Source: Gordonibacter sp. Marseille-P4307
GTDB lineage: Bacteria > Actinomycetota > Coriobacteriia > Coriobacteriales > Eggerthellaceae
Direction: 5' to 3'
DNA: 64,000 nucleotides
NCBI RefSeq assembly: GCF_900604965.1
Contig: NZ_UWPD01000001.1
Location: 1,256,642 to 1,320,641 of the forward strand
Every line of letters starts with the position of its first letter. Position 1 is the first letter of the stretch. Positions 1 to 64,000 of this stretch are shown here, piece after piece. The translations under genes were made by a program, and so were the position numbers. Below the pieces are notes generated by a model that worked only from the letters and a program-made list of their open reading frames with translations, did no database searches and had not been told where the DNA came from.

Positions 1-1835
1 CCGCCTCGCGCCTTATCGAGCGCGTCTGCGAGAAGGGCCGTTCGCTGCGCAGGGGCGACGACGACGATGCAGTGGTGCCTGCGGCTCCCTTCGCGACCGC
101 GCGGATGGCGGCGCCTTCGGTGGAAGGAGAGCCCACGCGCGCGCTGGATCGGCCTTCGGCCGATGCGGTTCGCGAGCAGATGGTTCCCGCTCCCGATTCT
201 CGCGCCCTGCTCGAACAGGCTTTGGGAAGCAGGCGGTCGAGCGCTTCGGGCAGGGCGTCTACCGGCGCCCTCACGCGTCGTCTGGGGCAGGCCGAATCCC
301 AACCCGCTGCCACCAAGCCGCTGGCGAAAAGACCGTCCGCACCGGGGTCCGCGTCGGGTCCGAAGCCTCAGGATGGATTCGAGCTTCCCGCGATGGATCT
401 GCTCAAGGTCAGCAAGAAAACCAAGAAGTCCCAGGCGTTTGCCGCAGAGTTGGCCGATACCGCCGCTCGTTTGCAACGGACGCTCGAGGACTTCGGCATT
501 ATGGCTACGGTGGTCGATTGGATTGCCGGCCCGACGGTCACCCTGTTCGAAGTCGATCTTCCCGCAGGCGTTCGCGTCAACCGAATCACGAACCTCGGCG
601 ACGACATCGCGCTTGCCCTGGCGGCACCCGGCGTGCGCATCTTCGCGCCCATCCCCGGCACGCACTACGTGGGCATCGAGGTTCCCAACATCACCCGCGA
701 AAACGTCTTGCTGGGCGATATCTTGAAGGAGGCCAAGGGAGGCCCGCTCGAGGTGGCGATAGGAAAAGACGTCGAGGGCCGCCCCATCGTGTCGGATCTG
801 GCCAAGATGCCCCATCTGCTTATCGGCGGCACTACCGGCTCGGGCAAGTCGGTGGGCATCAACTCCATGATCATGTCCATGCTCATGCGCGCCACCCCCT
901 CCGAAGTCCGCTTCATCATGATCGATCCCAAACGCGTCGAGTTCACGCCCTACAACGGCATTCCGCACCTCTACGTGCCCGTGGTTACCGAGCCCAAGGA
1001 AGCGGCCAGCGCGCTTTCCTGGGGCGTTGCCGAGATGGAGCGGCGCCTCAAGGTGTTTTCGAAGGTGGGCGCCCGCAATATCGGGCAGTACAACGACAAG
1101 GTTCAGTCGGGCCAGGTCGATGCCGAAGAGTTCGAAGAGCTTCCCTATATCGTCATCATCATCGACGAGCTGGCCGACCTCATGATGAACGTCGGCAAAG
1201 AGGTGGAGTTCTCCATCAGCCGCATCGCCCAGCTCGCCCGCGCTGCCGGCATCCATCTTATCGTGGCGACGCAGCGGCCCTCGGCAAACGTGGTGACGGG
1301 CCTCATCAAGGCGAACATCACGAACCGCATGTCGTTCAACGTCGCTTCGGGACTTGACAGCCGTGTCATCCTCGATACGGCCGGCGCCGAGAGCCTTATC
1401 GGCAACGGCGATCTGCTGCTGTCCAAACCCGAGTTCGCCAAGCCCGTCCGCATCCAGGGCTGCTATGTGGGCGAGGACGAGATCGCATCGGTGGTCGAGG
1501 CGATCAAGGCTCAAGGCGAGCCCGAGTACCACAACGACATCCTCAAAACCAACCTCATCACGCTTGGGGCGTCCCAGCCCGATGGATCGGGCGGATCGGC
1601 CGAAGATGACGATCCTTTGATCTGGGATGCCGCCGAAATCGTGGTGGCAACCGGTATGGGTTCGACCTCGAACATCCAGCGCAAGCTGAAAGTTGGCTAT
1701 TCGCGTGCCGGACGTATAATGGACATGCTCGAGGAAAAGGGCGTCGTCGGCCCCGCGAATGGCAGCAAGCCGCGCGACGTGCTGGTCGATGCGATGGAGC
1801 TTGAAACACTCAAGGCGTTCGAGCAGAACGACTAG
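1..1835 (+). CDS. ftsK: DNA translocase FtsK/SpoIIIE, 5'-truncated by window edge
   Basis: The reading frame is open from base 3, so the true start and the N-terminal membrane domain lie before the window; about 610 residues are visible. FtsK is a membrane-anchored hexameric pump that moves chromosomal DNA through the division septum and prepares dimers for resolution. The motor is clear: Walker A GGTTGSGKS near base 830, Walker B IIIIDELADLMM near 1150-1190, and the motor signature IVATQRPS near 1258-1281. The C-terminal winged-helix gamma domain (about 1610-1800, GMGSTSNIQRKLKVGYSRAG) reads KOPS-like polar sequences. The visible first 100 residues are a charged, low-complexity linker typical of the family. 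The next gene starts 21 bases downstream, so the two are probably cotranscribed. Family assignment is secure. Confidence 0.95.
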   Translation, partial: ASRLIERVCEKGRSLRRGDDDDAVVPAAPFATARMAAPSVEGEPTRALDRPSADAVREQMVPAPDSRALLEQALGSRRSSASGRASTGALTRRLGQAESQPAATKPLAKRPSAPGSASGPKPQDGFELPAMDLLKVSKKTKKSQAFAAELADTAARLQRTLEDFGIMATVVDWIAGPTVTLFEVDLPAGVRVNRITNLGDDIALALAAPGVRIFAPIPGTHYVGIEVPNITRENVLLGDILKEAKGGPLEVAIGKDVEGRPIVSDLAKMPHLLIGGTTGSGKSVGINSMIMSMLMRATPSEVRFIMIDPKRVEFTPYNGIPHLYVPVVTEPKEAASALSWGVAEMERRLKVFSKVGARNIGQYNDKVQSGQVDAEEFEELPYIVIIIDELADLMMNVGKEVEFSISRIAQLARAAGIHLIVATQRPSANVVTGLIKANITNRMSFNVASGLDSRVILDTAGAESLIGNGDLLLSKPEFAKPVRIQGCYVGEDEIASVVEAIKAQGEPEYHNDILKTNLITLGASQPDGSGGSAEDDDPLIWDAAEIVVATGMGSTSNIQRKLKVGYSRAGRIMDMLEEKGVVGPANGSKPRDVLVDAMELETLKAFEQND

Positions 1836-1856
1836 GCGAAAAAGGAGCGTTGAACC

Positions 1857-3143
1857 GTGTCGAAGAAATCTTCCGGAGCCGTGCTGCGCGAAGCGCGCGA
1901 GCGCCAGGGGCTCGACCTCGCCACAGTGGCCCGTCGTTTGCGCATCCGCGCCGATATCCTGCGTTCTATCGAGGGCGGTGACTTCTCGGTGATGCCCCCG
2001 CGCGGCTATACGCGCAACATGGTCAACGCCTATGCGCGGCTTTTGGGGCTGAACCCCACCGATATCGTGAACCAGTACCTCGAGGAAGCCTACGCCAACC
2101 AGGTCGAGCGGGCGCGCACTTCGTCGACGGGCCGCAGGTTCGATATGAGCTCTCCCGAGAACCGCAGGTCATCTCGGCGTGCGCGGAGGGATGACGACGG
2201 GTTTTCGTCCGAGCCCGAACGCCGGCGCAGCGCTCTGGGACGCGACCTGTACGACGATCGCACCGAGTTCGCCCGCGCGGATTACGGCTTGAACGGCGCG
2301 GTTCGCCGGACCCGCCGCAGTGCGCCGGAATACGACGACGATTACGGGTTCCCGGCTTCGCGTTCGCGCACCCCGCGCGCGACGAACCATAAGGCGGTGC
2401 CCAATTCGTATACCAACCTGGTATCGAGCCCCGCCGTTCAGGGCGCGCTCCATTCGCGTCTGCCCTTCGTCATTGGCGGCGTCGTGGCGCTTGCGGTGAT
2501 CATAGTCATCCTGGTCATGCTGTTCGGACACAAGTCCGCATCGAATGCTGCGGTGGATACCTTGCCCATCACGGGCATCAGCGATACGACCGGCGAGGAC
2601 GAGAGCTCGTCTGATACCGCCGCACCGGCGCCAGCCCCCGTCGAGACGGCTCCTACCAGCGTGTCGGTCTCCTATGCGGTCGAAGGGGCCGGGCAGGCCT
2701 GCTACATCGAGACCTATGTTGACGGGAAGCTGGAAAACGCGCAGACGCTCATAGGGCCCACCTCCCAGAACGTGTCGGTGACGGGCACGTGGGTGATCAC
2801 CACGTGGGCGGCCGACGCCCTCAAGCTCACGGTTGATGGCAAGGAGGTTAGCCTCGCTTCCGATCCGAACTACAACGGCATGTACTCCTATACCGTGAAT
2901 TTCCCCCAGATCCTCGAAGAGTGGAACAAGGCGCACGGCATCGCGACCCCGTCGTCTTCCACCGCAGCATCGACGAACGGTTCGGCCGGCTCGACCGGAT
3001 CGAAGGGCGCTGCGGCAGGCGGATCGACCGCTCAGTCTTCGGGCAACGGGGCCGCGTCGGCCACATCGGCTCCGACCAGCGGATCGGTGGCGGCGGTGGT
3101 TCAGCAGAATTCGTCGGGTGCGCAGGCGCCCGCTTCCCACTAG
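1857..3143 (+). CDS. RodZ-like HTH membrane protein (HTH_25 and DUF4115-like domain)
   Basis: The protein has 428 residues with a GTG start 5 bases after an AAAGGAG ribosome site. Residues 5-75 form a RodZ-type helix-turn-helix (LREARERQGLDLATVARRL). A charged Arg/Asp-rich linker follows, then one transmembrane segment at 202-224, an external beta-rich domain at about 270-355 resembling DUF4115, and a Ser/Ala/Gly-rich tail from about 360. RodZ proteins link MreB or the division apparatus to the cell envelope. A copy just after ftsK and before rimO-pgsA is the usual position in Gram-positive genomes. The exact role here is inferred, because the low-complexity tail differs from model RodZ proteins. 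Confidence 0.8.
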   Translation: MSKKSSGAVLREARERQGLDLATVARRLRIRADILRSIEGGDFSVMPPRGYTRNMVNAYARLLGLNPTDIVNQYLEEAYANQVERARTSSTGRRFDMSSPENRRSSRRARRDDDGFSSEPERRRSALGRDLYDDRTEFARADYGLNGAVRRTRRSAPEYDDDYGFPASRSRTPRATNHKAVPNSYTNLVSSPAVQGALHSRLPFVIGGVVALAVIIVILVMLFGHKSASNAAVDTLPITGISDTTGEDESSSDTAAPAPAPVETAPTSVSVSYAVEGAGQACYIETYVDGKLENAQTLIGPTSQNVSVTGTWVITTWAADALKLTVDGKEVSLASDPNYNGMYSYTVNFPQILEEWNKAHGIATPSSSTAASTNGSAGSTGSKGAAAGGSTAQSSGNGAASATSAPTSGSVAAVVQQNSSGAQAPASH

Positions 3144-3166
3144 CTTTTAGAGAGAGGTTTGTTCAC

Positions 3167-3664
3167 ATGGCAAAGGAATCCAGTTTCGATATCGTGTCCA
3201 CGGTCGATATCCAGGAGGTCGATAACGCTTTCCAGCAGACGAAAAAGGAGCTTGCGCAGCGCTACGACCTCAAGGATTCGGGTGCGACGGTCGCTTTCGA
3301 CAAGAGCGGCAAGACCATGACGGTTCACGCTCCCAGCGATTTCGTGGCCGGTCAGGTGATCGACGTCGTTTCCTCTAAGCTGGTCAAGCGGGGGATCGAT
3401 CTGGCTGCGGTCAAGTGGGGAGCGCCCCAGGCCGCTGCGGGCTCCACCGTGGTGAGGGCCGCTTCCATCGTCGAGGGCATCGACAAAGAGACGGCGAGCC
3501 GCATCAACAAGGACATCAAGGTCCAGAAGTTCAAGGCCAAGGTGACCATCGATGGCGACAAGCTGCGCGTCAGCTCGGCGTCGCGCGATGTGCTGCAAGA
3601 CGTGATCGCCTTCGTCAAGTCGAAGGATTACGGCCAGCCCCTCCAGTTCAACAACTACCGCTAG
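3167..3664 (+). CDS. yajQ: YajQ family nucleotide-binding protein
   Basis: The protein has 165 residues, the usual YajQ length, and starts at the ATG giving MAKESSFDIVSTVDIQEVDN, the conserved family N terminus; a GAGAGAGG ribosome site precedes it. YajQ proteins have two ferredoxin-like folds. Some members bind cyclic di-GMP, others RNA or tRNA; the role in actinobacteria is not settled. The conserved KQKFK-like segment appears as KVQKFKAKVTIDGDKLRV, followed by the C-terminal SKSKDYGQPLQF-like block. The longer open frame starting upstream at 2921 overlaps the RodZ-like gene and is rejected as a start. The gene sits between the RodZ-like gene and rimO with short gaps, so it probably shares their transcript. 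Confidence 0.92.
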   Translation: MAKESSFDIVSTVDIQEVDNAFQQTKKELAQRYDLKDSGATVAFDKSGKTMTVHAPSDFVAGQVIDVVSSKLVKRGIDLAAVKWGAPQAAAGSTVVRAASIVEGIDKETASRINKDIKVQKFKAKVTIDGDKLRVSSASRDVLQDVIAFVKSKDYGQPLQFNNYR

Positions 3665-3676
3665 GCCCGTTCGCAC

Positions 3677-5023
3677 ATGCAGCAATCACAACGCATGGAA
3701 ACGGCTAGATCCGTCTCGTTCATCACCATGGGATGCGCGAAAAACGAGGTGGATACCTCTCGTATGCGATCTCACCTGATCAAGGCGGGCTATTCCATCT
3801 CCGAAGACCCCGAAGCGGCCGATGCCGTCATCGTGAACACCTGCTCGTTCATACAGGCGGCCACCGAGGAGAGCATCGAGGCGATTCTCGACGTCGCGGA
3901 TTTCGACAGCGTGAGAAGCGGCCGCGCGCACCTTGTGGTGTCGGGTTGCATGCCGGCGCGATACGGGGACGACCTTGCTTCCGAGATCACGGAGGCCGGC
4001 GCTTTCGTTCCGTGCTCGAAGGAAGACGACATCGTGGCGATCGTGGACGACCTGTTCGATCTGGATCGCTCGGAGCTTGGCTGCTCCGGTGTCGAGTTGG
4101 GGCGGGAGGCGGATCCTGCACCCGTGTCTTCGTATGTCAAGATATCGGATGGCTGCAATCGTTTCTGCTCGTTTTGCTCCATTCCCTATATCCGCGGTCG
4201 CTATCGCAGCTTCGGATACGACGAGATCGAATCTCGAATCGACGATCTGGTTCGGCGCGGCTCGCGCGAGATCGTGCTGATCGCCCAGGATACCGGCCGG
4301 TGGGGAGACGACTTCGAGGAGCCTCGGACGCTCGCGCAGCTCGTGGGAGATCTTGCCGAGCGCTTCCCCGATACCTGGCTTCGGTTGATGTACATTCAGC
4401 CCGAGGGCGTTACCGACGAGCTGATCGAGGCCATCGCATCTCACGACAACGTATGCGATTACTTCGACATACCGTTTCAGCACGTTAACCCTCGTTTGCT
4501 GAAGCTTATGCGGCGCAAGGGATCGATCGGGGAGTTCGATCGCCTTACTCGGCGTATTCGCGCGCGCATTCCGGATGCCGCCTTGCGCACGACGTTCATC
4601 GCGGGTTTTCCCGGTGAAACCGAAGAGGAGTTCGAAGAGCTTTTGGACTACGTGTCCGAGTGCGATTTCGACTACATCGGAGTTTTCCCCTATTCGCGCG
4701 AAGAGGGCACGCATGCGTTCGAGCTGCCCGGCCAAATCGACGAGGACGAGAAGCTCGACCGCGCCCAGCGCTTGCGCGAGCTGGCCGACGCGGTATGCGC
4801 CGCCCGCATCTCCGAGCGCGTCGGAAGCGTGCGCAAGGTGCTTGTGTGCGGGGAAGAGGATGATGGCCAGGTGTTCGGTCGCGCGATGTGCCAAGCCCCC
4901 GATGTCGACGGCGTAACCTATCTCGATGCGGGAAGCGTGGGAGAGATCGTCGAGGCGCTTATCGATGAAACGCTGCTCTACGAGATGGAAGGAAGCGTGT
5001 CGCCGTGCAACGACGTTCTGTAG
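3677..5023 (+). CDS. rimO: Ribosomal protein S12 methylthiotransferase RimO
   Basis: RimO is a radical SAM enzyme that methylthiolates an aspartate of ribosomal protein S12 using two iron-sulphur clusters. This 448-residue protein has the N-terminal MTTase domain with its three cluster cysteines (MGCAKNEVD, NTCSF, SGCMPARY), the radical SAM CxxxCxxC (DGCNRFCSFCSIPYIRGRY) near residue 155, and a C-terminal TRAM-like domain. IPYIRGRYRS is characteristic of RimO, as opposed to the VPHVRGRERS of MiaB, which is also in this window. The start could be the ATG at 3677 or at 3695. The 3' end overlaps the next gene by 19 bases, suggesting translational coupling. Confidence 0.95.
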   Translation: MQQSQRMETARSVSFITMGCAKNEVDTSRMRSHLIKAGYSISEDPEAADAVIVNTCSFIQAATEESIEAILDVADFDSVRSGRAHLVVSGCMPARYGDDLASEITEAGAFVPCSKEDDIVAIVDDLFDLDRSELGCSGVELGREADPAPVSSYVKISDGCNRFCSFCSIPYIRGRYRSFGYDEIESRIDDLVRRGSREIVLIAQDTGRWGDDFEEPRTLAQLVGDLAERFPDTWLRLMYIQPEGVTDELIEAIASHDNVCDYFDIPFQHVNPRLLKLMRRKGSIGEFDRLTRRIRARIPDAALRTTFIAGFPGETEEEFEELLDYVSECDFDYIGVFPYSREEGTHAFELPGQIDEDEKLDRAQRLRELADAVCAARISERVGSVRKVLVCGEEDDGQVFGRAMCQAPDVDGVTYLDAGSVGEIVEALIDETLLYEMEGSVSPCNDVL

Positions 5024-6183
5024 CGAAGGCACCCCAGGTAAGCCCCGAGGCCGTTCTCACGCCTGCCAACGTTGTGACCGTGGTGAGGATCGCGCTGGTT
5101 CCGGTGTTCGTTCTGGTTCTGCTCAGCCCCTGGCCCGAGTGGCTCAACGTGGCCGCGGTCACCGTTGACGCCCAGCGCCTGCTTGCGGCCGGCGTGTTCA
5201 TCGCCATCTCGGCCACCGACTGGCTTGACGGCTATCTTGCGCGCAGCCGAAACGAAGTGACGAACTTCGGCAAGTTCATGGACCCGCTTGCCGACAAGAT
5301 CCTCGTGGCTGCGGCGCTGCTGGCCCTGATCGAGCTCGATGCCTTGCCGACCTGGGTGGTTCTGATTATCCTAACGCGCGAGTTCATCGTTTCGGGTGTG
5401 AGGATGATGGCTGCAAGCGAGGGAGTCGTTATCGCCGCTAGCTACATCGGGAAGTTCAAAACCGTGTTTCAGATGGCTGCGATCGTTCTGTTCACCGTCG
5501 AGGATTCCGACCTGATTCGATTCGTGTCCAGCGCGCTTTCCGACAGCATGTGGTGCATCAGCTGGGTTGTCATGATCATCGCCCTGGTTCTGACCGTCGG
5601 ATCGATGATCGATTACGTTGCCAAGGCCCGCGATATCATCGGATTGTCGTCGTTTCATCGAAAGAAGAACTGCAGAGGGGACGACGAGGCGGTGCCGGCA
5701 AGCATCGAGGAGCTGGCCTCGTCCATCGTCGAGCATGCGCGCGTGCAGGGAAGGACCGTCGGTACGGCGGAAAGCCTCACGGGCGGTTTGATCGCCGGCG
5801 CGCTCACTTCGGTTCCCGGCTCGTCGTCGGTGGTCAAAGGATCGGTGGTCAGCTACGTTGACGAGGTGAAGCACGCGGTGCTCGGGGTCGAAGAGCACGT
5901 GTTGGAAACCGACGGAGCCGTTTCGCGCCGCTGCGCCGAGCAGATGGCGCAGGGCGCTCGGGAACAGCTGGGAGTGAACCTCGCCGTGGCCGTTACCGGC
6001 ATCGCGGGTCCTACGGGGGCCGAGCCCGGAAAGCCCGTGGGCACCGTTTGGATGGGCCTCGCTTCCGATCGGGGCGTCAAAAGCTTTGAATTCCATTTCC
6101 AGGGCGATCGCGATGAGGTGCGCGAACAGACCGTTGCCGCAGCGCTTTCGGCTCTTCTGGCGAAACTGAAGGAGACCGCGTAG
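5005..6183 (+). CDS. pgsA: Fusion of PgsA phosphatidyltransferase and CinA C-terminal amidohydrolase
   Basis: The single 392-residue frame joins two enzymes. Residues 1 to about 220 are a CDP-alcohol phosphatidyltransferase: multiple membrane helices and the signature D72-W-L-D75-G-x2-A-R80 ... G89-x3-D93-x3-D97. PgsA makes phosphatidylglycerophosphate from CDP-diacylglycerol. Residues about 230-392 are the CinA C-terminal domain (TAESLTGGLIAGALTSVPGSS, VTGIAGPTGAEPGKPVGTVW), the nicotinamide-nucleotide amidohydrolase PncC of NAD salvage. In many genomes the two are separate neighbours; here no stop or internal ribosome site separates them. The start is a GTG at 5005 inside the end of rimO. 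recA follows, which is typical for cinA. Confidence 0.88.
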   Translation: MQRRSVAKAPQVSPEAVLTPANVVTVVRIALVPVFVLVLLSPWPEWLNVAAVTVDAQRLLAAGVFIAISATDWLDGYLARSRNEVTNFGKFMDPLADKILVAAALLALIELDALPTWVVLIILTREFIVSGVRMMAASEGVVIAASYIGKFKTVFQMAAIVLFTVEDSDLIRFVSSALSDSMWCISWVVMIIALVLTVGSMIDYVAKARDIIGLSSFHRKKNCRGDDEAVPASIEELASSIVEHARVQGRTVGTAESLTGGLIAGALTSVPGSSSVVKGSVVSYVDEVKHAVLGVEEHVLETDGAVSRRCAEQMAQGAREQLGVNLAVAVTGIAGPTGAEPGKPVGTVWMGLASDRGVKSFEFHFQGDRDEVREQTVAAALSALLAKLKETA

Positions 6184-6375
6184 GGGTTTCGTTGGGATGA
6201 CGCGTACTTTGCTTGGCGTTTTGCCGAACGTGCGCGACTTACCATGTTTCCTAGTCGGGAAAAGCGGGATTTTCGGGTTTGGTTCCGACGGCTTCTCGTT
6301 TGCGTTTCGTCGGCTTTTGGTTGGCTGTCCGCTTGATCTTTCCATCAAACTTCCAGCGCAGATCCGATTGCGGGA

Positions 6376-6404
6376 TTGACGCAAACAAATGTTCGAGTAA
6401 TAAT
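6376..6404 (+). promoter_or_regulatory. recA promoter with LexA (SOS) box
   Basis: A -35 TTGACG (6376-6381) and a -10 TAATAAT (6398-6404) frame a spacer that contains CAAACAAATGTTCG at 6382-6395. This is the exact reverse complement of the box upstream of lexA at 16820-16833 and fits the Gram-positive CGAACnnnnGTTyG pattern. The box would block RNA polymerase until LexA is cleaved. The promoter lies inside a spurious upstream extension of the recA frame, which supports the ATG at 6436 as the real start. Confidence 0.85.
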
Positions 6405-6435
6405 GATCGCCGTGTCGCGAAGAGAAGGTGTGCGT

Positions 6436-7494
6436 ATGAGCGAAGAAAAAGAGAAGATGGTCAAGCTGACCACGGATCAGATCGAGTCGAAGTTCGGCAA
6501 ACATGCCATCATGAAGCTGGGTGAAAGCGAAAAAGATCTTACGCTTGGGGCGATTCCCACAGGTGCGCTTTCCTTGGATGCCGCGCTGGGTATCGGCGGC
6601 GTGCCGCGCGGGCGCATCGTGGAGGTGTACGGTCCCGAATCCAGCGGCAAGACCACGCTTGCCCTGCAGATACTCGCCGAGGCCCAGGCGCTGGGCGGCA
6701 TCGTGGCCTTCATCGACGCCGAACATGCGCTCGATCCCGTTTATGCGGCGCGTTTGGGAGTCGATGTGGACGAGCTGCTCATCGCGCAGCCCGATACCGG
6801 CGAGCAGGCGCTTGAGATCTGCGATATGCTGGTCCGGTCGGGCGCCATCGACTGCGTGGTGGTCGACTCGGTCGCGGCGCTCGTTCCGCGCGCCGAGATC
6901 GAAGGGGAGATCGGCGATTCCACGGTCGGCCTTCAGGCCCGGCTGATGTCCCAGGCGCTGAGGAAGCTCGCGGGGTCGCTTTCCAAGTCGAACACTACGT
7001 GCATCTTCATCAACCAGCTGCGCGAGAAGATCGGCGTCATGTTCGGAAGCCCCGAAACCACTCCGGGCGGGCGCGCCCTCAAGTTCTTCTCCAGCGTCCG
7101 CATCGACATACGACGCATTGAGACCATCAAGAAGGGCAGCGACGTGGTGGGCAACCACGTCAGGGCGAAGGTCGTCAAGAACAAGGTGGCTCCTCCCTTC
7201 AGGCAAGCCGAGTTCGACATTATGTACGGGGAGGGCATTTCAAAAGAAGGATGCGTTCTCGACATGGCGGTTGAAGCCGGCGTGGCCAAGAAAAGCGGGG
7301 CTTGGTACACCTATGGCGAAGAGCGATTGGGTCAAGGCCGCGAGGCTGCGAAGGAAACGCTGCGTGCGAACCCCGATCTGCGCGACGAGATCGAAACCAA
7401 GGTGCGCGTATCGTTCGACATTCCCGTCATCGTGGTGAGCGAAGATTCCACGAATGAAATGAAGCCTCAGCCGAAACCCACCAAGAAGCGCTAA
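6436..7494 (+). CDS. recA: Recombinase RecA
   Basis: RecA forms filaments on single-stranded DNA, drives strand exchange and stimulates LexA self-cleavage. The chosen ATG ([12 protein letters not shown]) gives 352 residues, the standard length, and has a GAAGGTG ribosome site; the in-frame codons upstream are promoter DNA. Walker [10 protein letters not shown] is at residues 66-74. The L2 region shows [20 protein letters not shown], and the C terminus is short and basic (QPKPTKKR). recX starts 3 bases after the stop, so the two form an SOS-controlled operon. Confidence 0.98.
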
Positions 7495-7496
7495 CC

Positions 7497-8060
7497 ATGG
7501 CGAGGCGCGAGGTCATCGAGTCCATGCAAAGCCGCATGGACTCGATCATTGCCGACAGGCGCGGGTCGATGGAAGAGGGCGATCCATCGCCTGCGACATC
7601 ATCGGTCGCCGATGCGTTTGCGCGGCTGCTTCGCACGGTGTCCAGTCGAGATCGGTCGGAAGCCGATGTGCGCAAACGTCTTTCCGAGGCAGGTTTTTCA
7701 GAGGCCGCCATTGATCAGGCGGTTGACAGGGCCCGAAGCGCCGGCATCCTCGACGATGCGCGATTCGCCGATGTGCTTATTCGCAGCCGCGTGTCCCAGG
7801 GAAGGGGAAAGGCGGGTATCGAGCGCGAGCTTGCAGACCAGGGCATCGATGTCGATTCGGTTTCCGGCTGGCCCGACGATTATTTCACCGATGGGCGAAG
7901 CGAACTCGATCGCGCTTTATGCTTGCTCGAAAGAAAGCCTCCCGCGGCCAAGAACAAGCGAGAGGCCGCATATCGAAAGCTTGTGGGTAAAGGGTTTTCC
8001 AGCGGCGTTGCATCGGAGGCCGCTCGTGTGTTCGCTTTTTCCCAATTGCGGGATAATTAG
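7497..8060 (+). CDS. recX: Regulatory protein RecX
   Basis: RecX binds RecA filaments and limits their growth. The 187-residue protein has the three-helix repeats typical of RecX: LRTVSSRDRSEADVRKRLSEAG (first repeat, about 38-60), ILDDARFADVLIRSR (second) and a third repeat at the C terminus (AAYRKLVGKGFSSGVASEAAR). The N-terminal 35 residues are variable. The gene begins 3 bases after the recA stop and needs no promoter of its own. A hairpin overlaps its stop codon. Confidence 0.9.
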   Translation: MARREVIESMQSRMDSIIADRRGSMEEGDPSPATSSVADAFARLLRTVSSRDRSEADVRKRLSEAGFSEAAIDQAVDRARSAGILDDARFADVLIRSRVSQGRGKAGIERELADQGIDVDSVSGWPDDYFTDGRSELDRALCLLERKPPAAKNKREAAYRKLVGKGFSSGVASEAARVFAFSQLRDN

Positions 8061-8081
8061 CTGAAACGCCGTCTTTCAGCT
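8059..8081 (+). terminator. Hairpin at the end of recA-recX
   Basis: AGCTGAAA (8059-8066) pairs perfectly with TTTCAGCT (8074-8081) around a 7-base loop, beginning within the recX stop codon. There is no T-run after it, so it is either a weak terminator or a 3'-end stabilising structure. Confidence 0.4.
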
Positions 8082-8196
8082 TCCGAAAACGTGCGTTTGC
8101 CAGTATTATGTAACTGCATGAGATTATTTGCCCTTAACGGGTTTTTGAATAGTTAATCGAATAGATCTATCGCCTTAAGAGCATCTAACTCTCTTG

Positions 8197-8211
8197 GCGG
8201 CCTTTGGCCGC
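8197..8211 (+). other. GC hairpin in the rny leader
   Basis: GCGGCC (8197-8202) and GGCCGC (8206-8211) form a perfect 6-bp stem with a TTT loop, 45 bases before the rny start. A second small stem (AAGAG...CTCTT) lies just upstream at about 8177-8195. No T-run follows. It may be part of a structured 5' UTR; RNase Y mRNAs could be self-regulated, but that is inference. Confidence 0.3.
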
Positions 8212-8255
8212 ACCCTAAACGACAATGAATTCAAACGAACAGCGGGAGGGTTGAG

Positions 8256-9812
8256 ATGCTTGTTACCATTCTTGTAGCGATAGTCTGCATCGCAGCGGGT
8301 CTCGCTCTTGGTTTCTTGGTTGCGCGCCAGTTGGCTGCGGCTGCCCTGAAGCGGCAAGAGCGGGAGGCCGAAGATATCGTCGCAGGTGCGAAGCGTCAGG
8401 CAGAAAACATCAAACTGCAGGCGGAAACGTTTAAGCGCCAAGTCGAGGTGGAAGCGAAAGACGAAGCGCTGAAACTTCGAGCTGAAATCGAGCAGGAGCG
8501 CAAGGAACGCCAGAGCGAGGTGCGCGCCGCGGAGAGCCGCGTTGCGCAGCGTGAAGAATCGCTTGATCGCCGCACCGAATCCCTTGACAGCCGAGAGCAT
8601 CAGCTGTCGTCGATGCAGGGCCAGGTCGAGAAGCGCCAGCGCGATCTGGAAGCTGCCGAAACCGAAGTCGGACGGCGTCTCGTGGCCGTTGCCGGCATGA
8701 CGCCGGATGAAGCCAAAGAGGAGCTGCTCGATTCGCTTCGCGACGAGGTTGCCCACGAAAGCGCAACCATCATCCGCGATTCGGAGGCCCGTACTAAGGC
8801 GGAAGCCGACAAGCGGGCCCGCAATATCCTCAGCCTCGCGATCCAGCGCCTAGCGGCCGATCATACGGTTGAGAACACGGTTTCCACCATTCATATCCCC
8901 TCTGACGAGCTCAAAGGACGCATCATCGGTCGAGAAGGTCGTAACATCCGTGCGTTCGAGCAGCTTACGGGAACGAATCTCATCATTGACGATACCCCCG
9001 AGTGCGTTACCATTTCGTGCTTCGAACCGGTTCGCCGTGAAATCGGCAAGGTTACGATGGAAAACCTTATCGCCGACGGGCGCATTCATCCTGCGCGCAT
9101 CGAGGAGATGCACAACAAGGCCGAGGCTCTGGTGAGCCAGCGCGTACGCGAGGCCGGCGAGCAGGCGGTGTTCGATGTGGGCATCCACGATCTGCATCCT
9201 GAGCTTGTCAAAACCCTGGGCAAGCTGCGTTACCGCACGTCGTACGGCCAAAACGTGCTGAACCACTCGCTCGAGGTGTCTTATCTGTGCGGAATGATGG
9301 CTTCCGAGCTGGGGCTTGATCCCATTCCAGCCCGCCGCGCCGGTCTTTTGCACGATGTCGGAAAAGCTATCGACCGCGAACTTGAGGGCAGCCACGCCGT
9401 TCTGGGGGCCGATCTCGCCCGTCGTTTCGGCGAGAAAGAGCATATCGTCCATGCGATCGAGGCGCATCACAACGACATCGAGCCCAACAGCGTTCTCGAT
9501 GTGCTGGTGCAGGCTGCCGATGCGGTATCCGCCGCCCGTCCGGGTGCGCGTAAGGAGACGCTCGACGCCTACGTCAAGCGTCTGGAAAAACTCGAAGAGA
9601 TCGCCAGCTCTTACGAAGGTGTGGAGCGTACCTATGCTATCCAGGCAGGTCGCGAAGTGCGCGTCATGGTAGAGCCGGATAAGGTGGACGAGGCGAAGAC
9701 GGTCGTTCTCGCACACGATATCGCGAACCGCATCGAAAACGAGTTGCAGTACCCCGGCCAGGTCAAGGTGGTCGTGATCAGAGAGTCGCGCGCGATCGGC
9801 CTTGCCAAGTAA
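8256..9812 (+). CDS. rny: Ribonuclease Y
   Basis: RNase Y is the membrane-bound endoribonuclease that starts mRNA decay in many Gram-positive bacteria. The 518-residue protein has an N-terminal transmembrane helix (residues 1-25), a long charged coiled coil (about 35-180), and a KH RNA-binding domain (about 210-275, [17 protein letters not shown]). The HD metal-dependent nuclease domain follows ([20 protein letters not shown], then [10 protein letters not shown]), with a C-terminal domain ending ESRAIGLAK. The ATG at 8256 follows a GGGAGGG site. The neighbouring ATPase begins one base after its stop. Confidence 0.97.
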
Positions 9813-9813
9813 T

Positions 9814-10911
9814 ATGGACGGCGATTCCCTCATCGGTTTCGTAGAGCGCGTTTCGGGCGATGCCCACCTCCGAGTCGAGGAAGATCTCGGGGGTGGGTTC
9901 GTTCGTTTGAGAACCTCTGAAGCGGAGCGTCGTCAGGCGATCCAGGATATTCGATCCTCCGAAGACATCGTCATCGAGCTTATGCGCAATGCGCGCGATG
10001 CACGTGCTTCCCAGATCTTCGTCGCTTCGTCCCGAGAGGGAAGCACCCGTTCGTTCACGGTGGTCGATGACGGGGACGGCATTCCGCCCTCGATGCACCA
10101 ACGCGTGTTCGATTCGCGTGTGACCTCGAAGCTCGATAGCTCGCGTCTCGATAAGTGGGGGATACACGGGCGGGGTATGGCTCTGTTCTCCATTTCCGAA
10201 AACGCCGAGCAAGCCTTCGTCAAAGATTCGCTTCCCGGTTTGGGGACGTCTGTCAAGGTCGTCACGGATCTGGGGAAGATCGGCGAGAGAAAGGATCAGT
10301 CAACGTTTCCCCGGTTCGTCAAAGGGGAGGGCAACGAGGTTTCGGTCAGGGGGCCCCGCAACATCGTGCGCTGCTGTTTCGAGTTCGCGATCGAAGCGCG
10401 CGCTTCCTGTCGCGTGAAGGTGGGTTCCCCAACCGAGGTTGCCGCGGCCCTGTATGAATACGGGTGCGCTTCGCTATCCGATATCGATCGCATGTTTTGC
10501 TCCGATACCGCCCGGCTTCCGCTTGCGAAGCGCCTTGCGACGGCTCAGGATCCCGCCGACTTCGTTTCACTGGCATCGGGTCTGGGGTTGGACATATCGC
10601 AGCGTTCTGCACGGCGTATTTTGGACGGGGAAATAGACTCGGCCCCCGATCTGCTCGACGCAATCGTGATCGAATCCGAGGGGCAGCCGGCAAAGCCTAA
10701 AAGGGAGGCTTGCCGATCAAGCTCTGTTCACGGGCCGTCTCTGTCGCTCGATCAGGTTGATATCGACTCCCTGAAGCAATCCACCCGACGGGCGTTCGCC
10801 GGTTTTGCGGACAAATACTACCTTTCGGGCGATATCGAGCCCTCTGTTCGCATCGAGCGGGGTCGCGTGGTGGTCTCCATTCCGCTTGTGGGGCGAGACG
10901 ACGTCCGGTAA
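9814..10911 (+). CDS. GHKL (HATPase) domain protein of unknown function
   Basis: The 365-residue protein starts at the ATG one base after the rny stop. Its first 150 residues carry the GHKL ATP-binding motifs: N-box ELMRNARDARA, G1 box VDDGDGIPPS and a G2-like WGIHGRGMALFS. This is the fold of MutL, Hsp90, MORC and histidine kinases. No histidine phosphoacceptor, transmembrane segment or MutL C-terminal domain is visible. A short repeat-like helical stretch lies around residues 205-290. Tight coupling to rny and a position directly before spoVS suggest a conserved role in this lineage. An upstream in-frame TTG at 9802 overlaps rny and is less likely as the start. I do not recognise a named family. 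Confidence 0.75.
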   Translation: MDGDSLIGFVERVSGDAHLRVEEDLGGGFVRLRTSEAERRQAIQDIRSSEDIVIELMRNARDARASQIFVASSREGSTRSFTVVDDGDGIPPSMHQRVFDSRVTSKLDSSRLDKWGIHGRGMALFSISENAEQAFVKDSLPGLGTSVKVVTDLGKIGERKDQSTFPRFVKGEGNEVSVRGPRNIVRCCFEFAIEARASCRVKVGSPTEVAAALYEYGCASLSDIDRMFCSDTARLPLAKRLATAQDPADFVSLASGLGLDISQRSARRILDGEIDSAPDLLDAIVIESEGQPAKPKREACRSSSVHGPSLSLDQVDIDSLKQSTRRAFAGFADKYYLSGDIEPSVRIERGRVVVSIPLVGRDDVR

Positions 10912-11084
10912 CGTTTTCCGATCGAGTTGAGAAACGCGCTCCACCAGTGCGTATGCTGCGAATCTCATGTGCGCCATGAGCTGTTTTAACCGAGATGCGC
11001 AGCAAGTTAAGGTAAAATGCAAAGGCTATACACGGCGAAGTCAATTCAAAGCAAACGCACGAGCAAATCTAAGGTAATCGTACT

Positions 11085-11402
11085 ATGCCATTTGAAGAAA
11101 TGCAGGTTGGAAGCTGTCTGAAGGTTTCCTCGAAGTCGTCTCCGGCTTCGGTGGCCGGAGCCATAGCCGGAATGGTGAAAGACGGCGTTCCCGTCGAGAT
11201 GCAAGCCGTCGGCGCGGGAGCCGTGAACCAGGCGGTCAAGGCCATTGCCATTGCGCGTGGCTTTCTTTCGCCTATCGGCATCGAGGTTGCCTGCATTCCC
11301 TCGTTCGCCGATATCGTCATCGACAACGAGTACCGGACCGCTATCCATTTTTCGATTGTCGCGCATGCGGTGCACGGCGTCACCGACATTTCCGCGGAAT
11401 AG
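11085..11402 (+). CDS. spoVS: SpoVS family Alba-like nucleic acid-binding protein
   Basis: The protein has 105 residues, slightly longer than the usual 86; the extra residues are at both ends. The core LKVSSKSSPASVAGAIAGMV and the VGAGAVNQAVKAIAIARGFL block are highly conserved in SpoVS. In Bacillus SpoVS affects septation and sporulation and the fold resembles Alba. It is also present in non-sporulating lineages such as Thermus, so a general RNA- or DNA-binding role is likely. Proximity to rny is shared with Clostridia and Bacilli. The 173-base gap upstream holds a possible -10 (TAAAAT near 11012) and no gene. Confidence 0.92.
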   Translation: MPFEEMQVGSCLKVSSKSSPASVAGAIAGMVKDGVPVEMQAVGAGAVNQAVKAIAIARGFLSPIGIEVACIPSFADIVIDNEYRTAIHFSIVAHAVHGVTDISAE

Positions 11403-11447
11403 CACCGACACCGCTTTTCCTCCGATCGTTACGCGAGGTTTCTCTTT

Positions 11448-12830
11448 ATGATTTCCACCCAAGCTCCCTTTATGGATCTGAAGTTCCACGTCCAAACCTA
11501 TGGTTGCCAGATGAACAAGCACGATTCCGAGCGCGTGTACGGCATGCTGGAGAGCATGGGTGCCGAGTCGGTCGACTCTATCGAGGAGGCCGACGTGGTG
11601 GTCTTCATGACGTGCTGCGTGCGCGAGGCGGCCGATACGCGCCTGTTCGGTCAGGTGGCTTCGATGAAGAATCTTCCTGTGCGATCGAATTCTCCGCTCG
11701 ATCAGCGTTTGGTGGCGGTGGGCGGCTGCATCGGGCAACGCGATGGCGAGAAACTGTTCGAGAACCTTCCGAACCTCAACGTTGTGTTCGGAACGCAGAA
11801 TCTCTCGTCGCTGCCCGCGCTGCTTATGGATGCATATGGGAAAGGGGGCCGTTACGCAGAGGTGATGGAGGCGTCCTCCGAGTTCTCCTCCGAGCTTCCC
11901 ACCGACCGCGAGCATTCCTGGGCGGCCTGGCTTCCCATCACGGTGGGCTGCGACAACTTCTGCACGTACTGCATCGTGCCCCATGTTCGCGGGCGGGAGC
12001 GCTCGCGTGCCATCGAAGACATCGTCAAAGAGGCCGAAGGCTACGTGGCTTCGGGCGTGCGCGAGATCACCTTGCTTGGACAGAACGTCAACTCATACGG
12101 TCGCGACCTGTACGGCGAGCCGCGGTTCGCGGAGGCTATCGAAGCGGTGGCCGCGACGGGCATCGAGCGATTGCGATTCGCGACAAGTCACCCGAAAGAC
12201 CTCACCGATGAGGTTATTGCGCTTTTCGGCAAGCTTCCTTGCCTGATGCCGTATCTGCACCTTCCGGCCCAGTCGGGCTCGAATGACGTTTTGAAGCGCA
12301 TGAACCGAAAGTACACGGTCGAGCATTATCGGTCGCTTATCGACAAGGTGCGCGCGGTCCGTCCCGATATCGCGCTTTCGACCGATATCATCGTCGGTTT
12401 TCCCGGAGAGACGGCCGAGGATTTCGAGGCGACGTTCGACCTTGTTTCCAGCGTGGGATACAGTCAGGTGTTCACCTTCATCTACTCGAAGCGCGAGGGA
12501 ACGCCCGCTGCGAAATGGAACGATGAAACGCCCCGTTCGGTTATTCAGGAGCGCTTCGACCGTTTGGTGGGAGCCGTCCAGGAAAGCGCCTTCAAGGCCA
12601 ATCAGGTAGATCTCGGCGCCGAAGTCGAGGTTCTGGTCGAAGGAACCTCCAAGCGCGACGATTCCGTCCTGGTGGGTAAAAGCCCCAAAAACCAAACGGT
12701 GCACGCGCCTATTCCGGAAGGTGTTCGCGCGGCGGACCTTATCGGGAACATGGTGACGGTGCGCATCGAGGAGGCGCGAACGTGGTATTTGCGCGGCGCC
12801 GTTGTCAAAGGCTGCCAAGCGGCCCGTTAA
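11448..12830 (+). CDS. miaB: tRNA-2-methylthio-N6-dimethylallyladenosine synthase MiaB
   Basis: MiaB is a radical SAM methylthiotransferase that adds the 2-methylthio group to i6A37 of tRNAs; its substrate is made by MiaA, the next gene. The 460-residue protein has the MTTase domain (TYGCQMNKHDSERV, MTCCVREAADTR, GGCIGQRDGEK), the radical SAM motif GCDNFCTYCIVPHVRGRERS near residue 170, and a C-terminal TRAM domain (KANQVDLGAEVEVLVEG). The ATG at 11448 or the internal ATG at 11472 could be the start. Paralogous to RimO in the same window but clearly distinguished by VPHVRGRERS. Confidence 0.96.
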   Translation: MISTQAPFMDLKFHVQTYGCQMNKHDSERVYGMLESMGAESVDSIEEADVVVFMTCCVREAADTRLFGQVASMKNLPVRSNSPLDQRLVAVGGCIGQRDGEKLFENLPNLNVVFGTQNLSSLPALLMDAYGKGGRYAEVMEASSEFSSELPTDREHSWAAWLPITVGCDNFCTYCIVPHVRGRERSRAIEDIVKEAEGYVASGVREITLLGQNVNSYGRDLYGEPRFAEAIEAVAATGIERLRFATSHPKDLTDEVIALFGKLPCLMPYLHLPAQSGSNDVLKRMNRKYTVEHYRSLIDKVRAVRPDIALSTDIIVGFPGETAEDFEATFDLVSSVGYSQVFTFIYSKREGTPAAKWNDETPRSVIQERFDRLVGAVQESAFKANQVDLGAEVEVLVEGTSKRDDSVLVGKSPKNQTVHAPIPEGVRAADLIGNMVTVRIEEARTWYLRGAVVKGCQAAR

Positions 12831-12848
12831 GCACGCGGGAGGGTGCCC

Positions 12849-13781
12849 ATGAATGACAAGCATGTCGTGTGCATCGTCGGACCGACGGGGTCGGGTAAGT
12901 CATCGCTTGCGCAGGCGCTGTGCGTCTCCAAAGGGGGAGAGGTGGTCAGCGCCGATTCCATGCAGGTGTATCGGGGCATGGATATCGGAACCGGCAAGGT
13001 TCGCCCGCACGAGCGCATGGTCGCCCATCACTGCCTCGATTTGGTCGATCCGGGAGAACCTTATTCGGCGGCTTTGTTCCAGCGCGATTCTCGCGCGGCT
13101 ATTGGGCAGATTCAGTCGCGCGGGCTCATTCCCGTTCTGTGCGGGGGAACCGGTTTCTACGTGCGTGCGGCCATTGACGATTACGAGTTTCCCGAGGGCG
13201 AGCAGATCGGCAATCCCATCCGCGATCGTTACCTTGCGATGTTTCGCGACGTCGGCGCCCACGGGTTGTGGGAAGAACTTTACCGGGTCGATCCGGCAAG
13301 CGCATCGATCATCCCCGAAAACGATGTCAAACGCGTTGTGCGGGCCTTCGAGCTCATCGGGGACGGCACCTCGTACGCGCATCAGAAAAAGAAGCTGGCT
13401 TCGATACCGCAGAAGTTTCCTGCGGTGATGTTCGGGTTGCGGGTGACTCCCGACATCTTGCGGAAGCGCATCGATGCTCGGGTTGACCAGATGGCCGAAC
13501 AGGGTTTGGTAAGCGAGGTGAAATACCTTCTTGACCAGGGATTTCGCGAAGGCATTACCGCGCCTCAAGCGATCGGCTACAAAGAGATCGTCGAGCATCT
13601 GGAGGGGCGTGCGTCGTTGGACGAGGCGCTTGACCAGATCAAGACGGCAACCCGCCGGTACGCCAAGCGTCAGCGCACGTGGTTCAATAGGGACGTTCGG
13701 ATCTTATGGATCGATTACGATTCCATGAATAGCGATGCTGCCTGCGAGTTCATATCGAACAGGCTTGATACACTTGCATGA
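12849..13781 (+). CDS. miaA: tRNA dimethylallyltransferase MiaA
   Basis: MiaA transfers dimethylallyl from DMAPP to A37 of tRNAs reading U-starting codons. The 310-residue protein shows the P-loop GPTGSGKSS near the N terminus, SADSMQVYRGMDIGTGK and HCLDLVDPGEPYSAALFQ. GGTGFYVRA and the C-terminal QAIGYKE, TRRYAKRQRTWFNR follow, all diagnostic. The ATG at 12849 is preferred over an in-frame GTG at 12843 because of its spacing from the GGGAGGG site. It follows miaB by 18 bases, so both steps of ms2i6A synthesis are encoded together. Confidence 0.96.
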   Translation: MNDKHVVCIVGPTGSGKSSLAQALCVSKGGEVVSADSMQVYRGMDIGTGKVRPHERMVAHHCLDLVDPGEPYSAALFQRDSRAAIGQIQSRGLIPVLCGGTGFYVRAAIDDYEFPEGEQIGNPIRDRYLAMFRDVGAHGLWEELYRVDPASASIIPENDVKRVVRAFELIGDGTSYAHQKKKLASIPQKFPAVMFGLRVTPDILRKRIDARVDQMAEQGLVSEVKYLLDQGFREGITAPQAIGYKEIVEHLEGRASLDEALDQIKTATRRYAKRQRTWFNRDVRILWIDYDSMNSDAACEFISNRLDTLA

Positions 13782-13806
13782 ACGGGTAGACCGAGAAAGG
13801 GCCGTC

Positions 13807-14727
13807 ATGAAACTGCATTTCGCCAAGCTTCACGGAGCCGGAAACGACTTCGTCATGATCGATGATCTCGACGAGGCTCTCAACCTTACGCCTGAGCAGG
13901 TCGCTTTCTTGTGCGATCGTCATTTCGGCATCGGTGCGGACGGCGTTATCTTGGTTCGTCCCGCAACGACCGAGGGCGCTTCGGGTTTCATGCACTACAT
14001 TAACGCCGACGGCACGCTTGCCCAGATGTGCGGGAACGGCGTTCGCTGTACGGCGAAATGGATTGTCGATCGGGGTCTGGTCGATCGATCTGCCGCGACA
14101 ACCGTCATCGACACGCTTTCAGGCCCTAAACCCATCGAGTTCGCCTGCGACGAAGATGCAACGATGCGGGTTGCCACCGTCGATATGGGCGCACCCGTTC
14201 TCGAGCCGGCTTGCGTGCCCACGGTGCTTGCGGCTACGGATACCGCCGAGAACGGTTGCGCGTTCGCCGGCGACGTCACGCTTAAATCTCCTTTCGGTGA
14301 CTTCAGGTTCACATGCGTGTCCATGGGCAATCCCCATGCGGTCGCGTTCATCGAGGACTGGGATGCCCTTCGAGACGGGGCGTTCACCGATCCGGCCAGC
14401 AAATCCCTCGCTACGCTCGACGTTGACAAAGTGGGGTCGTTCTTCGAATCCCATGCCGCGTTTCCCGAGAAGGCCAACATCGAGTTCGTCAGCGTCGAAG
14501 CAGATCATCTGGCCATGCGCGTGTACGAGCGCGGGGTAGCCGAAACGCTCGCTTGCGGAACGGGCGCTTGCGCGGTGGGCGTTGCGGCGTTCATCACGGG
14601 GCGGTCAGGCCGCGTGAACGAGGTGAAGCTTCTGGGCGGTACGCTCCATATCGAGTACGCCGAAGATGGGCGGGTGCGTATGACCGGTCCCGCCGCTCAG
14701 GTTTTCGAAGGGGATATCGAGCTCTAG
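13807..14727 (+). CDS. dapF: Diaminopimelate epimerase DapF
   Basis: DapF converts LL- to meso-diaminopimelate, the last shared step to lysine and the peptidoglycan cross-linking residue. The ATG at 13807 with GAGAAAGG upstream gives 306 residues. Key motifs are KLHGAGNDFVMIDD, the first catalytic cysteine in MCGNGVRCTAKW, and the second in ACGTGACAVGVAA; both catalytic cysteines are present. The longer open frame starting at 13735 overlaps miaA and is rejected. It lies between miaA and hflX on the same strand with short gaps. Confidence 0.96.
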   Translation: MKLHFAKLHGAGNDFVMIDDLDEALNLTPEQVAFLCDRHFGIGADGVILVRPATTEGASGFMHYINADGTLAQMCGNGVRCTAKWIVDRGLVDRSAATTVIDTLSGPKPIEFACDEDATMRVATVDMGAPVLEPACVPTVLAATDTAENGCAFAGDVTLKSPFGDFRFTCVSMGNPHAVAFIEDWDALRDGAFTDPASKSLATLDVDKVGSFFESHAAFPEKANIEFVSVEADHLAMRVYERGVAETLACGTGACAVGVAAFITGRSGRVNEVKLLGGTLHIEYAEDGRVRMTGPAAQVFEGDIEL

Positions 14728-14761
14728 GCTCTCAAGCCAGGGTGCGAACGCGGAGGTGCGC

Positions 14762-16075
14762 TTGGATCGATTCGAGGGAGTGACCGTCAAGGGGGCGACG
14801 ATCGTCGAGGCGCCGCGTGAGCGCGCGGTTGTCGTCGGCGTGGACCGTCCCGGTCTTGACTGGCCGATCGATTCGTCGCTTCAAGAGCTGACGCGTTTGG
14901 TGGATACGGCGGGAGCGGACGTGGTCGCCTCGTTCACCCAGCGTCTGGCCAAGCCTAATCCGCGCACGCTTATCGGTTCGGGAAAGGTAGCGGAGATAGC
15001 TGAGGCCGTTCGTGCGCTGGATGCCGATATCGTGGTGTTCGACGATGAACTTTCCCCATCTCAACAGGCTAACCTCGAGAAGGGTTTCGACAAATCGATC
15101 AAGGTGCTCGACCGCACGGCGCTGATCCTCGACATCTTCGCGTTGCATGCAACGACGAAGGAAGGCCGTCTGCAGGTGAAGTTGGCTCAGAACCAGTACC
15201 TTCTTCCCCGTTTGCGGGGTATGTGGGCGCATCTCGCATCCAACCGCATGGGCGGCGGTGTGGGGTCGCGTTTCGGGGAGGGGGAGAGCCAGCTCGAGGT
15301 GGACCGCCGTATGGTGCGCAAACGCATCACATCGATCAAGCGCGAGCTCGAGCATGTGAAAAGCGTTCGCTGCGTGCAGAGGGAGGAGCGCTATAGCGCC
15401 GGCGTGTTCAAGGTGGCTATCGCGGGTTATACGAACGCGGGAAAGTCCACGCTCATCAATCGCTTGACCGGTGCGGGCGTGTACAGCGACGACAAGCTGT
15501 TCGCCACCCTCGACTCTACTACGAGACGCTTCGCGCTGCCCGAAGGGCGCGTTATTACCCTCACGGATACCGTCGGGTTCATCAAGAAGCTTCCAACCAC
15601 TCTTGTAGAGTCGTTTAAATCTACGCTTGACGAGATCAACGGAGCGGATCTGATCTTGCATGTGGTGGATGCTTCAAGCGAGGAGCTGGCATTTCATATC
15701 GAAGCGGTGAACGAGGTGCTTGGCCAAATAGGGGCCGAGCGGATCCCTCGTCTTCTCGTGTTCAACAAAACGGATGCGTTGAGCGAGACAACGCTCGGAG
15801 CTTTCAACAAACGCTATTCGGAAGGTGTGTTTATCTCGGCTGCAACCGGCGAGGGGATAGACGATCTGCTGGCGGTGGTGTCGCATGCAGCATCTTCCAA
15901 CGAGGTTCTGCTCGAGGTCGAGATTCCGTATTCATGCGGAGAGTTGGTTTCTCTCGCTCACGAGCGCTGCCGTGTCGTATCCGAAGATTACACCGAGCAG
16001 GGTACGCAGCTCTCGCTGTTTGTGCCCCCTGCGTACGAGCGGTTCTTTTACCCTCATAGTATTCGTGAAAGCTAA
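14762..16075 (+). CDS. hflX: Ribosome-associated GTPase HflX
   Basis: HflX is a GTPase that binds 50S subunits and rescues or splits stalled ribosomes. The roughly 437-residue protein has the N-terminal HflX domain (PNPRTLIGSGKVAEI, VVFDDELSPSQQANLEKGF), the glycine-rich coiled region with GGGVGSRFGEGE, then the GTPase domain: G1 GYTNAGKST, G3 DTVGF, G4 NKTD. The start is probably the TTG at 14762, which sits 5 bases after GGAGG; the in-frame GTG at 14756 overlaps the ribosome site. hflX next to miaA recalls the miaA-hfq-hflX order of proteobacteria. It is convergent with lexA. Confidence 0.94.
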   Translation: MDRFEGVTVKGATIVEAPRERAVVVGVDRPGLDWPIDSSLQELTRLVDTAGADVVASFTQRLAKPNPRTLIGSGKVAEIAEAVRALDADIVVFDDELSPSQQANLEKGFDKSIKVLDRTALILDIFALHATTKEGRLQVKLAQNQYLLPRLRGMWAHLASNRMGGGVGSRFGEGESQLEVDRRMVRKRITSIKRELEHVKSVRCVQREERYSAGVFKVAIAGYTNAGKSTLINRLTGAGVYSDDKLFATLDSTTRRFALPEGRVITLTDTVGFIKKLPTTLVESFKSTLDEINGADLILHVVDASSEELAFHIEAVNEVLGQIGAERIPRLLVFNKTDALSETTLGAFNKRYSEGVFISAATGEGIDDLLAVVSHAASSNEVLLEVEIPYSCGELVSLAHERCRVVSEDYTEQGTQLSLFVPPAYERFFYPHSIRES

Positions 16076-16163
16076 TTGGACCTCTTTCGTACTACCTGCG
16101 GTTTAAACTATATATTCTTTTGGTTAATACCTTACGTTGATGATGGTTGATATTAATCAAACC

Positions 16164-16805
16164 TTAGATTCTTCTGAAAACCGCAACCACTTTTCCTACG
16201 ATCGTGCAGTCGCGGGTGATGATAGGTTCCATGGAGGAGTTTTCCGGTTGGAGGCGGATGTGATCGCGCTCTTTGTAGAAGCGCTTCACGGTTGCGCCAT
16301 CTTCGATGAGGGCTACGATGATCTCTCCGTTGTTGGCGACCTTCTGCTCTTTCACCACGACGTAATCCCCGTCGTTTATTCCGGCTTCGATCATGGATTC
16401 TCCGCGCACTGAAAGCATGAACGACGGTGAGTCTCCGACTATCTCGGTGGGAAGCGTCATGGTATCCGTTATGTTCTCTTCCGCAAAGATAGGCTCACCG
16501 GCGGCGACGTTGCCGACCAAGGGAATCTCAACCGCATTGCCGAACCGCGGAGCGATGATGTTCGTCGGTTCGACGAGCTGCTCTTCACACGGATGCGTGA
16601 GTGTTATCGAACGCGACTTCAGGGGATCGCGCTCGATATAGCCCTTCTGCTCAAGCGCTCCGAGGTGGACATGGACGGTGGAGGGGGAGGAGAGGTCGAG
16701 TGCGGCGCAGATCTCCCGCACCGTGGGGCCGTATCCCTTTTCACGTATGCATGCTTCGATGCAATCGAGCACCGCACGCTGTTTCTTGGTAAGTTTCTCG
16801 GACAT
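16164..16805 (-). CDS. lexA: SOS repressor LexA
   Basis: LexA represses DNA-damage genes until RecA filaments trigger its self-cleavage. The 213-residue protein starts at the ATG giving MSEKLTKKQR. It has the winged helix at residues 1-65 (PTVREICAALDLSSPSTV), the cleavage bond Ala102-Gly103 within VGNVAAGEPIF, the catalytic Ser137 in SVRGESMIEAG and Lys174 in ATVKRF, so it is complete and active-looking. The longer open frame upstream runs into the operator region and is rejected. Its promoter region carries three LexA boxes, implying autoregulation. Confidence 0.97.
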   Translation of the reverse strand: MSEKLTKKQRAVLDCIEACIREKGYGPTVREICAALDLSSPSTVHVHLGALEQKGYIERDPLKSRSITLTHPCEEQLVEPTNIIAPRFGNAVEIPLVGNVAAGEPIFAEENITDTMTLPTEIVGDSPSFMLSVRGESMIEAGINDGDYVVVKEQKVANNGEIIVALIEDGATVKRFYKERDHIRLQPENSSMEPIITRDCTIVGKVVAVFRRI

Positions 16806-16819
16806 GCTTCCTCCAAACA

Positions 16820-16889
16820 CGAACATTTGTTTGAAAAATCTTTGACAAGAACCTTTGTTCGATTTATTATAAACACGAACAAAGGTTCT
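16820..16889. promoter_or_regulatory. Divergent SOS promoter with three LexA boxes
   Basis: Three 14-bp boxes are visible: CGAACATTTGTTTG (16820-16833), AGAACCTTTGTTCG (16848-16861) and CGAACAAAGGTTCT (16876-16889). The second and third are exact reverse complements of each other. For the rightward gene a consensus promoter is present: -35 TTGACA (16842-16847), a 17-base spacer filled by the second box, and -10 TATTAT (16865-16870); the third box covers the likely start of transcription. The first box lies just upstream of the lexA start. This is a tightly LexA-controlled divergent promoter. Confidence 0.9.
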
Positions 16890-16909
16890 ATGCAAGCGAA
16901 AGGCACCGT

Positions 16910-17296
16910 ATGAACGTCAAAGATTCCAAGCGCTGTCCGGTGGTGGGAACTTCGGCTTTGCAGCTTCAGGGGGTTCGTCCCGGAAAGATCATTTCGTTTG
17001 ACGACATAAGGCATCAAGCCGAACATGGTGAAGCCGATTCCCGATACAGCCGCAGGTACCGGGTTTCTTTCGAGCGGTCGTCGCACCTTGTGGAACCCAC
17101 GGTTTCTCATGGGTCGATGTCGGTTGTTGACGACCTGCTGAATACGACTGCGCTCGGTTGCAGCGATGCCGTGTGCAGCATCGCTTACGAGGATGCTCGC
17201 GGAATATCGTTCGGCCTGCTAACCAAGTATCAGTCTCTGCTGTTCGGTGCCGGGTTGGTCGCACTCATGTCGATCGGTATGTTTTTCGGCATCTAA
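16910..17296 (+). CDS. LexA-controlled small membrane protein (possible SOS division inhibitor)
   Basis: The 128-residue protein has a charged N-terminal part, no recognised domain and one strongly hydrophobic segment at the very C terminus (residues about 109-128, LLFGAGLVALMSIGMFFGI), so it is probably a tail-anchored membrane protein. It is divergent from lexA and its promoter has two LexA boxes over the core elements. In Bacillus this position is held by yneA, an SOS cell-division inhibitor, and in Corynebacterium by divS. Those proteins are unrelated in sequence as far as I can see: there is no LysM domain here. A comparable function is inference from position and regulation. Confidence 0.7.
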   Translation: MNVKDSKRCPVVGTSALQLQGVRPGKIISFDDIRHQAEHGEADSRYSRRYRVSFERSSHLVEPTVSHGSMSVVDDLLNTTALGCSDAVCSIAYEDARGISFGLLTKYQSLLFGAGLVALMSIGMFFGI

Positions 17297-17398
17297 AGCT
17301 CATGTTCGACCTCCTGCGCTCTGTATGGGCTTGACGGTCCCTCGAGCACGAAGCGCTCGTTGCGTGGTACTCTAGTCCAACCGAAGCAAAGGAGCGAT

Positions 17399-17848
17399 AT
17401 GCGCTGTTCAGCATGTGGAAATCTTGAATCGAAGGTTGTGGATTCGCGTCCTTCCGACGATGGGACTTCGATTCGTCGCCGACGCGAATGCCTTAAGTGC
17501 GGCAATCGGTTCACCACCTACGAACGCCTGATAGATACGTCGTTTATGGTGATTAAATCCGACGGCTCGTCTGAAGCGTACGATCGAGATAAGCTGATGA
17601 GGGGTCTTTTGATCGCCTGTGCCAAACGCCCCATCTCTCCCGAGCAGATCGAGAGCTTGGTCGATAACATGGAATCGACGTTGAGATCCGAATCAAAAAC
17701 GGATGTGTATTCGAAGGACCTTGGTTCGATGATCATGGACCGTCTCGCTAAGCTCGACGATGTTGCCTATGTCCGTTTTGCGAGTGTATACAAGCATTTC
17801 AACAGCGTTGAGGAATTCGCCGAAGCGCTTGAGGAGTTGAACAAATGA
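17399..17848 (+). CDS. nrdR: Transcriptional repressor NrdR
   Basis: NrdR senses ATP/dATP and represses ribonucleotide reductase genes. The ATG at 17399, 6 bases after AAAGGAG, gives 149 residues, the family length. The N-terminal zinc ribbon is intact (C3, C6, C31, C34; MRCSACGNLESKVVDSRP and ECLKCGNRFTTYER), followed by the ATP-cone domain. The stop overlaps the start of dut (ATGA), coupling two genes of deoxynucleotide control. Confidence 0.97.
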   Translation: MRCSACGNLESKVVDSRPSDDGTSIRRRRECLKCGNRFTTYERLIDTSFMVIKSDGSSEAYDRDKLMRGLLIACAKRPISPEQIESLVDNMESTLRSESKTDVYSKDLGSMIMDRLAKLDDVAYVRFASVYKHFNSVEEFAEALEELNK

Positions 17849-18285
17849 CCGGTGTCGAACTGAAAATCATGAAGTTGGATCCTTCGATCGAGCTTCCTTC
17901 GTATGCTTATCCGGGTGATGCAGGATTGGATCTGCGCGCAGCGGAAAACGCGGTTTTGAAGCCGTTCGAACGCAAGCTTGTGAGAACCGGCTTGGCTGTT
18001 GCCATCCCCGAGGGATATGCGGGTTTCGTTCTGCCCCGAAGCGGGTTGGCTGCAAAGCACGGTATTTCCATCGTGAATGCCCCCGGGCTCGTTGACAGCG
18101 GGTATCGAGGAGAGCTGAAGGTTGCACTGCTCAATACCGATGCCGAAAACGAGTTCAAGGTCGAGCGCGGCGATCGTATTGCCCAACTCACTATTTTGGC
18201 CACGCCGATCGTTACGTTGGCTCCTTGCGACGAGCTGCCTTCTTCAGAGCGCGGTGTCGGCGGGTTCGGCAGCAGCGGAGTTTAA
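17845..18285 (+). CDS. dut: Deoxyuridine 5'-triphosphate nucleotidohydrolase (dUTPase)
   Basis: Dut hydrolyses dUTP to dUMP, keeping uracil out of DNA and feeding dTMP synthesis. The 146-residue trimeric-type enzyme shows the five motifs: PGDAGLDLRA, LPRSGLAAKHG, NAPGLVDSGYRGELKVAL, RGDRIAQL and the C-terminal RGVGGFGSSG. It begins inside the nrdR stop codon, an ATGA overlap. Confidence 0.97.
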   Translation: MTGVELKIMKLDPSIELPSYAYPGDAGLDLRAAENAVLKPFERKLVRTGLAVAIPEGYAGFVLPRSGLAAKHGISIVNAPGLVDSGYRGELKVALLNTDAENEFKVERGDRIAQLTILATPIVTLAPCDELPSSERGVGGFGSSGV

Positions 18286-18341
18286 GGTGCTCGATCCGAT
18301 GTCAAATCGGTAGGGGTTCTTCGATTTCTCAAATATAGGCC

Positions 18342-18358
18342 CTCAGAATCGATCTGAG
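18342..18358 (+). other. Small hairpin between dut and the next gene
   Basis: CTCAGA (18342-18347) pairs with TCTGAG (18353-18358) around a 5-base loop, followed by AGCTTTACAT. It is a weak terminator candidate for nrdR-dut. Confidence 0.3.
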
Positions 18359-18400
18359 AGCTTTACATAGCATTTCACCAGTTCAAACTATAGGAAACGT

Positions 18401-18997
18401 ATGACTGAAAAGAAGAACGAAGATACTGAAGATCACCTGCATGACGAAGCGGGGGGCGATCAGCGCGAGCAGGGTGCTCCGGAGCCTCCCAAAGGATACG
18501 ACGAGAGTGATCGCGACAAGGCTCAGAGGATGTTCGATCGGCGCGTGCAGGATGGTTTGGAAAACCTGCTTATGAACGGGCTGTCGTTTCGCGCCACCGA
18601 CGAAGAGCGCGCTCAGGTAAAGAGCGGACGGACGCTGCTTGCGATTGCGAATATCGCCGGACCGATATCCTTGTTCATCGGCGGTATTTTGCTGAGCGGG
18701 GTCGGTATGGTGTGCGGAATCATATCGTTTGTGAAGTTCAAACGCGTCGGTGATAGTCATCCTGAAAAGCCGCTCGTGGGAAAGCTGCTGAAGCGCCAGG
18801 CGGCAGTCGGTATAGGGATTTCAGGAATAGCGCTTGTTATCAACTTGGTTGCGGCTATCGTGCTGTTTCCGGTAATCATGGATGCGGTTGAAAGCGGAGA
18901 CCTGTCGGCTGCGTTCAATCCCCAGGATCGAGCGCTCAACTCATCGGCCGACCACGGTGCGGGAACCGGTACGGACAGCAACTCCACATGGGGCTAA
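18401..18997 (+). CDS. Two-helix membrane protein of unknown function
   Basis: The 198-residue protein has an acidic, charged N terminus (about 1-75), two hydrophobic segments (about 86-112 and 127-155) separated by a short basic loop (FVKFKRVGDSHPEKPLVGKLLKRQ), and a Ser/Thr/Gly-rich tail. The paired helices resemble DUF4190-type membrane proteins, but I cannot assign it firmly. It stands alone between dut and a strong convergent terminator. Confidence 0.6.
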   Translation: MTEKKNEDTEDHLHDEAGGDQREQGAPEPPKGYDESDRDKAQRMFDRRVQDGLENLLMNGLSFRATDEERAQVKSGRTLLAIANIAGPISLFIGGILLSGVGMVCGIISFVKFKRVGDSHPEKPLVGKLLKRQAAVGIGISGIALVINLVAAIVLFPVIMDAVESGDLSAAFNPQDRALNSSADHGAGTGTDSNSTWG

Positions 18998-19064
18998 AGC
19001 CTTCTTCTCTTGGGCACCATATAAGATTGATAATATATGTTATGTAAACTAAGAGGTTTGACAA

Positions 19065-19099
19065 AGGGCGGGTCGGCTTGAAGAGAGCCGACCCGCCCT
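19065..19099. terminator. Strong hairpin between convergent genes
   Basis: Two 14-base arms, 19065-19078 and 19086-19099, pair perfectly around a 7-base loop; the arms are almost entirely G and C. It lies between the convergent ends of the membrane-protein gene (18997) and the thioesterase gene (19150). Only short pyrimidine stretches flank it, so it may act in both directions. Confidence 0.75.
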
Positions 19100-19149
19100 G
19101 CTGTCTGTCACAAGTTGCTCCGCTTCGGCGTCAGAGCGAGTGAGCCCGC

Positions 19150-19596
19150 CTAATCGCTTTCAAGCTCGCATTCGACGGCTTCCTTGTATTTCGCATACAG
19201 TTCCGGACAGGATTTCCTCATGTTAAGCGGTTCGAAGGTTTCGGCGTCAACCATGCATAACGTAGTGAATCCCGTTACGCATGGTTTCTCGAATCGAAGA
19301 TCCATCCCTTTACGGAAGATCTCGTAAGAATACGTGATTCGCACGGCCGTCAGCTTGGATACCCAGATTCTGATGAGGGCGGTATCGCCGTATCTCAACG
19401 ATGACGAATAGGACAGATGCATTTCCGTTACCGGGGCCATGATGTTCTGACGCTCCAGATCAGCATAAGGGAATCCCAGATCAGAAATAAATTTTTCGCG
19501 AGCGTCTTCGAAGTACAGCGGATAGTTCGCATGATACACGACGCCCATGCAGTCCGTTTCCCCGTAGCGTATCGGGACTTCGACCACCTTGACCAT
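19150..19596 (-). CDS. Hot-dog fold acyl-CoA thioesterase (YbgC/FadM type)
   Basis: The 148-residue protein is a 4-hydroxybenzoyl-CoA thioesterase-like hot-dog enzyme. The signature is intact: RYGETDCMGVVYHANYPLYF with the catalytic Asp and the HxNY, followed by EDAREKF. It probably cleaves short- or medium-chain acyl-CoA or aryl-CoA. In this neighbourhood (menA on the opposite strand) a role in menaquinone synthesis, hydrolysing DHNA-CoA, is possible but unproven; DHNA-CoA thioesterases are of this fold. An intergenic region of about 165 bases separates it from menA. Confidence 0.85.
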   Translation of the reverse strand: MVKVVEVPIRYGETDCMGVVYHANYPLYFEDAREKFISDLGFPYADLERQNIMAPVTEMHLSYSSSLRYGDTALIRIWVSKLTAVRITYSYEIFRKGMDLRFEKPCVTGFTTLCMVDAETFEPLNMRKSCPELYAKYKEAVECELESD

Positions 19597-19762
19597 AACC
19601 TCTCCTTTTGATGAGTTCCGCCGATATTATATTCCCGAGGCAAAACGGCAGACCGAGTGGCGCGCCGGGTTGCCATCATTCCACAATTTAACGTGCTCAT
19701 GGCAGGTATTGTTGGTCCGCTTATGGCATGATGGTTCAGTATGCGAGAAGAAAGGCGAACCA

Positions 19763-20713
19763 TTGAGTTCAAACGATCGTATGACCAGCGAAAACACAGG
19801 ACGGCTTACGGCGAAGATGGCGCTTGAGCTTGCGGCGCCCCATACGTGGCCCGCTGCGATCCTCCCCACCTTCGCAGCGGTATGCATGGCATCGGTACTG
19901 GTCGGATCGGTTTCGTTGTCGCTGTCGTTGGCCGTATTGGCCATCGTCGTGTTGTTCCAATCAGCCGCGAACACGTTCAACGATTATTACGATTGCATCA
20001 AGGGAACGGATGGCGAAGAGGACTTCGTCGACCCGAGCGATTCGGTGCTCGTCTATAACGACCTTGATCCCCGTTCTGCGTTGAGGCTTGCGGTGTGCTT
20101 CGTGATCGCTGCGTTTGTACTCGGCATCTACGTGATCGCGCGCGCGGGATGGTTTCCCTTGGCAATCGGCTCGATCGGAGCGGTTTTCGTTATCGTGTAC
20201 TCGGCGGGAAAGACTCCCCTGTCCTATTTGCCCCTTGGAGAAGCGGTAAGCGGTGTTGTCATGGGGGCGCTCGTGCCCCTCGCCGTTGTTTACGTGCTTA
20301 CCGGATCGATCGAACCGTTGGTGCTTGTATGGAGCGTTCCCTTCATATTTCTAATCGGACTGATCATGTTTACCAACAACATCAGCGATATCGAACGCGA
20401 TATTCCCGCGCATCGCAAAACCTTGGCGATCGTGCTGGGACGCGAGCGCGCACGGCGCCTGTATCGGGCGCTCACGGTGGCCGGCATCATCTCGATGCTT
20501 GCCGTTTTGACTGTTTGGTTCCCCAGGGGGCTGATTGCGGCGCCGTTCATGGTGCTGGCGGCGCTCCCGCTTTTACAGGCGCTGTTCCGCAATCCGCTTA
20601 CTCCCGAGAGGCGCCTTCAGTCTATGCCTCAGATCCTCACGGTGAATATCGTGCTGGGGGTGTTTTACGCGGCGGCTATCCTTCTGTCGGCTTCGACCGG
20701 CCTGTCGCTGTAG
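19763..20713 (+). CDS. menA: 1,4-dihydroxy-2-naphthoate polyprenyltransferase MenA
   Basis: MenA attaches the polyprenyl tail to DHNA, giving demethylmenaquinone. This UbiA-family membrane protein of about 316 residues carries the first Asp-rich motif NTFNDYYDCIKGTD and the second DIERDIPAHRKTLAIVLG, with eight to nine predicted membrane helices. The start is either the TTG at 19763, 7 bases after GAAAGG, or the ATG at 19781; I favour the TTG. The last 38 bases overlap the convergent gluQ gene. Menaquinone fits an anaerobically respiring Eggerthellaceae. Confidence 0.92.
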   Translation: MSSNDRMTSENTGRLTAKMALELAAPHTWPAAILPTFAAVCMASVLVGSVSLSLSLAVLAIVVLFQSAANTFNDYYDCIKGTDGEEDFVDPSDSVLVYNDLDPRSALRLAVCFVIAAFVLGIYVIARAGWFPLAIGSIGAVFVIVYSAGKTPLSYLPLGEAVSGVVMGALVPLAVVYVLTGSIEPLVLVWSVPFIFLIGLIMFTNNISDIERDIPAHRKTLAIVLGRERARRLYRALTVAGIISMLAVLTVWFPRGLIAAPFMVLAALPLLQALFRNPLTPERRLQSMPQILTVNIVLGVFYAAAILLSASTGLSL

Positions 20714-21662
20714 CTGCTTTCCAGACGGGATCCTCGCACCACTCCAATTGTGCCAGGCCGTGTCGCTTCCCAAGCTGCTGACGCCATCGATCGAGGTCGA
20801 ACAGCGCAAGAACCTCGTCGGGAGAAGCGGGTTCGTCTGTCTTCAGGATACCGGCGATGTGGGCGATATGTCCGATTATGCCTTCGGGAGTTCGGTATCG
20901 GCCGATCAGCTCATCGAACGACGCATCTCGGTTGCGCTTGGAAAGCCGCCGTCCACTGGAATCTGCCAGCAAGGGGATGTGGGCGTACGAGGGGCGCTCG
21001 AAGCCCAGCAAATCCTGCAGGTATCTTTGCTGAGGGGTTGATGAGAGCAGGTCGCAACCGCGAACGACGCAGGTGACGCCTTGCTCGAAATCGTCTGCAA
21101 CGACGGCCAGCTGATAGGCGAACGATCCGTCGGCACGCCGCAAAACGAAGTCTCCGCACTCCGTTGCGAGGTTCTGCCCGAACGTCCCCTGTATCATATC
21201 GTTCACGCGATACGTTTTGTCGGGGACGCAGATTCTCCAAGACGGTGAGTGCAGCTTGGATCGGCGCTCTGCCTCGTCGGGAGAGATGTTTCTGCAGGTT
21301 CCCGCGTAAACGAAGCGTTCTCCGACATGGGGCGCCGATGCGGCCCGCAGATCGGCGCGCGTGCAGAAGCAAGGGTAGACGCGCGCTTGGGAGGAAAGGC
21401 GTTCGAGCGCGGCTCGGTACACCTCGTCGCGGTTGTGTTGGAAGAAGGGCCCTCGGTCCCAGGTAAGGCCCAGGGATTCGAAATCGCGCATGATCTGGTT
21501 GGCATACGCAGGGCGGGATCGCTCGCGATCGAGGTCTTCGATGCGCAAAACGATGCTCCCCTTCTGGGATCTGACGATCAGCCACGAAAGGAGCGCGGCG
21601 TAGATGTTTCCCGCATGCATGCGTCCTGTCGGGCTGGGCGCGAAGCGCCCGACAACCGCCAT
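20676..21662 (-). CDS. gluQ: Glutamyl-Q tRNA(Asp) synthetase-like protein
   Basis: GluQRS is a stand-alone paralogue of the glutamyl-tRNA synthetase catalytic domain that attaches glutamate to queuosine 34 of tRNA(Asp). The 328-residue protein has the HIGH-like motif FAPSPTGRMHAGN, the LRIEDLDRERS block, a zinc-binding-like PCFCTRADL segment, and the KMSKS-like RRLSKRNRD, but no anticodon-binding domain. It starts 6 bases after the iorB stop and is probably on the same transcript. Its 3' end overlaps menA. Confidence 0.9.
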   Translation of the reverse strand: MAVVGRFAPSPTGRMHAGNIYAALLSWLIVRSQKGSIVLRIEDLDRERSRPAYANQIMRDFESLGLTWDRGPFFQHNRDEVYRAALERLSSQARVYPCFCTRADLRAASAPHVGERFVYAGTCRNISPDEAERRSKLHSPSWRICVPDKTYRVNDMIQGTFGQNLATECGDFVLRRADGSFAYQLAVVADDFEQGVTCVVRGCDLLSSTPQQRYLQDLLGFERPSYAHIPLLADSSGRRLSKRNRDASFDELIGRYRTPEGIIGHIAHIAGILKTDEPASPDEVLALFDLDRWRQQLGKRHGLAQLEWCEDPVWKAATATGRSKPTEG

Positions 21663-21668
21663 GACGCG

Positions 21669-22253
21669 CTAGCCTAGGTTTTCCTGCGCGAATTCCAGCG
21701 CAAGATCGAAGGCCCGCGTGTTCGCCTCGACGGTTTTGGGGGGAACCTTTCCCTCGATCGCCTTGATCCAGGCCTCGCGCCCGAACCCAAGACGCGCTTC
21801 GAGCGCCCCGAGAAGGACGACGTTCACGGTTTTCGGGTTGCCGGCCTCGCGCGCGATCTTCGTTGCGGGAACGATCACGGCGCCGAGCCGTTCAAGCTTC
21901 ATACGCGCCTGCGCGGGCATGGACGCACGTCCGCAGGCAACGGGCAGCGGCTTGATGGTTTCGTCCGCGACGAGGAGGTATCCCCCCTCTTTCAGATACG
22001 GTGCGTTGCGCAGGGCCTCGGTGGTTTCGAACGACACCACGCAGTCGGTCATGCCGGCGTCTGCAACCATGGTGGAGACGCTTTCGCCGAAGCGAACGAC
22101 CGTGGTGACGGCTCCGCCGCGCTGGGCCATGCCGTGGATCTCGGAAACCTTCACTTCGAGGCCCGCCGCCAAAGCGGCACGGGCAAGCAGGTCAGCGGCG
22201 AGGATGGTTCCCTGCCCCCCGACTCCGCAAAGAAGGACGGTGCGCGCGTTCAT
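21669..22253 (-). CDS. iorB: Indolepyruvate:ferredoxin oxidoreductase, beta subunit
   Basis: IorB is the gamma-type subunit of the arylpyruvate oxidoreductase, which oxidises indole-, phenyl- and hydroxyphenylpyruvate to aryl-acetyl-CoA and reduces ferredoxin. The 194-residue protein has the family start VLLCGVGGQGTILAADLLA, SEIHGMAQRGGAVTT and the NPKTVNVVLLGAL segment. It follows iorA by 12 bases on the same strand. Confidence 0.95.
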   Translation of the reverse strand: MNARTVLLCGVGGQGTILAADLLARAALAAGLEVKVSEIHGMAQRGGAVTTVVRFGESVSTMVADAGMTDCVVSFETTEALRNAPYLKEGGYLLVADETIKPLPVACGRASMPAQARMKLERLGAVIVPATKIAREAGNPKTVNVVLLGALEARLGFGREAWIKAIEGKVPPKTVEANTRAFDLALEFAQENLG

Positions 22254-22265
22254 AAGACTTCCCCC

Positions 22266-24014
22266 TTAGGCCGAAAGGCCGGTCAGCTGTTCGATGGCGT
22301 TCGAGTGGCAATACTGCTCGCACTGCCCGCATCCGACGCAGAGGGTCTGGTCGATGGAAGCCAGACCGCTTTCGAGATCTTTGGACAGCGCGGGGCACCC
22401 GATGGAGGTGCAGGCTCCGCAAGACGTGCAGTTGCCGTTAACGAAGTAGTTGGGTTTGCGGTCTTTGCTGAGAAGCACGCAGGGCGCTTTGAACACGATG
22501 ACGGTCAGCTTGTCAGCCTGATCCTTTGTCGCAGTGCGCAGGGCGCCGCGAACGGATTTGGCGTTATGGGGATCGACTTCCAGGACATGGTCGACGTCGA
22601 TCGCGTGCAGCAGTCCGACCAGGTCGAGCTCTCTGCTGGGCCGTCCCTGGAGGGTTTCGCCGTTGAAGGGATTGCCCTGGCGACCGGTCATGGCCGTCGT
22701 GCGGTTGTCCAGGATGCAGACGGTGCCCTTCCCTCGATTGTATACGGTTGAGATAAGCGACGAGAGGCCCGAATGCGCAAACGTCGAATCGCCGATGATG
22801 CCGACGACGGGCCGGTGCTCGGTTCCCTCGAGGGCCAGTTCGAATCCGTGGGACATCGACACCGAGGCTCCCATGTCGAGGCAGGTGTCGATCGAGGACA
22901 GCGGCGCGAGAGCCCCCAGGGTGTAGCAGCCGATATCGCCGGTGACGATGGCTCTCATGCGCGAAAGCTCCTTGAACACCAGACGGTGCGGGCACCCCGG
23001 GCACAGCGCGGGCGGACGCGCGGGAACATCGCCCATCGCGTCGGCGTGCGCGGGCTCGCTGAAACCGAAGGCGGTGCGGATGAGCCCGGGCGAAAGCTCT
23101 CCGTCGCGCGGAAGAGGGCGCTCGAAGGCATCGAGTTCGATGCCGAGCGCGCGCACCTGGTCGGCGAAGTATTCGGACGCCTCTTCGACCACGTACACCT
23201 TGTCAACCGATTCGGCAAACGCGCGCAGCGCATTTGGAGGCAGCGGCCAGCTGACGCCGAGTTTGAACACCGAAGCGTCGGGCAGTGCTTCGACGACGTG
23301 CTGGTAGGCGGCCCCGGCGCATATTACTCCGATGTCGGCGCCTTTTCGGATCACGTGGTTGTAAGGGCAGGTTTCCACCCACGCGCGAAGCTCGTCGATG
23401 CGCTCGAGCTGGATTTTGCGGCGCGGTTTGGCGAACGCGGGCATCATGACCCACTTGGCCGCATCCTTTTCGTACGGCTTGATCGGACAGGCGCGACGGG
23501 GCCCAACCTCGACGGCGGTTTTGGTGTGGGACACGCGCACGGTCGAGCGGATGAACACGGGCACGTCGAATCGCTCGGAGATATCGAAGGCATCGCGGGT
23601 GAAGGCCAGCGCTTCGGCCGAGTCGGCGGGATCGAGCATGGGGATATGCGCTGCGCGCGCGTACCAGTGGGAGTCTTGCTCGTCTTGGGACGAGTACATA
23701 CCCGGATCGTCGGCAGCAAGGATGACGAAGCCGCCGTTGACGCCGGTGTAGGCAGCGGTGAACAGCGGATCAGCGGCGACGTTCACCCCGACGTGCTTCA
23801 TGGTGGAAAGCACGCGGGCTCCGGCCGCGGAGGCTCCCATGCCCACCTCGACGGCTACTTTCTCGTTTGTGCACCATTCGGCGTACACATCGTCGAAGGT
23901 GCAGAAGGTCTCGAGCGTCTCGGTGGACGGCGTTCCGGGATAAGCGACGCCGATGTGGGCGCCTGCTTCCCATGCGCCGCGCGCTATGGCTTCGTTTCCT
24001 GATAAAAGTTCCAT
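22266..24014 (-). CDS. iorA: Indolepyruvate:ferredoxin oxidoreductase, alpha subunit
   Basis: IorA carries the thiamine diphosphate site and two 4Fe-4S clusters of the enzyme. The ATG at 24014 (MELLSGNEAIARGAWEAG) after AGAGG gives 582 residues, as expected; the longer open frame upstream is not supported. Seen in order: the pyrimidine-binding domain (IGVAYPGTPSTETLETF), the TPP-binding GDIGCYTLGALAP and GDSTFAHSGLSSL, and a C-terminal ferredoxin domain with CTSCGACTSIGC and CVGCGQCEQYC. It works with IorB, and the nearby PaaK points to amino-acid fermentation or aryl-acetyl-CoA use. Confidence 0.96.
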   Translation of the reverse strand: MELLSGNEAIARGAWEAGAHIGVAYPGTPSTETLETFCTFDDVYAEWCTNEKVAVEVGMGASAAGARVLSTMKHVGVNVAADPLFTAAYTGVNGGFVILAADDPGMYSSQDEQDSHWYARAAHIPMLDPADSAEALAFTRDAFDISERFDVPVFIRSTVRVSHTKTAVEVGPRRACPIKPYEKDAAKWVMMPAFAKPRRKIQLERIDELRAWVETCPYNHVIRKGADIGVICAGAAYQHVVEALPDASVFKLGVSWPLPPNALRAFAESVDKVYVVEEASEYFADQVRALGIELDAFERPLPRDGELSPGLIRTAFGFSEPAHADAMGDVPARPPALCPGCPHRLVFKELSRMRAIVTGDIGCYTLGALAPLSSIDTCLDMGASVSMSHGFELALEGTEHRPVVGIIGDSTFAHSGLSSLISTVYNRGKGTVCILDNRTTAMTGRQGNPFNGETLQGRPSRELDLVGLLHAIDVDHVLEVDPHNAKSVRGALRTATKDQADKLTVIVFKAPCVLLSKDRKPNYFVNGNCTSCGACTSIGCPALSKDLESGLASIDQTLCVGCGQCEQYCHSNAIEQLTGLSA

Positions 24015-24261
24015 GTGATGCCTCTCGTCAATTCGACGGCTCTGGGCGTCTGCGGGCCCTCTCGTCGGTAACCCCCTCGGATGGCTGCAAGAACCGGAGC
24101 TGTCGGAACAGGATAAACGCTTCGGGTTTCGATGGCGCTGCAAACAGAGCCATCGTTGCGATTTCGCAGTTGTTCGGACGTCGTTCCATACGCCGTTCGG
24201 GGATCGTATGGCCGGTCGGTCCGTTTCGGCGCAGCGGGTTGGCCTTCAAAAAGACGCTTCC

Positions 24262-24708
24262 CTACTGCGCCTCGCAATAGTGCAGGCAGAACTCGCCGAT
24301 CTGAATCTTATCGCCTACCGTAAGTGTGGCGACATCGACGCTGCTGTTGTTCACCCATACGCCGTTGAAGGAGTTGTTGTCGCGAATCGTCGCGCTTGCA
24401 CCCTGCACGGTAAGCGTCGCATGATTGCGCGACACCGTCATATCGTTGAGGAATACGTCGCAGCGCGGGTCGCGTCCGATGGAAAGCTCGCCATCGTACA
24501 GGTCGATGACGGCTCCCGTGCGCGGGCCGCGCACGACTTTGAGGCATCCGGGTTTGCGCGGCGCGGCGCTTTGAACGGGACGGTTTGCGCCGGTAAGCTG
24601 CAGCGGTGCGAACGATTCGGTCGAGCCGTTGAATTTAAAGCCGCATGCAGGGCAGGATGGGGCCGCGTCGTTGGCGATGCTGTTGCAGATGGGGCAGGTT
24701 CGGCTCAT
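24262..24708 (-). CDS. Zinc-ribbon and FHA domain protein
   Basis: The 148-residue protein begins with a zinc ribbon (CPICNSIANDAAPSCPACGF) and ends in a forkhead-associated domain, which binds phosphothreonine: IGRDPRCDVFLNDMTVSRNH with the conserved Gly, Arg, Ser, Arg and His, and NSFNGVWVNN. It probably reads a Ser/Thr kinase signal; no kinase is in the window. A GGAGGTG site precedes the ATG. It lies downstream of the carboxypeptidase gene with a 19-base gap, so they may be cotranscribed. Confidence 0.88.
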   Translation of the reverse strand: MSRTCPICNSIANDAAPSCPACGFKFNGSTESFAPLQLTGANRPVQSAAPRKPGCLKVVRGPRTGAVIDLYDGELSIGRDPRCDVFLNDMTVSRNHATLTVQGASATIRDNNSFNGVWVNNSSVDVATLTVGDKIQIGEFCLHYCEAQ

Positions 24709-24727
24709 GGTGCACCTCCGGGCGCGG

Positions 24728-26146
24728 TTACGCTTGGTTTTTCTGGTTGTTCTTGATTATAGGCATATTGTTGTGCACGGTAACGACGTTCTGGCGGTCA
24801 TCGCTGCTTCCGAACAGACCCCAGAACCAGTTCGAAACGCGGTCGAATATCCCAGGGGCGTCAACGGTTTCAGCGGCCAGCAGGTCGTATCGGGCTATGG
24901 TCTGGTTGTGTTGCTTGAACGATATGGAACCCACCTTCTGACCGGCTTTGACGACCCCCGAAAGCGCCCCGTCGTCTATCTCGACGTCCTGGCTTACGTT
25001 TCCGTCGAGATCGAACACGCGCTGCGAGGCGTTCGGATCGGAGATCGTGACGTCGAGGACGGCATCGTGGCGGTCGGCTAACTTAACCTGGGCCACCAAC
25101 GGAACCTCGGTGACCGTGGAATTCGCCGCCATGCTTATCGTTTGATCGGCGTTTATAAAACGATAGTCGATGTAGTGGCGGTATCCCCACTCGAACAGCG
25201 CCTTCGCATCGTCGAAGCGGGTTTGGGCGGTGTCGGAGTGCAGCACGACGGCGTAGAGCTTCATGCTTCCGTCGCTGGCCGCTCCCATAAACGAAGGTCC
25301 GGCCAAAAGGGTCTCCCCCGTTTTGACGCCGATCGCACGGTCGTACATTTCAAGGAGCGCATCGGTGGTCTGAAGATCGATCTGGGTGTTAGAGCCGCCC
25401 CGCTTGACGACGATCGACGTGCTGCCGCCCTTCACGATGGCAGCGATGACGTCGCTGTCCATGGCCTTCGCTGCAATAAGCGCCTGATCGGATGCGGTGC
25501 TGTGGAGGCTTCCGGCAAAAGACCCGTCGTCGAGGCCGTGCGGGTTCTCGTAGACGGTGTCGGTGCATCCCAGCTCTTTCGCCTTTTCGTTCATCTTCGC
25601 GACGAAAGCTGCGGCGGGGGTGTCGCCCAAGCCGGGTTCCCGTTCGAGGATGGCCTGGCCTGCAGCTTCGGAAATGGCGACGGCGGCGTCGTTTCCCGAA
25701 GGGACCAGCAGCGCTTTCAGCGCGGTTTCGAACGACATGGCATCGCCCGCCCTGAGGTTGGCCGACGATTCGCCGATGGCGGCGGCTGCCTCGCTTACGA
25801 CGATCTGATCGTCGAGCTTCAGGTACTCCATGCTGACCAGCGCAGTCATCACCTTGGTGATGGAAGCGATCTGTGCGGGTGCGGTTGCCTGGCGCTGGAA
25901 CAGGGGCCTGCCCGCAGAATCGACCAGCACGGCGTAATCGGAGGCCACATCGGGGCAGTCCCCCACCGAAAGCCCCAGCGCTTCGACGGTGGAGTCGCCG
26001 ATCTGATCTGATTTTCGCACGTCCGCGAAGGCCGGCAGCGCGGGCAGCGCGAGCGCACCTGCAAGAGCCAGCGCGAAGAGGGTGCGTGCGCATCCTCCCT
26101 TTCCGAACGCACAGGTTCGCATGTTAGGCATGTTAGTCCAGTTCAT
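24728..26146 (-). CDS. D-alanyl-D-alanine carboxypeptidase (S11, DacA type)
   Basis: This penicillin-binding protein trims the terminal D-Ala of peptidoglycan stem peptides. The 472-residue protein has a signal peptide (hydrophobic ALALAGALALPALPAFA, residues about 22-41), then the active-site S95-I-T-K98, S150-G-N and K-T-G near 274. A C-terminal PBP5-like beta domain follows. The C terminus has an aromatic segment (FDRVSNWFWGLFG) that could bind the membrane. Start codons at 26146, 26131 and 26122 are all in frame; the first overlaps the ACT-protein gene by 14 bases. Confidence 0.92.
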   Translation of the reverse strand: MNWTNMPNMRTCAFGKGGCARTLFALALAGALALPALPAFADVRKSDQIGDSTVEALGLSVGDCPDVASDYAVLVDSAGRPLFQRQATAPAQIASITKVMTALVSMEYLKLDDQIVVSEAAAAIGESSANLRAGDAMSFETALKALLVPSGNDAAVAISEAAGQAILEREPGLGDTPAAAFVAKMNEKAKELGCTDTVYENPHGLDDGSFAGSLHSTASDQALIAAKAMDSDVIAAIVKGGSTSIVVKRGGSNTQIDLQTTDALLEMYDRAIGVKTGETLLAGPSFMGAASDGSMKLYAVVLHSDTAQTRFDDAKALFEWGYRHYIDYRFINADQTISMAANSTVTEVPLVAQVKLADRHDAVLDVTISDPNASQRVFDLDGNVSQDVEIDDGALSGVVKAGQKVGSISFKQHNQTIARYDLLAAETVDAPGIFDRVSNWFWGLFGSSDDRQNVVTVHNNMPIIKNNQKNQA

Positions 26147-26561
26147 AGATATCAGAGGGGTCGGCGATACGGAATCCGGCGTTCTTCAGCGCTTCCTCGA
26201 CGGACTGCGGGTTTTCGACTTTCAGGATATCGAGGGCATCGTCGGTGCTGGAGGAAATGCAGTAGAGGTACTCGATGTTCACGCCGGTGCCGTCGAGGGC
26301 ATCGAGCGCCTCTACCAGCCCGCCGGCGCGATCGGCTACATAGACGCCCAGGACATCGACGGTGCGGGCGCGGTATCCACGCCGCTCCAGCTCGAGTGCC
26401 GCCGCTTCGGGTCGATCGCATAGGAAGCGCGCGACTCCGTATTCGGCCGTGTCGGCCAGCACGAGCGCGTGCACGTTGATGCGCGCGTCGGCCAGCGCCC
26501 TGCATACAGACGAGAGCCGTCCCTGCTCGTTTGCTAGAAAAACGGTAAGCTGCTTGATCAT
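26133..26561 (-). CDS. Tandem ACT domain protein
   Basis: The 142-residue protein consists of two ACT domains (LTVFLANEQGRLSSVCRALA and VYVADRAGGLVEALDAL), ligand-binding modules for amino acids. Its ATG overlaps the stop of the phenylacetate-CoA ligase gene (ATGA). Such proteins regularly sit beside PaaK-type ligases, probably sensing an amino acid linked to aryl-acid metabolism. The ligand is unknown. The long upstream extension of this frame lies inside paaK and is rejected. Confidence 0.88.
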   Translation of the reverse strand: MIKQLTVFLANEQGRLSSVCRALADARINVHALVLADTAEYGVARFLCDRPEAAALELERRGYRARTVDVLGVYVADRAGGLVEALDALDGTGVNIEYLYCISSSTDDALDILKVENPQSVEEALKNAGFRIADPSDIYELD

Positions 26562-27874
26562 CGCGCCACCTTCTCCCTCAGATCGAATACGCGCTTCGCT
26601 TTCCCCTCGGAGCGCTCGATGCTCATCGGTTCGACCAGCTTTACGTCCACGCCTATCTGCAGGTTGCTCTTGAGCTCGGCTTTGAGGCGGGCTTTGACTT
26701 CCTCGAGCTTCCTGATCTCGTCGAAGGGGAACTCGGGAACGGTTTCCACCTGCAGCTCCATGCGGTCGAGGTGCCCGTCTGTGCGCAGGATGATCTTGTA
26801 CTGGGCCGCGATTTCGGGAATGGCGGTGATCACCTGCTCGATCTGAGACGGGAACACGTTCACGCCGCGGATGATCATCATGTCGTCGGAGCGTCCGACG
26901 ATGTTGTCGATCATGCGGTGCGTGCGTCCGCAGGCGCACGTGCGATCGACGATGCGGGTGATGTCGCGCGTGCGGTAGCGCACCATGGGGCAGCACTCGC
27001 GCGTGAGCGTGGTGAACACCAGTTCGCCGTATTGGCCGTCGGGAACGGGAAGAAGCGTGTCGGGATCGATGATCTCGGCGTAGAAGTGGTCTTCTGCAAG
27101 ATGGAGCCCGTTGTCGTGCTCGCAGGAAAACGCGACGCCCGGCCCCATGATCTCGGAAAGGCCGTAGACGTTCACGTAGCGGATGCCCAGCTTCCGCGCA
27201 AGTTCGGTTTTGAGGCCGTCGGAGGCCGCTTCGGCTCCGAAGATGCCGGCCGTCAGCTTCAGGTCGGTGCGCGGATCCATGCCCATCTCTATCATGGTGT
27301 CGGCCAAAAGCAGCGCGTAGGAAGGCGTGCAGGCGATGATGGTGGTGCCCAGATCCTTCATCATCTGGATCTGGCGCTGCGTGTTGCCCGACGAGGTGGG
27401 GATAACCGTGGCTCCGGCCCGCTCGCTTCCGGTGTGGGCTCCCAAACCTCCTGTGAACAGGCCGTATCCGTAGGAAACCTGAACGGTCGACTTGGGTCCT
27501 CCCCCGGCCATGTAGATGCCGCGCGCGAAGCAGTCGGCCCAGTTGGCCAGGTCGGACGCGGTGCTGCCCACAACGGTGGCCTGCCCGGTGGTGCCCGATG
27601 ACGCGTGGATGCGCGCAACGCGGTGCTGATCGACCGCGAATAGGCCGAACGGGTAGTTATCGCGCATATCCTGCTTCTTGATGAAGGGGAATTCGGAAAG
27701 GTCTTCAAGCGACCTGAGGTCGCCCGGCTCCACCCCCGCCTCCTTCCAGGATTCGCGGTAGAAGGGGATGTTGTCGAAGGCGTGCTGAACCGTCCATCGA
27801 GCGCGCTTGAACTGCAGCTTCCTCAGCTGCTCTCGAGACATGGTCTCGATGTCCGGCTGGTAGTACGCCATCAT
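26558..27874 (-). CDS. paaK: Phenylacetate-CoA ligase
   Basis: PaaK activates aryl-acetates to their CoA thioesters with ATP. The 438-residue adenylate-forming enzyme has the P-loop ASSGTTGQATVVG, the Y-GLSE-MGPG core motif (VYGLSEIMGPGVAFSCEH), the zinc-site-like YRTRDITRIVDRTCACGRTH and the C-terminal MIIRGVNVFPSQIEQ. The start is one of two adjacent ATGs (27874, 27871). It heads an operon with the ACT protein and, probably, the carboxypeptidase. With IorAB next door it fits conversion between arylpyruvates, aryl-acetyl-CoA and aryl-acetates. Confidence 0.95.
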   Translation of the reverse strand: MMAYYQPDIETMSREQLRKLQFKRARWTVQHAFDNIPFYRESWKEAGVEPGDLRSLEDLSEFPFIKKQDMRDNYPFGLFAVDQHRVARIHASSGTTGQATVVGSTASDLANWADCFARGIYMAGGGPKSTVQVSYGYGLFTGGLGAHTGSERAGATVIPTSSGNTQRQIQMMKDLGTTIIACTPSYALLLADTMIEMGMDPRTDLKLTAGIFGAEAASDGLKTELARKLGIRYVNVYGLSEIMGPGVAFSCEHDNGLHLAEDHFYAEIIDPDTLLPVPDGQYGELVFTTLTRECCPMVRYRTRDITRIVDRTCACGRTHRMIDNIVGRSDDMMIIRGVNVFPSQIEQVITAIPEIAAQYKIILRTDGHLDRMELQVETVPEFPFDEIRKLEEVKARLKAELKSNLQIGVDVKLVEPMSIERSEGKAKRVFDLREKVAR

Positions 27875-27903
27875 CCTCGCCTTTCTTTCCAAACAGGGTC
27901 GCG

Positions 27904-27925
27904 AAAAAAACATCCCCTGCTGGGG
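27904..27925 (-). terminator. Intrinsic terminator upstream of paaK
   Basis: On the minus strand CCCC (27925-27922) and GGGG (27917-27914) form a short stem with loop AGCA, followed after three bases by seven T residues (27910-27904). It lies 30 bases before the paaK start and just after an extended -10-like TGGTATGAT, so it either ends transcription from the transporter gene or acts as an attenuator. Confidence 0.55.
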
Positions 27926-28009
27926 ACAACGCAATCATACCAGGTGATTAGCTATTTTCTGGATGTGTTGGATTCGTTAACACACAAGTAATACGTTTGG
28001 GGAAAGCCC

Positions 28010-28963
28010 CTACGACACCAAAACGGCCAGCAGCGGGATGGTGGCAAGAGCGAGGATCGTGGTGATGAACGTTCCTTGCGACATGGCCTTCACGTCGCCG
28101 TCGTACATGAGGGCCATCATGATGCCCATCGACGCCACCGGCATGCCGGCACCCACGACGATAACGCCGAGGATCAGCGGATCGTCGATGAAGGGGCGCA
28201 GCGCGAAGAACAGTGCGACGGGGATCGCCAGCAGGCGCACGAGAGAGGTGAGGTAGGGTTTGACGTGCGACAGCGTTTCCTTCGGCGACAGGGTGGCAAG
28301 AGTCGAGCCGATGATCAGCATCGAGGCGGGAACCGTCATCTGGCCTATGTAGTTGAGGGTGCTGCCCACCAGGCCCCCGTTGTCGGTGATTCCCAGCGAT
28401 GCCAGCACGAGCGCGACGATGCAGGCGATCATGGCGGGGTTCATGAGGTTGCGCAGGACCTTTTTCGCCCGTCGCTTGAACGACGCCCCCTTTGCGGCGC
28501 CCCCCTGCCTGATCATTGATTCTCCGCAGGTGAATGCGAAGATGTTGAACGGAATGTTGTTGATGACGCCGTAGAACACCGCGGCTGGCCCGAATATGGC
28601 GTTGAGGATGGGAAGCCCGACGAAGCTGGTGTTTCCGAATCCCATCATGAACGAGTGGGCGCCGCGCGTTGCGGGTTCGATGTTGGGGTACAGGCGCGGC
28701 ACAAGATAGGAAATGACCATCATCAGCGCGTAGGCGAGCATCGAAAATCCCAGGATGCGCATGATGGTGGCGAAGTCGGGCAGGCCGGTGTTGTTCAGCA
28801 CCGACGACACCATGAGGGCGGGCAGCGAGAAGTTCATCACGAGACGCGACAGCGCGGTGTCGAACGCGCTGTTCATGAAGTCGAGTTTACGGGCGATAAC
28901 GCCGGCGGCGGCAAGAAGGGTGAGCTCGATCATCTGAAAGGCTGCGTGCGAAAATATATCCAT
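28010..28963 (-). CDS. AEC family transporter (auxin efflux carrier-like)
   Basis: The 317-residue protein has about ten hydrophobic segments in two five-helix halves and the family blocks FSLPALMVSSVL, FGNTSFVGLPIL and NIFAFTCGESM. AEC carriers export or import organic acids, for example malate. The substrate here is unknown; the neighbours leuA and paaK would suit a carboxylate such as a branched or aromatic acid, which is inference. The ATG at 28963 (MDIFSHAAFQM) is chosen because the upstream frame overlaps a hairpin. Confidence 0.88.
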   Translation of the reverse strand: MDIFSHAAFQMIELTLLAAAGVIARKLDFMNSAFDTALSRLVMNFSLPALMVSSVLNNTGLPDFATIMRILGFSMLAYALMMVISYLVPRLYPNIEPATRGAHSFMMGFGNTSFVGLPILNAIFGPAAVFYGVINNIPFNIFAFTCGESMIRQGGAAKGASFKRRAKKVLRNLMNPAMIACIVALVLASLGITDNGGLVGSTLNYIGQMTVPASMLIIGSTLATLSPKETLSHVKPYLTSLVRLLAIPVALFFALRPFIDDPLILGVIVVGAGMPVASMGIMMALMYDGDVKAMSQGTFITTILALATIPLLAVLVS

Positions 28964-29006
28964 GCTGAACTTCTTAGTCTCTTTAGTCTCTTCAGGTTCC
29001 AACGAA

Positions 29007-29039
29007 CAGGGAGACACCTCGCGCGAAGGTGTCTCCCTG
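29007..29039 (-). terminator. Perfect 13-bp hairpin after leuA
   Basis: CAGGGAGACACCT (29007-29019) and AGGTGTCTCCCTG (29027-29039) form a perfect 13-bp stem with a 7-base loop, 70 bases downstream of the leuA stop and 44 bases upstream of the transporter start. No clear T-run follows; it probably ends or trims the ilv-leu transcript. Confidence 0.6.
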
Positions 29040-29110
29040 AATTCAATCTATACCAACGGACCGCGGTTTTCCCCTCTTACAACCGAAACCCACAGGTACG
29101 TAACAAACGC

Positions 29111-30634
29111 TTAATTCTTCCGATCGGACAGCAGGCGGTTGAGGGCGTTCACGTAGGCCTTCGCAGACGACACGATGATGTCGCCGTCGGCTCCCCTGCC
29201 GGCGAAGACGCGTCCGTCGGATGCGGCCACGCGCACCGTGACCTCGCCGAGGGCGGCCAGGCCGCGGGTGACGGACTGGACGGAGAATTCCGACAGCTCG
29301 TTATCGACGCGGATGATCTGATTCACGGCCTTGAACACCGCATCGATGGGCCCCACGCCGTAGGTGCACACCGTGGCATCGGCGCCGTCGGGGTCTTTCA
29401 GGGTGACCGTGGCCGTGGGGATAAGGGGATATCCGCTGGACACCTGGACGCTCACGATGGAGTACAGGGCCGCAGCCTCGCGCTCGCGTTCGTTCACCAG
29501 GCTTTCCAGGTCTTCGTCGAACACTTCCTTTTTCTTGTCGGCCAGGTCGAGGAAGGCTTCGTAGATCTTGTCGAGCTCGTCTTTTTCGAACTCGTACCCC
29601 AGTTCGATCAGGCGGTGCTTGAGCGCTGCGTGGCCCGAGCGCGCTGTGAGAATGATCTTGGACTGTCCCGCGCCAACCTCTTCGGGGTCGATGATCTCGT
29701 AGGTCGAGCGCTGCTTCAGCACGCCGTCTTGGTGGATGCCCGAGGAATGGGCGAATGCGTTGGCGCCCACGATGGCCTTGTTGGCCTGGACGTTCATGCC
29801 GGTGATGGACGACACGAGGCGGCTTGCCCTCACGAATTCGCGGGTGTTCACATCGGTGTGGGCGTCGAGCTCTTCGCCGTGCATGCGGATGGCCATGACG
29901 ACCTCTTCCATGGCGGTGTTGCCCGCGCGCTCGCCCAGGCCGTTGATGGTGCACTCGATCTGGGTCGCGCCGTTTCGCACGCCGGCCATGGCAAGTGCGG
30001 TGGCCATGCCTAGATCGTTATGGCAGTGCACCGAGATATCGACGTTTTCGATGCCGCGCACGTTGTCGTGCAGGTACTTGATGCGCCGTCCGTATTCTTC
30101 GGGCAGCGAGAACCCGGTGGTGTCGGGAATGTTGACGACGGTGGCTCCCGCGTCAACGACGGCTTGGATCACGCGCACCAAGAAGTCGTAGTCGGAGCGG
30201 CCCGCATCTTCGGCGTAGAACTCGACGTCATCGACGAAGCGCTTGGCGTACGAAACGCATTCGACAGCGCGCTCGACAACCTGGTCTTCGGTCATCTTCA
30301 GCTTGTCGCGCATATGGGAGGGCGAAACGCCGATGCCGGTGTGGATGCGGGGGCGCTTGGCGTATTTCAGGGCGTCGGCGGCGCTGTCGATGTCTTTTTT
30401 GACGGCGCGGGTGAGGGCGCAGACCGTGGCGTTGTCACCCGCCAGCTCGGCGATGCGCCGCACGCTCTCGAAGTCGCCCGGGCTCGAAATCGGAAAACCC
30501 GCCTCGATCACGTCGACGTTCAAGCGCAGAAGCTCGCGCGCCACCACCAGTTTCTCCTCGGTGTTCATCGATGCGCCGGGCGACTGCTCGCCGTCGCGCA
30601 AGGTGGTGTCGAAGATCTTGATCTTCCGAGTCAT
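29111..30634 (-). CDS. leuA: 2-isopropylmalate synthase
   Basis: LeuA condenses 2-ketoisovalerate with acetyl-CoA, the first committed step to leucine. The 507-residue protein starts at [17 protein letters not shown]. It has the HMGL-like TIM barrel ([31 protein letters not shown]) and the C-terminal LeuA allosteric domain for leucine feedback ([18 protein letters not shown]). It is the last gene of the ilv operon, 72 bases after ilvC. No leuBCD genes are in view. Confidence 0.96.
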
Positions 30635-30706
30635 GCGAGTCTCCTTTCCGGGAAGCAAGGGTTTGCCGAGGCCGGAGGCGCGCCCGCTTCCGGCCTCGAG
30701 GGTTTG

Positions 30707-31702
30707 CTATTTCTTGATCCAGGTGAACATCGAGCGGATCTTCTCGCCGGTCTTTTCGATCTCGTGGTTGTTGATGGCTTCGCGCTGCTCGAGCAGCCAC
30801 TTGTGGTTGTCGTTGCAGTCGGCCACGAACTCGCGGGCGAAGTCCCCGTTCTGGATGCGTTCGAGGATTTCCCTCATAGCCGCGCGCGACTCGTCGTTGA
30901 TGACCTTGGGGCCGGCGTAGTACTCGCCGTACTCGGCGGTGTTGGAGATCGAGTAGTTCATGAAGTGGATGCCGCTTTCGTACATGAGGTCCACGATCAT
31001 CTTCATCTCGTGATAGCACTCGAAGTAGGCAAGTTCGGCCGGATAGCCTGCGTCAACCAGCGTCTCGAAGCCGGCTTTCACCAGCTCGACCAAGCCGCCG
31101 CACAGAACCGCTTGCTCGCCGAAAAGGTCCTCTTCGGTTTCCTGGGCGAACGTGGCCTTGATGATGCCCGTGCGGGCGCCGCCCACGCCCCAGCAGTACG
31201 ACAGCGCGATGTCCCAGGCGTCGCCCGTGGCGTCCTGGTGCACGCAGGCCAGATCGGGAACGCCCGAACCTTCGGTGTATTGGCGGCGGACGATGTGCCC
31301 GGGGCCCTTGGGAGCGCACATGATAACGTTCACGTCTTCCGGAGCGGTGATGTATCCGTAGTGCACGTTGAAGCCGTGCGCGAACGCGAGGGTGTCGCCG
31401 GCGTGCAGGTGCGGGGCGATTTGCTGTTCGTAGACCTTGGCCTGGATCTCGTCGGGAACGAGGATCATGATGACGTCGGCCTCTTCGGCGGCCTGCTCGA
31501 TGGAAACGACGTTGAGGCCCGCTTCGCGGGCGGACTCGGCCGAAGAGGAGCCTTCGCGCAGGCCGACGCGGACGTCGCATCCCGAATCCTTGAGGTTGAG
31601 CGCATGGGCGTGACCCTGCGATCCGTATCCGATGACGGCGATCTTTTTACCCTTGATGACCTCGGGGTTGCAGTCCTGTTCGTAGTAGATGGTGACAGCC
31701 AT
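30707..31702 (-). CDS. ilvC: Ketol-acid reductoisomerase
   Basis: IlvC isomerises and reduces acetolactate or acetohydroxybutyrate to the dihydroxy acids. The 331-residue class I enzyme has the Rossmann motif [33 protein letters not shown], and the metal-site helix [19 protein letters not shown]. The short length fits the class I form. It lies 66 bases after ilvN. Confidence 0.97.
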
Positions 31703-31768
31703 GTCGTTTCCTTTCGTCTGGTTGGCTGCTGTTACTGGTATCGCGAGCGCGGGCGCGCAGGTGATCGG

Positions 31769-32254
31769 TTAGCTTTCCTTCGAGCTTCGGCCCATGGCGA
31801 TCTTGCCGGTGCGCGTGGCCTCCTTCAGGCCGTAGGCGCGGAACAGATCCTCCATGCCCTTGAGCTTCGCCTCGTCGCCCGTGGCTTCGACGGTAAGCGA
31901 GGTGCGGCCCACGTCCACGATGTTGGCGCGGAACACGTTGGCGATCTCGATGATCTCGCCGCGCCGTTCGGCCGGGGCGTTCACCTTGAACAAAACCAGC
32001 TCGCGCTCGATGGCGCTGTCGTTGGTGAGGTCGCTGATCTTGTGCACGCTGGTAAGCTTGTGAAGCTGCTTGGTGAGCTGCTCGTAGGCCACTTCGTTGG
32101 CGTTCACGATGACGGTGACGCGCGACTTGGTGGGGTCTTCGGTGGGTCCGACGGACAGCGACTCGATGTTGAACCCGCGTCGCGAGATGAGGCCGGTGAC
32201 GCGCGAGAGCACGCCGGGGCTGTTCTCGACCAAAATGGAAAGCACGTGTTTCAT
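31769..32254 (-). CDS. ilvN: Acetolactate synthase small subunit
   Basis: IlvN is the regulatory subunit giving valine feedback control to IlvB. The 161-residue protein begins [20 protein letters not shown], the ACT domain of the family, followed by RRGFNIESLSVGPTED. Its start overlaps the ilvB stop (ATGA). The longer frame upstream lies inside ilvB and is rejected. Confidence 0.96.
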   Translation of the reverse strand: MKHVLSILVENSPGVLSRVTGLISRRGFNIESLSVGPTEDPTKSRVTVIVNANEVAYEQLTKQLHKLTSVHKISDLTNDSAIERELVLFKVNAPAERRGEIIEIANVFRANIVDVGRTSLTVEATGDEAKLKGMEDLFRAYGLKEATRTGKIAMGRSSKES

Positions 32255-34128
32255 CAGTTCGCTCCTTCCGGCGTTGCCACTTCCGGCGAATCCTCGGGTC
32301 CTACACGCACGGCGCCTGCCGAGCTGTCGATGGCCCCGGTGACTTCCGAGAGGCCCTTGCCCGGCGCCACCATGGGAAACACGCTCTGGTCGCGCGGGAT
32401 GCACACGTCTAGCAGGTAGGGGCCCTGCGCATCGAGCATGCGCTTGTAGGCCGCTGCGAGCTCGCTTGCGCTGGTCACCTGTTCTCCTTGCCATCCGTAG
32501 GCGTCGGCCAGCTTCACGAAATCGGGGTTGTCGGCCAGTTCGGTGAAGGAGTAGCGGCGCTTGTAGAACAGCTTTTGCCATTGGCGCACCATGCCGAGCG
32601 CCCGGTTGTCCAGCACCACCACCTTCACCGGTACGTTGCCGATGGCGGCCGTGGCCATTTCCTGGCTGTTCATCTGGAACGATCCGTCTCCGGCGATGCA
32701 GACGACGGTCTTGTCGGGACACCCTATGGCCGCTCCGATGGCGGCGGGGAACCCGAACCCCATGGTGCCGGCGCCCCCCGAACTGAGGAAGGTGCGCGGG
32801 CGTTCGGTGTCGATGAACTGCGCGGCCCACATCTGATGCTGGCCCACCTCGGTAACGACGATGGTGTTCTCAGCGTCGATGAGGCGTGAGAGCAGCTGGA
32901 TGGACACCTCGGGCACGATCACGTCGTTGTCGGGATCGAGGCGCTTGTCGTAGAGCGGGTAGCGGTTGCGCCAGGCGGCCACCTCGGCCAGCCAGTCGGC
33001 AGTGTCGGGTGCCTTCTTAGACTTGGCGAAGATTTCGATAAGGCTGGCGAACACGGACTTCAGGTCTCCCACGACGGGGATCTGCGGGTCGATGATCTTG
33101 CCGATCTCGGCCGGATCGATGTCGATGTGGATGAGATCGGCGTTGGGCGCGAAGCTTTTCACGTTGCCCGTCACGCGATCGGAGAAGCGCGCTCCCGAGG
33201 CGATGATGAGGTCGGCGTGGTTCAGGGTGAGATTGGCGTACTTGGAGCCGTGCATGCCCACCATGCCGAGGTTCAGCGAGTCGTCCGTCGCCATGATGCC
33301 CTTGCTCATAAGCGTGGTTACCACGGGGATTTTCAACATGTTGGCGAGCTGGGACACCTCGGCCGCCGCGTTCGACGCGATGGCTCCCCCGCCGACGTAG
33401 AACACCGGGCGGCGCGCCTGCGCGATGCGCTCGGCTGCAGCACGGATCTGCTTGGCGTTGCCGCGGTAGGTGGGTCGGTACGACGGGATGTTCACGTCGT
33501 CGGGATACTGAAACACCACGTCCTCGACGGTGATGTCGGACGGAATGTCGATCAGTACGGGGCCGGGACGCCCTGTTTTCGCGATATGGAAGGCTTCGCG
33601 GAAGGTCGACGCCAGCTGGTCCACCGACTGCAGCAGGTAGCTGTGCTTGACGATGGGCATGGTGATGCCCACGATGTCGGATTCCTGGAAGGCGTCGGTG
33701 CCGATGACGGCACGCGGCACCTGTCCGGTGATGATCACCAGGGGAACCGAGTCCATGTAGGCCGTTGCGATGCCGGTGACCGTGTTGGTGGCCCCCGGAC
33801 CGCTTGTCACCAGCACAACGCCCACGTTGCCCGTGGCGCGCGCATAGCCGTCGGCGGCATGCACCGCTCCCTGCTCGTGGCGCACCAGCACGTGCTTGAT
33901 GATCTCGGAATCGTACAGGGCGTCGTAGATGCGGATGACCTGTCCTCCCGGGTATCCGAAAAGGGTGTCGACCCCTTCGGCCTCAAGCGAGGCGATGACG
34001 GCCTGCGCGCCGGTCATCCGCATCCCCTGCTTGGCGTTGCGGCTTCCCAAACCCTTCGGCGCGCCGGCGCGGGCGACTGTTATGGCCGCGCGCTCGCCGG
34101 TGGCGGTGTTCTTGGTGGATTCGCTCAC
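32254..34128 (-). CDS. ilvB: Acetolactate synthase large subunit
   Basis: IlvB makes acetolactate from pyruvate with TPP and FAD. The 624-residue protein has an N-terminal extension of about 35 residues, then the PYR domain ([20 protein letters not shown]), [18 protein letters not shown], the FAD-binding central domain, and the TPP-binding segment [15 protein letters not shown]. The start is a GTG overlapping the ilvD stop (GTGA). It pairs with IlvN. Confidence 0.96.
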
Positions 34129-35798
34129 GATACAAACGCTCCTTCATCTGCGGAACTGACAAGTTTTGCGTATTTAGCCAGCACGCCGTGGTTGTGCTTG
34201 GGGGCTGGCGGGACGAACGCGGTGCGTCGGCGTTCGAACTCTTCGTCGCTGATGTTGAGGTTGAGCGCTCCCCCTTCGATATCGACGGTGATGGAGTCGC
34301 CCTCTTCGACAAGCGCGATGGGCCCGCCCGCCGCGGCTTCCGGGCTGATGTGCCCGATGGCCGGGCCCTTCGTCGCGCCCGAGAAGCGCCCGTCGGTGAG
34401 AAGCGCCACGCTGGTGGACAGCCCCATGCCGACGATGGACGAGGTGGGCGTTAGCATCTCGCGCATGCCGGGCCCGCCCTTGGGGCCTTCGTAGCGGATA
34501 ACCACGACGTCTCCCGGGTTGATGCCGCCTGCGTTGATGCAGGCGCAAGCCTCTTCCTCGCTATCGAACACGCGGGCGGGGCCCGTGTGGGTCATCATGG
34601 AGGGATCGACTGCCGATTTCTTCACGATGCCGCCTTTGGGAGCGAGGTTTCCATGCAGGACGCGCAGCGCTCCAACCGGGGAGAACGGGTTTTCGGCAGT
34701 GCGGCACACTTCGCCGTCTGCGGGCGCGGTGCAGGTTCTCAGGTATTCGTCGAGCGGACCCATGCAGGTGAGCGCGGTGCGATCGAGCTTCCCGGCGCGG
34801 TCGAGCTCGTGCATGACCACGGGAACGCCGCCCACTTCGTAGAGGTCAGACAGGGGGCGCGGGCCCGAGGGCTGGAGCTTCACCAGATGGGGCGTGGTCG
34901 CCGAGACGCGGTCCCAGTCGTCCATCGTGACGGGATGCCCTGCCTGCCGCGCGATGGCGGTGAGGTGCAGCACCGTGTTGGTGGAGCCGCCGAACGCCAT
35001 GTCGCACGACATGGCGTTGTGGATCGCGGGCGCGCTTACGATGTCGCCGATGCGCACGTTTTTCTCGACCAGCTCCATCACTTTCATGCCCGCACGCTTG
35101 GCCAGGCGGATGCGTTCGGAGTACACGGCCGGGACGGTGCCGTTTCCGGGAAGCGCGATGCCCAAAGCCTCGCACAGGCAGTTCATCGAGTTGGCGGTGA
35201 ACATGCCCGAGCAGCTTCCGCAGGTGGGGCACGCCGTATTCTCGAAGTACTTCAGCTCGTCTTCGGGCATGCGGCCCGCCTGAACGGCCGCTGCACCGTC
35301 GAACAGCGTGTTCAGGTCGGTAGAGGGGCCGCATCCGCCTCGCTGCTTGCCGGCAAGCATGGGGCCGCCCGATACGAACACCGTGGGGATGTTCACGCGC
35401 AGAGCGCCCAAGATCATGCCGGGAACCACCTTGTCGCAGTTGGGGATGCAGACGATGCCGTCGAACGCGTGACCCTCGACGGCGCACTCCAGCGAGTCGG
35501 CGATAACGTCGCGGCTCACCAGCGAGTAGTGCATGCCGCGGTGGTTCATGGCGATGCCGTCGCACACGCCGATGGTCGAGATCTCGAAGGGAACGCCTCC
35601 GGCCATGTAGATGCCCGCCTTGACGGCGTCGGCGATTTTATCCAGGTTGTTGTGGCCGGGGATGATGTCGTTGCGGGAGTTGACGACGGCGATGAGGGGG
35701 CGGCCCATCTCCTCGTCGGTGACGCCGTCGGCCTTCAGCAGGCTGCGATGCGGCGCGCGCATGACTCCCTGCGTGATCTGCGAGCTTCTCAAATCCAT
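34125..35798 (-). CDS. ilvD: Dihydroxy-acid dehydratase
   Basis: IlvD dehydrates dihydroxy acids to the 2-keto acids of valine and isoleucine. The 557-residue Fe-S enzyme starts [19 protein letters not shown] after GAGAGAGG. Cluster cysteines appear in [12 protein letters not shown] and [29 protein letters not shown] is the C-terminal signature. It is the first gene of the operon behind a long leader; the frame stays open through much of that leader but has no credible start there. Confidence 0.97.
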
Positions 35799-36146
35799 CG
35801 TGCTACCTCTCTCTTTTTTTTGCCCGGCTGCCGGTAAACCGGCGGCTGCAATAAAAAAATCCCACAGCAGCAAGCCTGCTGGGGACCTCAGAGAGAACTG
35901 ACGGATACAGGGTACACCGCACCTGCAACGGTGCGGATCCGCTCGTTCAGACCTGTAACGGGGCCGCCGGCTCAGCTTACTGACCATGCAAGCAGAGCGG
36001 ATGTTGGCCGATACTCGCACAGCGTTCAGAAGAACTGCTCGGAGGGGGCATTCGGAGCATTCACCATCGGCTTGCAGCAACCGCCGACTCTCTTGAAGAT
36101 GAACTAGCTCGTACTGTCCTCGTCATCGCATTTCATGTAATGAACT
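35799..36146 (-). promoter_or_regulatory. Leader RNA of the ilv operon, T-box-like attenuator
   Basis: About 350 bases separate a -10-like TATACT (minus strand, 36159-36154) from the ilvD start. Read on the minus strand, the 5' part has GGACAGTA (36119-36112) and AGAGAG followed by GGTTGCTG (36093-36075), which resemble the AGUA and GNUG elements of T-box Stem I. A conserved-looking GGTGCGGTGTACC lies at 35923-35911, where the T-box antiterminator should be. An intrinsic terminator follows at 35884-35853. The canonical UGGN bulge is not clear and the specifier codon cannot be read with certainty, so the class is inferred. A role in sensing a branched-chain amino acid tRNA is likely. Confidence 0.6.
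35853..35884 (-). terminator. Attenuator terminator before ilvD
   Basis: On the minus strand CCCCAGCAG pairs with CTGCTGTGGG around a GCTTG loop, followed by A and seven T residues (35859-35853). It lies 55 bases before the ilvD start, inside the leader, and so can only serve conditional termination. Confidence 0.8.
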
Positions 36147-36222
36147 GCTGCGCAGTATACGCCGCCCGTCCGGGGCGCGATGGTGAAAATCGGACCCACA
36201 CAAGGGCAACACATCAGGCGCG

Positions 36223-36492
36223 TTACGCTTCCTTCATTACGCGCAGGATGGCGGCGTAGACGGCGTGAACGTGCTCGTCGTCGAGGGGACCCTCGTTTGC
36301 TTCGGCGGTTTTCTCCAGAATCTCCTCTTCGCGCCGCGCGTCGAAGATTCCCAGGTGCTCGGTGGATTTCAGATCGCGGATCGCCAGGGAGCGTGCGCAG
36401 CGTTCGTTCAAGAGACGCACGATCTGACGGTCGATGCGGTCGATCTCGATTCGATTGCGTCCGATCGCATCGAGGTTCTCCTGATTGGTCAT
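36223..36492 (-). CDS. Chorismate mutase (AroQ type)
   Basis: The 89-residue all-helical protein is a stand-alone AroQ chorismate mutase, converting chorismate to prephenate for tyrosine and phenylalanine. The IDRIDRQIVRLLNERCARSL helix with its active-site Arg and the DARREEEIL block with Asp-Arg are present. It follows the DAHP synthase gene by about 97 bases on the same strand, so it may be expressed with it, and it ends before the ilv promoter. Confidence 0.88.
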   Translation of the reverse strand: MTNQENLDAIGRNRIEIDRIDRQIVRLLNERCARSLAIRDLKSTEHLGIFDARREEEILEKTAEANEGPLDDEHVHAVYAAILRVMKEA

Positions 36493-36589
36493 GATGCTCC
36501 CCTTCCCTTTTCCTGCCTGCGGTTGCTTCCTGTGTCGCTGTTTGCCTCGGCCGGTGCGGCTTTCGGCGCGCGGTGTTTGCCGGCGAATC

Positions 36590-37390
36590 CTACACGATGG
36601 TCTTTCCCAGTGCGGCGGCGATGGCGCGCAGGTCGTTCACCAGCGATTCGAACTGAGGAAGCGATAGCTGCTGGGCGCTGTCGGATTTCGCGGCGCGGGG
36701 GTTGGGGTGCACCTCGATCATGATGCTGTCGGCACCCGCTGCGATGGCCGCCTTGGCCAGTGCGGGAACGAGGTCGCGCTGGCCGGCCGCGTGCGACACG
36801 TCCACGCACACCGGCATGGTGGACAGCTTGTGGATCACCGGGACGGCCGAGATATCCAGCGTGAAGCGGGTGGCGGTCTCGAAGGTGCGCAGGCCTCGTT
36901 CGCACAAAACGATGTTGCGGTTGCCCTCCATCGCAAGGTAGTCGCTTGCGGCCAGCCACTCTTCAATGGTTCCGGCAAACCCGCGCTTGAACAGCACCAT
37001 CTTCTGGGATGCGGCAGTGGCCTTCCCCACTTTGCGCAGAAGACTGAAGTTCTGAAAGTTGCGCGCGCCGATCTGGATGCCATCGACGTGGGAGTCGACC
37101 AGGTCCACCAATTCGGTGTCCATTACCTCGGTGAGCGCTTTGAGGCCATGCGCATGCGCCGAGTCGCGCATGATGCGAAGGCCCTCCTCTCCCAGGCCCT
37201 GGAACGAGTACGGGTTCGTGCGCGGCTTGTAGGCGCCTCCCCGGATCCAGGTCAACTCCAGGTTTTTCAAGCAGGCGGCCACTTCGTCGAACTGCTCGAA
37301 GGACTCTACCGAGCAAGGGCCGCAGAACAGCGTGACGGTATCGTCTCGCTGCCCCAGGTCGGGAAGTTTTTCGGCAAGGTCTGCGCCCAT
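36590..37390 (-). CDS. aroF: 3-deoxy-7-phosphoheptulonate synthase
   Basis: This enzyme joins phosphoenolpyruvate and erythrose 4-phosphate, the first step of the shikimate pathway. The 266-residue protein belongs to the short type Ibeta/KDO8PS-like class: FCGPCSVESFEQF, RGGAYKPRTNPYSFQGLG, IQIGARNFQNFSLL, and HPNPRAAKSDSAQQL are all diagnostic. The ATG at 37390 follows AAAGGAGGTG. No fused chorismate mutase domain is present; the separate one is just downstream. Confidence 0.95.
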   Translation of the reverse strand: MGADLAEKLPDLGQRDDTVTLFCGPCSVESFEQFDEVAACLKNLELTWIRGGAYKPRTNPYSFQGLGEEGLRIMRDSAHAHGLKALTEVMDTELVDLVDSHVDGIQIGARNFQNFSLLRKVGKATAASQKMVLFKRGFAGTIEEWLAASDYLAMEGNRNIVLCERGLRTFETATRFTLDISAVPVIHKLSTMPVCVDVSHAAGQRDLVPALAKAAIAAGADSIMIEVHPNPRAAKSDSAQQLSLPQFESLVNDLRAIAAALGKTIV

Positions 37391-37430
37391 GGTCACCTCC
37401 TTTCTCTCGCTCGCCGTGCTGCGCACGTTC

Positions 37431-38408
37431 TTATTGCGCGAAGCCGCCCATGAGGACGCCGAAGTAGCCCAGGACGGCCAGGCCGACAAGGATGCGGTAG
37501 ATGCCGAATGCGGTGAAGTCGTGGCGCTTCACGAAGTTGACCAGGAATTTGATGGCGACAAGCGACACGATGAAAGCGGTGACGATGCCGATGCCGAAGA
37601 CGGTCCATTCGGCCTGCGTGTAGTCGAAGCCGTGCTTGACGAACTTCAGCAGGCTCCATCCGGCCATGATGGGGATGGCCAGGAAGAATGCGAACTCGGT
37701 GGCTATGGTGCGCGAGGTGCCCAGAAGCATGGATCCGATGATGATCGAGCCCGAGCGCGAGGTGCCGGGCACGATGGCGAGGCTCTGGAATACGCCGATG
37801 GCGAACGCTTTTCCCAGCGACAGGTCGTCGAACGTGCGGACTTTCGAGATGATCTCGGAGGTGTCCTCAACCTCTTTCTCGTCGGTCCACTTGAAGGAGC
37901 GGATGCGCTGGCATTCGGTATCACCGGGCTTGCAGGCGGCGTGGCGGCCCCGCGGAGCCTGGGCGTCGGCGATGCGGCGGCGGTTGACGGCCTCCATGAC
38001 GATGAAGACGACGCCGTAGGCGATGAGCGCCGCGGCGACCACGATGTAGCCGACTTTAGCATTGTTCATCACATGCTCTTCGAACCAATGGTCCAGCAAG
38101 ATGCCCACGATGGCGGCCGGGATGGACCCGACGACGATCTTCGCCCAGATGCCCCAGGTGCTCTTGCGCTCGGCGGGAGTCTTGCGGATGGCGAAGGGGT
38201 TGAGTTTGCGGAAGTAGGTGGTGATGACCGCAAGGATGGCGCCAAGCTGGATGACCACGAGGAACACGTCGTAGAACGCAGGCGACACGTTCAGACTGAC
38301 GAACTGGTTCAGCAGCATCATGTGGCCGGTTGACGAGACGGGCAGCCATTCGGTGATGCCCTCGACGATGCCGAACAACAGGGCTTTCAAAAGCTCGATA
38401 AGGTCCAT
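37431..38408 (-). CDS. uppP: Undecaprenyl-diphosphate phosphatase UppP
   Basis: UppP (BacA) recycles undecaprenyl diphosphate to the carrier lipid for cell-wall synthesis and confers bacitracin tolerance. The 325-residue membrane protein has both catalytic motifs, EGITEWLPVSSTGHM and VPGTSRSGSIIIG. Compared with the usual 265-280 residues it carries an insertion of about 45 hydrophilic residues in the middle (ACKPGDTECQRIRSFKW), including two cysteines. It starts at MDLIELLKALLFG. Confidence 0.95.
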   Translation of the reverse strand: MDLIELLKALLFGIVEGITEWLPVSSTGHMMLLNQFVSLNVSPAFYDVFLVVIQLGAILAVITTYFRKLNPFAIRKTPAERKSTWGIWAKIVVGSIPAAIVGILLDHWFEEHVMNNAKVGYIVVAAALIAYGVVFIVMEAVNRRRIADAQAPRGRHAACKPGDTECQRIRSFKWTDEKEVEDTSEIISKVRTFDDLSLGKAFAIGVFQSLAIVPGTSRSGSIIIGSMLLGTSRTIATEFAFFLAIPIMAGWSLLKFVKHGFDYTQAEWTVFGIGIVTAFIVSLVAIKFLVNFVKRHDFTAFGIYRILVGLAVLGYFGVLMGGFAQ

Positions 38409-38753
38409 GCAGGTAACTCTCCTACTTTTCGCGTCGGTGGCGTGCGGATTGCGGACAGTGAACCATCCTAGCGCAACGGGGTTTCCGGGTGCGCTTTGGC
38501 GCGGATGGAGCACCAAAGTACCACGGGGTGCGGGTTTTGCATGGGTTTCGCCGTGACGAGGGCGGTCGGCCTTCCCTGCTGCTGCCGCTGTTTGGCTGTG
38601 CCGCGTCGATGAAGCGTTCGGGCGAGGTGCCCGCAGTCCGCTCGCGCAGCTATAATGCACGTAGGTATGTTGTGCGTGCCCGCAGCCCGAAGCGGTGGCG
38701 GCGCGTTGCTTTCGCCGGGCGGAAAGCTTGGCAGCGATCGAGAAGGAGCCGTT
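38409..38753 (+). promoter_or_regulatory. uppP-guaA intergenic region with guaA promoter
   Basis: No gene is visible in this 345-base divergent gap. On the + strand a perfect -10 TATAAT lies at 38651-38656, giving a guaA leader of about 90 bases; the -35 region is poor. GAAGGAG just before 38754 is the guaA ribosome site. I see no riboswitch-like fold that I can name. Confidence 0.55.
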
Positions 38754-40346
38754 TTGTCTAACGAAGCCCAGAGCATGCAGAAGGTCGTCGTCCTCGATTT
38801 CGGCGCGCAGTACGGTCAGCTGATCGCGCGCCGGGTGCGCGATCTGTCGGTGTATTCCGAGATCGTCCCCTGCGATATTTCCGCCGGCGAGTTAAGCGCG
38901 CTCGATCCTGCCGCCATCATCTTGTCTGGCGGCCCGGCCAGCGTGTACGCCGAAGACGCTCCCAAAATCGATCCCGACGTGCTGAACCTGGGCGTTCCCG
39001 TGCTGGGCTTCTGCTACGGGCAGCAGATCATGGCGGTCACCCTGGGCGGCGTCGTGGGCCACACCGAGAAGGGCGAATACGGCGCGGCCCAGATTGTGCG
39101 CGAGGGCGACAGCTGGCTTCTGGGCGACACTCCCGCACAGCAGACTGTGTGGATGAGCCATCGCGACGCGGTGAGCGAGGTTCCCGAGGGGTTTGCGATC
39201 ACATCGCGCACCGAGACCTGCCCCGTCGCTTCCATGGAGTGCGCCGAGCGCAACCTGTATGCCACGCAGTTCCATCCCGAGGTGCGTCATACTCCCCACG
39301 GCACCGACATGCTGAAGAACTTCCTGTTCAAGATCTGCGGTCTTGAGGCCAACTGGAATATGGACAGCATCATCGAAGAGAGCGTGGCGGCCATTCGCCA
39401 GAAGGTGGGCGACAACCGCGTGATCTTGGGGCTGTCGGGCGGCGTTGACTCCAGCGTGGTGGCCGCGCTGTGCGCGCGTGCGATCGGCAAGCAGCTGACG
39501 TGCGTGTTCGTGAACCACGGGCTGCTGCGCAAGAACGAGCCCGAAGAGGTTGAAGAGGTGTTCACCAAGCAGTTCGACGTGGACTTCGTGCACGTTCACG
39601 CCGAGGATCGCTATGCCGATTTGCTGGCCGGTGTGACCGATCCCGAGCAGAAGCGGCGCATCATCGGCTCGCAGTTCTGGAACGAGTTCTTCAGCGTGGC
39701 ACAGGATCTGGATGGCGTGAAGTTCTTGGCTCAGGGCACCATCTATCCCGACATCATCGAGAGCGGCGCGCGCAAGACCGGAGGCAAGGCGTCCACCATC
39801 AAGAGCCACCACAACCTCATCCCCTTCCCCGAGGGGGTGCATTTCGATCTGATCGAGCCTTTGGACCATTTCTTCAAAGACGAGGTGCGCGCGTTGGGAG
39901 AGGCCCTGGGCCTGCCCGACCACATTGTGCACCGTCAGCCCTTCCCCGGCCCCGGCCTGGCCATCCGTATCATCGGTGCGGTTGACAGGGAGAAGCTCGA
40001 GACCCTGAAGAATGCGGATGCGATCGTGCGCGAGGAGCTGGACGCGTACAACGCGCGCCTGTTCGAGGAGACCGGCGAGCGCAACGGCGAGCACAGCGTG
40101 TGGCAGTACTTTGCCGTGCTGCCCGACGTGAAGAGCGTGGGCGTGATGGGCGACGAGCGCACGTATGCGCGCCCCGTCATCCTGCGCGCGGTGGAGTCGA
40201 GCGACGCCATGACGGCGGACTGGGCGAAGCTGCCCTACGAGGTTTTGGCGCGCGTGAGCAGCCGTATTGTGGCCGAGGTGCCGGGCGTGAACCGCGTGGC
40301 CTACGACATCACCAGCAAGCCGCCCGCGACGATTGAGTGGGAATAA
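38754..40346 (+). CDS. guaA: GMP synthase (glutamine-hydrolysing)
   Basis: GuaA aminates XMP to GMP. The 530-residue protein has the glutaminase domain (VVLDFGAQYGQLIARRVRDL, active-site Cys in GFCYGQQIM, FHPEVRHTPHG), the ATP pyrophosphatase P-loop LGLSGGVDSSVVAAL, and the dimerisation domain ending NRVAYDITSKPPATIEWE. The TTG at 38754, 5 bases after AAGGAG, is the likely start; the ATG at 38775 is the alternative. The 3' end of guaA is a known integration site for genomic islands, and here an integrative element begins directly after the stop codon, leaving the gene intact. Confidence 0.96.
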   Translation: MSNEAQSMQKVVVLDFGAQYGQLIARRVRDLSVYSEIVPCDISAGELSALDPAAIILSGGPASVYAEDAPKIDPDVLNLGVPVLGFCYGQQIMAVTLGGVVGHTEKGEYGAAQIVREGDSWLLGDTPAQQTVWMSHRDAVSEVPEGFAITSRTETCPVASMECAERNLYATQFHPEVRHTPHGTDMLKNFLFKICGLEANWNMDSIIEESVAAIRQKVGDNRVILGLSGGVDSSVVAALCARAIGKQLTCVFVNHGLLRKNEPEEVEEVFTKQFDVDFVHVHAEDRYADLLAGVTDPEQKRRIIGSQFWNEFFSVAQDLDGVKFLAQGTIYPDIIESGARKTGGKASTIKSHHNLIPFPEGVHFDLIEPLDHFFKDEVRALGEALGLPDHIVHRQPFPGPGLAIRIIGAVDREKLETLKNADAIVREELDAYNARLFEETGERNGEHSVWQYFAVLPDVKSVGVMGDERTYARPVILRAVESSDAMTADWAKLPYEVLARVSSRIVAEVPGVNRVAYDITSKPPATIEWE

Positions 40347-40820
40347 GCCTGGGTCAGGTTTATAAAACCACCTGCAACCATTCACTGCAATGCATGGCGA
40401 CGCACTGCGTTTCAACGGTTGCCACGCCACTTGCAACAAACGGGAATAACAATTCCGAATCAGCCTCCGAAACCGCTTGGAATCGGGGGCTGTTTGTGCT
40501 GGTGTATGAACGATTTTGATTCGTGGTTACTCTATGGAGTGACGGGCGTTGGCGCGATTTGGCGCTGCCTGAAGATTGCTGGTCGCCATGGCGACTGACC
40601 AAGCCACCCGTAACAATTCCCAAGCGCGAAAACGCCGATTTTCGCCTGATTCGAATCAAACCCGAATCACGGTGCTTTCTAAAGATCAAATATCGCAAAA
40701 CCGCAGGTAAAGCTAAGGGAATAACAAACCACGATTTCACTCGAAAATCCATCTGAATAACGCCCTCGCAGGCGCGAAAAAGTGGCCCGAAAGCCGCCTG
40801 TCTGATTCGCAATTATTCCC
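40339..40820. repeat. Left-end repeat cluster: GGGAATAA and CGAATCA motifs
   Basis: No gene is visible between 40347 and 40832. GGGAATAA occurs as the last eight bases of guaA (40339-40346), again at 40442 and 40717 (both followed by C), and inverted at 40813-40820. CGAATCA occurs six times in about 350 bases: 40456, 40652 and 40663 direct, and 40517, 40647 and 40803 inverted; two copies overlap in the palindrome GATTCGAATC (40648-40657). A GCGAAAA/TTTTCGC hairpin lies at 40626-40645. These look like core- and arm-type recombinase binding sites of an attL, which is inference. Confidence 0.6.
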
Positions 40821-40832
40821 CGAGTGGCTTGC

Positions 40833-41291
40833 TCAGGCGCCGAATTCGGCCTTCCACGACTCGAGTTCCGCCTTGGTGATATCCCCGGCCTTCGCCGAAT
40901 CAAGTACGCCCTTCCACGCTTTGATCGCAGCGGCGAGCTTCGGCGACTTCTCGGAGCGAGAATCGAAGCCGAGCACCATCATCCCGTCGACCTTCATCGG
41001 GACGAGCCCGAGCTCCTCGTTGAGTCTGAACAACAGCTCCAGAGCCTGTCTGCTCGATTCTAAGGGCACTTCCCTCAGCGCCTCGGGGGCGATTGCCAGA
41101 GCGGAGGCGATCGCCTGAATCTGGGACTCTCCCGGAGTCCTATTGCACAGCTCGTAGTTGCGGATGGCGGAGTCTGTCTGCCCACAGGCGGCGGCGAGCT
41201 GCTTCTGCGTCATCTTGCGCATCTTCCTGTACTTCTTTATGAGCTTCCCGGTCTTCAACTTCCCCTCCATGGCGATCTCAGTGCGGACCAT
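40833..41291 (-). CDS. Xre-type helix-turn-helix regulator
   Basis: The 152-residue protein has an N-terminal HTH_3 domain at about residues 17-70 (KYRKMRKMTQKQLAAACGQT), followed by a C-terminal helical region of unknown type with two Trp residues. It is divergent from the excisionase-integrase genes across a 114-base gap that holds GAACG-type repeats, so it is likely the repressor of the element's excision functions. The ATG at 41291 or the internal ATG at 41270 could be the start. Confidence 0.8.
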   Translation of the reverse strand: MVRTEIAMEGKLKTGKLIKKYRKMRKMTQKQLAAACGQTDSAIRNYELCNRTPGESQIQAIASALAIAPEALREVPLESSRQALELLFRLNEELGLVPMKVDGMMVLGFDSRSEKSPKLAAAIKAWKGVLDSAKAGDITKAELESWKAEFGA

Positions 41292-41323
41292 TTTAATTCG
41301 TGTGGAAACTATAGCACGATATT

Positions 41324-41364
41324 GAACGGTATGTATTGACCGTTCGAAAATGAACGACTACCAT
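41324..41364 (+). promoter_or_regulatory. Promoter and operator of the excisionase-integrase genes
   Basis: TTGACC (41336-41341) and TACCAT (41359-41364) with a 17-base spacer form a promoter facing the excisionase gene. GAACGGT (41324-41330) and ACCGTTC (41339-41345) are inverted repeats over the -35. CCGTTCGAAAATGAAC (41340-41355) recurs with one mismatch upstream of the mobilisation genes at 49027-49042. A half-site ACGAACG is also seen near 41388. Confidence 0.65.
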
Positions 41365-41405
41365 GCAATTGCAAAACAGTTCAGAAACGAACGCTATGAG
41401 GTAGC

Positions 41406-41612
41406 ATGGAAAAGCAGGAACCGCGCCTTCTCGGTGCGGCGGAAGTCGCCGACAGGCTCGGCGTCTGCCGCACGAAGGCCTACGGGATCATCCGGGAGCT
41501 CAACGAAGAGATGGAGACGCGCGGATGCAAGGTGATAGCCGGCCGCGTGAGCAACGAGATCTTCGAGGAGACGTTCTTCAACCCGAGGGGAGGGACAAAG
41601 CATGACCGTTAA
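41406..41612 (+). CDS. Excisionase-like small HTH protein
   Basis: The 68-residue protein has a MerR/excisionase-like helix-turn-helix: RLLGAAEVADRLGVCRTKAYGIIRE. It overlaps the integrase start by 11 bases and shares its promoter. Small proteins in this position usually direct the recombinase towards excision. It could also be only a regulator. Confidence 0.75.
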   Translation: MEKQEPRLLGAAEVADRLGVCRTKAYGIIRELNEEMETRGCKVIAGRVSNEIFEETFFNPRGGTKHDR

Positions 41613-42675
41613 GCAGTCCAAGAACGGCACCTGGTTCACGCAGTTCCGGTGCAAGAACAAGTTCGGCGAGGAAGTGCACAAGTGCAAGCGCGGATTCGGC
41701 ACTGCGGAAGAAGCCCAAGCATGGGAGGACGACTTCATCGCCTCCGCCGGGTGCACGATGGCAATGACGTTCGAGGAGTTCTACGAGGTGTACGAGGCCG
41801 ACGTGAGGCCACGCCTGCGCGAGCACACGTGGCGCAACAAGGACTACCTGGTCAGGTCGAAGATCATGCCCTACTTCAAGAACCGCCGCATGAGCGAGAT
41901 CCAGGGCATCGACATCATCCGCTGGCAGAACGGCCTCATGGACGGCGGAAACAACCACGGGCAGGGCTACGCGCCCACGTATCTGCGCACCGTGAACAAC
42001 CAGCTCTCCGCAATCCTGAACCACGCCGCCCGCTACTACGGGCTCCATCCCAACCCCGCGGTGCGCACCGTGAAGATGGGCGGCAAGGAGACGTCCGAGA
42101 TGCGGTTCTGGACCAAAGAGGAGTACCTCAGGTTCGCCGACGAGATGATGGAGAGGCCGCGTGAGTTCCTGATGTTCGAGATCCTCTATTGGACCGGGAT
42201 TCGCGAGGGGGAGATGCTCGCGCTCATGCCGTCGGCCTTCGACCTGCAACGTGGAACCATGCGCATCGACAAGTCGTACCAGCGCTTCGACGGCAGGGAC
42301 GTCATAACGGATCCGAAGACCCCCAAGTCGATCCGAACCATCAAGCTCTCGAAGTTCCTTGTCGAGGAGATCGCCGACTACCTCAAGCGCCATCCGGAAA
42401 TCGGCGCAGGAGACCGCATGTTCCCGGTCACCAAGTACCAGATCTCGCGCGCGATGAAGAACGGCTGCCAGAAGAGCGGGGTCAAGAAGATACGCGTGCA
42501 CGACCTGCGCCACAGCCACGTGAGCCTGCTCATCGACAAGGGCTTCACAGCCCTCGCGATCGCCGAACGCATGGGCCACGAAGCAACCGACATCACGTTC
42601 CGCTACGCCCACCTGTTCCCCACGGTACAGGAGGACATGGCGAACGCGCTCGACGACGAGAGAGGAGGGTTCTAG
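41602..42675 (+). CDS. Tyrosine recombinase (integrase)
   Basis: The 357-residue protein is a phage-type integrase with an N-terminal AP2-like arm-binding domain (KNGTWFTQFRCKNKFGEEV), a SAM-like core-binding domain (about 55-150), and the catalytic domain. The catalytic residues are visible: Arg201 in TGIREGE, His300 and Arg303 in HDLRHSH, His326 in MGHEATD and the nucleophile Tyr335 in RYAHLFP. It probably integrates the element at the 3' end of guaA. The arm-binding domain fits with the repeated short motifs near guaA. Confidence 0.95.
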   Translation: MTVKQSKNGTWFTQFRCKNKFGEEVHKCKRGFGTAEEAQAWEDDFIASAGCTMAMTFEEFYEVYEADVRPRLREHTWRNKDYLVRSKIMPYFKNRRMSEIQGIDIIRWQNGLMDGGNNHGQGYAPTYLRTVNNQLSAILNHAARYYGLHPNPAVRTVKMGGKETSEMRFWTKEEYLRFADEMMERPREFLMFEILYWTGIREGEMLALMPSAFDLQRGTMRIDKSYQRFDGRDVITDPKTPKSIRTIKLSKFLVEEIADYLKRHPEIGAGDRMFPVTKYQISRAMKNGCQKSGVKKIRVHDLRHSHVSLLIDKGFTALAIAERMGHEATDITFRYAHLFPTVQEDMANALDDERGGF

Positions 42676-43044
42676 ATGCCCTGCCCCAACTACCGCAGGA
42701 AGCGGACCATCTCCAAGGCATTCCGCGTGAGCCGCGAGGAAGGCGAACGCATAGAGCTGCTGGCGAAGGCAGCCGGCGTCACGCAGCAGGAGTACATCAT
42801 GGCAAAGCTCGAGGACAGGGAGTTCACCGTTGTGCCCGACATCCGCACCTACAAGATGCTCCGCGACTCGATGCGCCAGATCTACCAGGAGCTCTGCCGC
42901 CTGCGCGACTGCTCGACCATGGACGAGCGCCTGATCGCGAAGATCGAGCTGCTGAGCGACCTTTTCGTCGGCATCGCCGGAGATGCGGAACACGGCGAGC
43001 TCGAGAAGGAAGACAGTCTGATCGCGGATATGGAACGAGAGTAA
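42676..43044 (+). CDS. Small MobC/ribbon-helix-helix-like protein
   Basis: The 122-residue protein starts directly after the integrase stop. The N-terminal part (KRTISKAFRVSREEGERIEL) looks like a ribbon-helix-helix of the plasmid mobilisation MobC type. The rest is helical and includes DSMRQIYQELCRLRDC, reminiscent of the second mobilisation-accessory gene at 49333. Its role may be in relaxosome assembly or regulation; this is tentative. Confidence 0.6.
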   Translation: MPCPNYRRKRTISKAFRVSREEGERIELLAKAAGVTQQEYIMAKLEDREFTVVPDIRTYKMLRDSMRQIYQELCRLRDCSTMDERLIAKIELLSDLFVGIAGDAEHGELEKEDSLIADMERE

Positions 43045-43050
43045 AACAGC

Positions 43051-43425
43051 CTACATTCCAATCTGAGCCATCAGCATCGATCCTGCGATTTTCACTGCAA
43101 CAGACTTCACGATTTCGAAGGTAGCGGAACCGACCGTTTCCGAAATCGTCGACTTCGTCTTCATCCAGACCGTATCGTTTCTGACGGCATCAAGGAAGTC
43201 GTTACCCTCCCATGTCAGAGACGAAATGAAGCACTGATAATAAGGGTCGTTATCGGCACTCATGATGGAGGCCTTTATTAAGCCGGCATCTTTCATGATG
43301 CTTATATGGTAGCCAACGAGTTGCCTATCGTGGTCGCCATCAACGAGAGCGTCGATAGACACAGAGTCGTCCGAGTCGGCTACCTTCATCAGGATAGACC
43401 TGACGAGGTCCATGTCGCGTTTCAT
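43051..43425 (-). CDS. DUF2513-like protein
   Basis: The 124-residue protein begins MKRDMDLVRSILMKVADSDD and continues with a winged-helix-like segment (LVGYHISIMKDAGLIKAS), then LTWEGNDFLDAVRND. This is the pattern of DUF2513, a family of small winged-helix-like proteins often seen on phages and islands, function unknown. The C terminus is hydrophobic-amphipathic and might contact a membrane or partner. It is the last gene of the five-gene cargo operon; GAGGAGG precedes the ATG. It converges with the MobC-like gene. Confidence 0.7.
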   Translation of the reverse strand: MKRDMDLVRSILMKVADSDDSVSIDALVDGDHDRQLVGYHISIMKDAGLIKASIMSADNDPYYQCFISSLTWEGNDFLDAVRNDTVWMKTKSTISETVGSATFEIVKSVAVKIAGSMLMAQIGM

Positions 43426-43441
43426 GTTTCCTCCTCTATCG

Positions 43442-43738
43442 TTATGAGCACAATCCTTCGTCGATTAAACGTTGGCGTGCCTGTTTAAGCTCCTGGTTCA
43501 GCACGTCTACGTATTCCCTGCAAACGTCTTCGTACATGGCCACCTTATAGTCGGCGGTTTTGTTGAAAACGACTTCGACATCATCTTTTGAAAGCTCCTC
43601 GAGCAGAGAAGAGAACATCTTTTTCAGCTGCTCTGTGCCGTTGGAGTCCTTGATGTCTACATCGACCGAAGGACTGGTCCCCAAGCGAAACACATCTCTA
43701 TCGTTTTCGTCTTTTGTGACGGTCATGGTTACTTGCAT
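43442..43738 (-). CDS. Unknown small protein in the PHP-ATPase operon
   Basis: The 98-residue protein has a beta-rich first half (MQVTMTVTKDENDRDVFRLG) and a helical second half (YEDVCREYVDVLNQELKQAR). I recognise no family. Its start overlaps the end of the ATPase gene by 10 bases, and the DUF2513-like gene begins 16 bases after its stop, so it is translationally tied to both. It may be a partner of the ATPase. Confidence 0.6.
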   Translation of the reverse strand: MQVTMTVTKDENDRDVFRLGTSPSVDVDIKDSNGTEQLKKMFSSLLEELSKDDVEVVFNKTADYKVAMYEDVCREYVDVLNQELKQARQRLIDEGLCS

Positions 43739-45867
43739 GATTCACCTGCTTCGTAAATTGTCTGGCGATCTCGAAATGCGTCTGGGCCGCCCTCCAGCGT
43801 TGCCATGCTGATCTCGGCCCAATTCAGCTTGTTCGTAGAATCATTGATGTCGACAAGTTCATTGGAGTATGGGTTGCCGATATACGTTCGGTACGTATCC
43901 CCTTTGACATGCTCTCGATAAATCGAGCAATATGGAAGCGTCCGCACGGCCAAATTGGCGTTATGAGTGGAAACGATGATAGTCTTCCCCTCGGCCGCAC
44001 GATTCTGCAGAATCGGCCGCACTACGGAATCGATGTAGAGGTTGCTCATTCCCAGCTCAGGCTCATCGAGAAGATAAGCCGTCGCTTCCTCTCGCAGCTT
44101 TTTCTCTATAACGAGAATGCCCTTTTCGCCGTCAGAGGGGACATAGGGATCTTCCGAGCCTCCGATGACAACATACTTCGTCAAGCCAATGAAATCCGAG
44201 AGATCCGTAACGCCAGAATCCCGGTGCGTTTCAACGAACGCAGCCACTTTTGCTGGAAGGTCAAAAGAGAGAACGCTGGCCCTAATCGCTTCGAGGTCTC
44301 TCTTCCATTTCTTCAACTTGTTGATGCCGATATCAAATTCTTCCGTTTTCGAATCTGAGGTGAGGTACCTGCGCTTGACTACCGTAAAGAGCTCTCCCTT
44401 GTCTTCCAGAGTGCCCAAATACGACCGTCGTACCTTTTCGCTCTTGCTTATGGCTCCAAGGATTCTTGAGGAGGCCTTCCACAGACGAATCCGGCCTTCT
44501 ACAAAGTCCGTGAAGGAAGCGGTGCTCGGTTTTGACTTCGTGTCTGACTTCCTGTCAATAATCGATTTGATTGCATCGAGGGCGGTGTTCGTCATGGTGA
44601 TAGAGTTGATGGCAAAGTATTCGGCACGCGCTTTGCCTTCGATCTCCTTATTGAGCGATTTAAGAAGCAATGAAAGCTCATTCGCGTGTTCGTTTGAGAG
44701 GTATCCGGAAAGGTTCTTCTCGATGTAGTTGTTCGAGAAGCTCTCGACGATTGACTTGTTCGATTTGTGTCTGTGATACTCGTCGTTCGGCCGCTCCGGC
44801 AGCTTCTGGCTCTCCGAAAGCTTGAAGCCGTCTTTCTTCTCGCTATTCCCTCTGGTGGCATGCCATCTAACATATTCGCGGAGCGGCGTTGGCGGATTCT
44901 CGGCCCAGTTGAGGACAATATCTATGTCATCGGTCCCGTCCTCACGCCCAAAGTCCTTCGAATCCCGAATTTCATCAGCAATCGAAAGCAGCTTCTCGTA
45001 CTCATCGTATTTTCGACCGCCGATATAGCTGCTGTACTTGATGCCGAGCTTGTCATATTCAGCGCACAGGGACTTTACAATCTCTGTCTTCCCCGTACCC
45101 TTCTGGCCAAATACGATGTTCACGTCATTGAATATCGGCAATGAAAGCGTTACGGAGCTATGCGGTTTCGCAGGGAGAATCGATTTCTCTTTCCTCCCAA
45201 GCAGGGTTTCAATAACCTGACTGTCCCTGCGCGCAAGCAGGCAAAACTGCTCAAAGCTGTCTACGTGAAGACGAAGGTTGGAAAACGTACACTCCCCATA
45301 TAGATCCCAGTTCTTCACATCGCTTCCGATGAGCATGCTTCGCCCATGATTTGACCAAATGCCCAAAGTGATTAGAGATCGGGGCTCGAAAAAGAGTCTC
45401 CAGCTCTCTTCTCCCGCATCTGCCATGATTGATTCAATGTTGCTTTCAGAGATCGCCGGGCTTTTCTGGTGGCAATGCGAAACGAAAAGCGCATTCAGCC
45501 CATGCAACCGCTGCCAAGCTTCCGAGAAAGCACACTGGAAATCATTCGCACTTGCGTTTCCCACGAGTTCGCGGACTGCAGCGTCGAACGATTGCGCCTC
45601 CCTTGGAGAGCAAATCGCCAGAGTGTGCCACCTCTGACCATCCTTGCCCGTTACGTCGAGTTCGACGCCGGGCCAGACCAATGCCTTGCCTTTCACGGAT
45701 TCGGAAAGCTCGAGAAACTGCTCATAGTCGAAATGGTTGTGGTTGGTGATAGCAACGACCTGCACGCCGGCTTGCTCGATTCTTTGAGCAAAAACATTCG
45801 GAGGCACGGTCCGGCCTTCTTCACCATGCTTCGTCGTCTTTGTATGGCAATGGAAATCCGCCTTCAC
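43729..45867 (-). CDS. PHP phosphoesterase domain fused to ABC/SMC-type ATPase
   Basis: The 712-residue protein starts at a GTG 9 bases after GGGAGG. Residues 1 to about 220 are a PHP (polymerase and histidinol phosphatase) metallophosphoesterase: H6-x-H8, TNHNHFD (41-47), PGVELD (66-71) and SHCHQ (130-134) supply metal ligands. The ATPase follows: Walker A GQKGTGKTE (254-262), a long helical insertion (about 300-560), signature-like SDGEKGILV (578-586), Walker B YLLDEPELG (598-606) and H-loop STHN (633-636). The layout matches the type NCBI calls TrlF family AAA-like ATPase, a name I recall but have not checked. It is likely a nucleic-acid-triggered nuclease in defence. Its GC is lower than its neighbours', suggesting acquired cargo. 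Confidence 0.85.
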   Translation of the reverse strand: MKADFHCHTKTTKHGEEGRTVPPNVFAQRIEQAGVQVVAITNHNHFDYEQFLELSESVKGKALVWPGVELDVTGKDGQRWHTLAICSPREAQSFDAAVRELVGNASANDFQCAFSEAWQRLHGLNALFVSHCHQKSPAISESNIESIMADAGEESWRLFFEPRSLITLGIWSNHGRSMLIGSDVKNWDLYGECTFSNLRLHVDSFEQFCLLARRDSQVIETLLGRKEKSILPAKPHSSVTLSLPIFNDVNIVFGQKGTGKTEIVKSLCAEYDKLGIKYSSYIGGRKYDEYEKLLSIADEIRDSKDFGREDGTDDIDIVLNWAENPPTPLREYVRWHATRGNSEKKDGFKLSESQKLPERPNDEYHRHKSNKSIVESFSNNYIEKNLSGYLSNEHANELSLLLKSLNKEIEGKARAEYFAINSITMTNTALDAIKSIIDRKSDTKSKPSTASFTDFVEGRIRLWKASSRILGAISKSEKVRRSYLGTLEDKGELFTVVKRRYLTSDSKTEEFDIGINKLKKWKRDLEAIRASVLSFDLPAKVAAFVETHRDSGVTDLSDFIGLTKYVVIGGSEDPYVPSDGEKGILVIEKKLREEATAYLLDEPELGMSNLYIDSVVRPILQNRAAEGKTIIVSTHNANLAVRTLPYCSIYREHVKGDTYRTYIGNPYSNELVDINDSTNKLNWAEISMATLEGGPDAFRDRQTIYEAGESCK

Positions 45868-45881
45868 TACGTTCTGCCTCC

Positions 45882-46136
45882 CTAGATGCCCAGCGCTTTG
45901 CGTGCGGCGGCTACGACGTCGCCGCCCTGGTTGAAATCGGGGCTCACGCTGCTTGCCAGCTCCATCGACACGTCCTGCAGGTCGCGGATCGAGCTGAACG
46001 GGAGCAGGATGCGCTTCGCCCCGGCATCCTTGGCGGCCCTGAGAATATCCTCCAGGCCCTTCAGCTCGTCCATGGGGTCAGAAAGCCTGACTATGCCGGG
46101 AATGATCCTGCCTGCAAGCTCTTTATTTCTCGCCAT
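45882..46136 (-). CDS. Stand-alone Lon/BrxL C-terminal-like domain
   Basis: The 84-residue protein consists only of a segment resembling the end of the Lon-type protease domain in BrxL proteins of BREX systems: GAKRILLPFSSIRDLQDV, a few residues, then DVVAAARKALGI. The AAA+ part and the catalytic Ser/Lys dyad are absent, so it cannot be a protease alone. The ATG overlaps the end of the ribbon-helix-helix gene, and the PHP-ATPase starts 14 bases after its stop. It may be a structural or sensing partner; it could also be the toxin-position protein of a TA-like pair. The similarity is judged by eye. Confidence 0.6.
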   Translation of the reverse strand: MARNKELAGRIIPGIVRLSDPMDELKGLEDILRAAKDAGAKRILLPFSSIRDLQDVSMELASSVSPDFNQGGDVVAAARKALGI

Positions 46137-46320
46137 CGAATAGCTCCTTGTTCGCGATGACCTCGTCAACGGCAAGTGAGGTGATGAGAGCGGAGAGGCT
46201 CACGCATTTCTCCCGCGCAATCGTCTCCAGCGCCTCCTTGAGTTCCGACGTCGCCGCGAAGATGATCCGCTCGGTCTTCTTCGCGCCGAGGACATGTTTC
46301 CTCAGCTCCCGTTCGCCCAT
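46123..46320 (-). CDS. Ribbon-helix-helix regulator heading the PHP-ATPase operon
   Basis: The 65-residue protein has the pattern of an RHH/CopG-type regulator: a short strand (TERIIFAATSEL) followed by helices (KEALETIAREKCVSLSALITSLAVDEVI). It is the first gene of the operon and has a perfect 9-9 inverted repeat 28 bases upstream, as expected for an autorepressor. Its end overlaps the next gene by 14 bases, the arrangement seen for antitoxins. Confidence 0.75.
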   Translation of the reverse strand: MGERELRKHVLGAKKTERIIFAATSELKEALETIAREKCVSLSALITSLAVDEVIANKELFDGEK

Positions 46321-46347
46321 CAGAGTCCGCCTCTTCCGGTCGTGTTC

Positions 46348-46368
46348 CTTTCATAAAAGTTATGAAAG
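46348..46368 (-). promoter_or_regulatory. Palindromic operator before the RHH gene
   Basis: CTTTCATAA (46348-46356) and TTATGAAAG (46360-46368) are perfect inverted repeats separated by AAG. On the minus strand a -10-like TAGAAT lies just upstream (near 46370-46375), so binding here would block the operon's promoter. The RHH protein is the obvious ligand. Confidence 0.7.
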
Positions 46369-47213
46369 ATTCTACCACGGCGGAGTGAGCGCTGAATAGA
46401 GCCCCGCGCATATGGTGACAATCCCCGTCGACGTGCGGCTCAGCTTATTTCAACATGGCGCACCATAGGACAAGACAGAAACCTAGGTGTACGCCAATCG
46501 TCCCAGCTGAGAATTTCCATCTGAGGTCGGGGAGGTCCAGCATGACGTACACGGTGCCCGATACTGCCTCAGCATTCGGAATTCAGCATCGCTTCGCGCG
46601 CTGTGAGAATCGGACCAAGCAGTTGATGCGGCAGCAGCACGTGTCAAGAGCGCGATGCCGTTGCGATTTCTGAAGATGCGAGCGATGACGCTGCTTTAGC
46701 CCTACCGAACTCACCAATCTGCCTTCCGCGTCCACCTCCATGCACGGCTTCCCGGATCAACCACGTCGGGCGTTCCCTTCTCGAAGCCGAGCGCCCCATC
46801 CTGCTGAGTTTCCGAGTCCCAGACTCAACCACCACTGCGCATTCGCCATCCGACGCCCACTCAGGCAACGACATCCGACCCGCGAAGCGGAAACATGCCA
46901 CCTTGGAGCCTCCGCCCGTCCGACTGGCAGCCTCCTGGGAGCCAGCGGGAACCCCTTCGGCTCCTGCCTTGGACACGCATCGACGCACGGAACCCACCGG
47001 ACGCACAAGGGCACGCGATGTTTTCGAAAAACTTTAGCCGGGAGACCGGTTTTCCAGGGCCGGCTAAACTTTTTAGAAAACACCGGAGGACGACTTGTCT
47101 TTCAAATCCTCCTTCGCTTTCCACCCTTGCACGCCCGCTGGAGCCCGAGCGTCAGCCGCGCCACAAGGCGGAAGGCCAAAGGGGCGAACTGCCGGAAACC
47201 AAGGAGGTCAACC
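46369..47213. other. Region without a recognisable gene, containing a long hairpin
   Basis: No convincing coding sequence is seen in these 845 bases; open frames on both strands are Arg/Pro/Ser-rich and match nothing I know. The region may hold remnants, a non-coding RNA or regulatory DNA. The one clear structure is the hairpin at 47020-47081. Confidence 0.5.
47020..47081. repeat. Long inverted repeat (22-base arms)
   Basis: Arms 47020-47041 and 47060-47081 are reverse complements with two mismatches in 22 positions; both contain TTTAGCCGG next to an A-rich block. The 18-base loop has its own ACCGG. It begins 194 bases before the YraN-like gene. It could be a terminator, a small RNA or the trace of a short mobile repeat. 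Confidence 0.65.
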
Positions 47214-47600
47214 ATGTCCGAACTCAAGCAGAAGGCCATCAAGGCAGCGGCAACCTTCCTCGACCGTCGCGGTTACGAGGTCATCGACACCGAGTGGGAG
47301 TCCGAGGACGGCGGCTACATCGACGTGGTGGCGCGCGACGAGGACGCGATCGTGTTCTGCGACGTGCAGGCCCGCAGGGGCGTCGAGAAGGGAATGCCCG
47401 AGGAGAGCCTGGGAGCCCGCGAGCGCATGGAGGTCAACGCGGCCAAGTGGCTCGGCCAGCACGGGGACGATCCGGAAAACGTGGACGTCGCCATCCGCTT
47501 CGACAGCATCGTGATGCTGGTCATCGGCGAGGACCGGGCGCTCCTGAGGCACCACATCAACTGCCTGGGATCCGGAACGATCGCCGCCGCGACCGAATAG
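47214..47600 (+). CDS. YraN-like (UPF0102) protein with altered nuclease motif
   Basis: The 128-residue protein starts at the ATG after AAGGAGG (MSELKQKAIKAAATFLD). The layout follows YraN/UPF0102 of the restriction-endonuclease-like fold. At the site where the family has GEID and EVK, this protein reads GYIDVVARDEDAIVFCDVQ, so one acidic residue and the lysine are changed. It may have lost nuclease activity or use other residues. The longer open frame upstream crosses the hairpin and is rejected. It is element-borne, unlike the usual chromosomal yraN. Confidence 0.75.
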   Translation: MSELKQKAIKAAATFLDRRGYEVIDTEWESEDGGYIDVVARDEDAIVFCDVQARRGVEKGMPEESLGARERMEVNAAKWLGQHGDDPENVDVAIRFDSIVMLVIGEDRALLRHHINCLGSGTIAAATE

Positions 47601-47691
47601 CGATCCGCCGGCAACGTTGAGGCCGCCTCGGGCACCGCGCCCGGGGCGGCTTCCCGAACAACCAAGAGAGGAGCGATTCGCATGACGCTAG

Positions 47692-47976
47692 CGACGATGG
47701 AGACTGGGACTCGAGCCGCTGCTCACGATCAAGGACCTGGCCGCCTACCTGCAAGTGAGCACCACGACGGTCTACCGGCTCATCAAGGACGGAGCCCTTA
47801 CCGGCACGCGCATCGGGCAGAGCCTGCGCTTCACGCGCAAGAACGTCGAGGGCCTGCTGGAACGCCGTGCCGTCGATAGGATTCAACAACAGCGCAACAT
47901 CGGCCCCGAACTCGCGCAGGTTCGGGGCCAACCATCAGAACGAGATGTCCCCGCAGTACACCGGAACCTGCCCTGA
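47692..47976 (+). pseudogene. Excisionase/HTH-17-type gene, apparently frameshifted at its start
   Basis: The frame from 47692 encodes LLTIKDLAAYLQVSTTTVYR, then LIKDGALTGTRIGQSLRFTR, a good excisionase-family helix-turn-helix, but has no normal start before the motif. The ATGs at 47682 and 47697, the first behind GAGAGGAG, are one base out of frame: reading from 47697 gives METG and then slips by one base before LEPLLTIKD. One extra base near 47708-47711 would explain it. Starting at the GTG at 47755 would cut the HTH. It could be a real mutation, a non-standard CTG start, or a sequencing error. Confidence 0.55.
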
Positions 47977-48738
47977 CGATTCCGCTTCCCGCCCGGTGTG
48001 CCGTTCGTAGAGCCTCCATAGGAATATTCCGAGTGTCGCCGACACGTTGACGACCGTTTCGGCCCAGAGGGAATCGTCCACAACGTACTCACCAGGTGCC
48101 TTCCCGTGTGCTGTCGACTTGTCGCTTCGCAAATTGTCAATCGAGCTCCCCAGGCTCCGAAGCTGCGCGGCGAGGGTCTTCACCTCCTGCGGAGTAGACG
48201 GATCACAGGCGTCCACCAGCTCTTTCACCACCTTGGAGGTTAGTTTTGAAAGAGATAAGTTTCCCACGGAGGCGTTCGGGTCCATATCTTGGATAATTGC
48301 CTTGAAGACCCCTTCCAGCGTCGAGGCCGCAAGAGCAACGGACTGATCGGGGCAATCGTAGACGTCGCGCACTGCGCGCTCAAAGTTTGCATACGCACTT
48401 GCGTTGGCCTTGCCCAGGATGTTCTTCATCACCGGGATGCATGGGAGTAGCCCGGGGGTCTCGATGCCGATGTCGGCTGCCATTTTTATCAGAATATCAT
48501 TGGGCATTTCTGCAAGTGTGCACCCAAGGTCTATGTGGCCGTCCTTTTCGTAGACGGAAAAGTTTTCCCAGAAATTGCCGTCATCTTCATGCCAGCGTCG
48601 GACATACTCTTCGACCTGTCTGTATTTCGATTCGTTGAACAGGTCCCAAAGTGCGCTTTCCACCCGGGTTTTCAGCCTCTGCATGTACAGAGGGGATATC
48701 TTTCCGTAGTCGTCTTCCATCATGTTCATCTGCTCCAT
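47935..48738 (-). CDS. Abortive infection family protein (Abi_C domain)
   Basis: The 267-residue protein ends in a region matching the Abi C-terminal domain (LRSDKSTAHGKAPGEY, then LWAETVVNVSATLGIFLWRL), with the conserved R-N/S-x-x-x-x-H-G pattern. The first 130 residues show no domain I know. Such proteins occur in phage-resistance loci; the mode of action is unknown. GC is clearly lower than in the flanking transfer genes, suggesting separately acquired cargo. It is convergent with, and overlaps, the frameshifted HTH gene. Confidence 0.75.
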   Translation of the reverse strand: MEQMNMMEDDYGKISPLYMQRLKTRVESALWDLFNESKYRQVEEYVRRWHEDDGNFWENFSVYEKDGHIDLGCTLAEMPNDILIKMAADIGIETPGLLPCIPVMKNILGKANASAYANFERAVRDVYDCPDQSVALAASTLEGVFKAIIQDMDPNASVGNLSLSKLTSKVVKELVDACDPSTPQEVKTLAAQLRSLGSSIDNLRSDKSTAHGKAPGEYVVDDSLWAETVVNVSATLGIFLWRLYERHTGREAESSGQVPVYCGDISF

Positions 48739-49026
48739 ACGGTCGTATCCTAATCGACGAGTATTGGTTCGGGCAACCGAGGAGCTGCTCGAACTGTTTT
48801 CCGAATCGCTTAGCGCTGCTGTGGAAATCCGTGTTCTTCTCAGATTGAAGCAAAACTTCCGAATTGCAGAAGAAGAACTATGTTCGGTCGGTGTTGCAAC
48901 CGTTTTTGTTTTCCTAGCTCATTTATTCTACCGGCGAACACAAGCCCTGACGGTCCCTTCAGCCCGAAAGGCCACAGTAGGAAATGACGATGCATCGCAT
49001 CAGAAGACTTTCACCGGCATTTAAAA
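48739..49026. other. Gap between the Abi gene and the transfer origin
   Basis: I see no supported gene in these 288 bases. A + strand open frame (48722-49024) with a helical, partly hydrophobic translation (ELLELFSESLSAAVEIRVLL) overlaps the Abi gene start and lacks a ribosome site; it may be a remnant. The Abi promoter must lie here on the minus strand. Confidence 0.4.
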
Positions 49027-49057
49027 CCGTTCGATAATGAACTGTTTGTGGTATAAT
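49027..49057 (+). promoter_or_regulatory. Promoter and shared operator of the mobilisation genes
   Basis: CCGTTCGATAATGAAC (49027-49042) differs by one base from the sequence at 41340-41355 in the integrase promoter. A perfect -10 TATAAT lies at 49052-49057, and the motif covers the -35 position, so binding would repress. The leader runs about 275 bases through the oriT-like region to the MobC-like gene. Confidence 0.65.
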
Positions 49058-49078
49058 GCTCCTATCGTAGCAAGTAGC

Positions 49079-49197
49079 CCATCTTGTATCACGTTCTCCC
49101 GAACACTCACAAGATGGCACTTGGCCCGGGGAGTCGGGGAGGGTTGGTCGAGTATGGCACCGACCTCCGCCGTCGACCGCCCCACCCCGCCCCGGGC
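49079..49197. other. Candidate origin of transfer (oriT)
   Basis: Nested inverted repeats lie directly upstream of the MobC-like and relaxase genes. CCATCTTGT (49079-49087) pairs with ACAAGATGG (49109-49117), and inside it GTTC/GAAC flank TCCC. A larger imperfect hairpin then runs from GCCCGGGG (49124-49131) and GGTCGA (49146-49151) to TCGACC (49173-49178) and CCCCGGGC (49190-49197). Position and structure fit an oriT; the nick site cannot be named from sequence alone. Confidence 0.55.
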
Positions 49198-49332
49198 ATA
49201 CGTCATCCGCCCGCGCCGCTGGCTGCGCAGCGCCTGCAGATGACTGCGGGGGCTGCCCCCGCTCCCCGTTGCTAGCAGACAAGGAAATGCCGGCAGCCTC
49301 CACGTAAAGTCGGCGATGCAAAGGAGAACACC

Positions 49333-49743
49333 ATGACGAAACGAAAGTACAGGTTCGTCCACTGCCGGCTCTCAGAAGCCGACTTCGAACGCTTCCACGA
49401 GCACGCCGAGGAGCTCGAACTCGCCCCATCGGAGTACCTGCGCTATATAATCCGCATCCCCGTGAAGACGGGCGAAGGCAGCGGCAAGGTCGTCGCGCTG
49501 GACACGAAGACCATGTCGCAGATATACGGCGAGCTCGTACGCTGGGGCCATCACTACAACCAAGCCGTGCACGCGCTGAACACCATCGCGCTCTTCGCCA
49601 GCCGCGGTGGCAACAACATCGACTACTTCGTCGAGCAGCTCGAGCGCGCCAACCGCAACCTGGAGGATGTGAGGGCCGGCGAGCACGACGTCGAGAACAG
49701 GATCCGGAAACTTGAGGGCACTACTCTGGTGGGTGGTCAGTGA
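49333..49743 (+). CDS. MobC-like relaxosome accessory protein
   Basis: The 136-residue protein has an RHH-like N terminus (YRFVHCRLSEADFERFHEHA) and a helical MobC-type region (LVRWGHHYNQAVHALNTIAL), ending in a coiled coil. MobC proteins bind oriT and help the relaxase to nick. The ATG follows AAGGAGAA, and the stop overlaps the relaxase ATG. Confidence 0.8.
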   Translation: MTKRKYRFVHCRLSEADFERFHEHAEELELAPSEYLRYIIRIPVKTGEGSGKVVALDTKTMSQIYGELVRWGHHYNQAVHALNTIALFASRGGNNIDYFVEQLERANRNLEDVRAGEHDVENRIRKLEGTTLVGGQ

Positions 49744-51026
49744 TGCCGATAGTGAAGGCGATATCGGGGCATACCAACTGCCAGAAGGTGAAGACGTACC
49801 TGGAGAAACGCAACCGCGCCCTGGCGCGCGACTTCTTCAATCTGTCGTGGGACGAGCGCGATATGGAAGGCTACGACGAGACGATGAAGGATGCCGTGGA
49901 GTGGGCCGACGAGATGGACGCCACGCGGGCCCGATGCGGCAACGACGAGCCATACGAGGGCAGGCGCGCCCGCACCTACAAGCACTTCATCATCTCGCCC
50001 GACCCCGACGACCACATAGACCTTCCCGCCCTGCGCGAACTTGCGGGAGCGTGGGCCATGAAGTTCTTCGGCGACTACCAAGTGGCCATCGTGTACCACG
50101 ACGACAACCAGAACCGGATCCCGCATGCGCACCTGATCGTGAGCTGCACCAACCTGGTCACCGGAAACCGGCTGCACACCGACAACCCTTTCGAGCTGAA
50201 CCGCGCCCTTCAGGACATGGCGCGTGATAGGGACTTGAGCGGGCTTTCCAACGTGATGGAACACGACGAGGGGCTGTCGCGCCTAGCGGCAAAGGATGAG
50301 CCGGAGAAGACCGCCAGGACGATACAGCCGACGTACATGAGCCGCCCAGAACGCGAGCTCGTGGACAGTGGCGCATACTCCTGGGTCGCGGACATCCGAA
50401 GCCGCGTATCCGTGGCTAAGGGCCTTGCGCGCAACGAGAGCGAGTTCCGCAGCATCCTGGACATGCTGGGCGTGACGGTGGCGGACAACTCGCCGAAGGC
50501 AACCAACCGGGACTGGATCTACTCGCTTGCAGACGACCCCAAGTGCAAGGTGACCGGCGGGCACCTGGGATACCTCTACAGCCGACGCTCGCTCGAAAAC
50601 GGGTTCGAGAACAAGGCTGCCTACCACCCCGACGCCGCGTCGTCGCGGACGATCCTGAAGGCCGCGAAGGACGCCGTGGTTCTGAACGACCTCGTCGAGC
50701 TCGACCGCATGGCGAAGGCGCTGGAAACGTGCTCGCGCTTCGGGATACGCAGCATCGCCGACTGCGACGCCAGGATCGGGATGGTCGAGAAGCGCATCGC
50801 GGCAGGCAACGGCAGCGAGGCCGAGCGCAAGTCGCTCGAGGCTCTGCGCGAGGCACGCGACTTCACGGCCGCGAACGGCCTGCTCCCCAGGGCCTCCTCG
50901 AAGCCGAAGGGCGTGAAGCCCAAAGCGGACGGCTCGCACGGCAACGGCAAGAAGAGGCCAGCAGAAAAGCGAAAGCACAACCGTCGCGACCCGCAGCGCG
51001 GCAACCGCGAGAAGGGAGAGCGCTGA
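49743..51026 (+). CDS. Relaxase (MobP-like mobilisation nuclease)
   Basis: The 427-residue protein nicks and covalently holds the transferred strand. The relaxase domain covers about residues 1-200, with the metal-binding histidines H119 (YHDDNQNR) and H128/H130 (IPHAHLIVSC). Likely catalytic Tyr candidates are near the N terminus (Tyr19, Tyr44). The C-terminal half is charged and ends in a basic Lys/Arg tail (KKRPAEKRKHNRRDPQR). The ATG at 49743 overlaps the MobC stop. It acts with oriT and a coupling protein that must lie outside the window. Confidence 0.88.
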   Translation: MPIVKAISGHTNCQKVKTYLEKRNRALARDFFNLSWDERDMEGYDETMKDAVEWADEMDATRARCGNDEPYEGRRARTYKHFIISPDPDDHIDLPALRELAGAWAMKFFGDYQVAIVYHDDNQNRIPHAHLIVSCTNLVTGNRLHTDNPFELNRALQDMARDRDLSGLSNVMEHDEGLSRLAAKDEPEKTARTIQPTYMSRPERELVDSGAYSWVADIRSRVSVAKGLARNESEFRSILDMLGVTVADNSPKATNRDWIYSLADDPKCKVTGGHLGYLYSRRSLENGFENKAAYHPDAASSRTILKAAKDAVVLNDLVELDRMAKALETCSRFGIRSIADCDARIGMVEKRIAAGNGSEAERKSLEALREARDFTAANGLLPRASSKPKGVKPKADGSHGNGKKRPAEKRKHNRRDPQRGNREKGER

Positions 51027-51742
51027 TGGAGATCCGCATCAGGTACAGGAGCAACCGCGTCGACGTCTTCGACACCGACACCTTCACCAAGTCGGAGCCC
51101 TTCGGCAACGCGAACATGCTCACCGACTTCGAGATCCTGTTCGACCAGCTGGGCAAGACCGGCATCTGGCTTGCCGCCCACAGCTACGACGCGAGCCGGT
51201 CGTACCGCGGCGAAGCTGCAGACGACGAGATCCCCGTTGCGCGCCGCAAGAAGGGCTGGCGCTTCCTGCTCGCAGAGAGCGAGGAAGTTGCCGGCATCGA
51301 GACCTTGAGCATCGGAAGCGACATCGCCCTGCAGCGGATCTGCGGCGAGCTCGTGGACATGCTGCGGCTCGACGAGACGGCATCGGCGTGGATCGGCAAC
51401 ATCAACGGCCTCTCCGCCGTCGACAAGACAGTGGCGCTGTTTGAGGTGCTCACGAGGGCAGCTCCCGCAGGATCCGCACCCGAAGACATCGCCCGCATGT
51501 GCGGCTGCAGCCTTGCGCTGGTGAACACGTTGCAGGCGATGGGGGTCGCACCAGAAGAGGACGAGGAAAACGAAGAGGAAGATGAGTACGACGGCTGGAT
51601 GGAGGGACTGGGCCATGAGGCCGTTGATCAAGCTGACCGGCGCATTCGCGCGCTTTCTGGTTCGCGCGGTGTTCAGGTTCATGTAGGGGCGGCCATGACG
51701 GCGCGATCGGATGCGCTTTCGGGACTCACCGTGTCAATATGA
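51026..51742 (+). CDS. Unknown protein coupled to the relaxase gene
   Basis: The 238-residue protein starts within the relaxase stop (TGATG). The first 160 residues are mixed alpha/beta with no motif I know. Residues about 155-170 look like a small helix-turn-helix (DIARMCGCSLALVNTLQAMG), followed by a very acidic stretch (EEDEENEEEDEYDGW). The acidic segment recalls DNA mimics or histone-like partners, but I do not assign a function. It ends just before the AbiE operator. Confidence 0.6.
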   Translation: MEIRIRYRSNRVDVFDTDTFTKSEPFGNANMLTDFEILFDQLGKTGIWLAAHSYDASRSYRGEAADDEIPVARRKKGWRFLLAESEEVAGIETLSIGSDIALQRICGELVDMLRLDETASAWIGNINGLSAVDKTVALFEVLTRAAPAGSAPEDIARMCGCSLALVNTLQAMGVAPEEDEENEEEDEYDGWMEGLGHEAVDQADRRIRALSGSRGVQVHVGAAMTARSDALSGLTVSI

Positions 51743-51760
51743 TTACGAATACGTATGCTT

Positions 51761-51781
51761 ATGGGTATGTATCATACCCAT
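51761..51781. promoter_or_regulatory. Perfect palindromic operator upstream of abiEi
   Basis: ATGGGTATG (51761-51769) and CATACCCAT (51773-51781) flank TAT, a perfect 21-bp palindrome 20 bases before the abiEi start. A -10-like TATCAT lies inside it. AbiEi antitoxins are known to repress their own promoter through inverted repeats, so this is the likely binding site. Confidence 0.75.
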
Positions 51782-51801
51782 TTCTGATAGAATCTCTAAT
51801 C

Positions 51802-52560
51802 ATGAAGTTCACCAGGTACATAGAGACCCACCACGTGTTCACCACCGAGGGCCTGCTCGCGGAGTCCGATTCCGAGGATTCCGCCCGCAAGCAGCTCAAG
51901 CTCGCGCTCGCCTCGGGGAAGGTCGAGCGCGTGCGGCGCGGGCTCTACGCATCGCACGCGGGCAGGTTCGAGGGCGTGGGCGTCGACCCCTACGAGGTCG
52001 TCACGGCCCTCGACCCAGGCGCCGTCCTCTCGTACCACACCGCCCTCGAAGCCCTCGGCGTGGCGCACAACGTCGCCTTCGAGTGCAGGTTCCGAACCGA
52101 CCGCGCCAGAGCCCCGTTCTCCTTCGGCGGCATCGACTATGTCCCGCACCCGGCCGACGGCGCCGTGCCCAGCCGAAGGGTGCGTGGCAGCGCATTCGGC
52201 AGCGCGCTCGCGACCACGCGGGAGCAGACCATCGTGGACTGCCTGAAGCACCCGGAATGGTCGGGCGGCATCGAGGAGGCGGTCAGGTCCCTTTCCGCCA
52301 TGCCGTACGTGGACTCGGCGGTCGTCGCCGAGCTCGCATGCGCCGACAGCGCGTCGCTCGCCGCGAGGGCGGGCTGGCTGCTCGAGGCGAGGGCGGAGCA
52401 TTGGCGCGTGCCCGAAGATGTAATCGAACAACTGCAGGAGAGGTGCGTTGGCGTGACCTCCAAACTCGACAAGCGGTCGTCCGAATCGCGCGGCTGGTCA
52501 AATAGGTGGCGCATGACGCTGCCGGAGACGGAGGAGGAGGTGCGCTCGTGGGTATCGTGA
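51802..52560 (+). CDS. Type IV antitoxin AbiEi
   Basis: The 252-residue protein starts at the ATG giving MKFTRYIETHHVF; the ATT-rich stretch upstream is operator DNA. An N-terminal winged helix (FTTEGLLAESDSEDSARKQL, then VERVRRGLYA) is followed by the AbiEi domain (AVLSYHTALEALG, REQTIVDCLKHPEWSGGIEE). AbiEi represses the operon and counters AbiEii. Its stop overlaps the start of the toxin gene. Confidence 0.88.
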   Translation: MKFTRYIETHHVFTTEGLLAESDSEDSARKQLKLALASGKVERVRRGLYASHAGRFEGVGVDPYEVVTALDPGAVLSYHTALEALGVAHNVAFECRFRTDRARAPFSFGGIDYVPHPADGAVPSRRVRGSAFGSALATTREQTIVDCLKHPEWSGGIEEAVRSLSAMPYVDSAVVAELACADSASLAARAGWLLEARAEHWRVPEDVIEQLQERCVGVTSKLDKRSSESRGWSNRWRMTLPETEEEVRSWVS

Positions 52561-53480
52561 GCATGGACGAGTTCCAGCCAAGGACGGCAGACAAGGTGAA
52601 CAGGCTCCTCGACATCCTCGAGGAGATGGGACAGCATCCCGATCTGCGGGGCAAGCTCGCCATGCACGGAGGCACCGCCATCAACCTCTTCATGCTCGGG
52701 ATGCCTCGGCTCTCGGTCGACATCGACGTGTCGTACGTGGGCGCCGTCGACCGCGCCGCGATGCTAGCGGAACGCCCCCTCGTCGAGACCGCCATCGGGG
52801 AGGTGGCGACCGCGCTCGGTTACGCCGTGAGCCCCGGGGAGGGCGGCCACGCGGGAAGGACCTTCGTGCTGCGCTACGGCGGCGCGTGGGGTTCCGACCA
52901 CGTCAAGATCGACTGCATCTACATGAACCGCTCGCCGCTCGCCGCGCCCACGCTGCGGTCGTGCCCGCTCCGCCCGGACGCCGGCGTGCTCATGTTCGGC
53001 GACGCCGAGCTCGCCGCCGGCAAGGTCAAGGCCTTCTTCGACAGGATCAAGGTTCGAGACCTCTACGACATCTCCAACCTGGGCAAGTACGCCGATGGGC
53101 TGGACGGAGACGCCGAGGCCTTCTTCCACAAGGCCGTGCTCTTCTACGCCTCGCTGTCGGCCAGGTTCCCGCTGCCGTTCGAGGGCCGCGCCGGGCGTTT
53201 CGGGGACAGGCAGGGCGAGCTGGAGGACCAGCTGCTGCCCATGCTCCGCCTGCGCGACGAGAAGCCCACGCTCGCGGGGCTCGTGGAGGGTGCCGAGGAG
53301 TTCGTGAGGCGCCGCGTGCTCCCGAGAGACGATGCCGAGAGGGAGTATCTGGACAGGCTCGCGGATGCGGACTACCGCCCAGACCTCCTCTTCGCGGACG
53401 CCGAAACGGCCGGCGCCGCGTCAAGGAGCCCCGAAGCGCTCTGGAAGCTGCGGAACCTCCAGAAGATGGCGCGCGGATAG
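52548..53480 (+). CDS. AbiEii nucleotidyltransferase toxin
   Basis: The 310-residue protein is a DNA polymerase beta-type nucleotidyltransferase: HGGTAINLFMLGMPRLSVDI with GG at 41-42, R54-L-S and D58/D60 forming the metal site, and the later DHVKIDCIYMNRSPL and KVKAFFDRIKVRDLYDI with the conserved Lys. AbiEii toxins modify tRNA ends or related targets and block growth on phage infection. The GTG at 52548, 7 bases after GAGGAGG, is preferred; an ATG at 52563 is the alternative. Confidence 0.88.
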   Translation: MGIVSMDEFQPRTADKVNRLLDILEEMGQHPDLRGKLAMHGGTAINLFMLGMPRLSVDIDVSYVGAVDRAAMLAERPLVETAIGEVATALGYAVSPGEGGHAGRTFVLRYGGAWGSDHVKIDCIYMNRSPLAAPTLRSCPLRPDAGVLMFGDAELAAGKVKAFFDRIKVRDLYDISNLGKYADGLDGDAEAFFHKAVLFYASLSARFPLPFEGRAGRFGDRQGELEDQLLPMLRLRDEKPTLAGLVEGAEEFVRRRVLPRDDAEREYLDRLADADYRPDLLFADAETAGAASRSPEALWKLRNLQKMARG

Positions 53481-53671
53481 CGAATCGAACATCTGTCCGA
53501 CCTCGCGAGGGCCCGGTTTGAGCCCACGACGTTAATGGGCGTATTCCCAAGAGCTCTATCACCGGCCGCACATTCGAGCACGGCAAGGCCAACATGCTTG
53601 CCGGTGACCGTGCGAGTTCTTTAGGCTTAACCCCTAGCTGAAAACGGAAGCTGTCCGACCATGACCATGTT

Positions 53672-53996
53672 CTATGCCTTTCTCTTCTTCGCCTTTCTTT
53701 CCGGCAGCTCCGGATACATCGCTTCCACCATATTTTGCAGCGCTATCTTGTTGTCCAAGATGGTTACCGGCAGCATGGGCTTTGCGCCTTCGTATGGGGA
53801 CTCCGGCTCGCTGTCCGGCATGGACTTCCTGCTGGCCTCTGTGATCTTCACCATGAAGCCGCCCTCGTAAACCCCACCGAATATCCGCTCCCTGTAGTAG
53901 AACACATACCCGCCCATCATGGGGATATTGCGTATACCCCCCCAGATCGGACAGCTGGTCCATGATGTAGTCGGCAAGCTCCCTGTTCTTTGGCAT
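53672..53996 (-). pseudogene. TfoX N-terminal-domain-like gene broken by a frameshift in a G-run
   Basis: On the minus strand the first part (MPKNRELADYIMDQLSDLGG, from 53996) and the second part (IPMMGGYVFYYRERIFGGVY to KKRKA, stop at 53672) together give one TfoX-like protein of about 107 residues. They lie in different frames and meet at a run of seven C on the + strand (53937-53943). With six bases the frame would read through as DLGGIRNIPMMGG. It may be a sequencing error, a real loss, or a slippage switch. The 190 bases on the other side (53481-53671) hold no gene that I can see. Confidence 0.65.
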
Positions 53997-54117
53997 GACC
54001 CCTCTGCTCCTTCATGCTGTGATTTGCTCACCGTTTAATCTTAACTCCAATAATTTGTTCATAATAGAATCCCTTGCTGAAAACCGGGCCATCCATCCTC
54101 CGATTTTCGCCCGGGTA

Positions 54118-54834
54118 TTAGCCGGCGCCCATGGCAGCTGGTTTGGCATACACAACCGTGCGGGAGTTCCAGGTCTCGTAAGAACAGGTTGCGAAGGCGT
54201 ACAGGTGGTCGACGTCGGTTTGTCGCTCGAGAACAACATCGCTTTGAGCCAAACATGCTGAGACGTGGTCGGCAAGCTCCCCCTCGTCTTCGAACTCCGT
54301 CTGCAGGGTTTCGTAGCTCGCGTTGACCACGTCGATCGCAGCGACCCTCAGCTCATGGCGCTGATTGTCTGCGCGGGTGTAGAGGTTGATCATCTGGTGC
54401 TCCCGCGCGTAGCTCTCGTCGCTGAAGCTCGCGAAGTCGGCGAAGACGCTGCCGTCGTCCATGTGGTGGCCGTAGACGATGGTGAAGGGCCCCTCCAGGC
54501 TGCAGTCGCAGTCGATGTAGGGCGTGCCGTACCCGCCCTCGCCGAACACGTCGGCGTAGAGCCAGCGGTTCGGGTATGCGGGATCGGCCTGCACGATCGG
54601 CTCGTCGATCTCGGTGCCGGGGACCTCCACCCATGCGATTATCTCGGGGGGCAGCGAGGCCCAGTCTATCTGCCGGGCGTCCTCGGGCTCCCCGCCGCCG
54701 ATGTGCTCCGAGACCCAGTAGGACATGTCGTCCCTCTCGTGCGGCGTTGCCGTGACCCAGGTGAGGACGAGGGCTACCGCCACCATCAGGACTAGGCCCC
54801 CGAGCGGGAAGATGAGCAGCTTCGCGTTGTGCAT
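54118..54834 (-). CDS. Class B sortase
   Basis: The 238-residue protein has an N-terminal membrane anchor (LLIFPLGGLVLMVAVALVL) and a sortase domain of class B type. The catalytic His is in IVYGHHMDDGSVFADF, the Cys in FATCSYETWNSR, and the Arg in that same segment. It lies downstream of the adhesin gene on the same strand with a 73-base gap, so it very likely anchors or polymerises that protein, whose sorting signal is YPKTG. Confidence 0.93.
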   Translation of the reverse strand: MHNAKLLIFPLGGLVLMVAVALVLTWVTATPHERDDMSYWVSEHIGGGEPEDARQIDWASLPPEIIAWVEVPGTEIDEPIVQADPAYPNRWLYADVFGEGGYGTPYIDCDCSLEGPFTIVYGHHMDDGSVFADFASFSDESYAREHQMINLYTRADNQRHELRVAAIDVVNASYETLQTEFEDEGELADHVSACLAQSDVVLERQTDVDHLYAFATCSYETWNSRTVVYAKPAAMGAG

Positions 54835-54907
54835 CGTTTTCTCCTTAAAAGTCGGAGGGGCGGGCGCGAACGCCCGCCCCGTCCTTGCGGTCGGTCTGGT
54901 CCGGGCG

Positions 54908-57900
54908 CTATTCCCCGGGTTCAGCTCCCGGCTCCTCGCCGGAATCGGCCGCGAGGCCCTTGCGGCGCTTGCCCAGCGCGTACGCCGCGCCTGCGGCCGC
55001 GCAGCCGGAGAGGACCACGATGCTCGCGGCTATGGGCGCCACGGGCACAGGCCCGCCGGTCTTGGGATAGCCCTTGCCGGACGCGCCCTCCTCGGGCGTG
55101 TAAAGCTCGACCGTCTGGTCGGCGTCGTCGACGTCGGCGTGGACCGCGACCTCGATGCCGTCGCGCGTGAGCGTCTCGAAGGCGACAAGGGTCTTGCCCT
55201 CCAGCCCGGTGGCGTCGAACTCGAACGCCACATCGACCGTGCCGTCTGCCTTCTCGGGCGTGAACGCTGCCGTGGAGGTCACGGCGTTGCCCTTGGCGTC
55301 CTTAAGCGGCTCGCCGGTGGCCTTGTCCATCAGCGTGCCGGTCAGGATGTATTCCTTGCCAGGAACGAGGTTCTCGTAGGTCACGGTGTCGGTCACCTGC
55401 GCGGTGCCGTCCGCCACGACGTTCTTGTCGCCGTCGTCGGCGTCGACCGCATTGGTTTGGATGTCGGCGAAATGGACCGACTGGCCCTCGTCGTCGGCAT
55501 CCGCGTGGGTCGCCACGGTGTTGCCCTCGGAGTCCAGCAGGCGCTCGAAGAACACGAGCGTGTGGCCCGCGACGCCCTCGGTTTTCACCGTCATGGGCAC
55601 GTCGACGGTGCCGTTCTTCGCCTCGGGGGCGAACTCGGTCTCGGCGGAGACGACGTTGCCGTCGGCGTCGAGTATCTCCTCGCCCTCCACGGAGTCGTAG
55701 AGCGTGGTGATGAGCCTGTACGTGTTGCCGGGCGTGAGGTTCTCGTAGGCCACGGCATCGGTGAGCTCGAGCTCTTCGGCCGTGCTGCCGAGGTCGTCGC
55801 CGGTCTCGGGATTGGTGGCCGTGGTGCGGATGTCGATGACCTTCACCGTCTGGCCCTCGTCGGAGATGTCGGCGTGGACCATGTACTCCTCGTCCTCGTA
55901 GGTCATCGTCTCGAAGGCGACCACGTCGTGGCCCGCCAGGGCGGTCCCGTCGAACGCGAACTCGATCTCGACGGTGCCGGCGAAATCCTTGGCCTTGAAC
56001 GTGGCGGAAGCGGTGATCTCCTTGCCGTCCGCATCGAGCGCCTTCTCGCTGGTCGCCTTGTCCATCAGCGTGCCTGTGACGGTGTACTCCTGGCCGGGGA
56101 TGCAGCCCGAGTACTCCACGGTGTCGATGATGCTCATCTGCTCGCGCGCCTGGCCCTCGTGGATCCCGCTGCTCTTGTCGATGGCGGTGGTGCGCATGTC
56201 CTTGGGCATGTTCTCGACGGTCCACTCGAACACGTCGGTCATGTCCTCGTCGCCGTCGAAGGAGATCATGCCCTGGTCGTTGACCGTGAAGTCGTGGACC
56301 TTCGCGACGCCTTCGTCGTCCACGTCGTGGATGACGTAGCCCTCGGGCGCTGCGGTCTCCTGCACGTGGTAGGACCCGTGGAGGATGTACTTGATGGAGA
56401 TGTCGCCCGCCTCGTCGGTGACGAATTCCTCGTCGAAGGTGTCCTCGTCGTTCCAGACGCGGAAGGTCGCGCCGGTCACGGGGACTTGCGCGTCGGTGGC
56501 GCTCACCTTGTGCAGCTTGACCTCGGTCGGCGTGTCGGTGACGGGCAGGTCGCAGTCGAAGACCTCGACCTCCTGGCCCTGGTACGAGAGCTCCACGGTC
56601 TCATCGTCCACGTTGAGCGCGAAGCCGTCCTTGGCCTTCGCCTCGTAGACGGTGTAGCTGCCCAGGTAGAGCTCGGGCGTGGTAGCGGTGCCGTCCTCGC
56701 CCGTTACGAGCGTCGCCACGATGTCGCCGGAGCTCGCGCGCACGGTGCCCTCAGGTGTTGTGATATCGGCTGCCGCCTTGACGATGTAGGTGCTGTCGGG
56801 CACGGCCTTGTCGGTGGTGGAGTCGTGCTTGGCTACCTTGATGACGCCCTTCTGGGGCATGTCCTCGAACTCGACGGCGATGGGGTTGTCCCAGCCGTTG
56901 TAGACGGTCCCGACCTCGAACTGCTCGCCCTCGAGGTTGAGGACGTAGCCGTAGGGAGCCTGCACCTCCGTGATGGTGTACGTGCCCTCCTCGAGCAGCA
57001 TCGGCAGCGTCACCTCGCCGTTCGCATTGGTCGTCCAGGTGTCCATCGCCTGCGTCTCCGGGTAATGGCTCTCGTACGTCACGAGGTTACCTTCGGAGTC
57101 CTGGAGCTGGAAGCTGCACTGTAGCGGCACCTGCTTTCCGGTCTCGGCGTCGGTCTTGACGACCTTGAGCGGCGTCTGCGGGATGTGGTTGTTCACGAGC
57201 GGGGGCAGGCTGTACTGCCCCTCCTCGTTGACGGAGGCCTTCCAGTCGGGGACCGCGATGAGGTCCTTGCCGCGCTCCGCCTTGAAGTCGGCGGCCACGT
57301 CGTCGGGTATCACTTCGTGCACGGTGTAGGTGCCGTACGCGAGCGCCGCGGTCCAGTCGCCGGGCTTGCTCCACCCGTTGACTTCCGCGTTGTCGTCCTT
57401 CGTGGTCGCGAGCCCGTTCTCGTCGGTGACGATGGTGCACACGACGTCCCCGGGCGCGACCTCCTCGCCGGTCTCGGGGGACACGATCGCGTTCTCGCTG
57501 GAGTTGATCAGCTGGAACCGGACGCCCTCGACGAGCGCGCGGGTGGTCTCCTGGGGGTTGCCGTTCTCGTCGTAGATCTCGACCTGCGCCTCCTTCACGA
57601 GGCGGTAGTCGCCGCGCTTCACGGTGTCGGGGCTCGTCGGGGAGTTGTACGTGTAGACGCTCTCGCCCTCGACGCCGTCGGATGTGATCTGGATGCTGAA
57701 GACCTGCGGGGCGCCGCCCTGGCCGTCGTCGAGGTTGTAACCCGTGGGCGCCTTCGTCTCCTCGACGGCCACGGTGCCGAGCGGGATGGAGGCGTCGCCG
57801 TTGGTCTGGCGGTAGAGCGCGGGACCCGAGACCTTGTACTCGTCGGCGTAGCATGCGAAGCCGTCGGAGTCGGTCTTGAAGACCCACGTGTCGGTGGGCT

Positions 57901-58939
57901 CGCCGGATGCCGCGGCCTCGTCGGCGCTTCCGTAGTAGTCGTCGTAGTACCTCACGGTGAACTGGGCATCGGCGAGCGTCGCGGACCCCTCGGGCCTGTT
58001 GGCGTTCGTGGTCGCGTCGACCTTGCCGAGCAGCATCCCGACCGGGTCGGACTGCGGGATCTCGACGGAGCCCTTGTCGCCGTTGACGTGGACGGTCTTG
58101 CCGGCCTCGACCTCGACCTCGTAGGACTGCGGGTCGAGCGAGTAGCCCTCGGAGCGCTGGGTCTCCTTCACCCAGTAGGTGCCGGACGTCACGCGCTCGA
58201 GCTTGCCCTTGCCGTCGGCGCCCGTGGTGATGGTGCCGACCTCGTTGGTCAGCCCCTCGTCGGAGTAGACAGTGTAGACGGCGCCCCCGAGCGTGTAGCA
58301 GCCGTTCCCGTCGGTGATCTGCTGGATGCCGGACGTCTTCGTGACGGCGATGGTCCCCTTGGGCGTGAGCCTGGGGGCGACACACATGTTCTGCGAGTCG
58401 AAGCTCGTCCACTCGGTGCCGGAGGCCTCGTACTCGCCCTTGTGCTGGTCGTAGTAGGCATTGGCGTCGTCGTACACGCCGTAGAAGTCGCCGTTGTCGG
58501 GCGTGACGTTGTCGCTCATGTAGCCCGGCGCGTACTCGCACCAGATCATGTACTGGAGGTAGCCGCCGCGCTTGAGGTAGGACCATCCTGAGTGCTCCTC
58601 GTCGAGGTACTGTTTGTAGAGCCCGATGCGCAGGGCCATGCCCACGTCCATGCTGCGCGGCGAGTACGACGAACCGGCTACCGCCGTGGTCGTGACGTCG
58701 ATGCAGTACGCGTCCTCGCCGTCGATGATGAACCGCGAGTCGGACCAGTGGCTGCCGGTGTTGCTGTCTGTCTGGTAGAAGTCGAAGCGCTCCCCGGAGT
58801 CTACGAGCGTTGCCTCCGCTGCGAACGCCTTCGTCGTCGACGCGGATAGCGTGGCAAGCATTCCCGAGAGCACAAGCGCGAGGGCGAGCCTGAGAAGCTT
58901 TTCCTGGATGCTCGCCTGGTCTGTTGTTGTTTCATGCAT
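54908..58939 (-). CDS. Surface adhesin with thioester domain, VaFE repeats and YPKTG anchor
   Basis: The 1343-residue protein starts at the ATG after AAGGAGG (MHETTTDQASIQEK). A signal peptide ends near residue 41 (AFA-AEA). A thioester domain follows, with Cys79 (DAYCIDV) and Gln129 (YLQYMIW) as the probable bond. A series of SpaA/Cna-B-like isopeptide domains covers about 190-930. Three VaFE-type repeats follow (VAFETMTYEDEEYMVHAD, VFFERLLDSEGNTVATHAD, VAFETLTRDGIEVAVHAD). The sorting signal is YPKTG, a hydrophobic helix and KRRKG, with an unusual acidic tail. It probably binds a partner cell or host surface and stabilises mating contact; that role is inferred from its place among transfer genes. 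Confidence 0.9.
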   Translation of the reverse strand: MHETTTDQASIQEKLLRLALALVLSGMLATLSASTTKAFAAEATLVDSGERFDFYQTDSNTGSHWSDSRFIIDGEDAYCIDVTTTAVAGSSYSPRSMDVGMALRIGLYKQYLDEEHSGWSYLKRGGYLQYMIWCEYAPGYMSDNVTPDNGDFYGVYDDANAYYDQHKGEYEASGTEWTSFDSQNMCVAPRLTPKGTIAVTKTSGIQQITDGNGCYTLGGAVYTVYSDEGLTNEVGTITTGADGKGKLERVTSGTYWVKETQRSEGYSLDPQSYEVEVEAGKTVHVNGDKGSVEIPQSDPVGMLLGKVDATTNANRPEGSATLADAQFTVRYYDDYYGSADEAAASGEPTDTWVFKTDSDGFACYADEYKVSGPALYRQTNGDASIPLGTVAVEETKAPTGYNLDDGQGGAPQVFSIQITSDGVEGESVYTYNSPTSPDTVKRGDYRLVKEAQVEIYDENGNPQETTRALVEGVRFQLINSSENAIVSPETGEEVAPGDVVCTIVTDENGLATTKDDNAEVNGWSKPGDWTAALAYGTYTVHEVIPDDVAADFKAERGKDLIAVPDWKASVNEEGQYSLPPLVNNHIPQTPLKVVKTDAETGKQVPLQCSFQLQDSEGNLVTYESHYPETQAMDTWTTNANGEVTLPMLLEEGTYTITEVQAPYGYVLNLEGEQFEVGTVYNGWDNPIAVEFEDMPQKGVIKVAKHDSTTDKAVPDSTYIVKAAADITTPEGTVRASSGDIVATLVTGEDGTATTPELYLGSYTVYEAKAKDGFALNVDDETVELSYQGQEVEVFDCDLPVTDTPTEVKLHKVSATDAQVPVTGATFRVWNDEDTFDEEFVTDEAGDISIKYILHGSYHVQETAAPEGYVIHDVDDEGVAKVHDFTVNDQGMISFDGDEDMTDVFEWTVENMPKDMRTTAIDKSSGIHEGQAREQMSIIDTVEYSGCIPGQEYTVTGTLMDKATSEKALDADGKEITASATFKAKDFAGTVEIEFAFDGTALAGHDVVAFETMTYEDEEYMVHADISDEGQTVKVIDIRTTATNPETGDDLGSTAEELELTDAVAYENLTPGNTYRLITTLYDSVEGEEILDADGNVVSAETEFAPEAKNGTVDVPMTVKTEGVAGHTLVFFERLLDSEGNTVATHADADDEGQSVHFADIQTNAVDADDGDKNVVADGTAQVTDTVTYENLVPGKEYILTGTLMDKATGEPLKDAKGNAVTSTAAFTPEKADGTVDVAFEFDATGLEGKTLVAFETLTRDGIEVAVHADVDDADQTVELYTPEEGASGKGYPKTGGPVPVAPIAASIVVLSGCAAAGAAYALGKRRKGLAADSGEEPGAEPGE

Positions 58940-58952
58940 TCCCGCGACCTCC

Positions 58953-59438
58953 TTATCGGGACTGCGCGTCAAAAGGGATGTCGTGGTCCACCATTGCGGC
59001 GGAGGCTCCACGAGCATGCTGGGCACGCGAGTCGAGAGGCTGTTGCTCTCGATTGCCTAGGTATTCCTTGCGCGCAAGGTCGAGCGCCTCCTTGATCTGG
59101 GTTGGCATCACCTTGACGGTGTCCTTTGCGGTGCGGTCTGTGGCCTCGTCCACGACGGGGTTGCCTTCGGCGTCGAGGATCGATTTCTGCAGCCACACCT
59201 CCCGTTCGGTAAGCAAGGGCACGTCAACGTAGTTTTCGCCGCGGTACTTCGAGGGATTCGCGAACAACGGGCTGAACTGGTAGTAGCTGACGCCGACGCC
59301 GTCGATGACGGTGCCCTTGGGGAGGGTCACGGAATTGAAGGTCTTCTGCTCGCCAGTCCTGGCATCCGTGTACTCGATGTCGGTGCGGACGAAGTTCTTG
59401 TGGAGCGTGATGTAGGTGTTCTTCTTTTCTGTTGGCAT
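58953..59438 (-). CDS. Unknown conjugation-module protein
   Basis: The 161-residue protein starts at the ATG after AAGGAG (MPTEKKNTYITLHKNFVRT). It is a soluble, mixed-charge protein with a TFNSVTLPKGTVIDGVGVSY core and an Arg/Gln-rich C terminus. I recognise no domain. It ends 13 bases before the adhesin start, on the same strand, so it is expressed with it. The 152-base gap upstream contains a GGCGGC/GCCGCC hairpin and no gene. Confidence 0.6.
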   Translation of the reverse strand: MPTEKKNTYITLHKNFVRTDIEYTDARTGEQKTFNSVTLPKGTVIDGVGVSYYQFSPLFANPSKYRGENYVDVPLLTEREVWLQKSILDAEGNPVVDEATDRTAKDTVKVMPTQIKEALDLARKEYLGNREQQPLDSRAQHARGASAAMVDHDIPFDAQSR

Positions 59439-59590
59439 GAGGATTACTCCTTTGCATCTATGGGGTCGGGGAGTGTTTGTGGAAGCGCCCCACCCCGCCG
59501 TATGGATGGTTGGCGGCATTTATATGCGGGCCCCGCCGCCTAGGCCGGCTATCAGCGCATCGGAACCACCTCCTCTCGGTGTAGCTGCTT

Positions 59591-60586
59591 CTAGAATCCG
59601 CTGACGATGTCGCGCGCCCATGTGCCGCTCTTCACGAGCGACAGGATGAGCAGGATGCACATGGCCAGGTACTGCAGCGCGTATGTGAGCCCGCTCGCAA
59701 TCCCGTCTATGGGCGTGCCGATCCCTGGGCTCGCGCCGGTTAGCCCGCCCAAGATGATTGGGAACGAGACGAGCAGGATCAGGATGATCAGACCCGCGAT
59801 GCAGACTGCTGTGAAGTTCTTCAGGTACCCGATCCCGATCTGGCGTGTCTCGTCGAGCGCCATCAGCGATAGGGGTATGGGGCTGAAAGCTGCCATGATG
59901 TATAGCTGGAGCGCCCTTGCCCAGCAGACGACCAGCGATACGATGTACGCGATGAGGACCACGAGCCAGCTGATGAGGCTCACGACGAGCATGGCGACCA
60001 GTGCGGGGATGTCGTCGTCGGTGGTGACTATGGAGACGGTTGCCAGGTCGAGCTGCCCGCCTGTCCCGAATGCGCTCACGGTTCGTTGGATGGCGAGGCC
60101 TACGACCTCGTATATCGCCTGCATGAGCTCGAAGCTGTTCTGGATGAGGAAAAGGAACACCGCGAAGAAGACCAGGAGGAACACGACCTCCTTGACTCCT
60201 GGCAGGCTCTGGTTTCCGTCCATGCGCTGCGAAATCTGGATTAGCTTGATCATGAAGACGAGCGAGAGCACCCCGCAGCCGATGGGGAGGATGGCGACCT
60301 GCCACACCGTGTGAGATATGTCGTACATCGACACTGTCCCCGACGTCGTGAGCATGTTCTGGAAGTCGGCGCCGAGGATTCCCTCGTAGCCGATGGACTT
60401 AAGCACGTTCACCTGGGCACCGAAAATCCAGTTGCAGACGTCCCGTAAGATGCCGCACAGCCATTTGTTGATGTCTCCCGCTATGTCGGCGTATGCCGGC
60501 TGAGCGGGCACGAGCATGACCGCCAGGAGGGCGAACGTCGCTATGCCCGCAACAGCAAACCGCCTGTCACGAATTGCGGCGATCAT
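59591..60586 (-). CDS. VirB6/TrbL-like conjugation membrane protein
   Basis: The 331-residue protein has a signal-like N terminus (ATFALLAVMLVPAQPAYA) and about six further hydrophobic segments, including VVFLLVFFAVFLFLIQNSF and ALVAMLVVSLISWLVVLIAY. A conserved-looking WARALQLYIMAAFSPIPLSL follows, as in TrbL/VirB6 families. It would form part of the inner-membrane channel of the type IV secretion system. Its start overlaps the stop of the lipoprotein-like gene (ATGA). Confidence 0.8.
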   Translation of the reverse strand: MIAAIRDRRFAVAGIATFALLAVMLVPAQPAYADIAGDINKWLCGILRDVCNWIFGAQVNVLKSIGYEGILGADFQNMLTTSGTVSMYDISHTVWQVAILPIGCGVLSLVFMIKLIQISQRMDGNQSLPGVKEVVFLLVFFAVFLFLIQNSFELMQAIYEVVGLAIQRTVSAFGTGGQLDLATVSIVTTDDDIPALVAMLVVSLISWLVVLIAYIVSLVVCWARALQLYIMAAFSPIPLSLMALDETRQIGIGYLKNFTAVCIAGLIILILLVSFPIILGGLTGASPGIGTPIDGIASGLTYALQYLAMCILLILSLVKSGTWARDIVSGF

Positions 60587-61308
60587 GAGCCCACCAGCTC
60601 ACCGTTTGCGGAAAGGGTCACGCTGACGACGGAGCGGGCGCCATCGTCGAGAACGAACGTCGTCACCTTGCTGCCGCTGCCGTAGTCGATCCAGACCTCT
60701 TTGGTCCAGGTCGCCTTCGTCGCATAAGGCGATTTGGCAGAAGCCCATTTCGATATCGCCGCTGCGAAGTCGCCCGATTCCCTGCCGTAAAGGCCTGTTA
60801 GGTTCTCGTCCACCCCGGCTAGGGCTATGGACGACTCGCCCGTTTTCATCGAATAGTCCGTCGCCAGCGCGTCGCATGCGAGGGTCATCTGGCCGTTGCC
60901 CTTGGTGACGGCGAGTGCCGCCTGGGTTTCCTTGCCACCCTTCTCCTTGGAGACCGAAAGGTTCGCCGTGATGCCCGAGTCCGTTTCGATGATGTCGGAG
61001 GCTTCGTAGTAGAGGAGGGACTCCCCAGTCTCGCTCTTCTCGATGAGCACGCCGGGCATCACGGTGAGCGTCGATTTGCCGTCGCCAGACTGCCATTCGG
61101 TGTTTTCTATCAGCGAGAGATCCGGGTCTGCGGCGGGGCTGTCGCCAGCGGTTTGCGCTTCCTGCTGCTGGGCTTCCGCAGCCGCGTCCGATGATTGGGG
61201 CGCGCTCTCGCTCGGTTGCGTCATTGAGCAGCGTGCCGCGCCCGATGCGATGGCGAGGACCACCGCGCCGATCGCCAGCCCCGCGATGATCTTGTTCTTC
61301 TTTTCCAT
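60583..61308 (-). CDS. Lipoprotein-like protein of the transfer operon
   Basis: The 241-residue protein has an N-terminal hydrophobic stretch (IIAGLAIGAVVLAIASGAAR) followed by a Cys, so it could be a lipoprotein or a single-span anchored protein. A Ser/Ala/Gln-rich linker (about 28-62) leads to a beta-rich outer domain (WQSGDGKSTLTVMPGVLIEK). No known domain is recognised. It lies between the NlpC/P60 and VirB6-like genes, with an overlap to the latter, so it is a component of, or accessory to, the transfer machine. Confidence 0.65.
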   Translation of the reverse strand: MEKKNKIIAGLAIGAVVLAIASGAARCSMTQPSESAPQSSDAAAEAQQQEAQTAGDSPAADPDLSLIENTEWQSGDGKSTLTVMPGVLIEKSETGESLLYYEASDIIETDSGITANLSVSKEKGGKETQAALAVTKGNGQMTLACDALATDYSMKTGESSIALAGVDENLTGLYGRESGDFAAAISKWASAKSPYATKATWTKEVWIDYGSGSKVTTFVLDDGARSVVSVTLSANGELVGS

Positions 61309-61321
61309 GTATAGTGCCTTT

Positions 61322-62842
61322 CTATCCCGTGTACCTGAGGGCGCAGCTGAAGTAGCCGATGCCCGTCGAGATCTTGCAGACGTCGCCCGTCTGCGGTTCG
61401 TGTATGTACTGGTCGTCGCCGATGAAGATCGCGACGTGGCCCGGCTTGTAGAGGATGTCGCCCGGCTGCGCCTGCGAGAGGGGCACGACCGTGAGCTGCT
61501 CGTACTGGGTCTCCGTGTAGTGCGCGATGCTCACCCCCGCCTGCGCGTAGCAGTACTGGGTGAGTCCCGAGCAGTCGAGGCCGACCCCGGGGATGGAGCC
61601 GCCCCACACGTAGGGCACGCCGAGTTGGCTGTACGCGGCGGCGATGATCTTGTTGCTGCCCGAATAGGACGCAGCTGGCGACGTCAGCTTGTCGAGGTAC
61701 TCCTTGGCGTATTCGATGCGCCTGTCCAGATGCGCGTACTGCCCGTTGGCGGGCCGTTCGTAGCACGCCATCCACGAGTAGGTGGCCTTGACCACGTCGT
61801 CGGCCTCTTTGAACCCGCCGGCCACGTAATACGCCCCGTCGGTGTAGCCCGGGCAGTTGGAGTAGTAGCCGCTCCTCGCCAGGGCCGTGCCCCAGCGCGA
61901 CGACCACGTGCCCTCGCAGTTCCCGGAGAAGGTCCATTCCATCTGGGCCTCCACCGTCGACCACGTCTTGCCGTTGGCTGAGCACCACCGTTTGAACGCC
62001 CAGTACTCGCCGGTTCCGGGTGACGTCGACGTGTACTGGAAGATTCCGCATGCGCGCTCGTACGCGTAGTTGAATTGCCCGTCCATGTTGGAATCGCTGG
62101 CGGGATCCATCCCGCTTTCCGCCTTGAGGTTTCCGAGTATCGCGGCGGTCGCCTCGTTGGAGAATCCGTACCCCTTGAGCGCCGCTGCGATCTCGGCCTC
62201 GATTCCGGTGAGCTGCCCCGTGTCCTTCATGGCTTCGTTCTCCCAGAATCCGAAGAGGGCGCTTACCATCTGCGAGACCAGCAGGACGCCGATCACGAAG
62301 GCGAGAACGCCCGCGATAACGCCGGCGACGGGCGCCGCCGCGCTTGCGGTCGCCGTTCCGACGGTCGCGGTCGAAGCGGCCTTGCCGGCGGCGCTGGCTG
62401 CACGGCCCGCCGGAGCGGCCGCAGCCTCCGCCGCGCCTGCACCGGCATCCACCGCGCCGATCTTGAAGATGCCGGCGGTAGTCGGGGAGGGTTTGCCGGA
62501 CTTTGCGGAAGGGCGCCCTACCCCGCTCTCGTCAGTAATGGTTTCGTTGGAAGCTTTGCCGTTGGAGTAAGCGACAGAGCCGGGAGCAGGCGCGATCCCG
62601 TCCCGCCTTGCCACCTTGGCGCTGCCGCGCAAGCCAGCAGGGTCGTTCCCGAGGGAATGCCTCGTCTTGCCGTCGCCGAGCGCGCTTGCACGGCCCGTAA
62701 CCGCTGTGGACGAAGATCTCAGCGTTGACTTCGACTGGCTCTCTGCGTCCTTCACCACGCCCTCGTTGACGACGTTGGCGCGCTCGGCGGAGACGACGTC
62801 TGCCATGCTGCCGCCTTCGTATGTCGGCCTCGCCGCGCTCAC
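61322..62842 (-). CDS. Conjugation peptidoglycan hydrolase (lysozyme-like and NlpC/P60)
   Basis: The 506-residue protein opens a path through the wall for the transfer channel. The first 140 residues are hydrophilic, then one membrane helix (GVIAGVLAFVIGVLLVSQMV, about 175-195). A lysozyme-like domain is at about 225-350 (AAILGNLKAESGMDPASDSN, ACGIFQYTSTS). A C-terminal NlpC/P60 domain is at about 395-506 with Cys in GLDCSGLTQYCYAQAG and His in PGHVAIFIGDD. The GTG start overlaps the stop of the VirB4-like gene (GTGA). Confidence 0.92.
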   Translation of the reverse strand: MSAARPTYEGGSMADVVSAERANVVNEGVVKDAESQSKSTLRSSSTAVTGRASALGDGKTRHSLGNDPAGLRGSAKVARRDGIAPAPGSVAYSNGKASNETITDESGVGRPSAKSGKPSPTTAGIFKIGAVDAGAGAAEAAAAPAGRAASAAGKAASTATVGTATASAAAPVAGVIAGVLAFVIGVLLVSQMVSALFGFWENEAMKDTGQLTGIEAEIAAALKGYGFSNEATAAILGNLKAESGMDPASDSNMDGQFNYAYERACGIFQYTSTSPGTGEYWAFKRWCSANGKTWSTVEAQMEWTFSGNCEGTWSSRWGTALARSGYYSNCPGYTDGAYYVAGGFKEADDVVKATYSWMACYERPANGQYAHLDRRIEYAKEYLDKLTSPAASYSGSNKIIAAAYSQLGVPYVWGGSIPGVGLDCSGLTQYCYAQAGVSIAHYTETQYEQLTVVPLSQAQPGDILYKPGHVAIFIGDDQYIHEPQTGDVCKISTGIGYFSCALRYTG

Positions 62843-64000
62843 TGGCGGTCCCCCTCGCTTTGCTGCGCGCGCTTGCGCCGCCTGCTACGGCGGTGCGCGC
62901 CGCCTTCTGAGCCCTTATTGTTCTCCTCGAACTTGGCGAGCCGCTTCAGCTCCGCGACTTCGGTTGGCTTGGTGTTGAACAGGTCGTAGAGCTTGCCTTT
63001 GGGGAAGTTGTCCCTTATGGGGACCCGCACGCCCCCGGCAACGAGGAGGCCTTCGCCGGCTTTGATCGAATCGTCGATGTAGCCTGCCTCGGTGCCCGAG
63101 AGCGTGAGCAGGTCGACCCAGCTTTTCCTATCGAGTGGCGACTGCTTGTGGAGCAGGCAGAAATCCGAGTTCAGCACCATGTTGCGGGCGACCTCGTGCG
63201 TGAGCATGTAGGTGGAGTTCTGGGTGATGCCCGTGCAGATCAGGTTGAATTTGCGGCCCTCCGCCCAGAATTTGCTGAAGTAGTCGATGATCGCGGGGTG
63301 CCCGAAGAGGCTCTGGACCTCGTCTATGTAGAGCCATGTCGTGACGCCCCGTTCGAAGTTGTAGTACATGCGGTTGCGGACCGCCTCGAGCGCGGTGAGC
63401 ATGCCGAATACGCGCATGTTGCTCGAAAGGTCGTGAAGGTCGATGTTCGTGATGCGGTTGTCGAACGTCACGTTGCTCTGCCGGTTGAAGAACGAGAGCG
63501 CGCCCTTCACGAATCGCTCGTAGCGAAGCGCGATGTCGCGCGCCTCGCGTTCGGGCTGCTCTGAGAGTATCGCGTAGAAGTCCTCGAGGATCGGCACCCC
63601 GGCGTCGGAGCGGGCGTACGCGGCCTCGACGCAGCGCGTGACGATCGACTTGTCCGCCTCGGGCAGACCCTCGGAGCCTTCGGCCATCATCGCCGACGAC
63701 AGCGCCAGGAAGGCGTCGATCTTAAACGCCATCTGGACCGCGCTGTTGCGGCTCTCAACGTCGGAGAGGTCGAAGAGGTTCATGTGCTTGTCGGAGTCGG
63801 GGGCGAACCTGATGTTCTCGCCCTCCACGGCGTCAACGAGCGCCCCGTACTCGCCGGCCGGGTCGAAGATGATGACCTCGTCGTCGGGGTACGCGAGCAC
63901 CGTGTTGGTGATCTCGCGCTTCACGGAGAACGACTTGCCCGACCCCGGCATGCCGCAGACGAACCCCATGGGGCTCGCCAGCAGCTTCCGGTTGCAGATG
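62839..64000 (-). CDS. VirB4/TraE-type conjugation ATPase, 5'-truncated by window edge
   Basis: The frame is open to the window end; the visible part starts with ICNRKLLASPMGFVCGMPGS, the typical lead-in to Walker A (GMPGSGKSFSVKRE). Walker B is YIDEVQSLF, with ITQNSTYML as the downstream sensor-like element. The C terminus is basic. VirB4 proteins drive pilus assembly and substrate transfer in type IV secretion. The N-terminal half is outside the window, so an internal ATG is not the start. Confidence 0.93.
   Translation of the reverse strand, partial: ICNRKLLASPMGFVCGMPGSGKSFSVKREITNTVLAYPDDEVIIFDPAGEYGALVDAVEGENIRFAPDSDKHMNLFDLSDVESRNSAVQMAFKIDAFLALSSAMMAEGSEGLPEADKSIVTRCVEAAYARSDAGVPILEDFYAILSEQPEREARDIALRYERFVKGALSFFNRQSNVTFDNRITNIDLHDLSSNMRVFGMLTALEAVRNRMYYNFERGVTTWLYIDEVQSLFGHPAIIDYFSKFWAEGRKFNLICTGITQNSTYMLTHEVARNMVLNSDFCLLHKQSPLDRKSWVDLLTLSGTEAGYIDDSIKAGEGLLVAGGVRVPIRDNFPKGKLYDLFNTKPTEVAELKRLAKFEENNKGSEGGAHRRSRRRKRAQQSEGDRQ

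Follow-up and report, generated by a model that had tools for sequence, protein, structure and literature searches.

The window considered here is a stretch of 64,000 nucleotides of Gordonibacter sp. Marseille-P4307. It carries lexA on the minus strand (Pfam: Peptidase_S24, 1.8e-34; LexA_DNA_bind, 3.4e-24) and, opposite to it, an open reading frame of 128 codons that starts with ATG. Downstream of the latter follow nrdR and then dut (17845-18285, Pfam). The features of the locus are compiled in Table 1.

Table 1. Features at the lexA locus of the window
Feature	Position	Strand	Basis
lexA	16164..16805	-	Pfam
LexA box 1, CGAACATTTGTTTG, nearest lexA	16820..16833	+	14-mer identical to one upstream of recA
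-35 element TTGACA of divergent gene	16842..16847	+	promoter scan
LexA box 2, AGAACCTTTGTTCG, inside promoter spacer	16848..16861	+	box pair 28 bp apart at 109/125 family loci
-10 element TATTAT	16865..16870	+	promoter scan; overlaps minus-strand TATAAT 16866-16871
LexA box 3, CGAACAAAGGTTCT, at expected start site	16876..16889	+	box scan
Putatively SOS-controlled tail-anchored protein, 128 aa	16910..17296	+	ORF; family at 109/125 lexA loci; N-terminal homology to LysM-bearing sister proteins
Codons of N-terminal G-T-S-A-L motif, residues 13-17	16946..16960	+	motif counts in Eggerthellaceae and sister proteins
Codons of second conserved cytosolic motif I-I-x-F-D, residues 27-31	16988..17002	+	64-sequence alignment, F30 at least 90% conserved
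Codons of C-terminal membrane helix, residues 106-127	17225..17290	+	AlphaFold2 and hydropathy
nrdR, conserved neighbour downstream	17399..17848	+	Pfam

Between positions 16700 and 17450, a promoter scan detected a single sigma-70-like site, TTGACA-17-TATTAT, with 11 of 12 consensus matches. The first-pass annotation had described a consensus promoter with one LexA box in its spacer and a second one at the start site. Both were found again, and box 1 comes in addition. The three boxes begin at 16820, 16848 and 16876, i.e., they are spaced by 28 bp. Together with the promoter they support the SOS control that had been proposed for the gene. The 14-mer of box 1 recurs upstream of recA (6382-6395, other strand), and this recurrence supports its role as the organism's operator. 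Exact GAACN4GTTC sites number three in the whole window, two of them opposite lexA; when the window was Markov-shuffled 200 times, an exact pair no more than 60 bp apart never arose, and a set of three near-boxes within 80 bp arose once. The TATAAT on the minus strand, read by eye, is weak (-35 TTGCAT, 3/6) and could serve lexA; from the same inspection by eye, a symmetrical -10 region may be common to both divergent genes, each having one box in its spacer. Five further loci with box-like sites in the same genome were read and yielded no clear additional SOS gene. At locus L004 an identical 14-mer is intergenic, and none of the genes beside it was recognised as a known SOS gene.

The 128-residue product has one membrane-spanning helix, at its C-terminus, as had been claimed; hydropathy and AlphaFold2 agree on this, and we infer its orientation. 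Based on a 64-sequence alignment, AlphaFold2 is confident only for residues 106-127 (pLDDT about 91-95), while the remaining ten-residue blocks average 52-81. The protein matched no Pfam and no PADLOC family; the best NCBIfam E-value was 0.097, and the YneA model PRK14125 did not match it. A search of the whole genome revealed no LysM at E ≤ 0.01.

The family at the lexA loci of Eggerthellaceae

Searching with the single protein sequence reached only 9 of the 138 Eggerthellaceae genomes, and a related-locus search with the 128-residue protein found no relative. The former result alone would suggest an orphan of one genus, which was ruled out by anchoring the search on lexA: a family then appeared. 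LexA was found in 129 of the 138 genomes (family code f1). From these, with G035, G083 and G127 left out, 127 distinct loci were fetched, two had too little upstream DNA, and 125 were examined; the rows left out are L142-L144 (repeats) and L040 and L136 (contig ends). An open reading frame was counted as a member if it lay no more than 75 nt from the last box, had a Shine-Dalgarno-like stretch and had its best membrane window at most 8 residues before the stop codon.

Such a divergent reading frame with one C-terminal membrane helix is present at 109 of the 125 loci and in 40 of 45 genera. By chance it is expected in 1.2% (29 of 2500 shuffles that kept the real leader and shuffled the rest). 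One doubtful case, the 41-residue L134 (G037), may be among the 109, and a single genome with 8% contamination contributes two copies, L116 and L135. A pair of LexA boxes 24-30 bp apart is seen at 119 of the 125 loci, in 109 at exactly 28 bp. On the fetched stretch nrdR accompanies the divergent gene at 87 of 109 loci. The equivalence in position to yneA and divS, which had been pointed out for the window, thus holds across the 125 loci. The divergent gene is absent at 16 of them and, therefore, dispensable. At L102, L105, L108, L096, L098 and L078 the box pair is kept and followed by nrdR, the divergent gene being absent; a box pair devoid of a divergent gene is consistent with autoregulation of lexA.

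The family is highly divergent, with a mean column identity of 17% over 64 aligned sequences. Among these, G13, A16, L17, F30 and G98 (window numbering) are kept in at least 90%. The common pattern reads Y-x3-G-T-S-A-L ... I-I-x-F-P, followed by a variable linker, a glycine-rich stretch and the helix. The motif G[TSN]xA[LIMVAR] is found in 89 of 93 members of at least 70 residues, as compared to 4.2% in shuffled sequences. None of the 64 aligned members matches any Pfam family at E ≤ 0.01, in line with the lack of a LysM domain noted at first pass.

In all 109 members the best helix window, 17 residues wide, stops 0-6 residues short of the C-terminus, where the search itself demanded no more than 8. 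The helix retains positions of Q, G and A/S. Along it, conservation does not follow a helical period (4839 of 5000 shuffles scored at least as high), hence no binding face is seen. The length of the proteins ranges from 23 to 188 residues; the longest, L120 (G025) from the window's own genus, has an extra hydrophobic stretch ahead of the C-terminal helix.

Purifying selection on the family is suggested by a dN/dS of 0.10-0.47 in 13 of 14 pairs, two of the 23-residue form and eleven of longer forms. The values for the 23-residue form are 0.26 and 0.12, which are rough estimates on 23 codons. The remaining pair has a dN/dS of 2.4 with almost no synonymous change.

LysM-bearing relatives and the loss of the domain

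For comparison, the lexA loci of other families of the class were inspected. Within the same order, two sister families, f2 and f3, probably Atopobiaceae and Coriobacteriaceae, contributed 41 loci: 35 encode a helix plus a LysM-like domain, one a divergent protein, two end at the helix (both genus g56) and three have no such gene. The divergent, LysM-like L217 is left out of the 35-protein set. Pfam LysM is recognised at E ≤ 0.01 in 33 of these 35 and in 20 of 20 proteins from more distant families. The NCBIfam model of YneA, PRK14125, matches 35 of 35 sister proteins at E ≤ 0.001, the best at 1.2e-16, with the three scores shown all lying below the curated cut-off. Ahead of the helix, G[TSN]xA[LIMVAR] occurs in 29 of the 35 LysM-bearing sister proteins, but in none of the 20 more distant LysM proteins and in 4.2% of shuffles.

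Profile comparison leads in the same direction. The Eggerthellaceae set matches the f2/f3 set in the N-terminus only (probability 86, E 5e-6); if the LysM is clipped off, E improves to 3e-8, and the link rests on 17-32 columns. The f2/f3 set in turn matches the distant LysM set over the LysM (2e-26), while the Eggerthellaceae set has no match there. The f2/f3 proteins thus link the classical LysM inhibitor with the window protein. Since they keep the N-terminal motif, the helix and LysM at one and the same locus, the window protein appears to descend from the YneA/ChiZ type with loss of LysM and, judged from its sequence, is best read as an SOS division inhibitor of that type minus LysM. It had been considered as possibly a new SOS checkpoint protein. 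The SOS control, as predicted from the boxes, and the missing LysM agree with that view; an unrelated novelty it is not, because the LysM proteins of the sister families share its locus, N-terminal motif and helix.

How often the domain was lost can be estimated from a LexA tree of 77 rows. It places Eggerthellaceae, f4 and f6 on one side (support 89), g56 inside f2, and f7 and f9, which have forms of 36 and 38 residues, elsewhere. Three changes suffice on this tree, which suggests about three losses of LysM; support is moderate, LexA being short and 35 of the 74 inner branches being open. The joining of f7 and f9, two long branches, may be false. Across whole genomes of Eggerthellaceae LysM is seldom found, with no match at E ≤ 0.01 in 118 of 137; of 14 control genomes, 10 have one. 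None of the matches listed for Eggerthellaceae lies beside lexA, by coordinates.

Some genera went further. In genus g2 all eight examined loci encode a 23-residue peptide that is nearly helix only (rows with this form are L046, L058, L064-L066, L069, L044, L050 and L261), and genus g32 has forms of 33-34 residues. Tentatively, with chances a little short of even, we would describe a LysM-type SOS inhibitor that was pared down to its minimal core in a lineage of gut bacteria: the wall-binding domain was lost first, then in some genera also the cytosolic tail, and what was left is a helix of 23 residues under selection. Membrane peptides of 36, 38 and 46 residues are encoded opposite lexA in L216, L220 and L155 (f7, f9 and f6, respectively); they are probably separate reductions.

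A possible brake on septation

Taken together, the locus would encode a LexA-repressed, damage-induced, tail-anchored protein that lacks LysM and stalls septation; for this explanation as a whole we estimate a probability of roughly 0.7. Locus, boxes, architecture, kinship to LysM-bearing proteins and lack of LysM are seen in the sequence itself, whereas induction, topology, target and division arrest are deduced and would be as follows. LexA would repress the gene via the boxes in its promoter. Upon DNA damage LexA would be cleared by cleavage and the protein be made. It would insert into the membrane by its C-terminal helix and leave a disordered N-terminus in the cytoplasm. Most likely, the helix would then bind the septal wall-synthesis complex (FtsW/FtsI/FtsQ), aided by the cytosolic motifs GTSAL and IIxFP, and septation would be stalled until LexA returns. 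Since three genes of the SEDS family occur in the genome, a target of this type is present.

ChiZ (Rv2719c) of Mycobacterium tuberculosis resembles the window protein in having a disordered cytosolic N-terminus and one helix. It differs by a periplasmic linker and a LysM domain, whereas the window protein ends at the helix. Its gene also lies opposite lexA with nrdR beyond, as in the window. ChiZ is induced by DNA damage (PMC7355643, PMC3989709). According to PMC7355643, its disordered N-terminus plus helix is enough for filamentation, which lends published support to a mechanism that works without LysM; LysM seemed unnecessary also in PMC3989709. YneA of Bacillus subtilis is likewise SOS-controlled, linked to lexA and built with a single membrane helix, and its NCBIfam model matches the sister-family proteins. 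In contrast to the window protein, which has none, YneA requires its LysM: PMC13396833 states that the helix deprived of LysM does not inhibit division. This is the main objection to the proposed mechanism. The same paper reports that the YneA helix reaches the septum by binding to TM7 of FtsW, and that modelling of ChiZ, SosA and SidA suggests FtsW as well, with low confidence.

SosA of Staphylococcus aureus and DivS of Corynebacterium glutamicum are lexA-linked SOS division inhibitors that lack LysM (PMC6851548). Both, however, are predicted to end outside the cell, with a C-terminal part that is essential in SosA according to the same source; a segment of this type is seen in none of the 109 Eggerthellaceae members, which have 0-6 residues past the helix window in a search that demanded no more than 8. 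SidA of Caulobacter crescentus is a small SOS-induced membrane protein that acts on FtsW/FtsI/FtsN (PMC4211646). It resembles the forms of 23-34 residues in two genera, which are little more than one membrane helix, as the window protein is not. SidA belongs to another lineage, and descent from a LysM protein is not shown for it.

Other functions have to be weighed against a division inhibitor. TisB is the kind of SOS peptide that disturbs membranes. If the window protein acted likewise, the helix would depolarise the membrane and slow the cell, and arrest of division would be secondary. The SOS-type promoter and the almost pure membrane helix of the 23-residue forms would fit. However, most members have long conserved cytosolic motifs, the family descends from LysM-bearing proteins, the helix keeps its Q, G and A/S positions instead of a charged amphipathic pattern, and Rfam detected nothing in the window, thus no toxin-type RNA family; we consider this unlikely. 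Slightly less likely still is a target outside division: a membrane-bound cytosolic regulator of, e.g., NrdR and the dNTP supply. The frequent presence of nrdR and, in the window, of dut as the next gene speaks for it; the relatives, however, hold YneA-type LysM proteins at the same place, and the shortest forms retain the helix, not a soluble domain. That the gene is a decaying, functionless remnant of a ChiZ-type gene is very improbable: the loss of LysM, the scattered lengths and the missing copies would be explained, but not the dN/dS below 0.5 in all pairs except the one with almost no synonymous change, nor the retention of motif and box pair.

A literature search of open-licence papers found no title that describes this family, which is weak evidence of absence, and a paper on the gut SOS meta-regulon makes no mention of Coriobacteriia in the main text (PMC3998124). 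The analysis provides an annotation for a protein that is widespread in gut bacteria and had no name, and singles out two cytosolic motifs. It also bears on how small membrane proteins stop septation, where YneA needs LysM and ChiZ reportedly can do without. A natural deletion series at one conserved locus is available in Eggerthellaceae and the sister families, from LysM-bearing via tail-anchored and 23-residue forms to gene loss; the contribution of each part thereby becomes testable. Should the reduced forms prove active, they would demonstrate that a helix on its own is able to stall the septal wall synthase, with binding to the wall as an extra that can be dispensed with. Named records with the family protein include Eggerthella sinensis and Adlercreutzia caecimuris; A. 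caecimuris B7 carries the 23-residue form.
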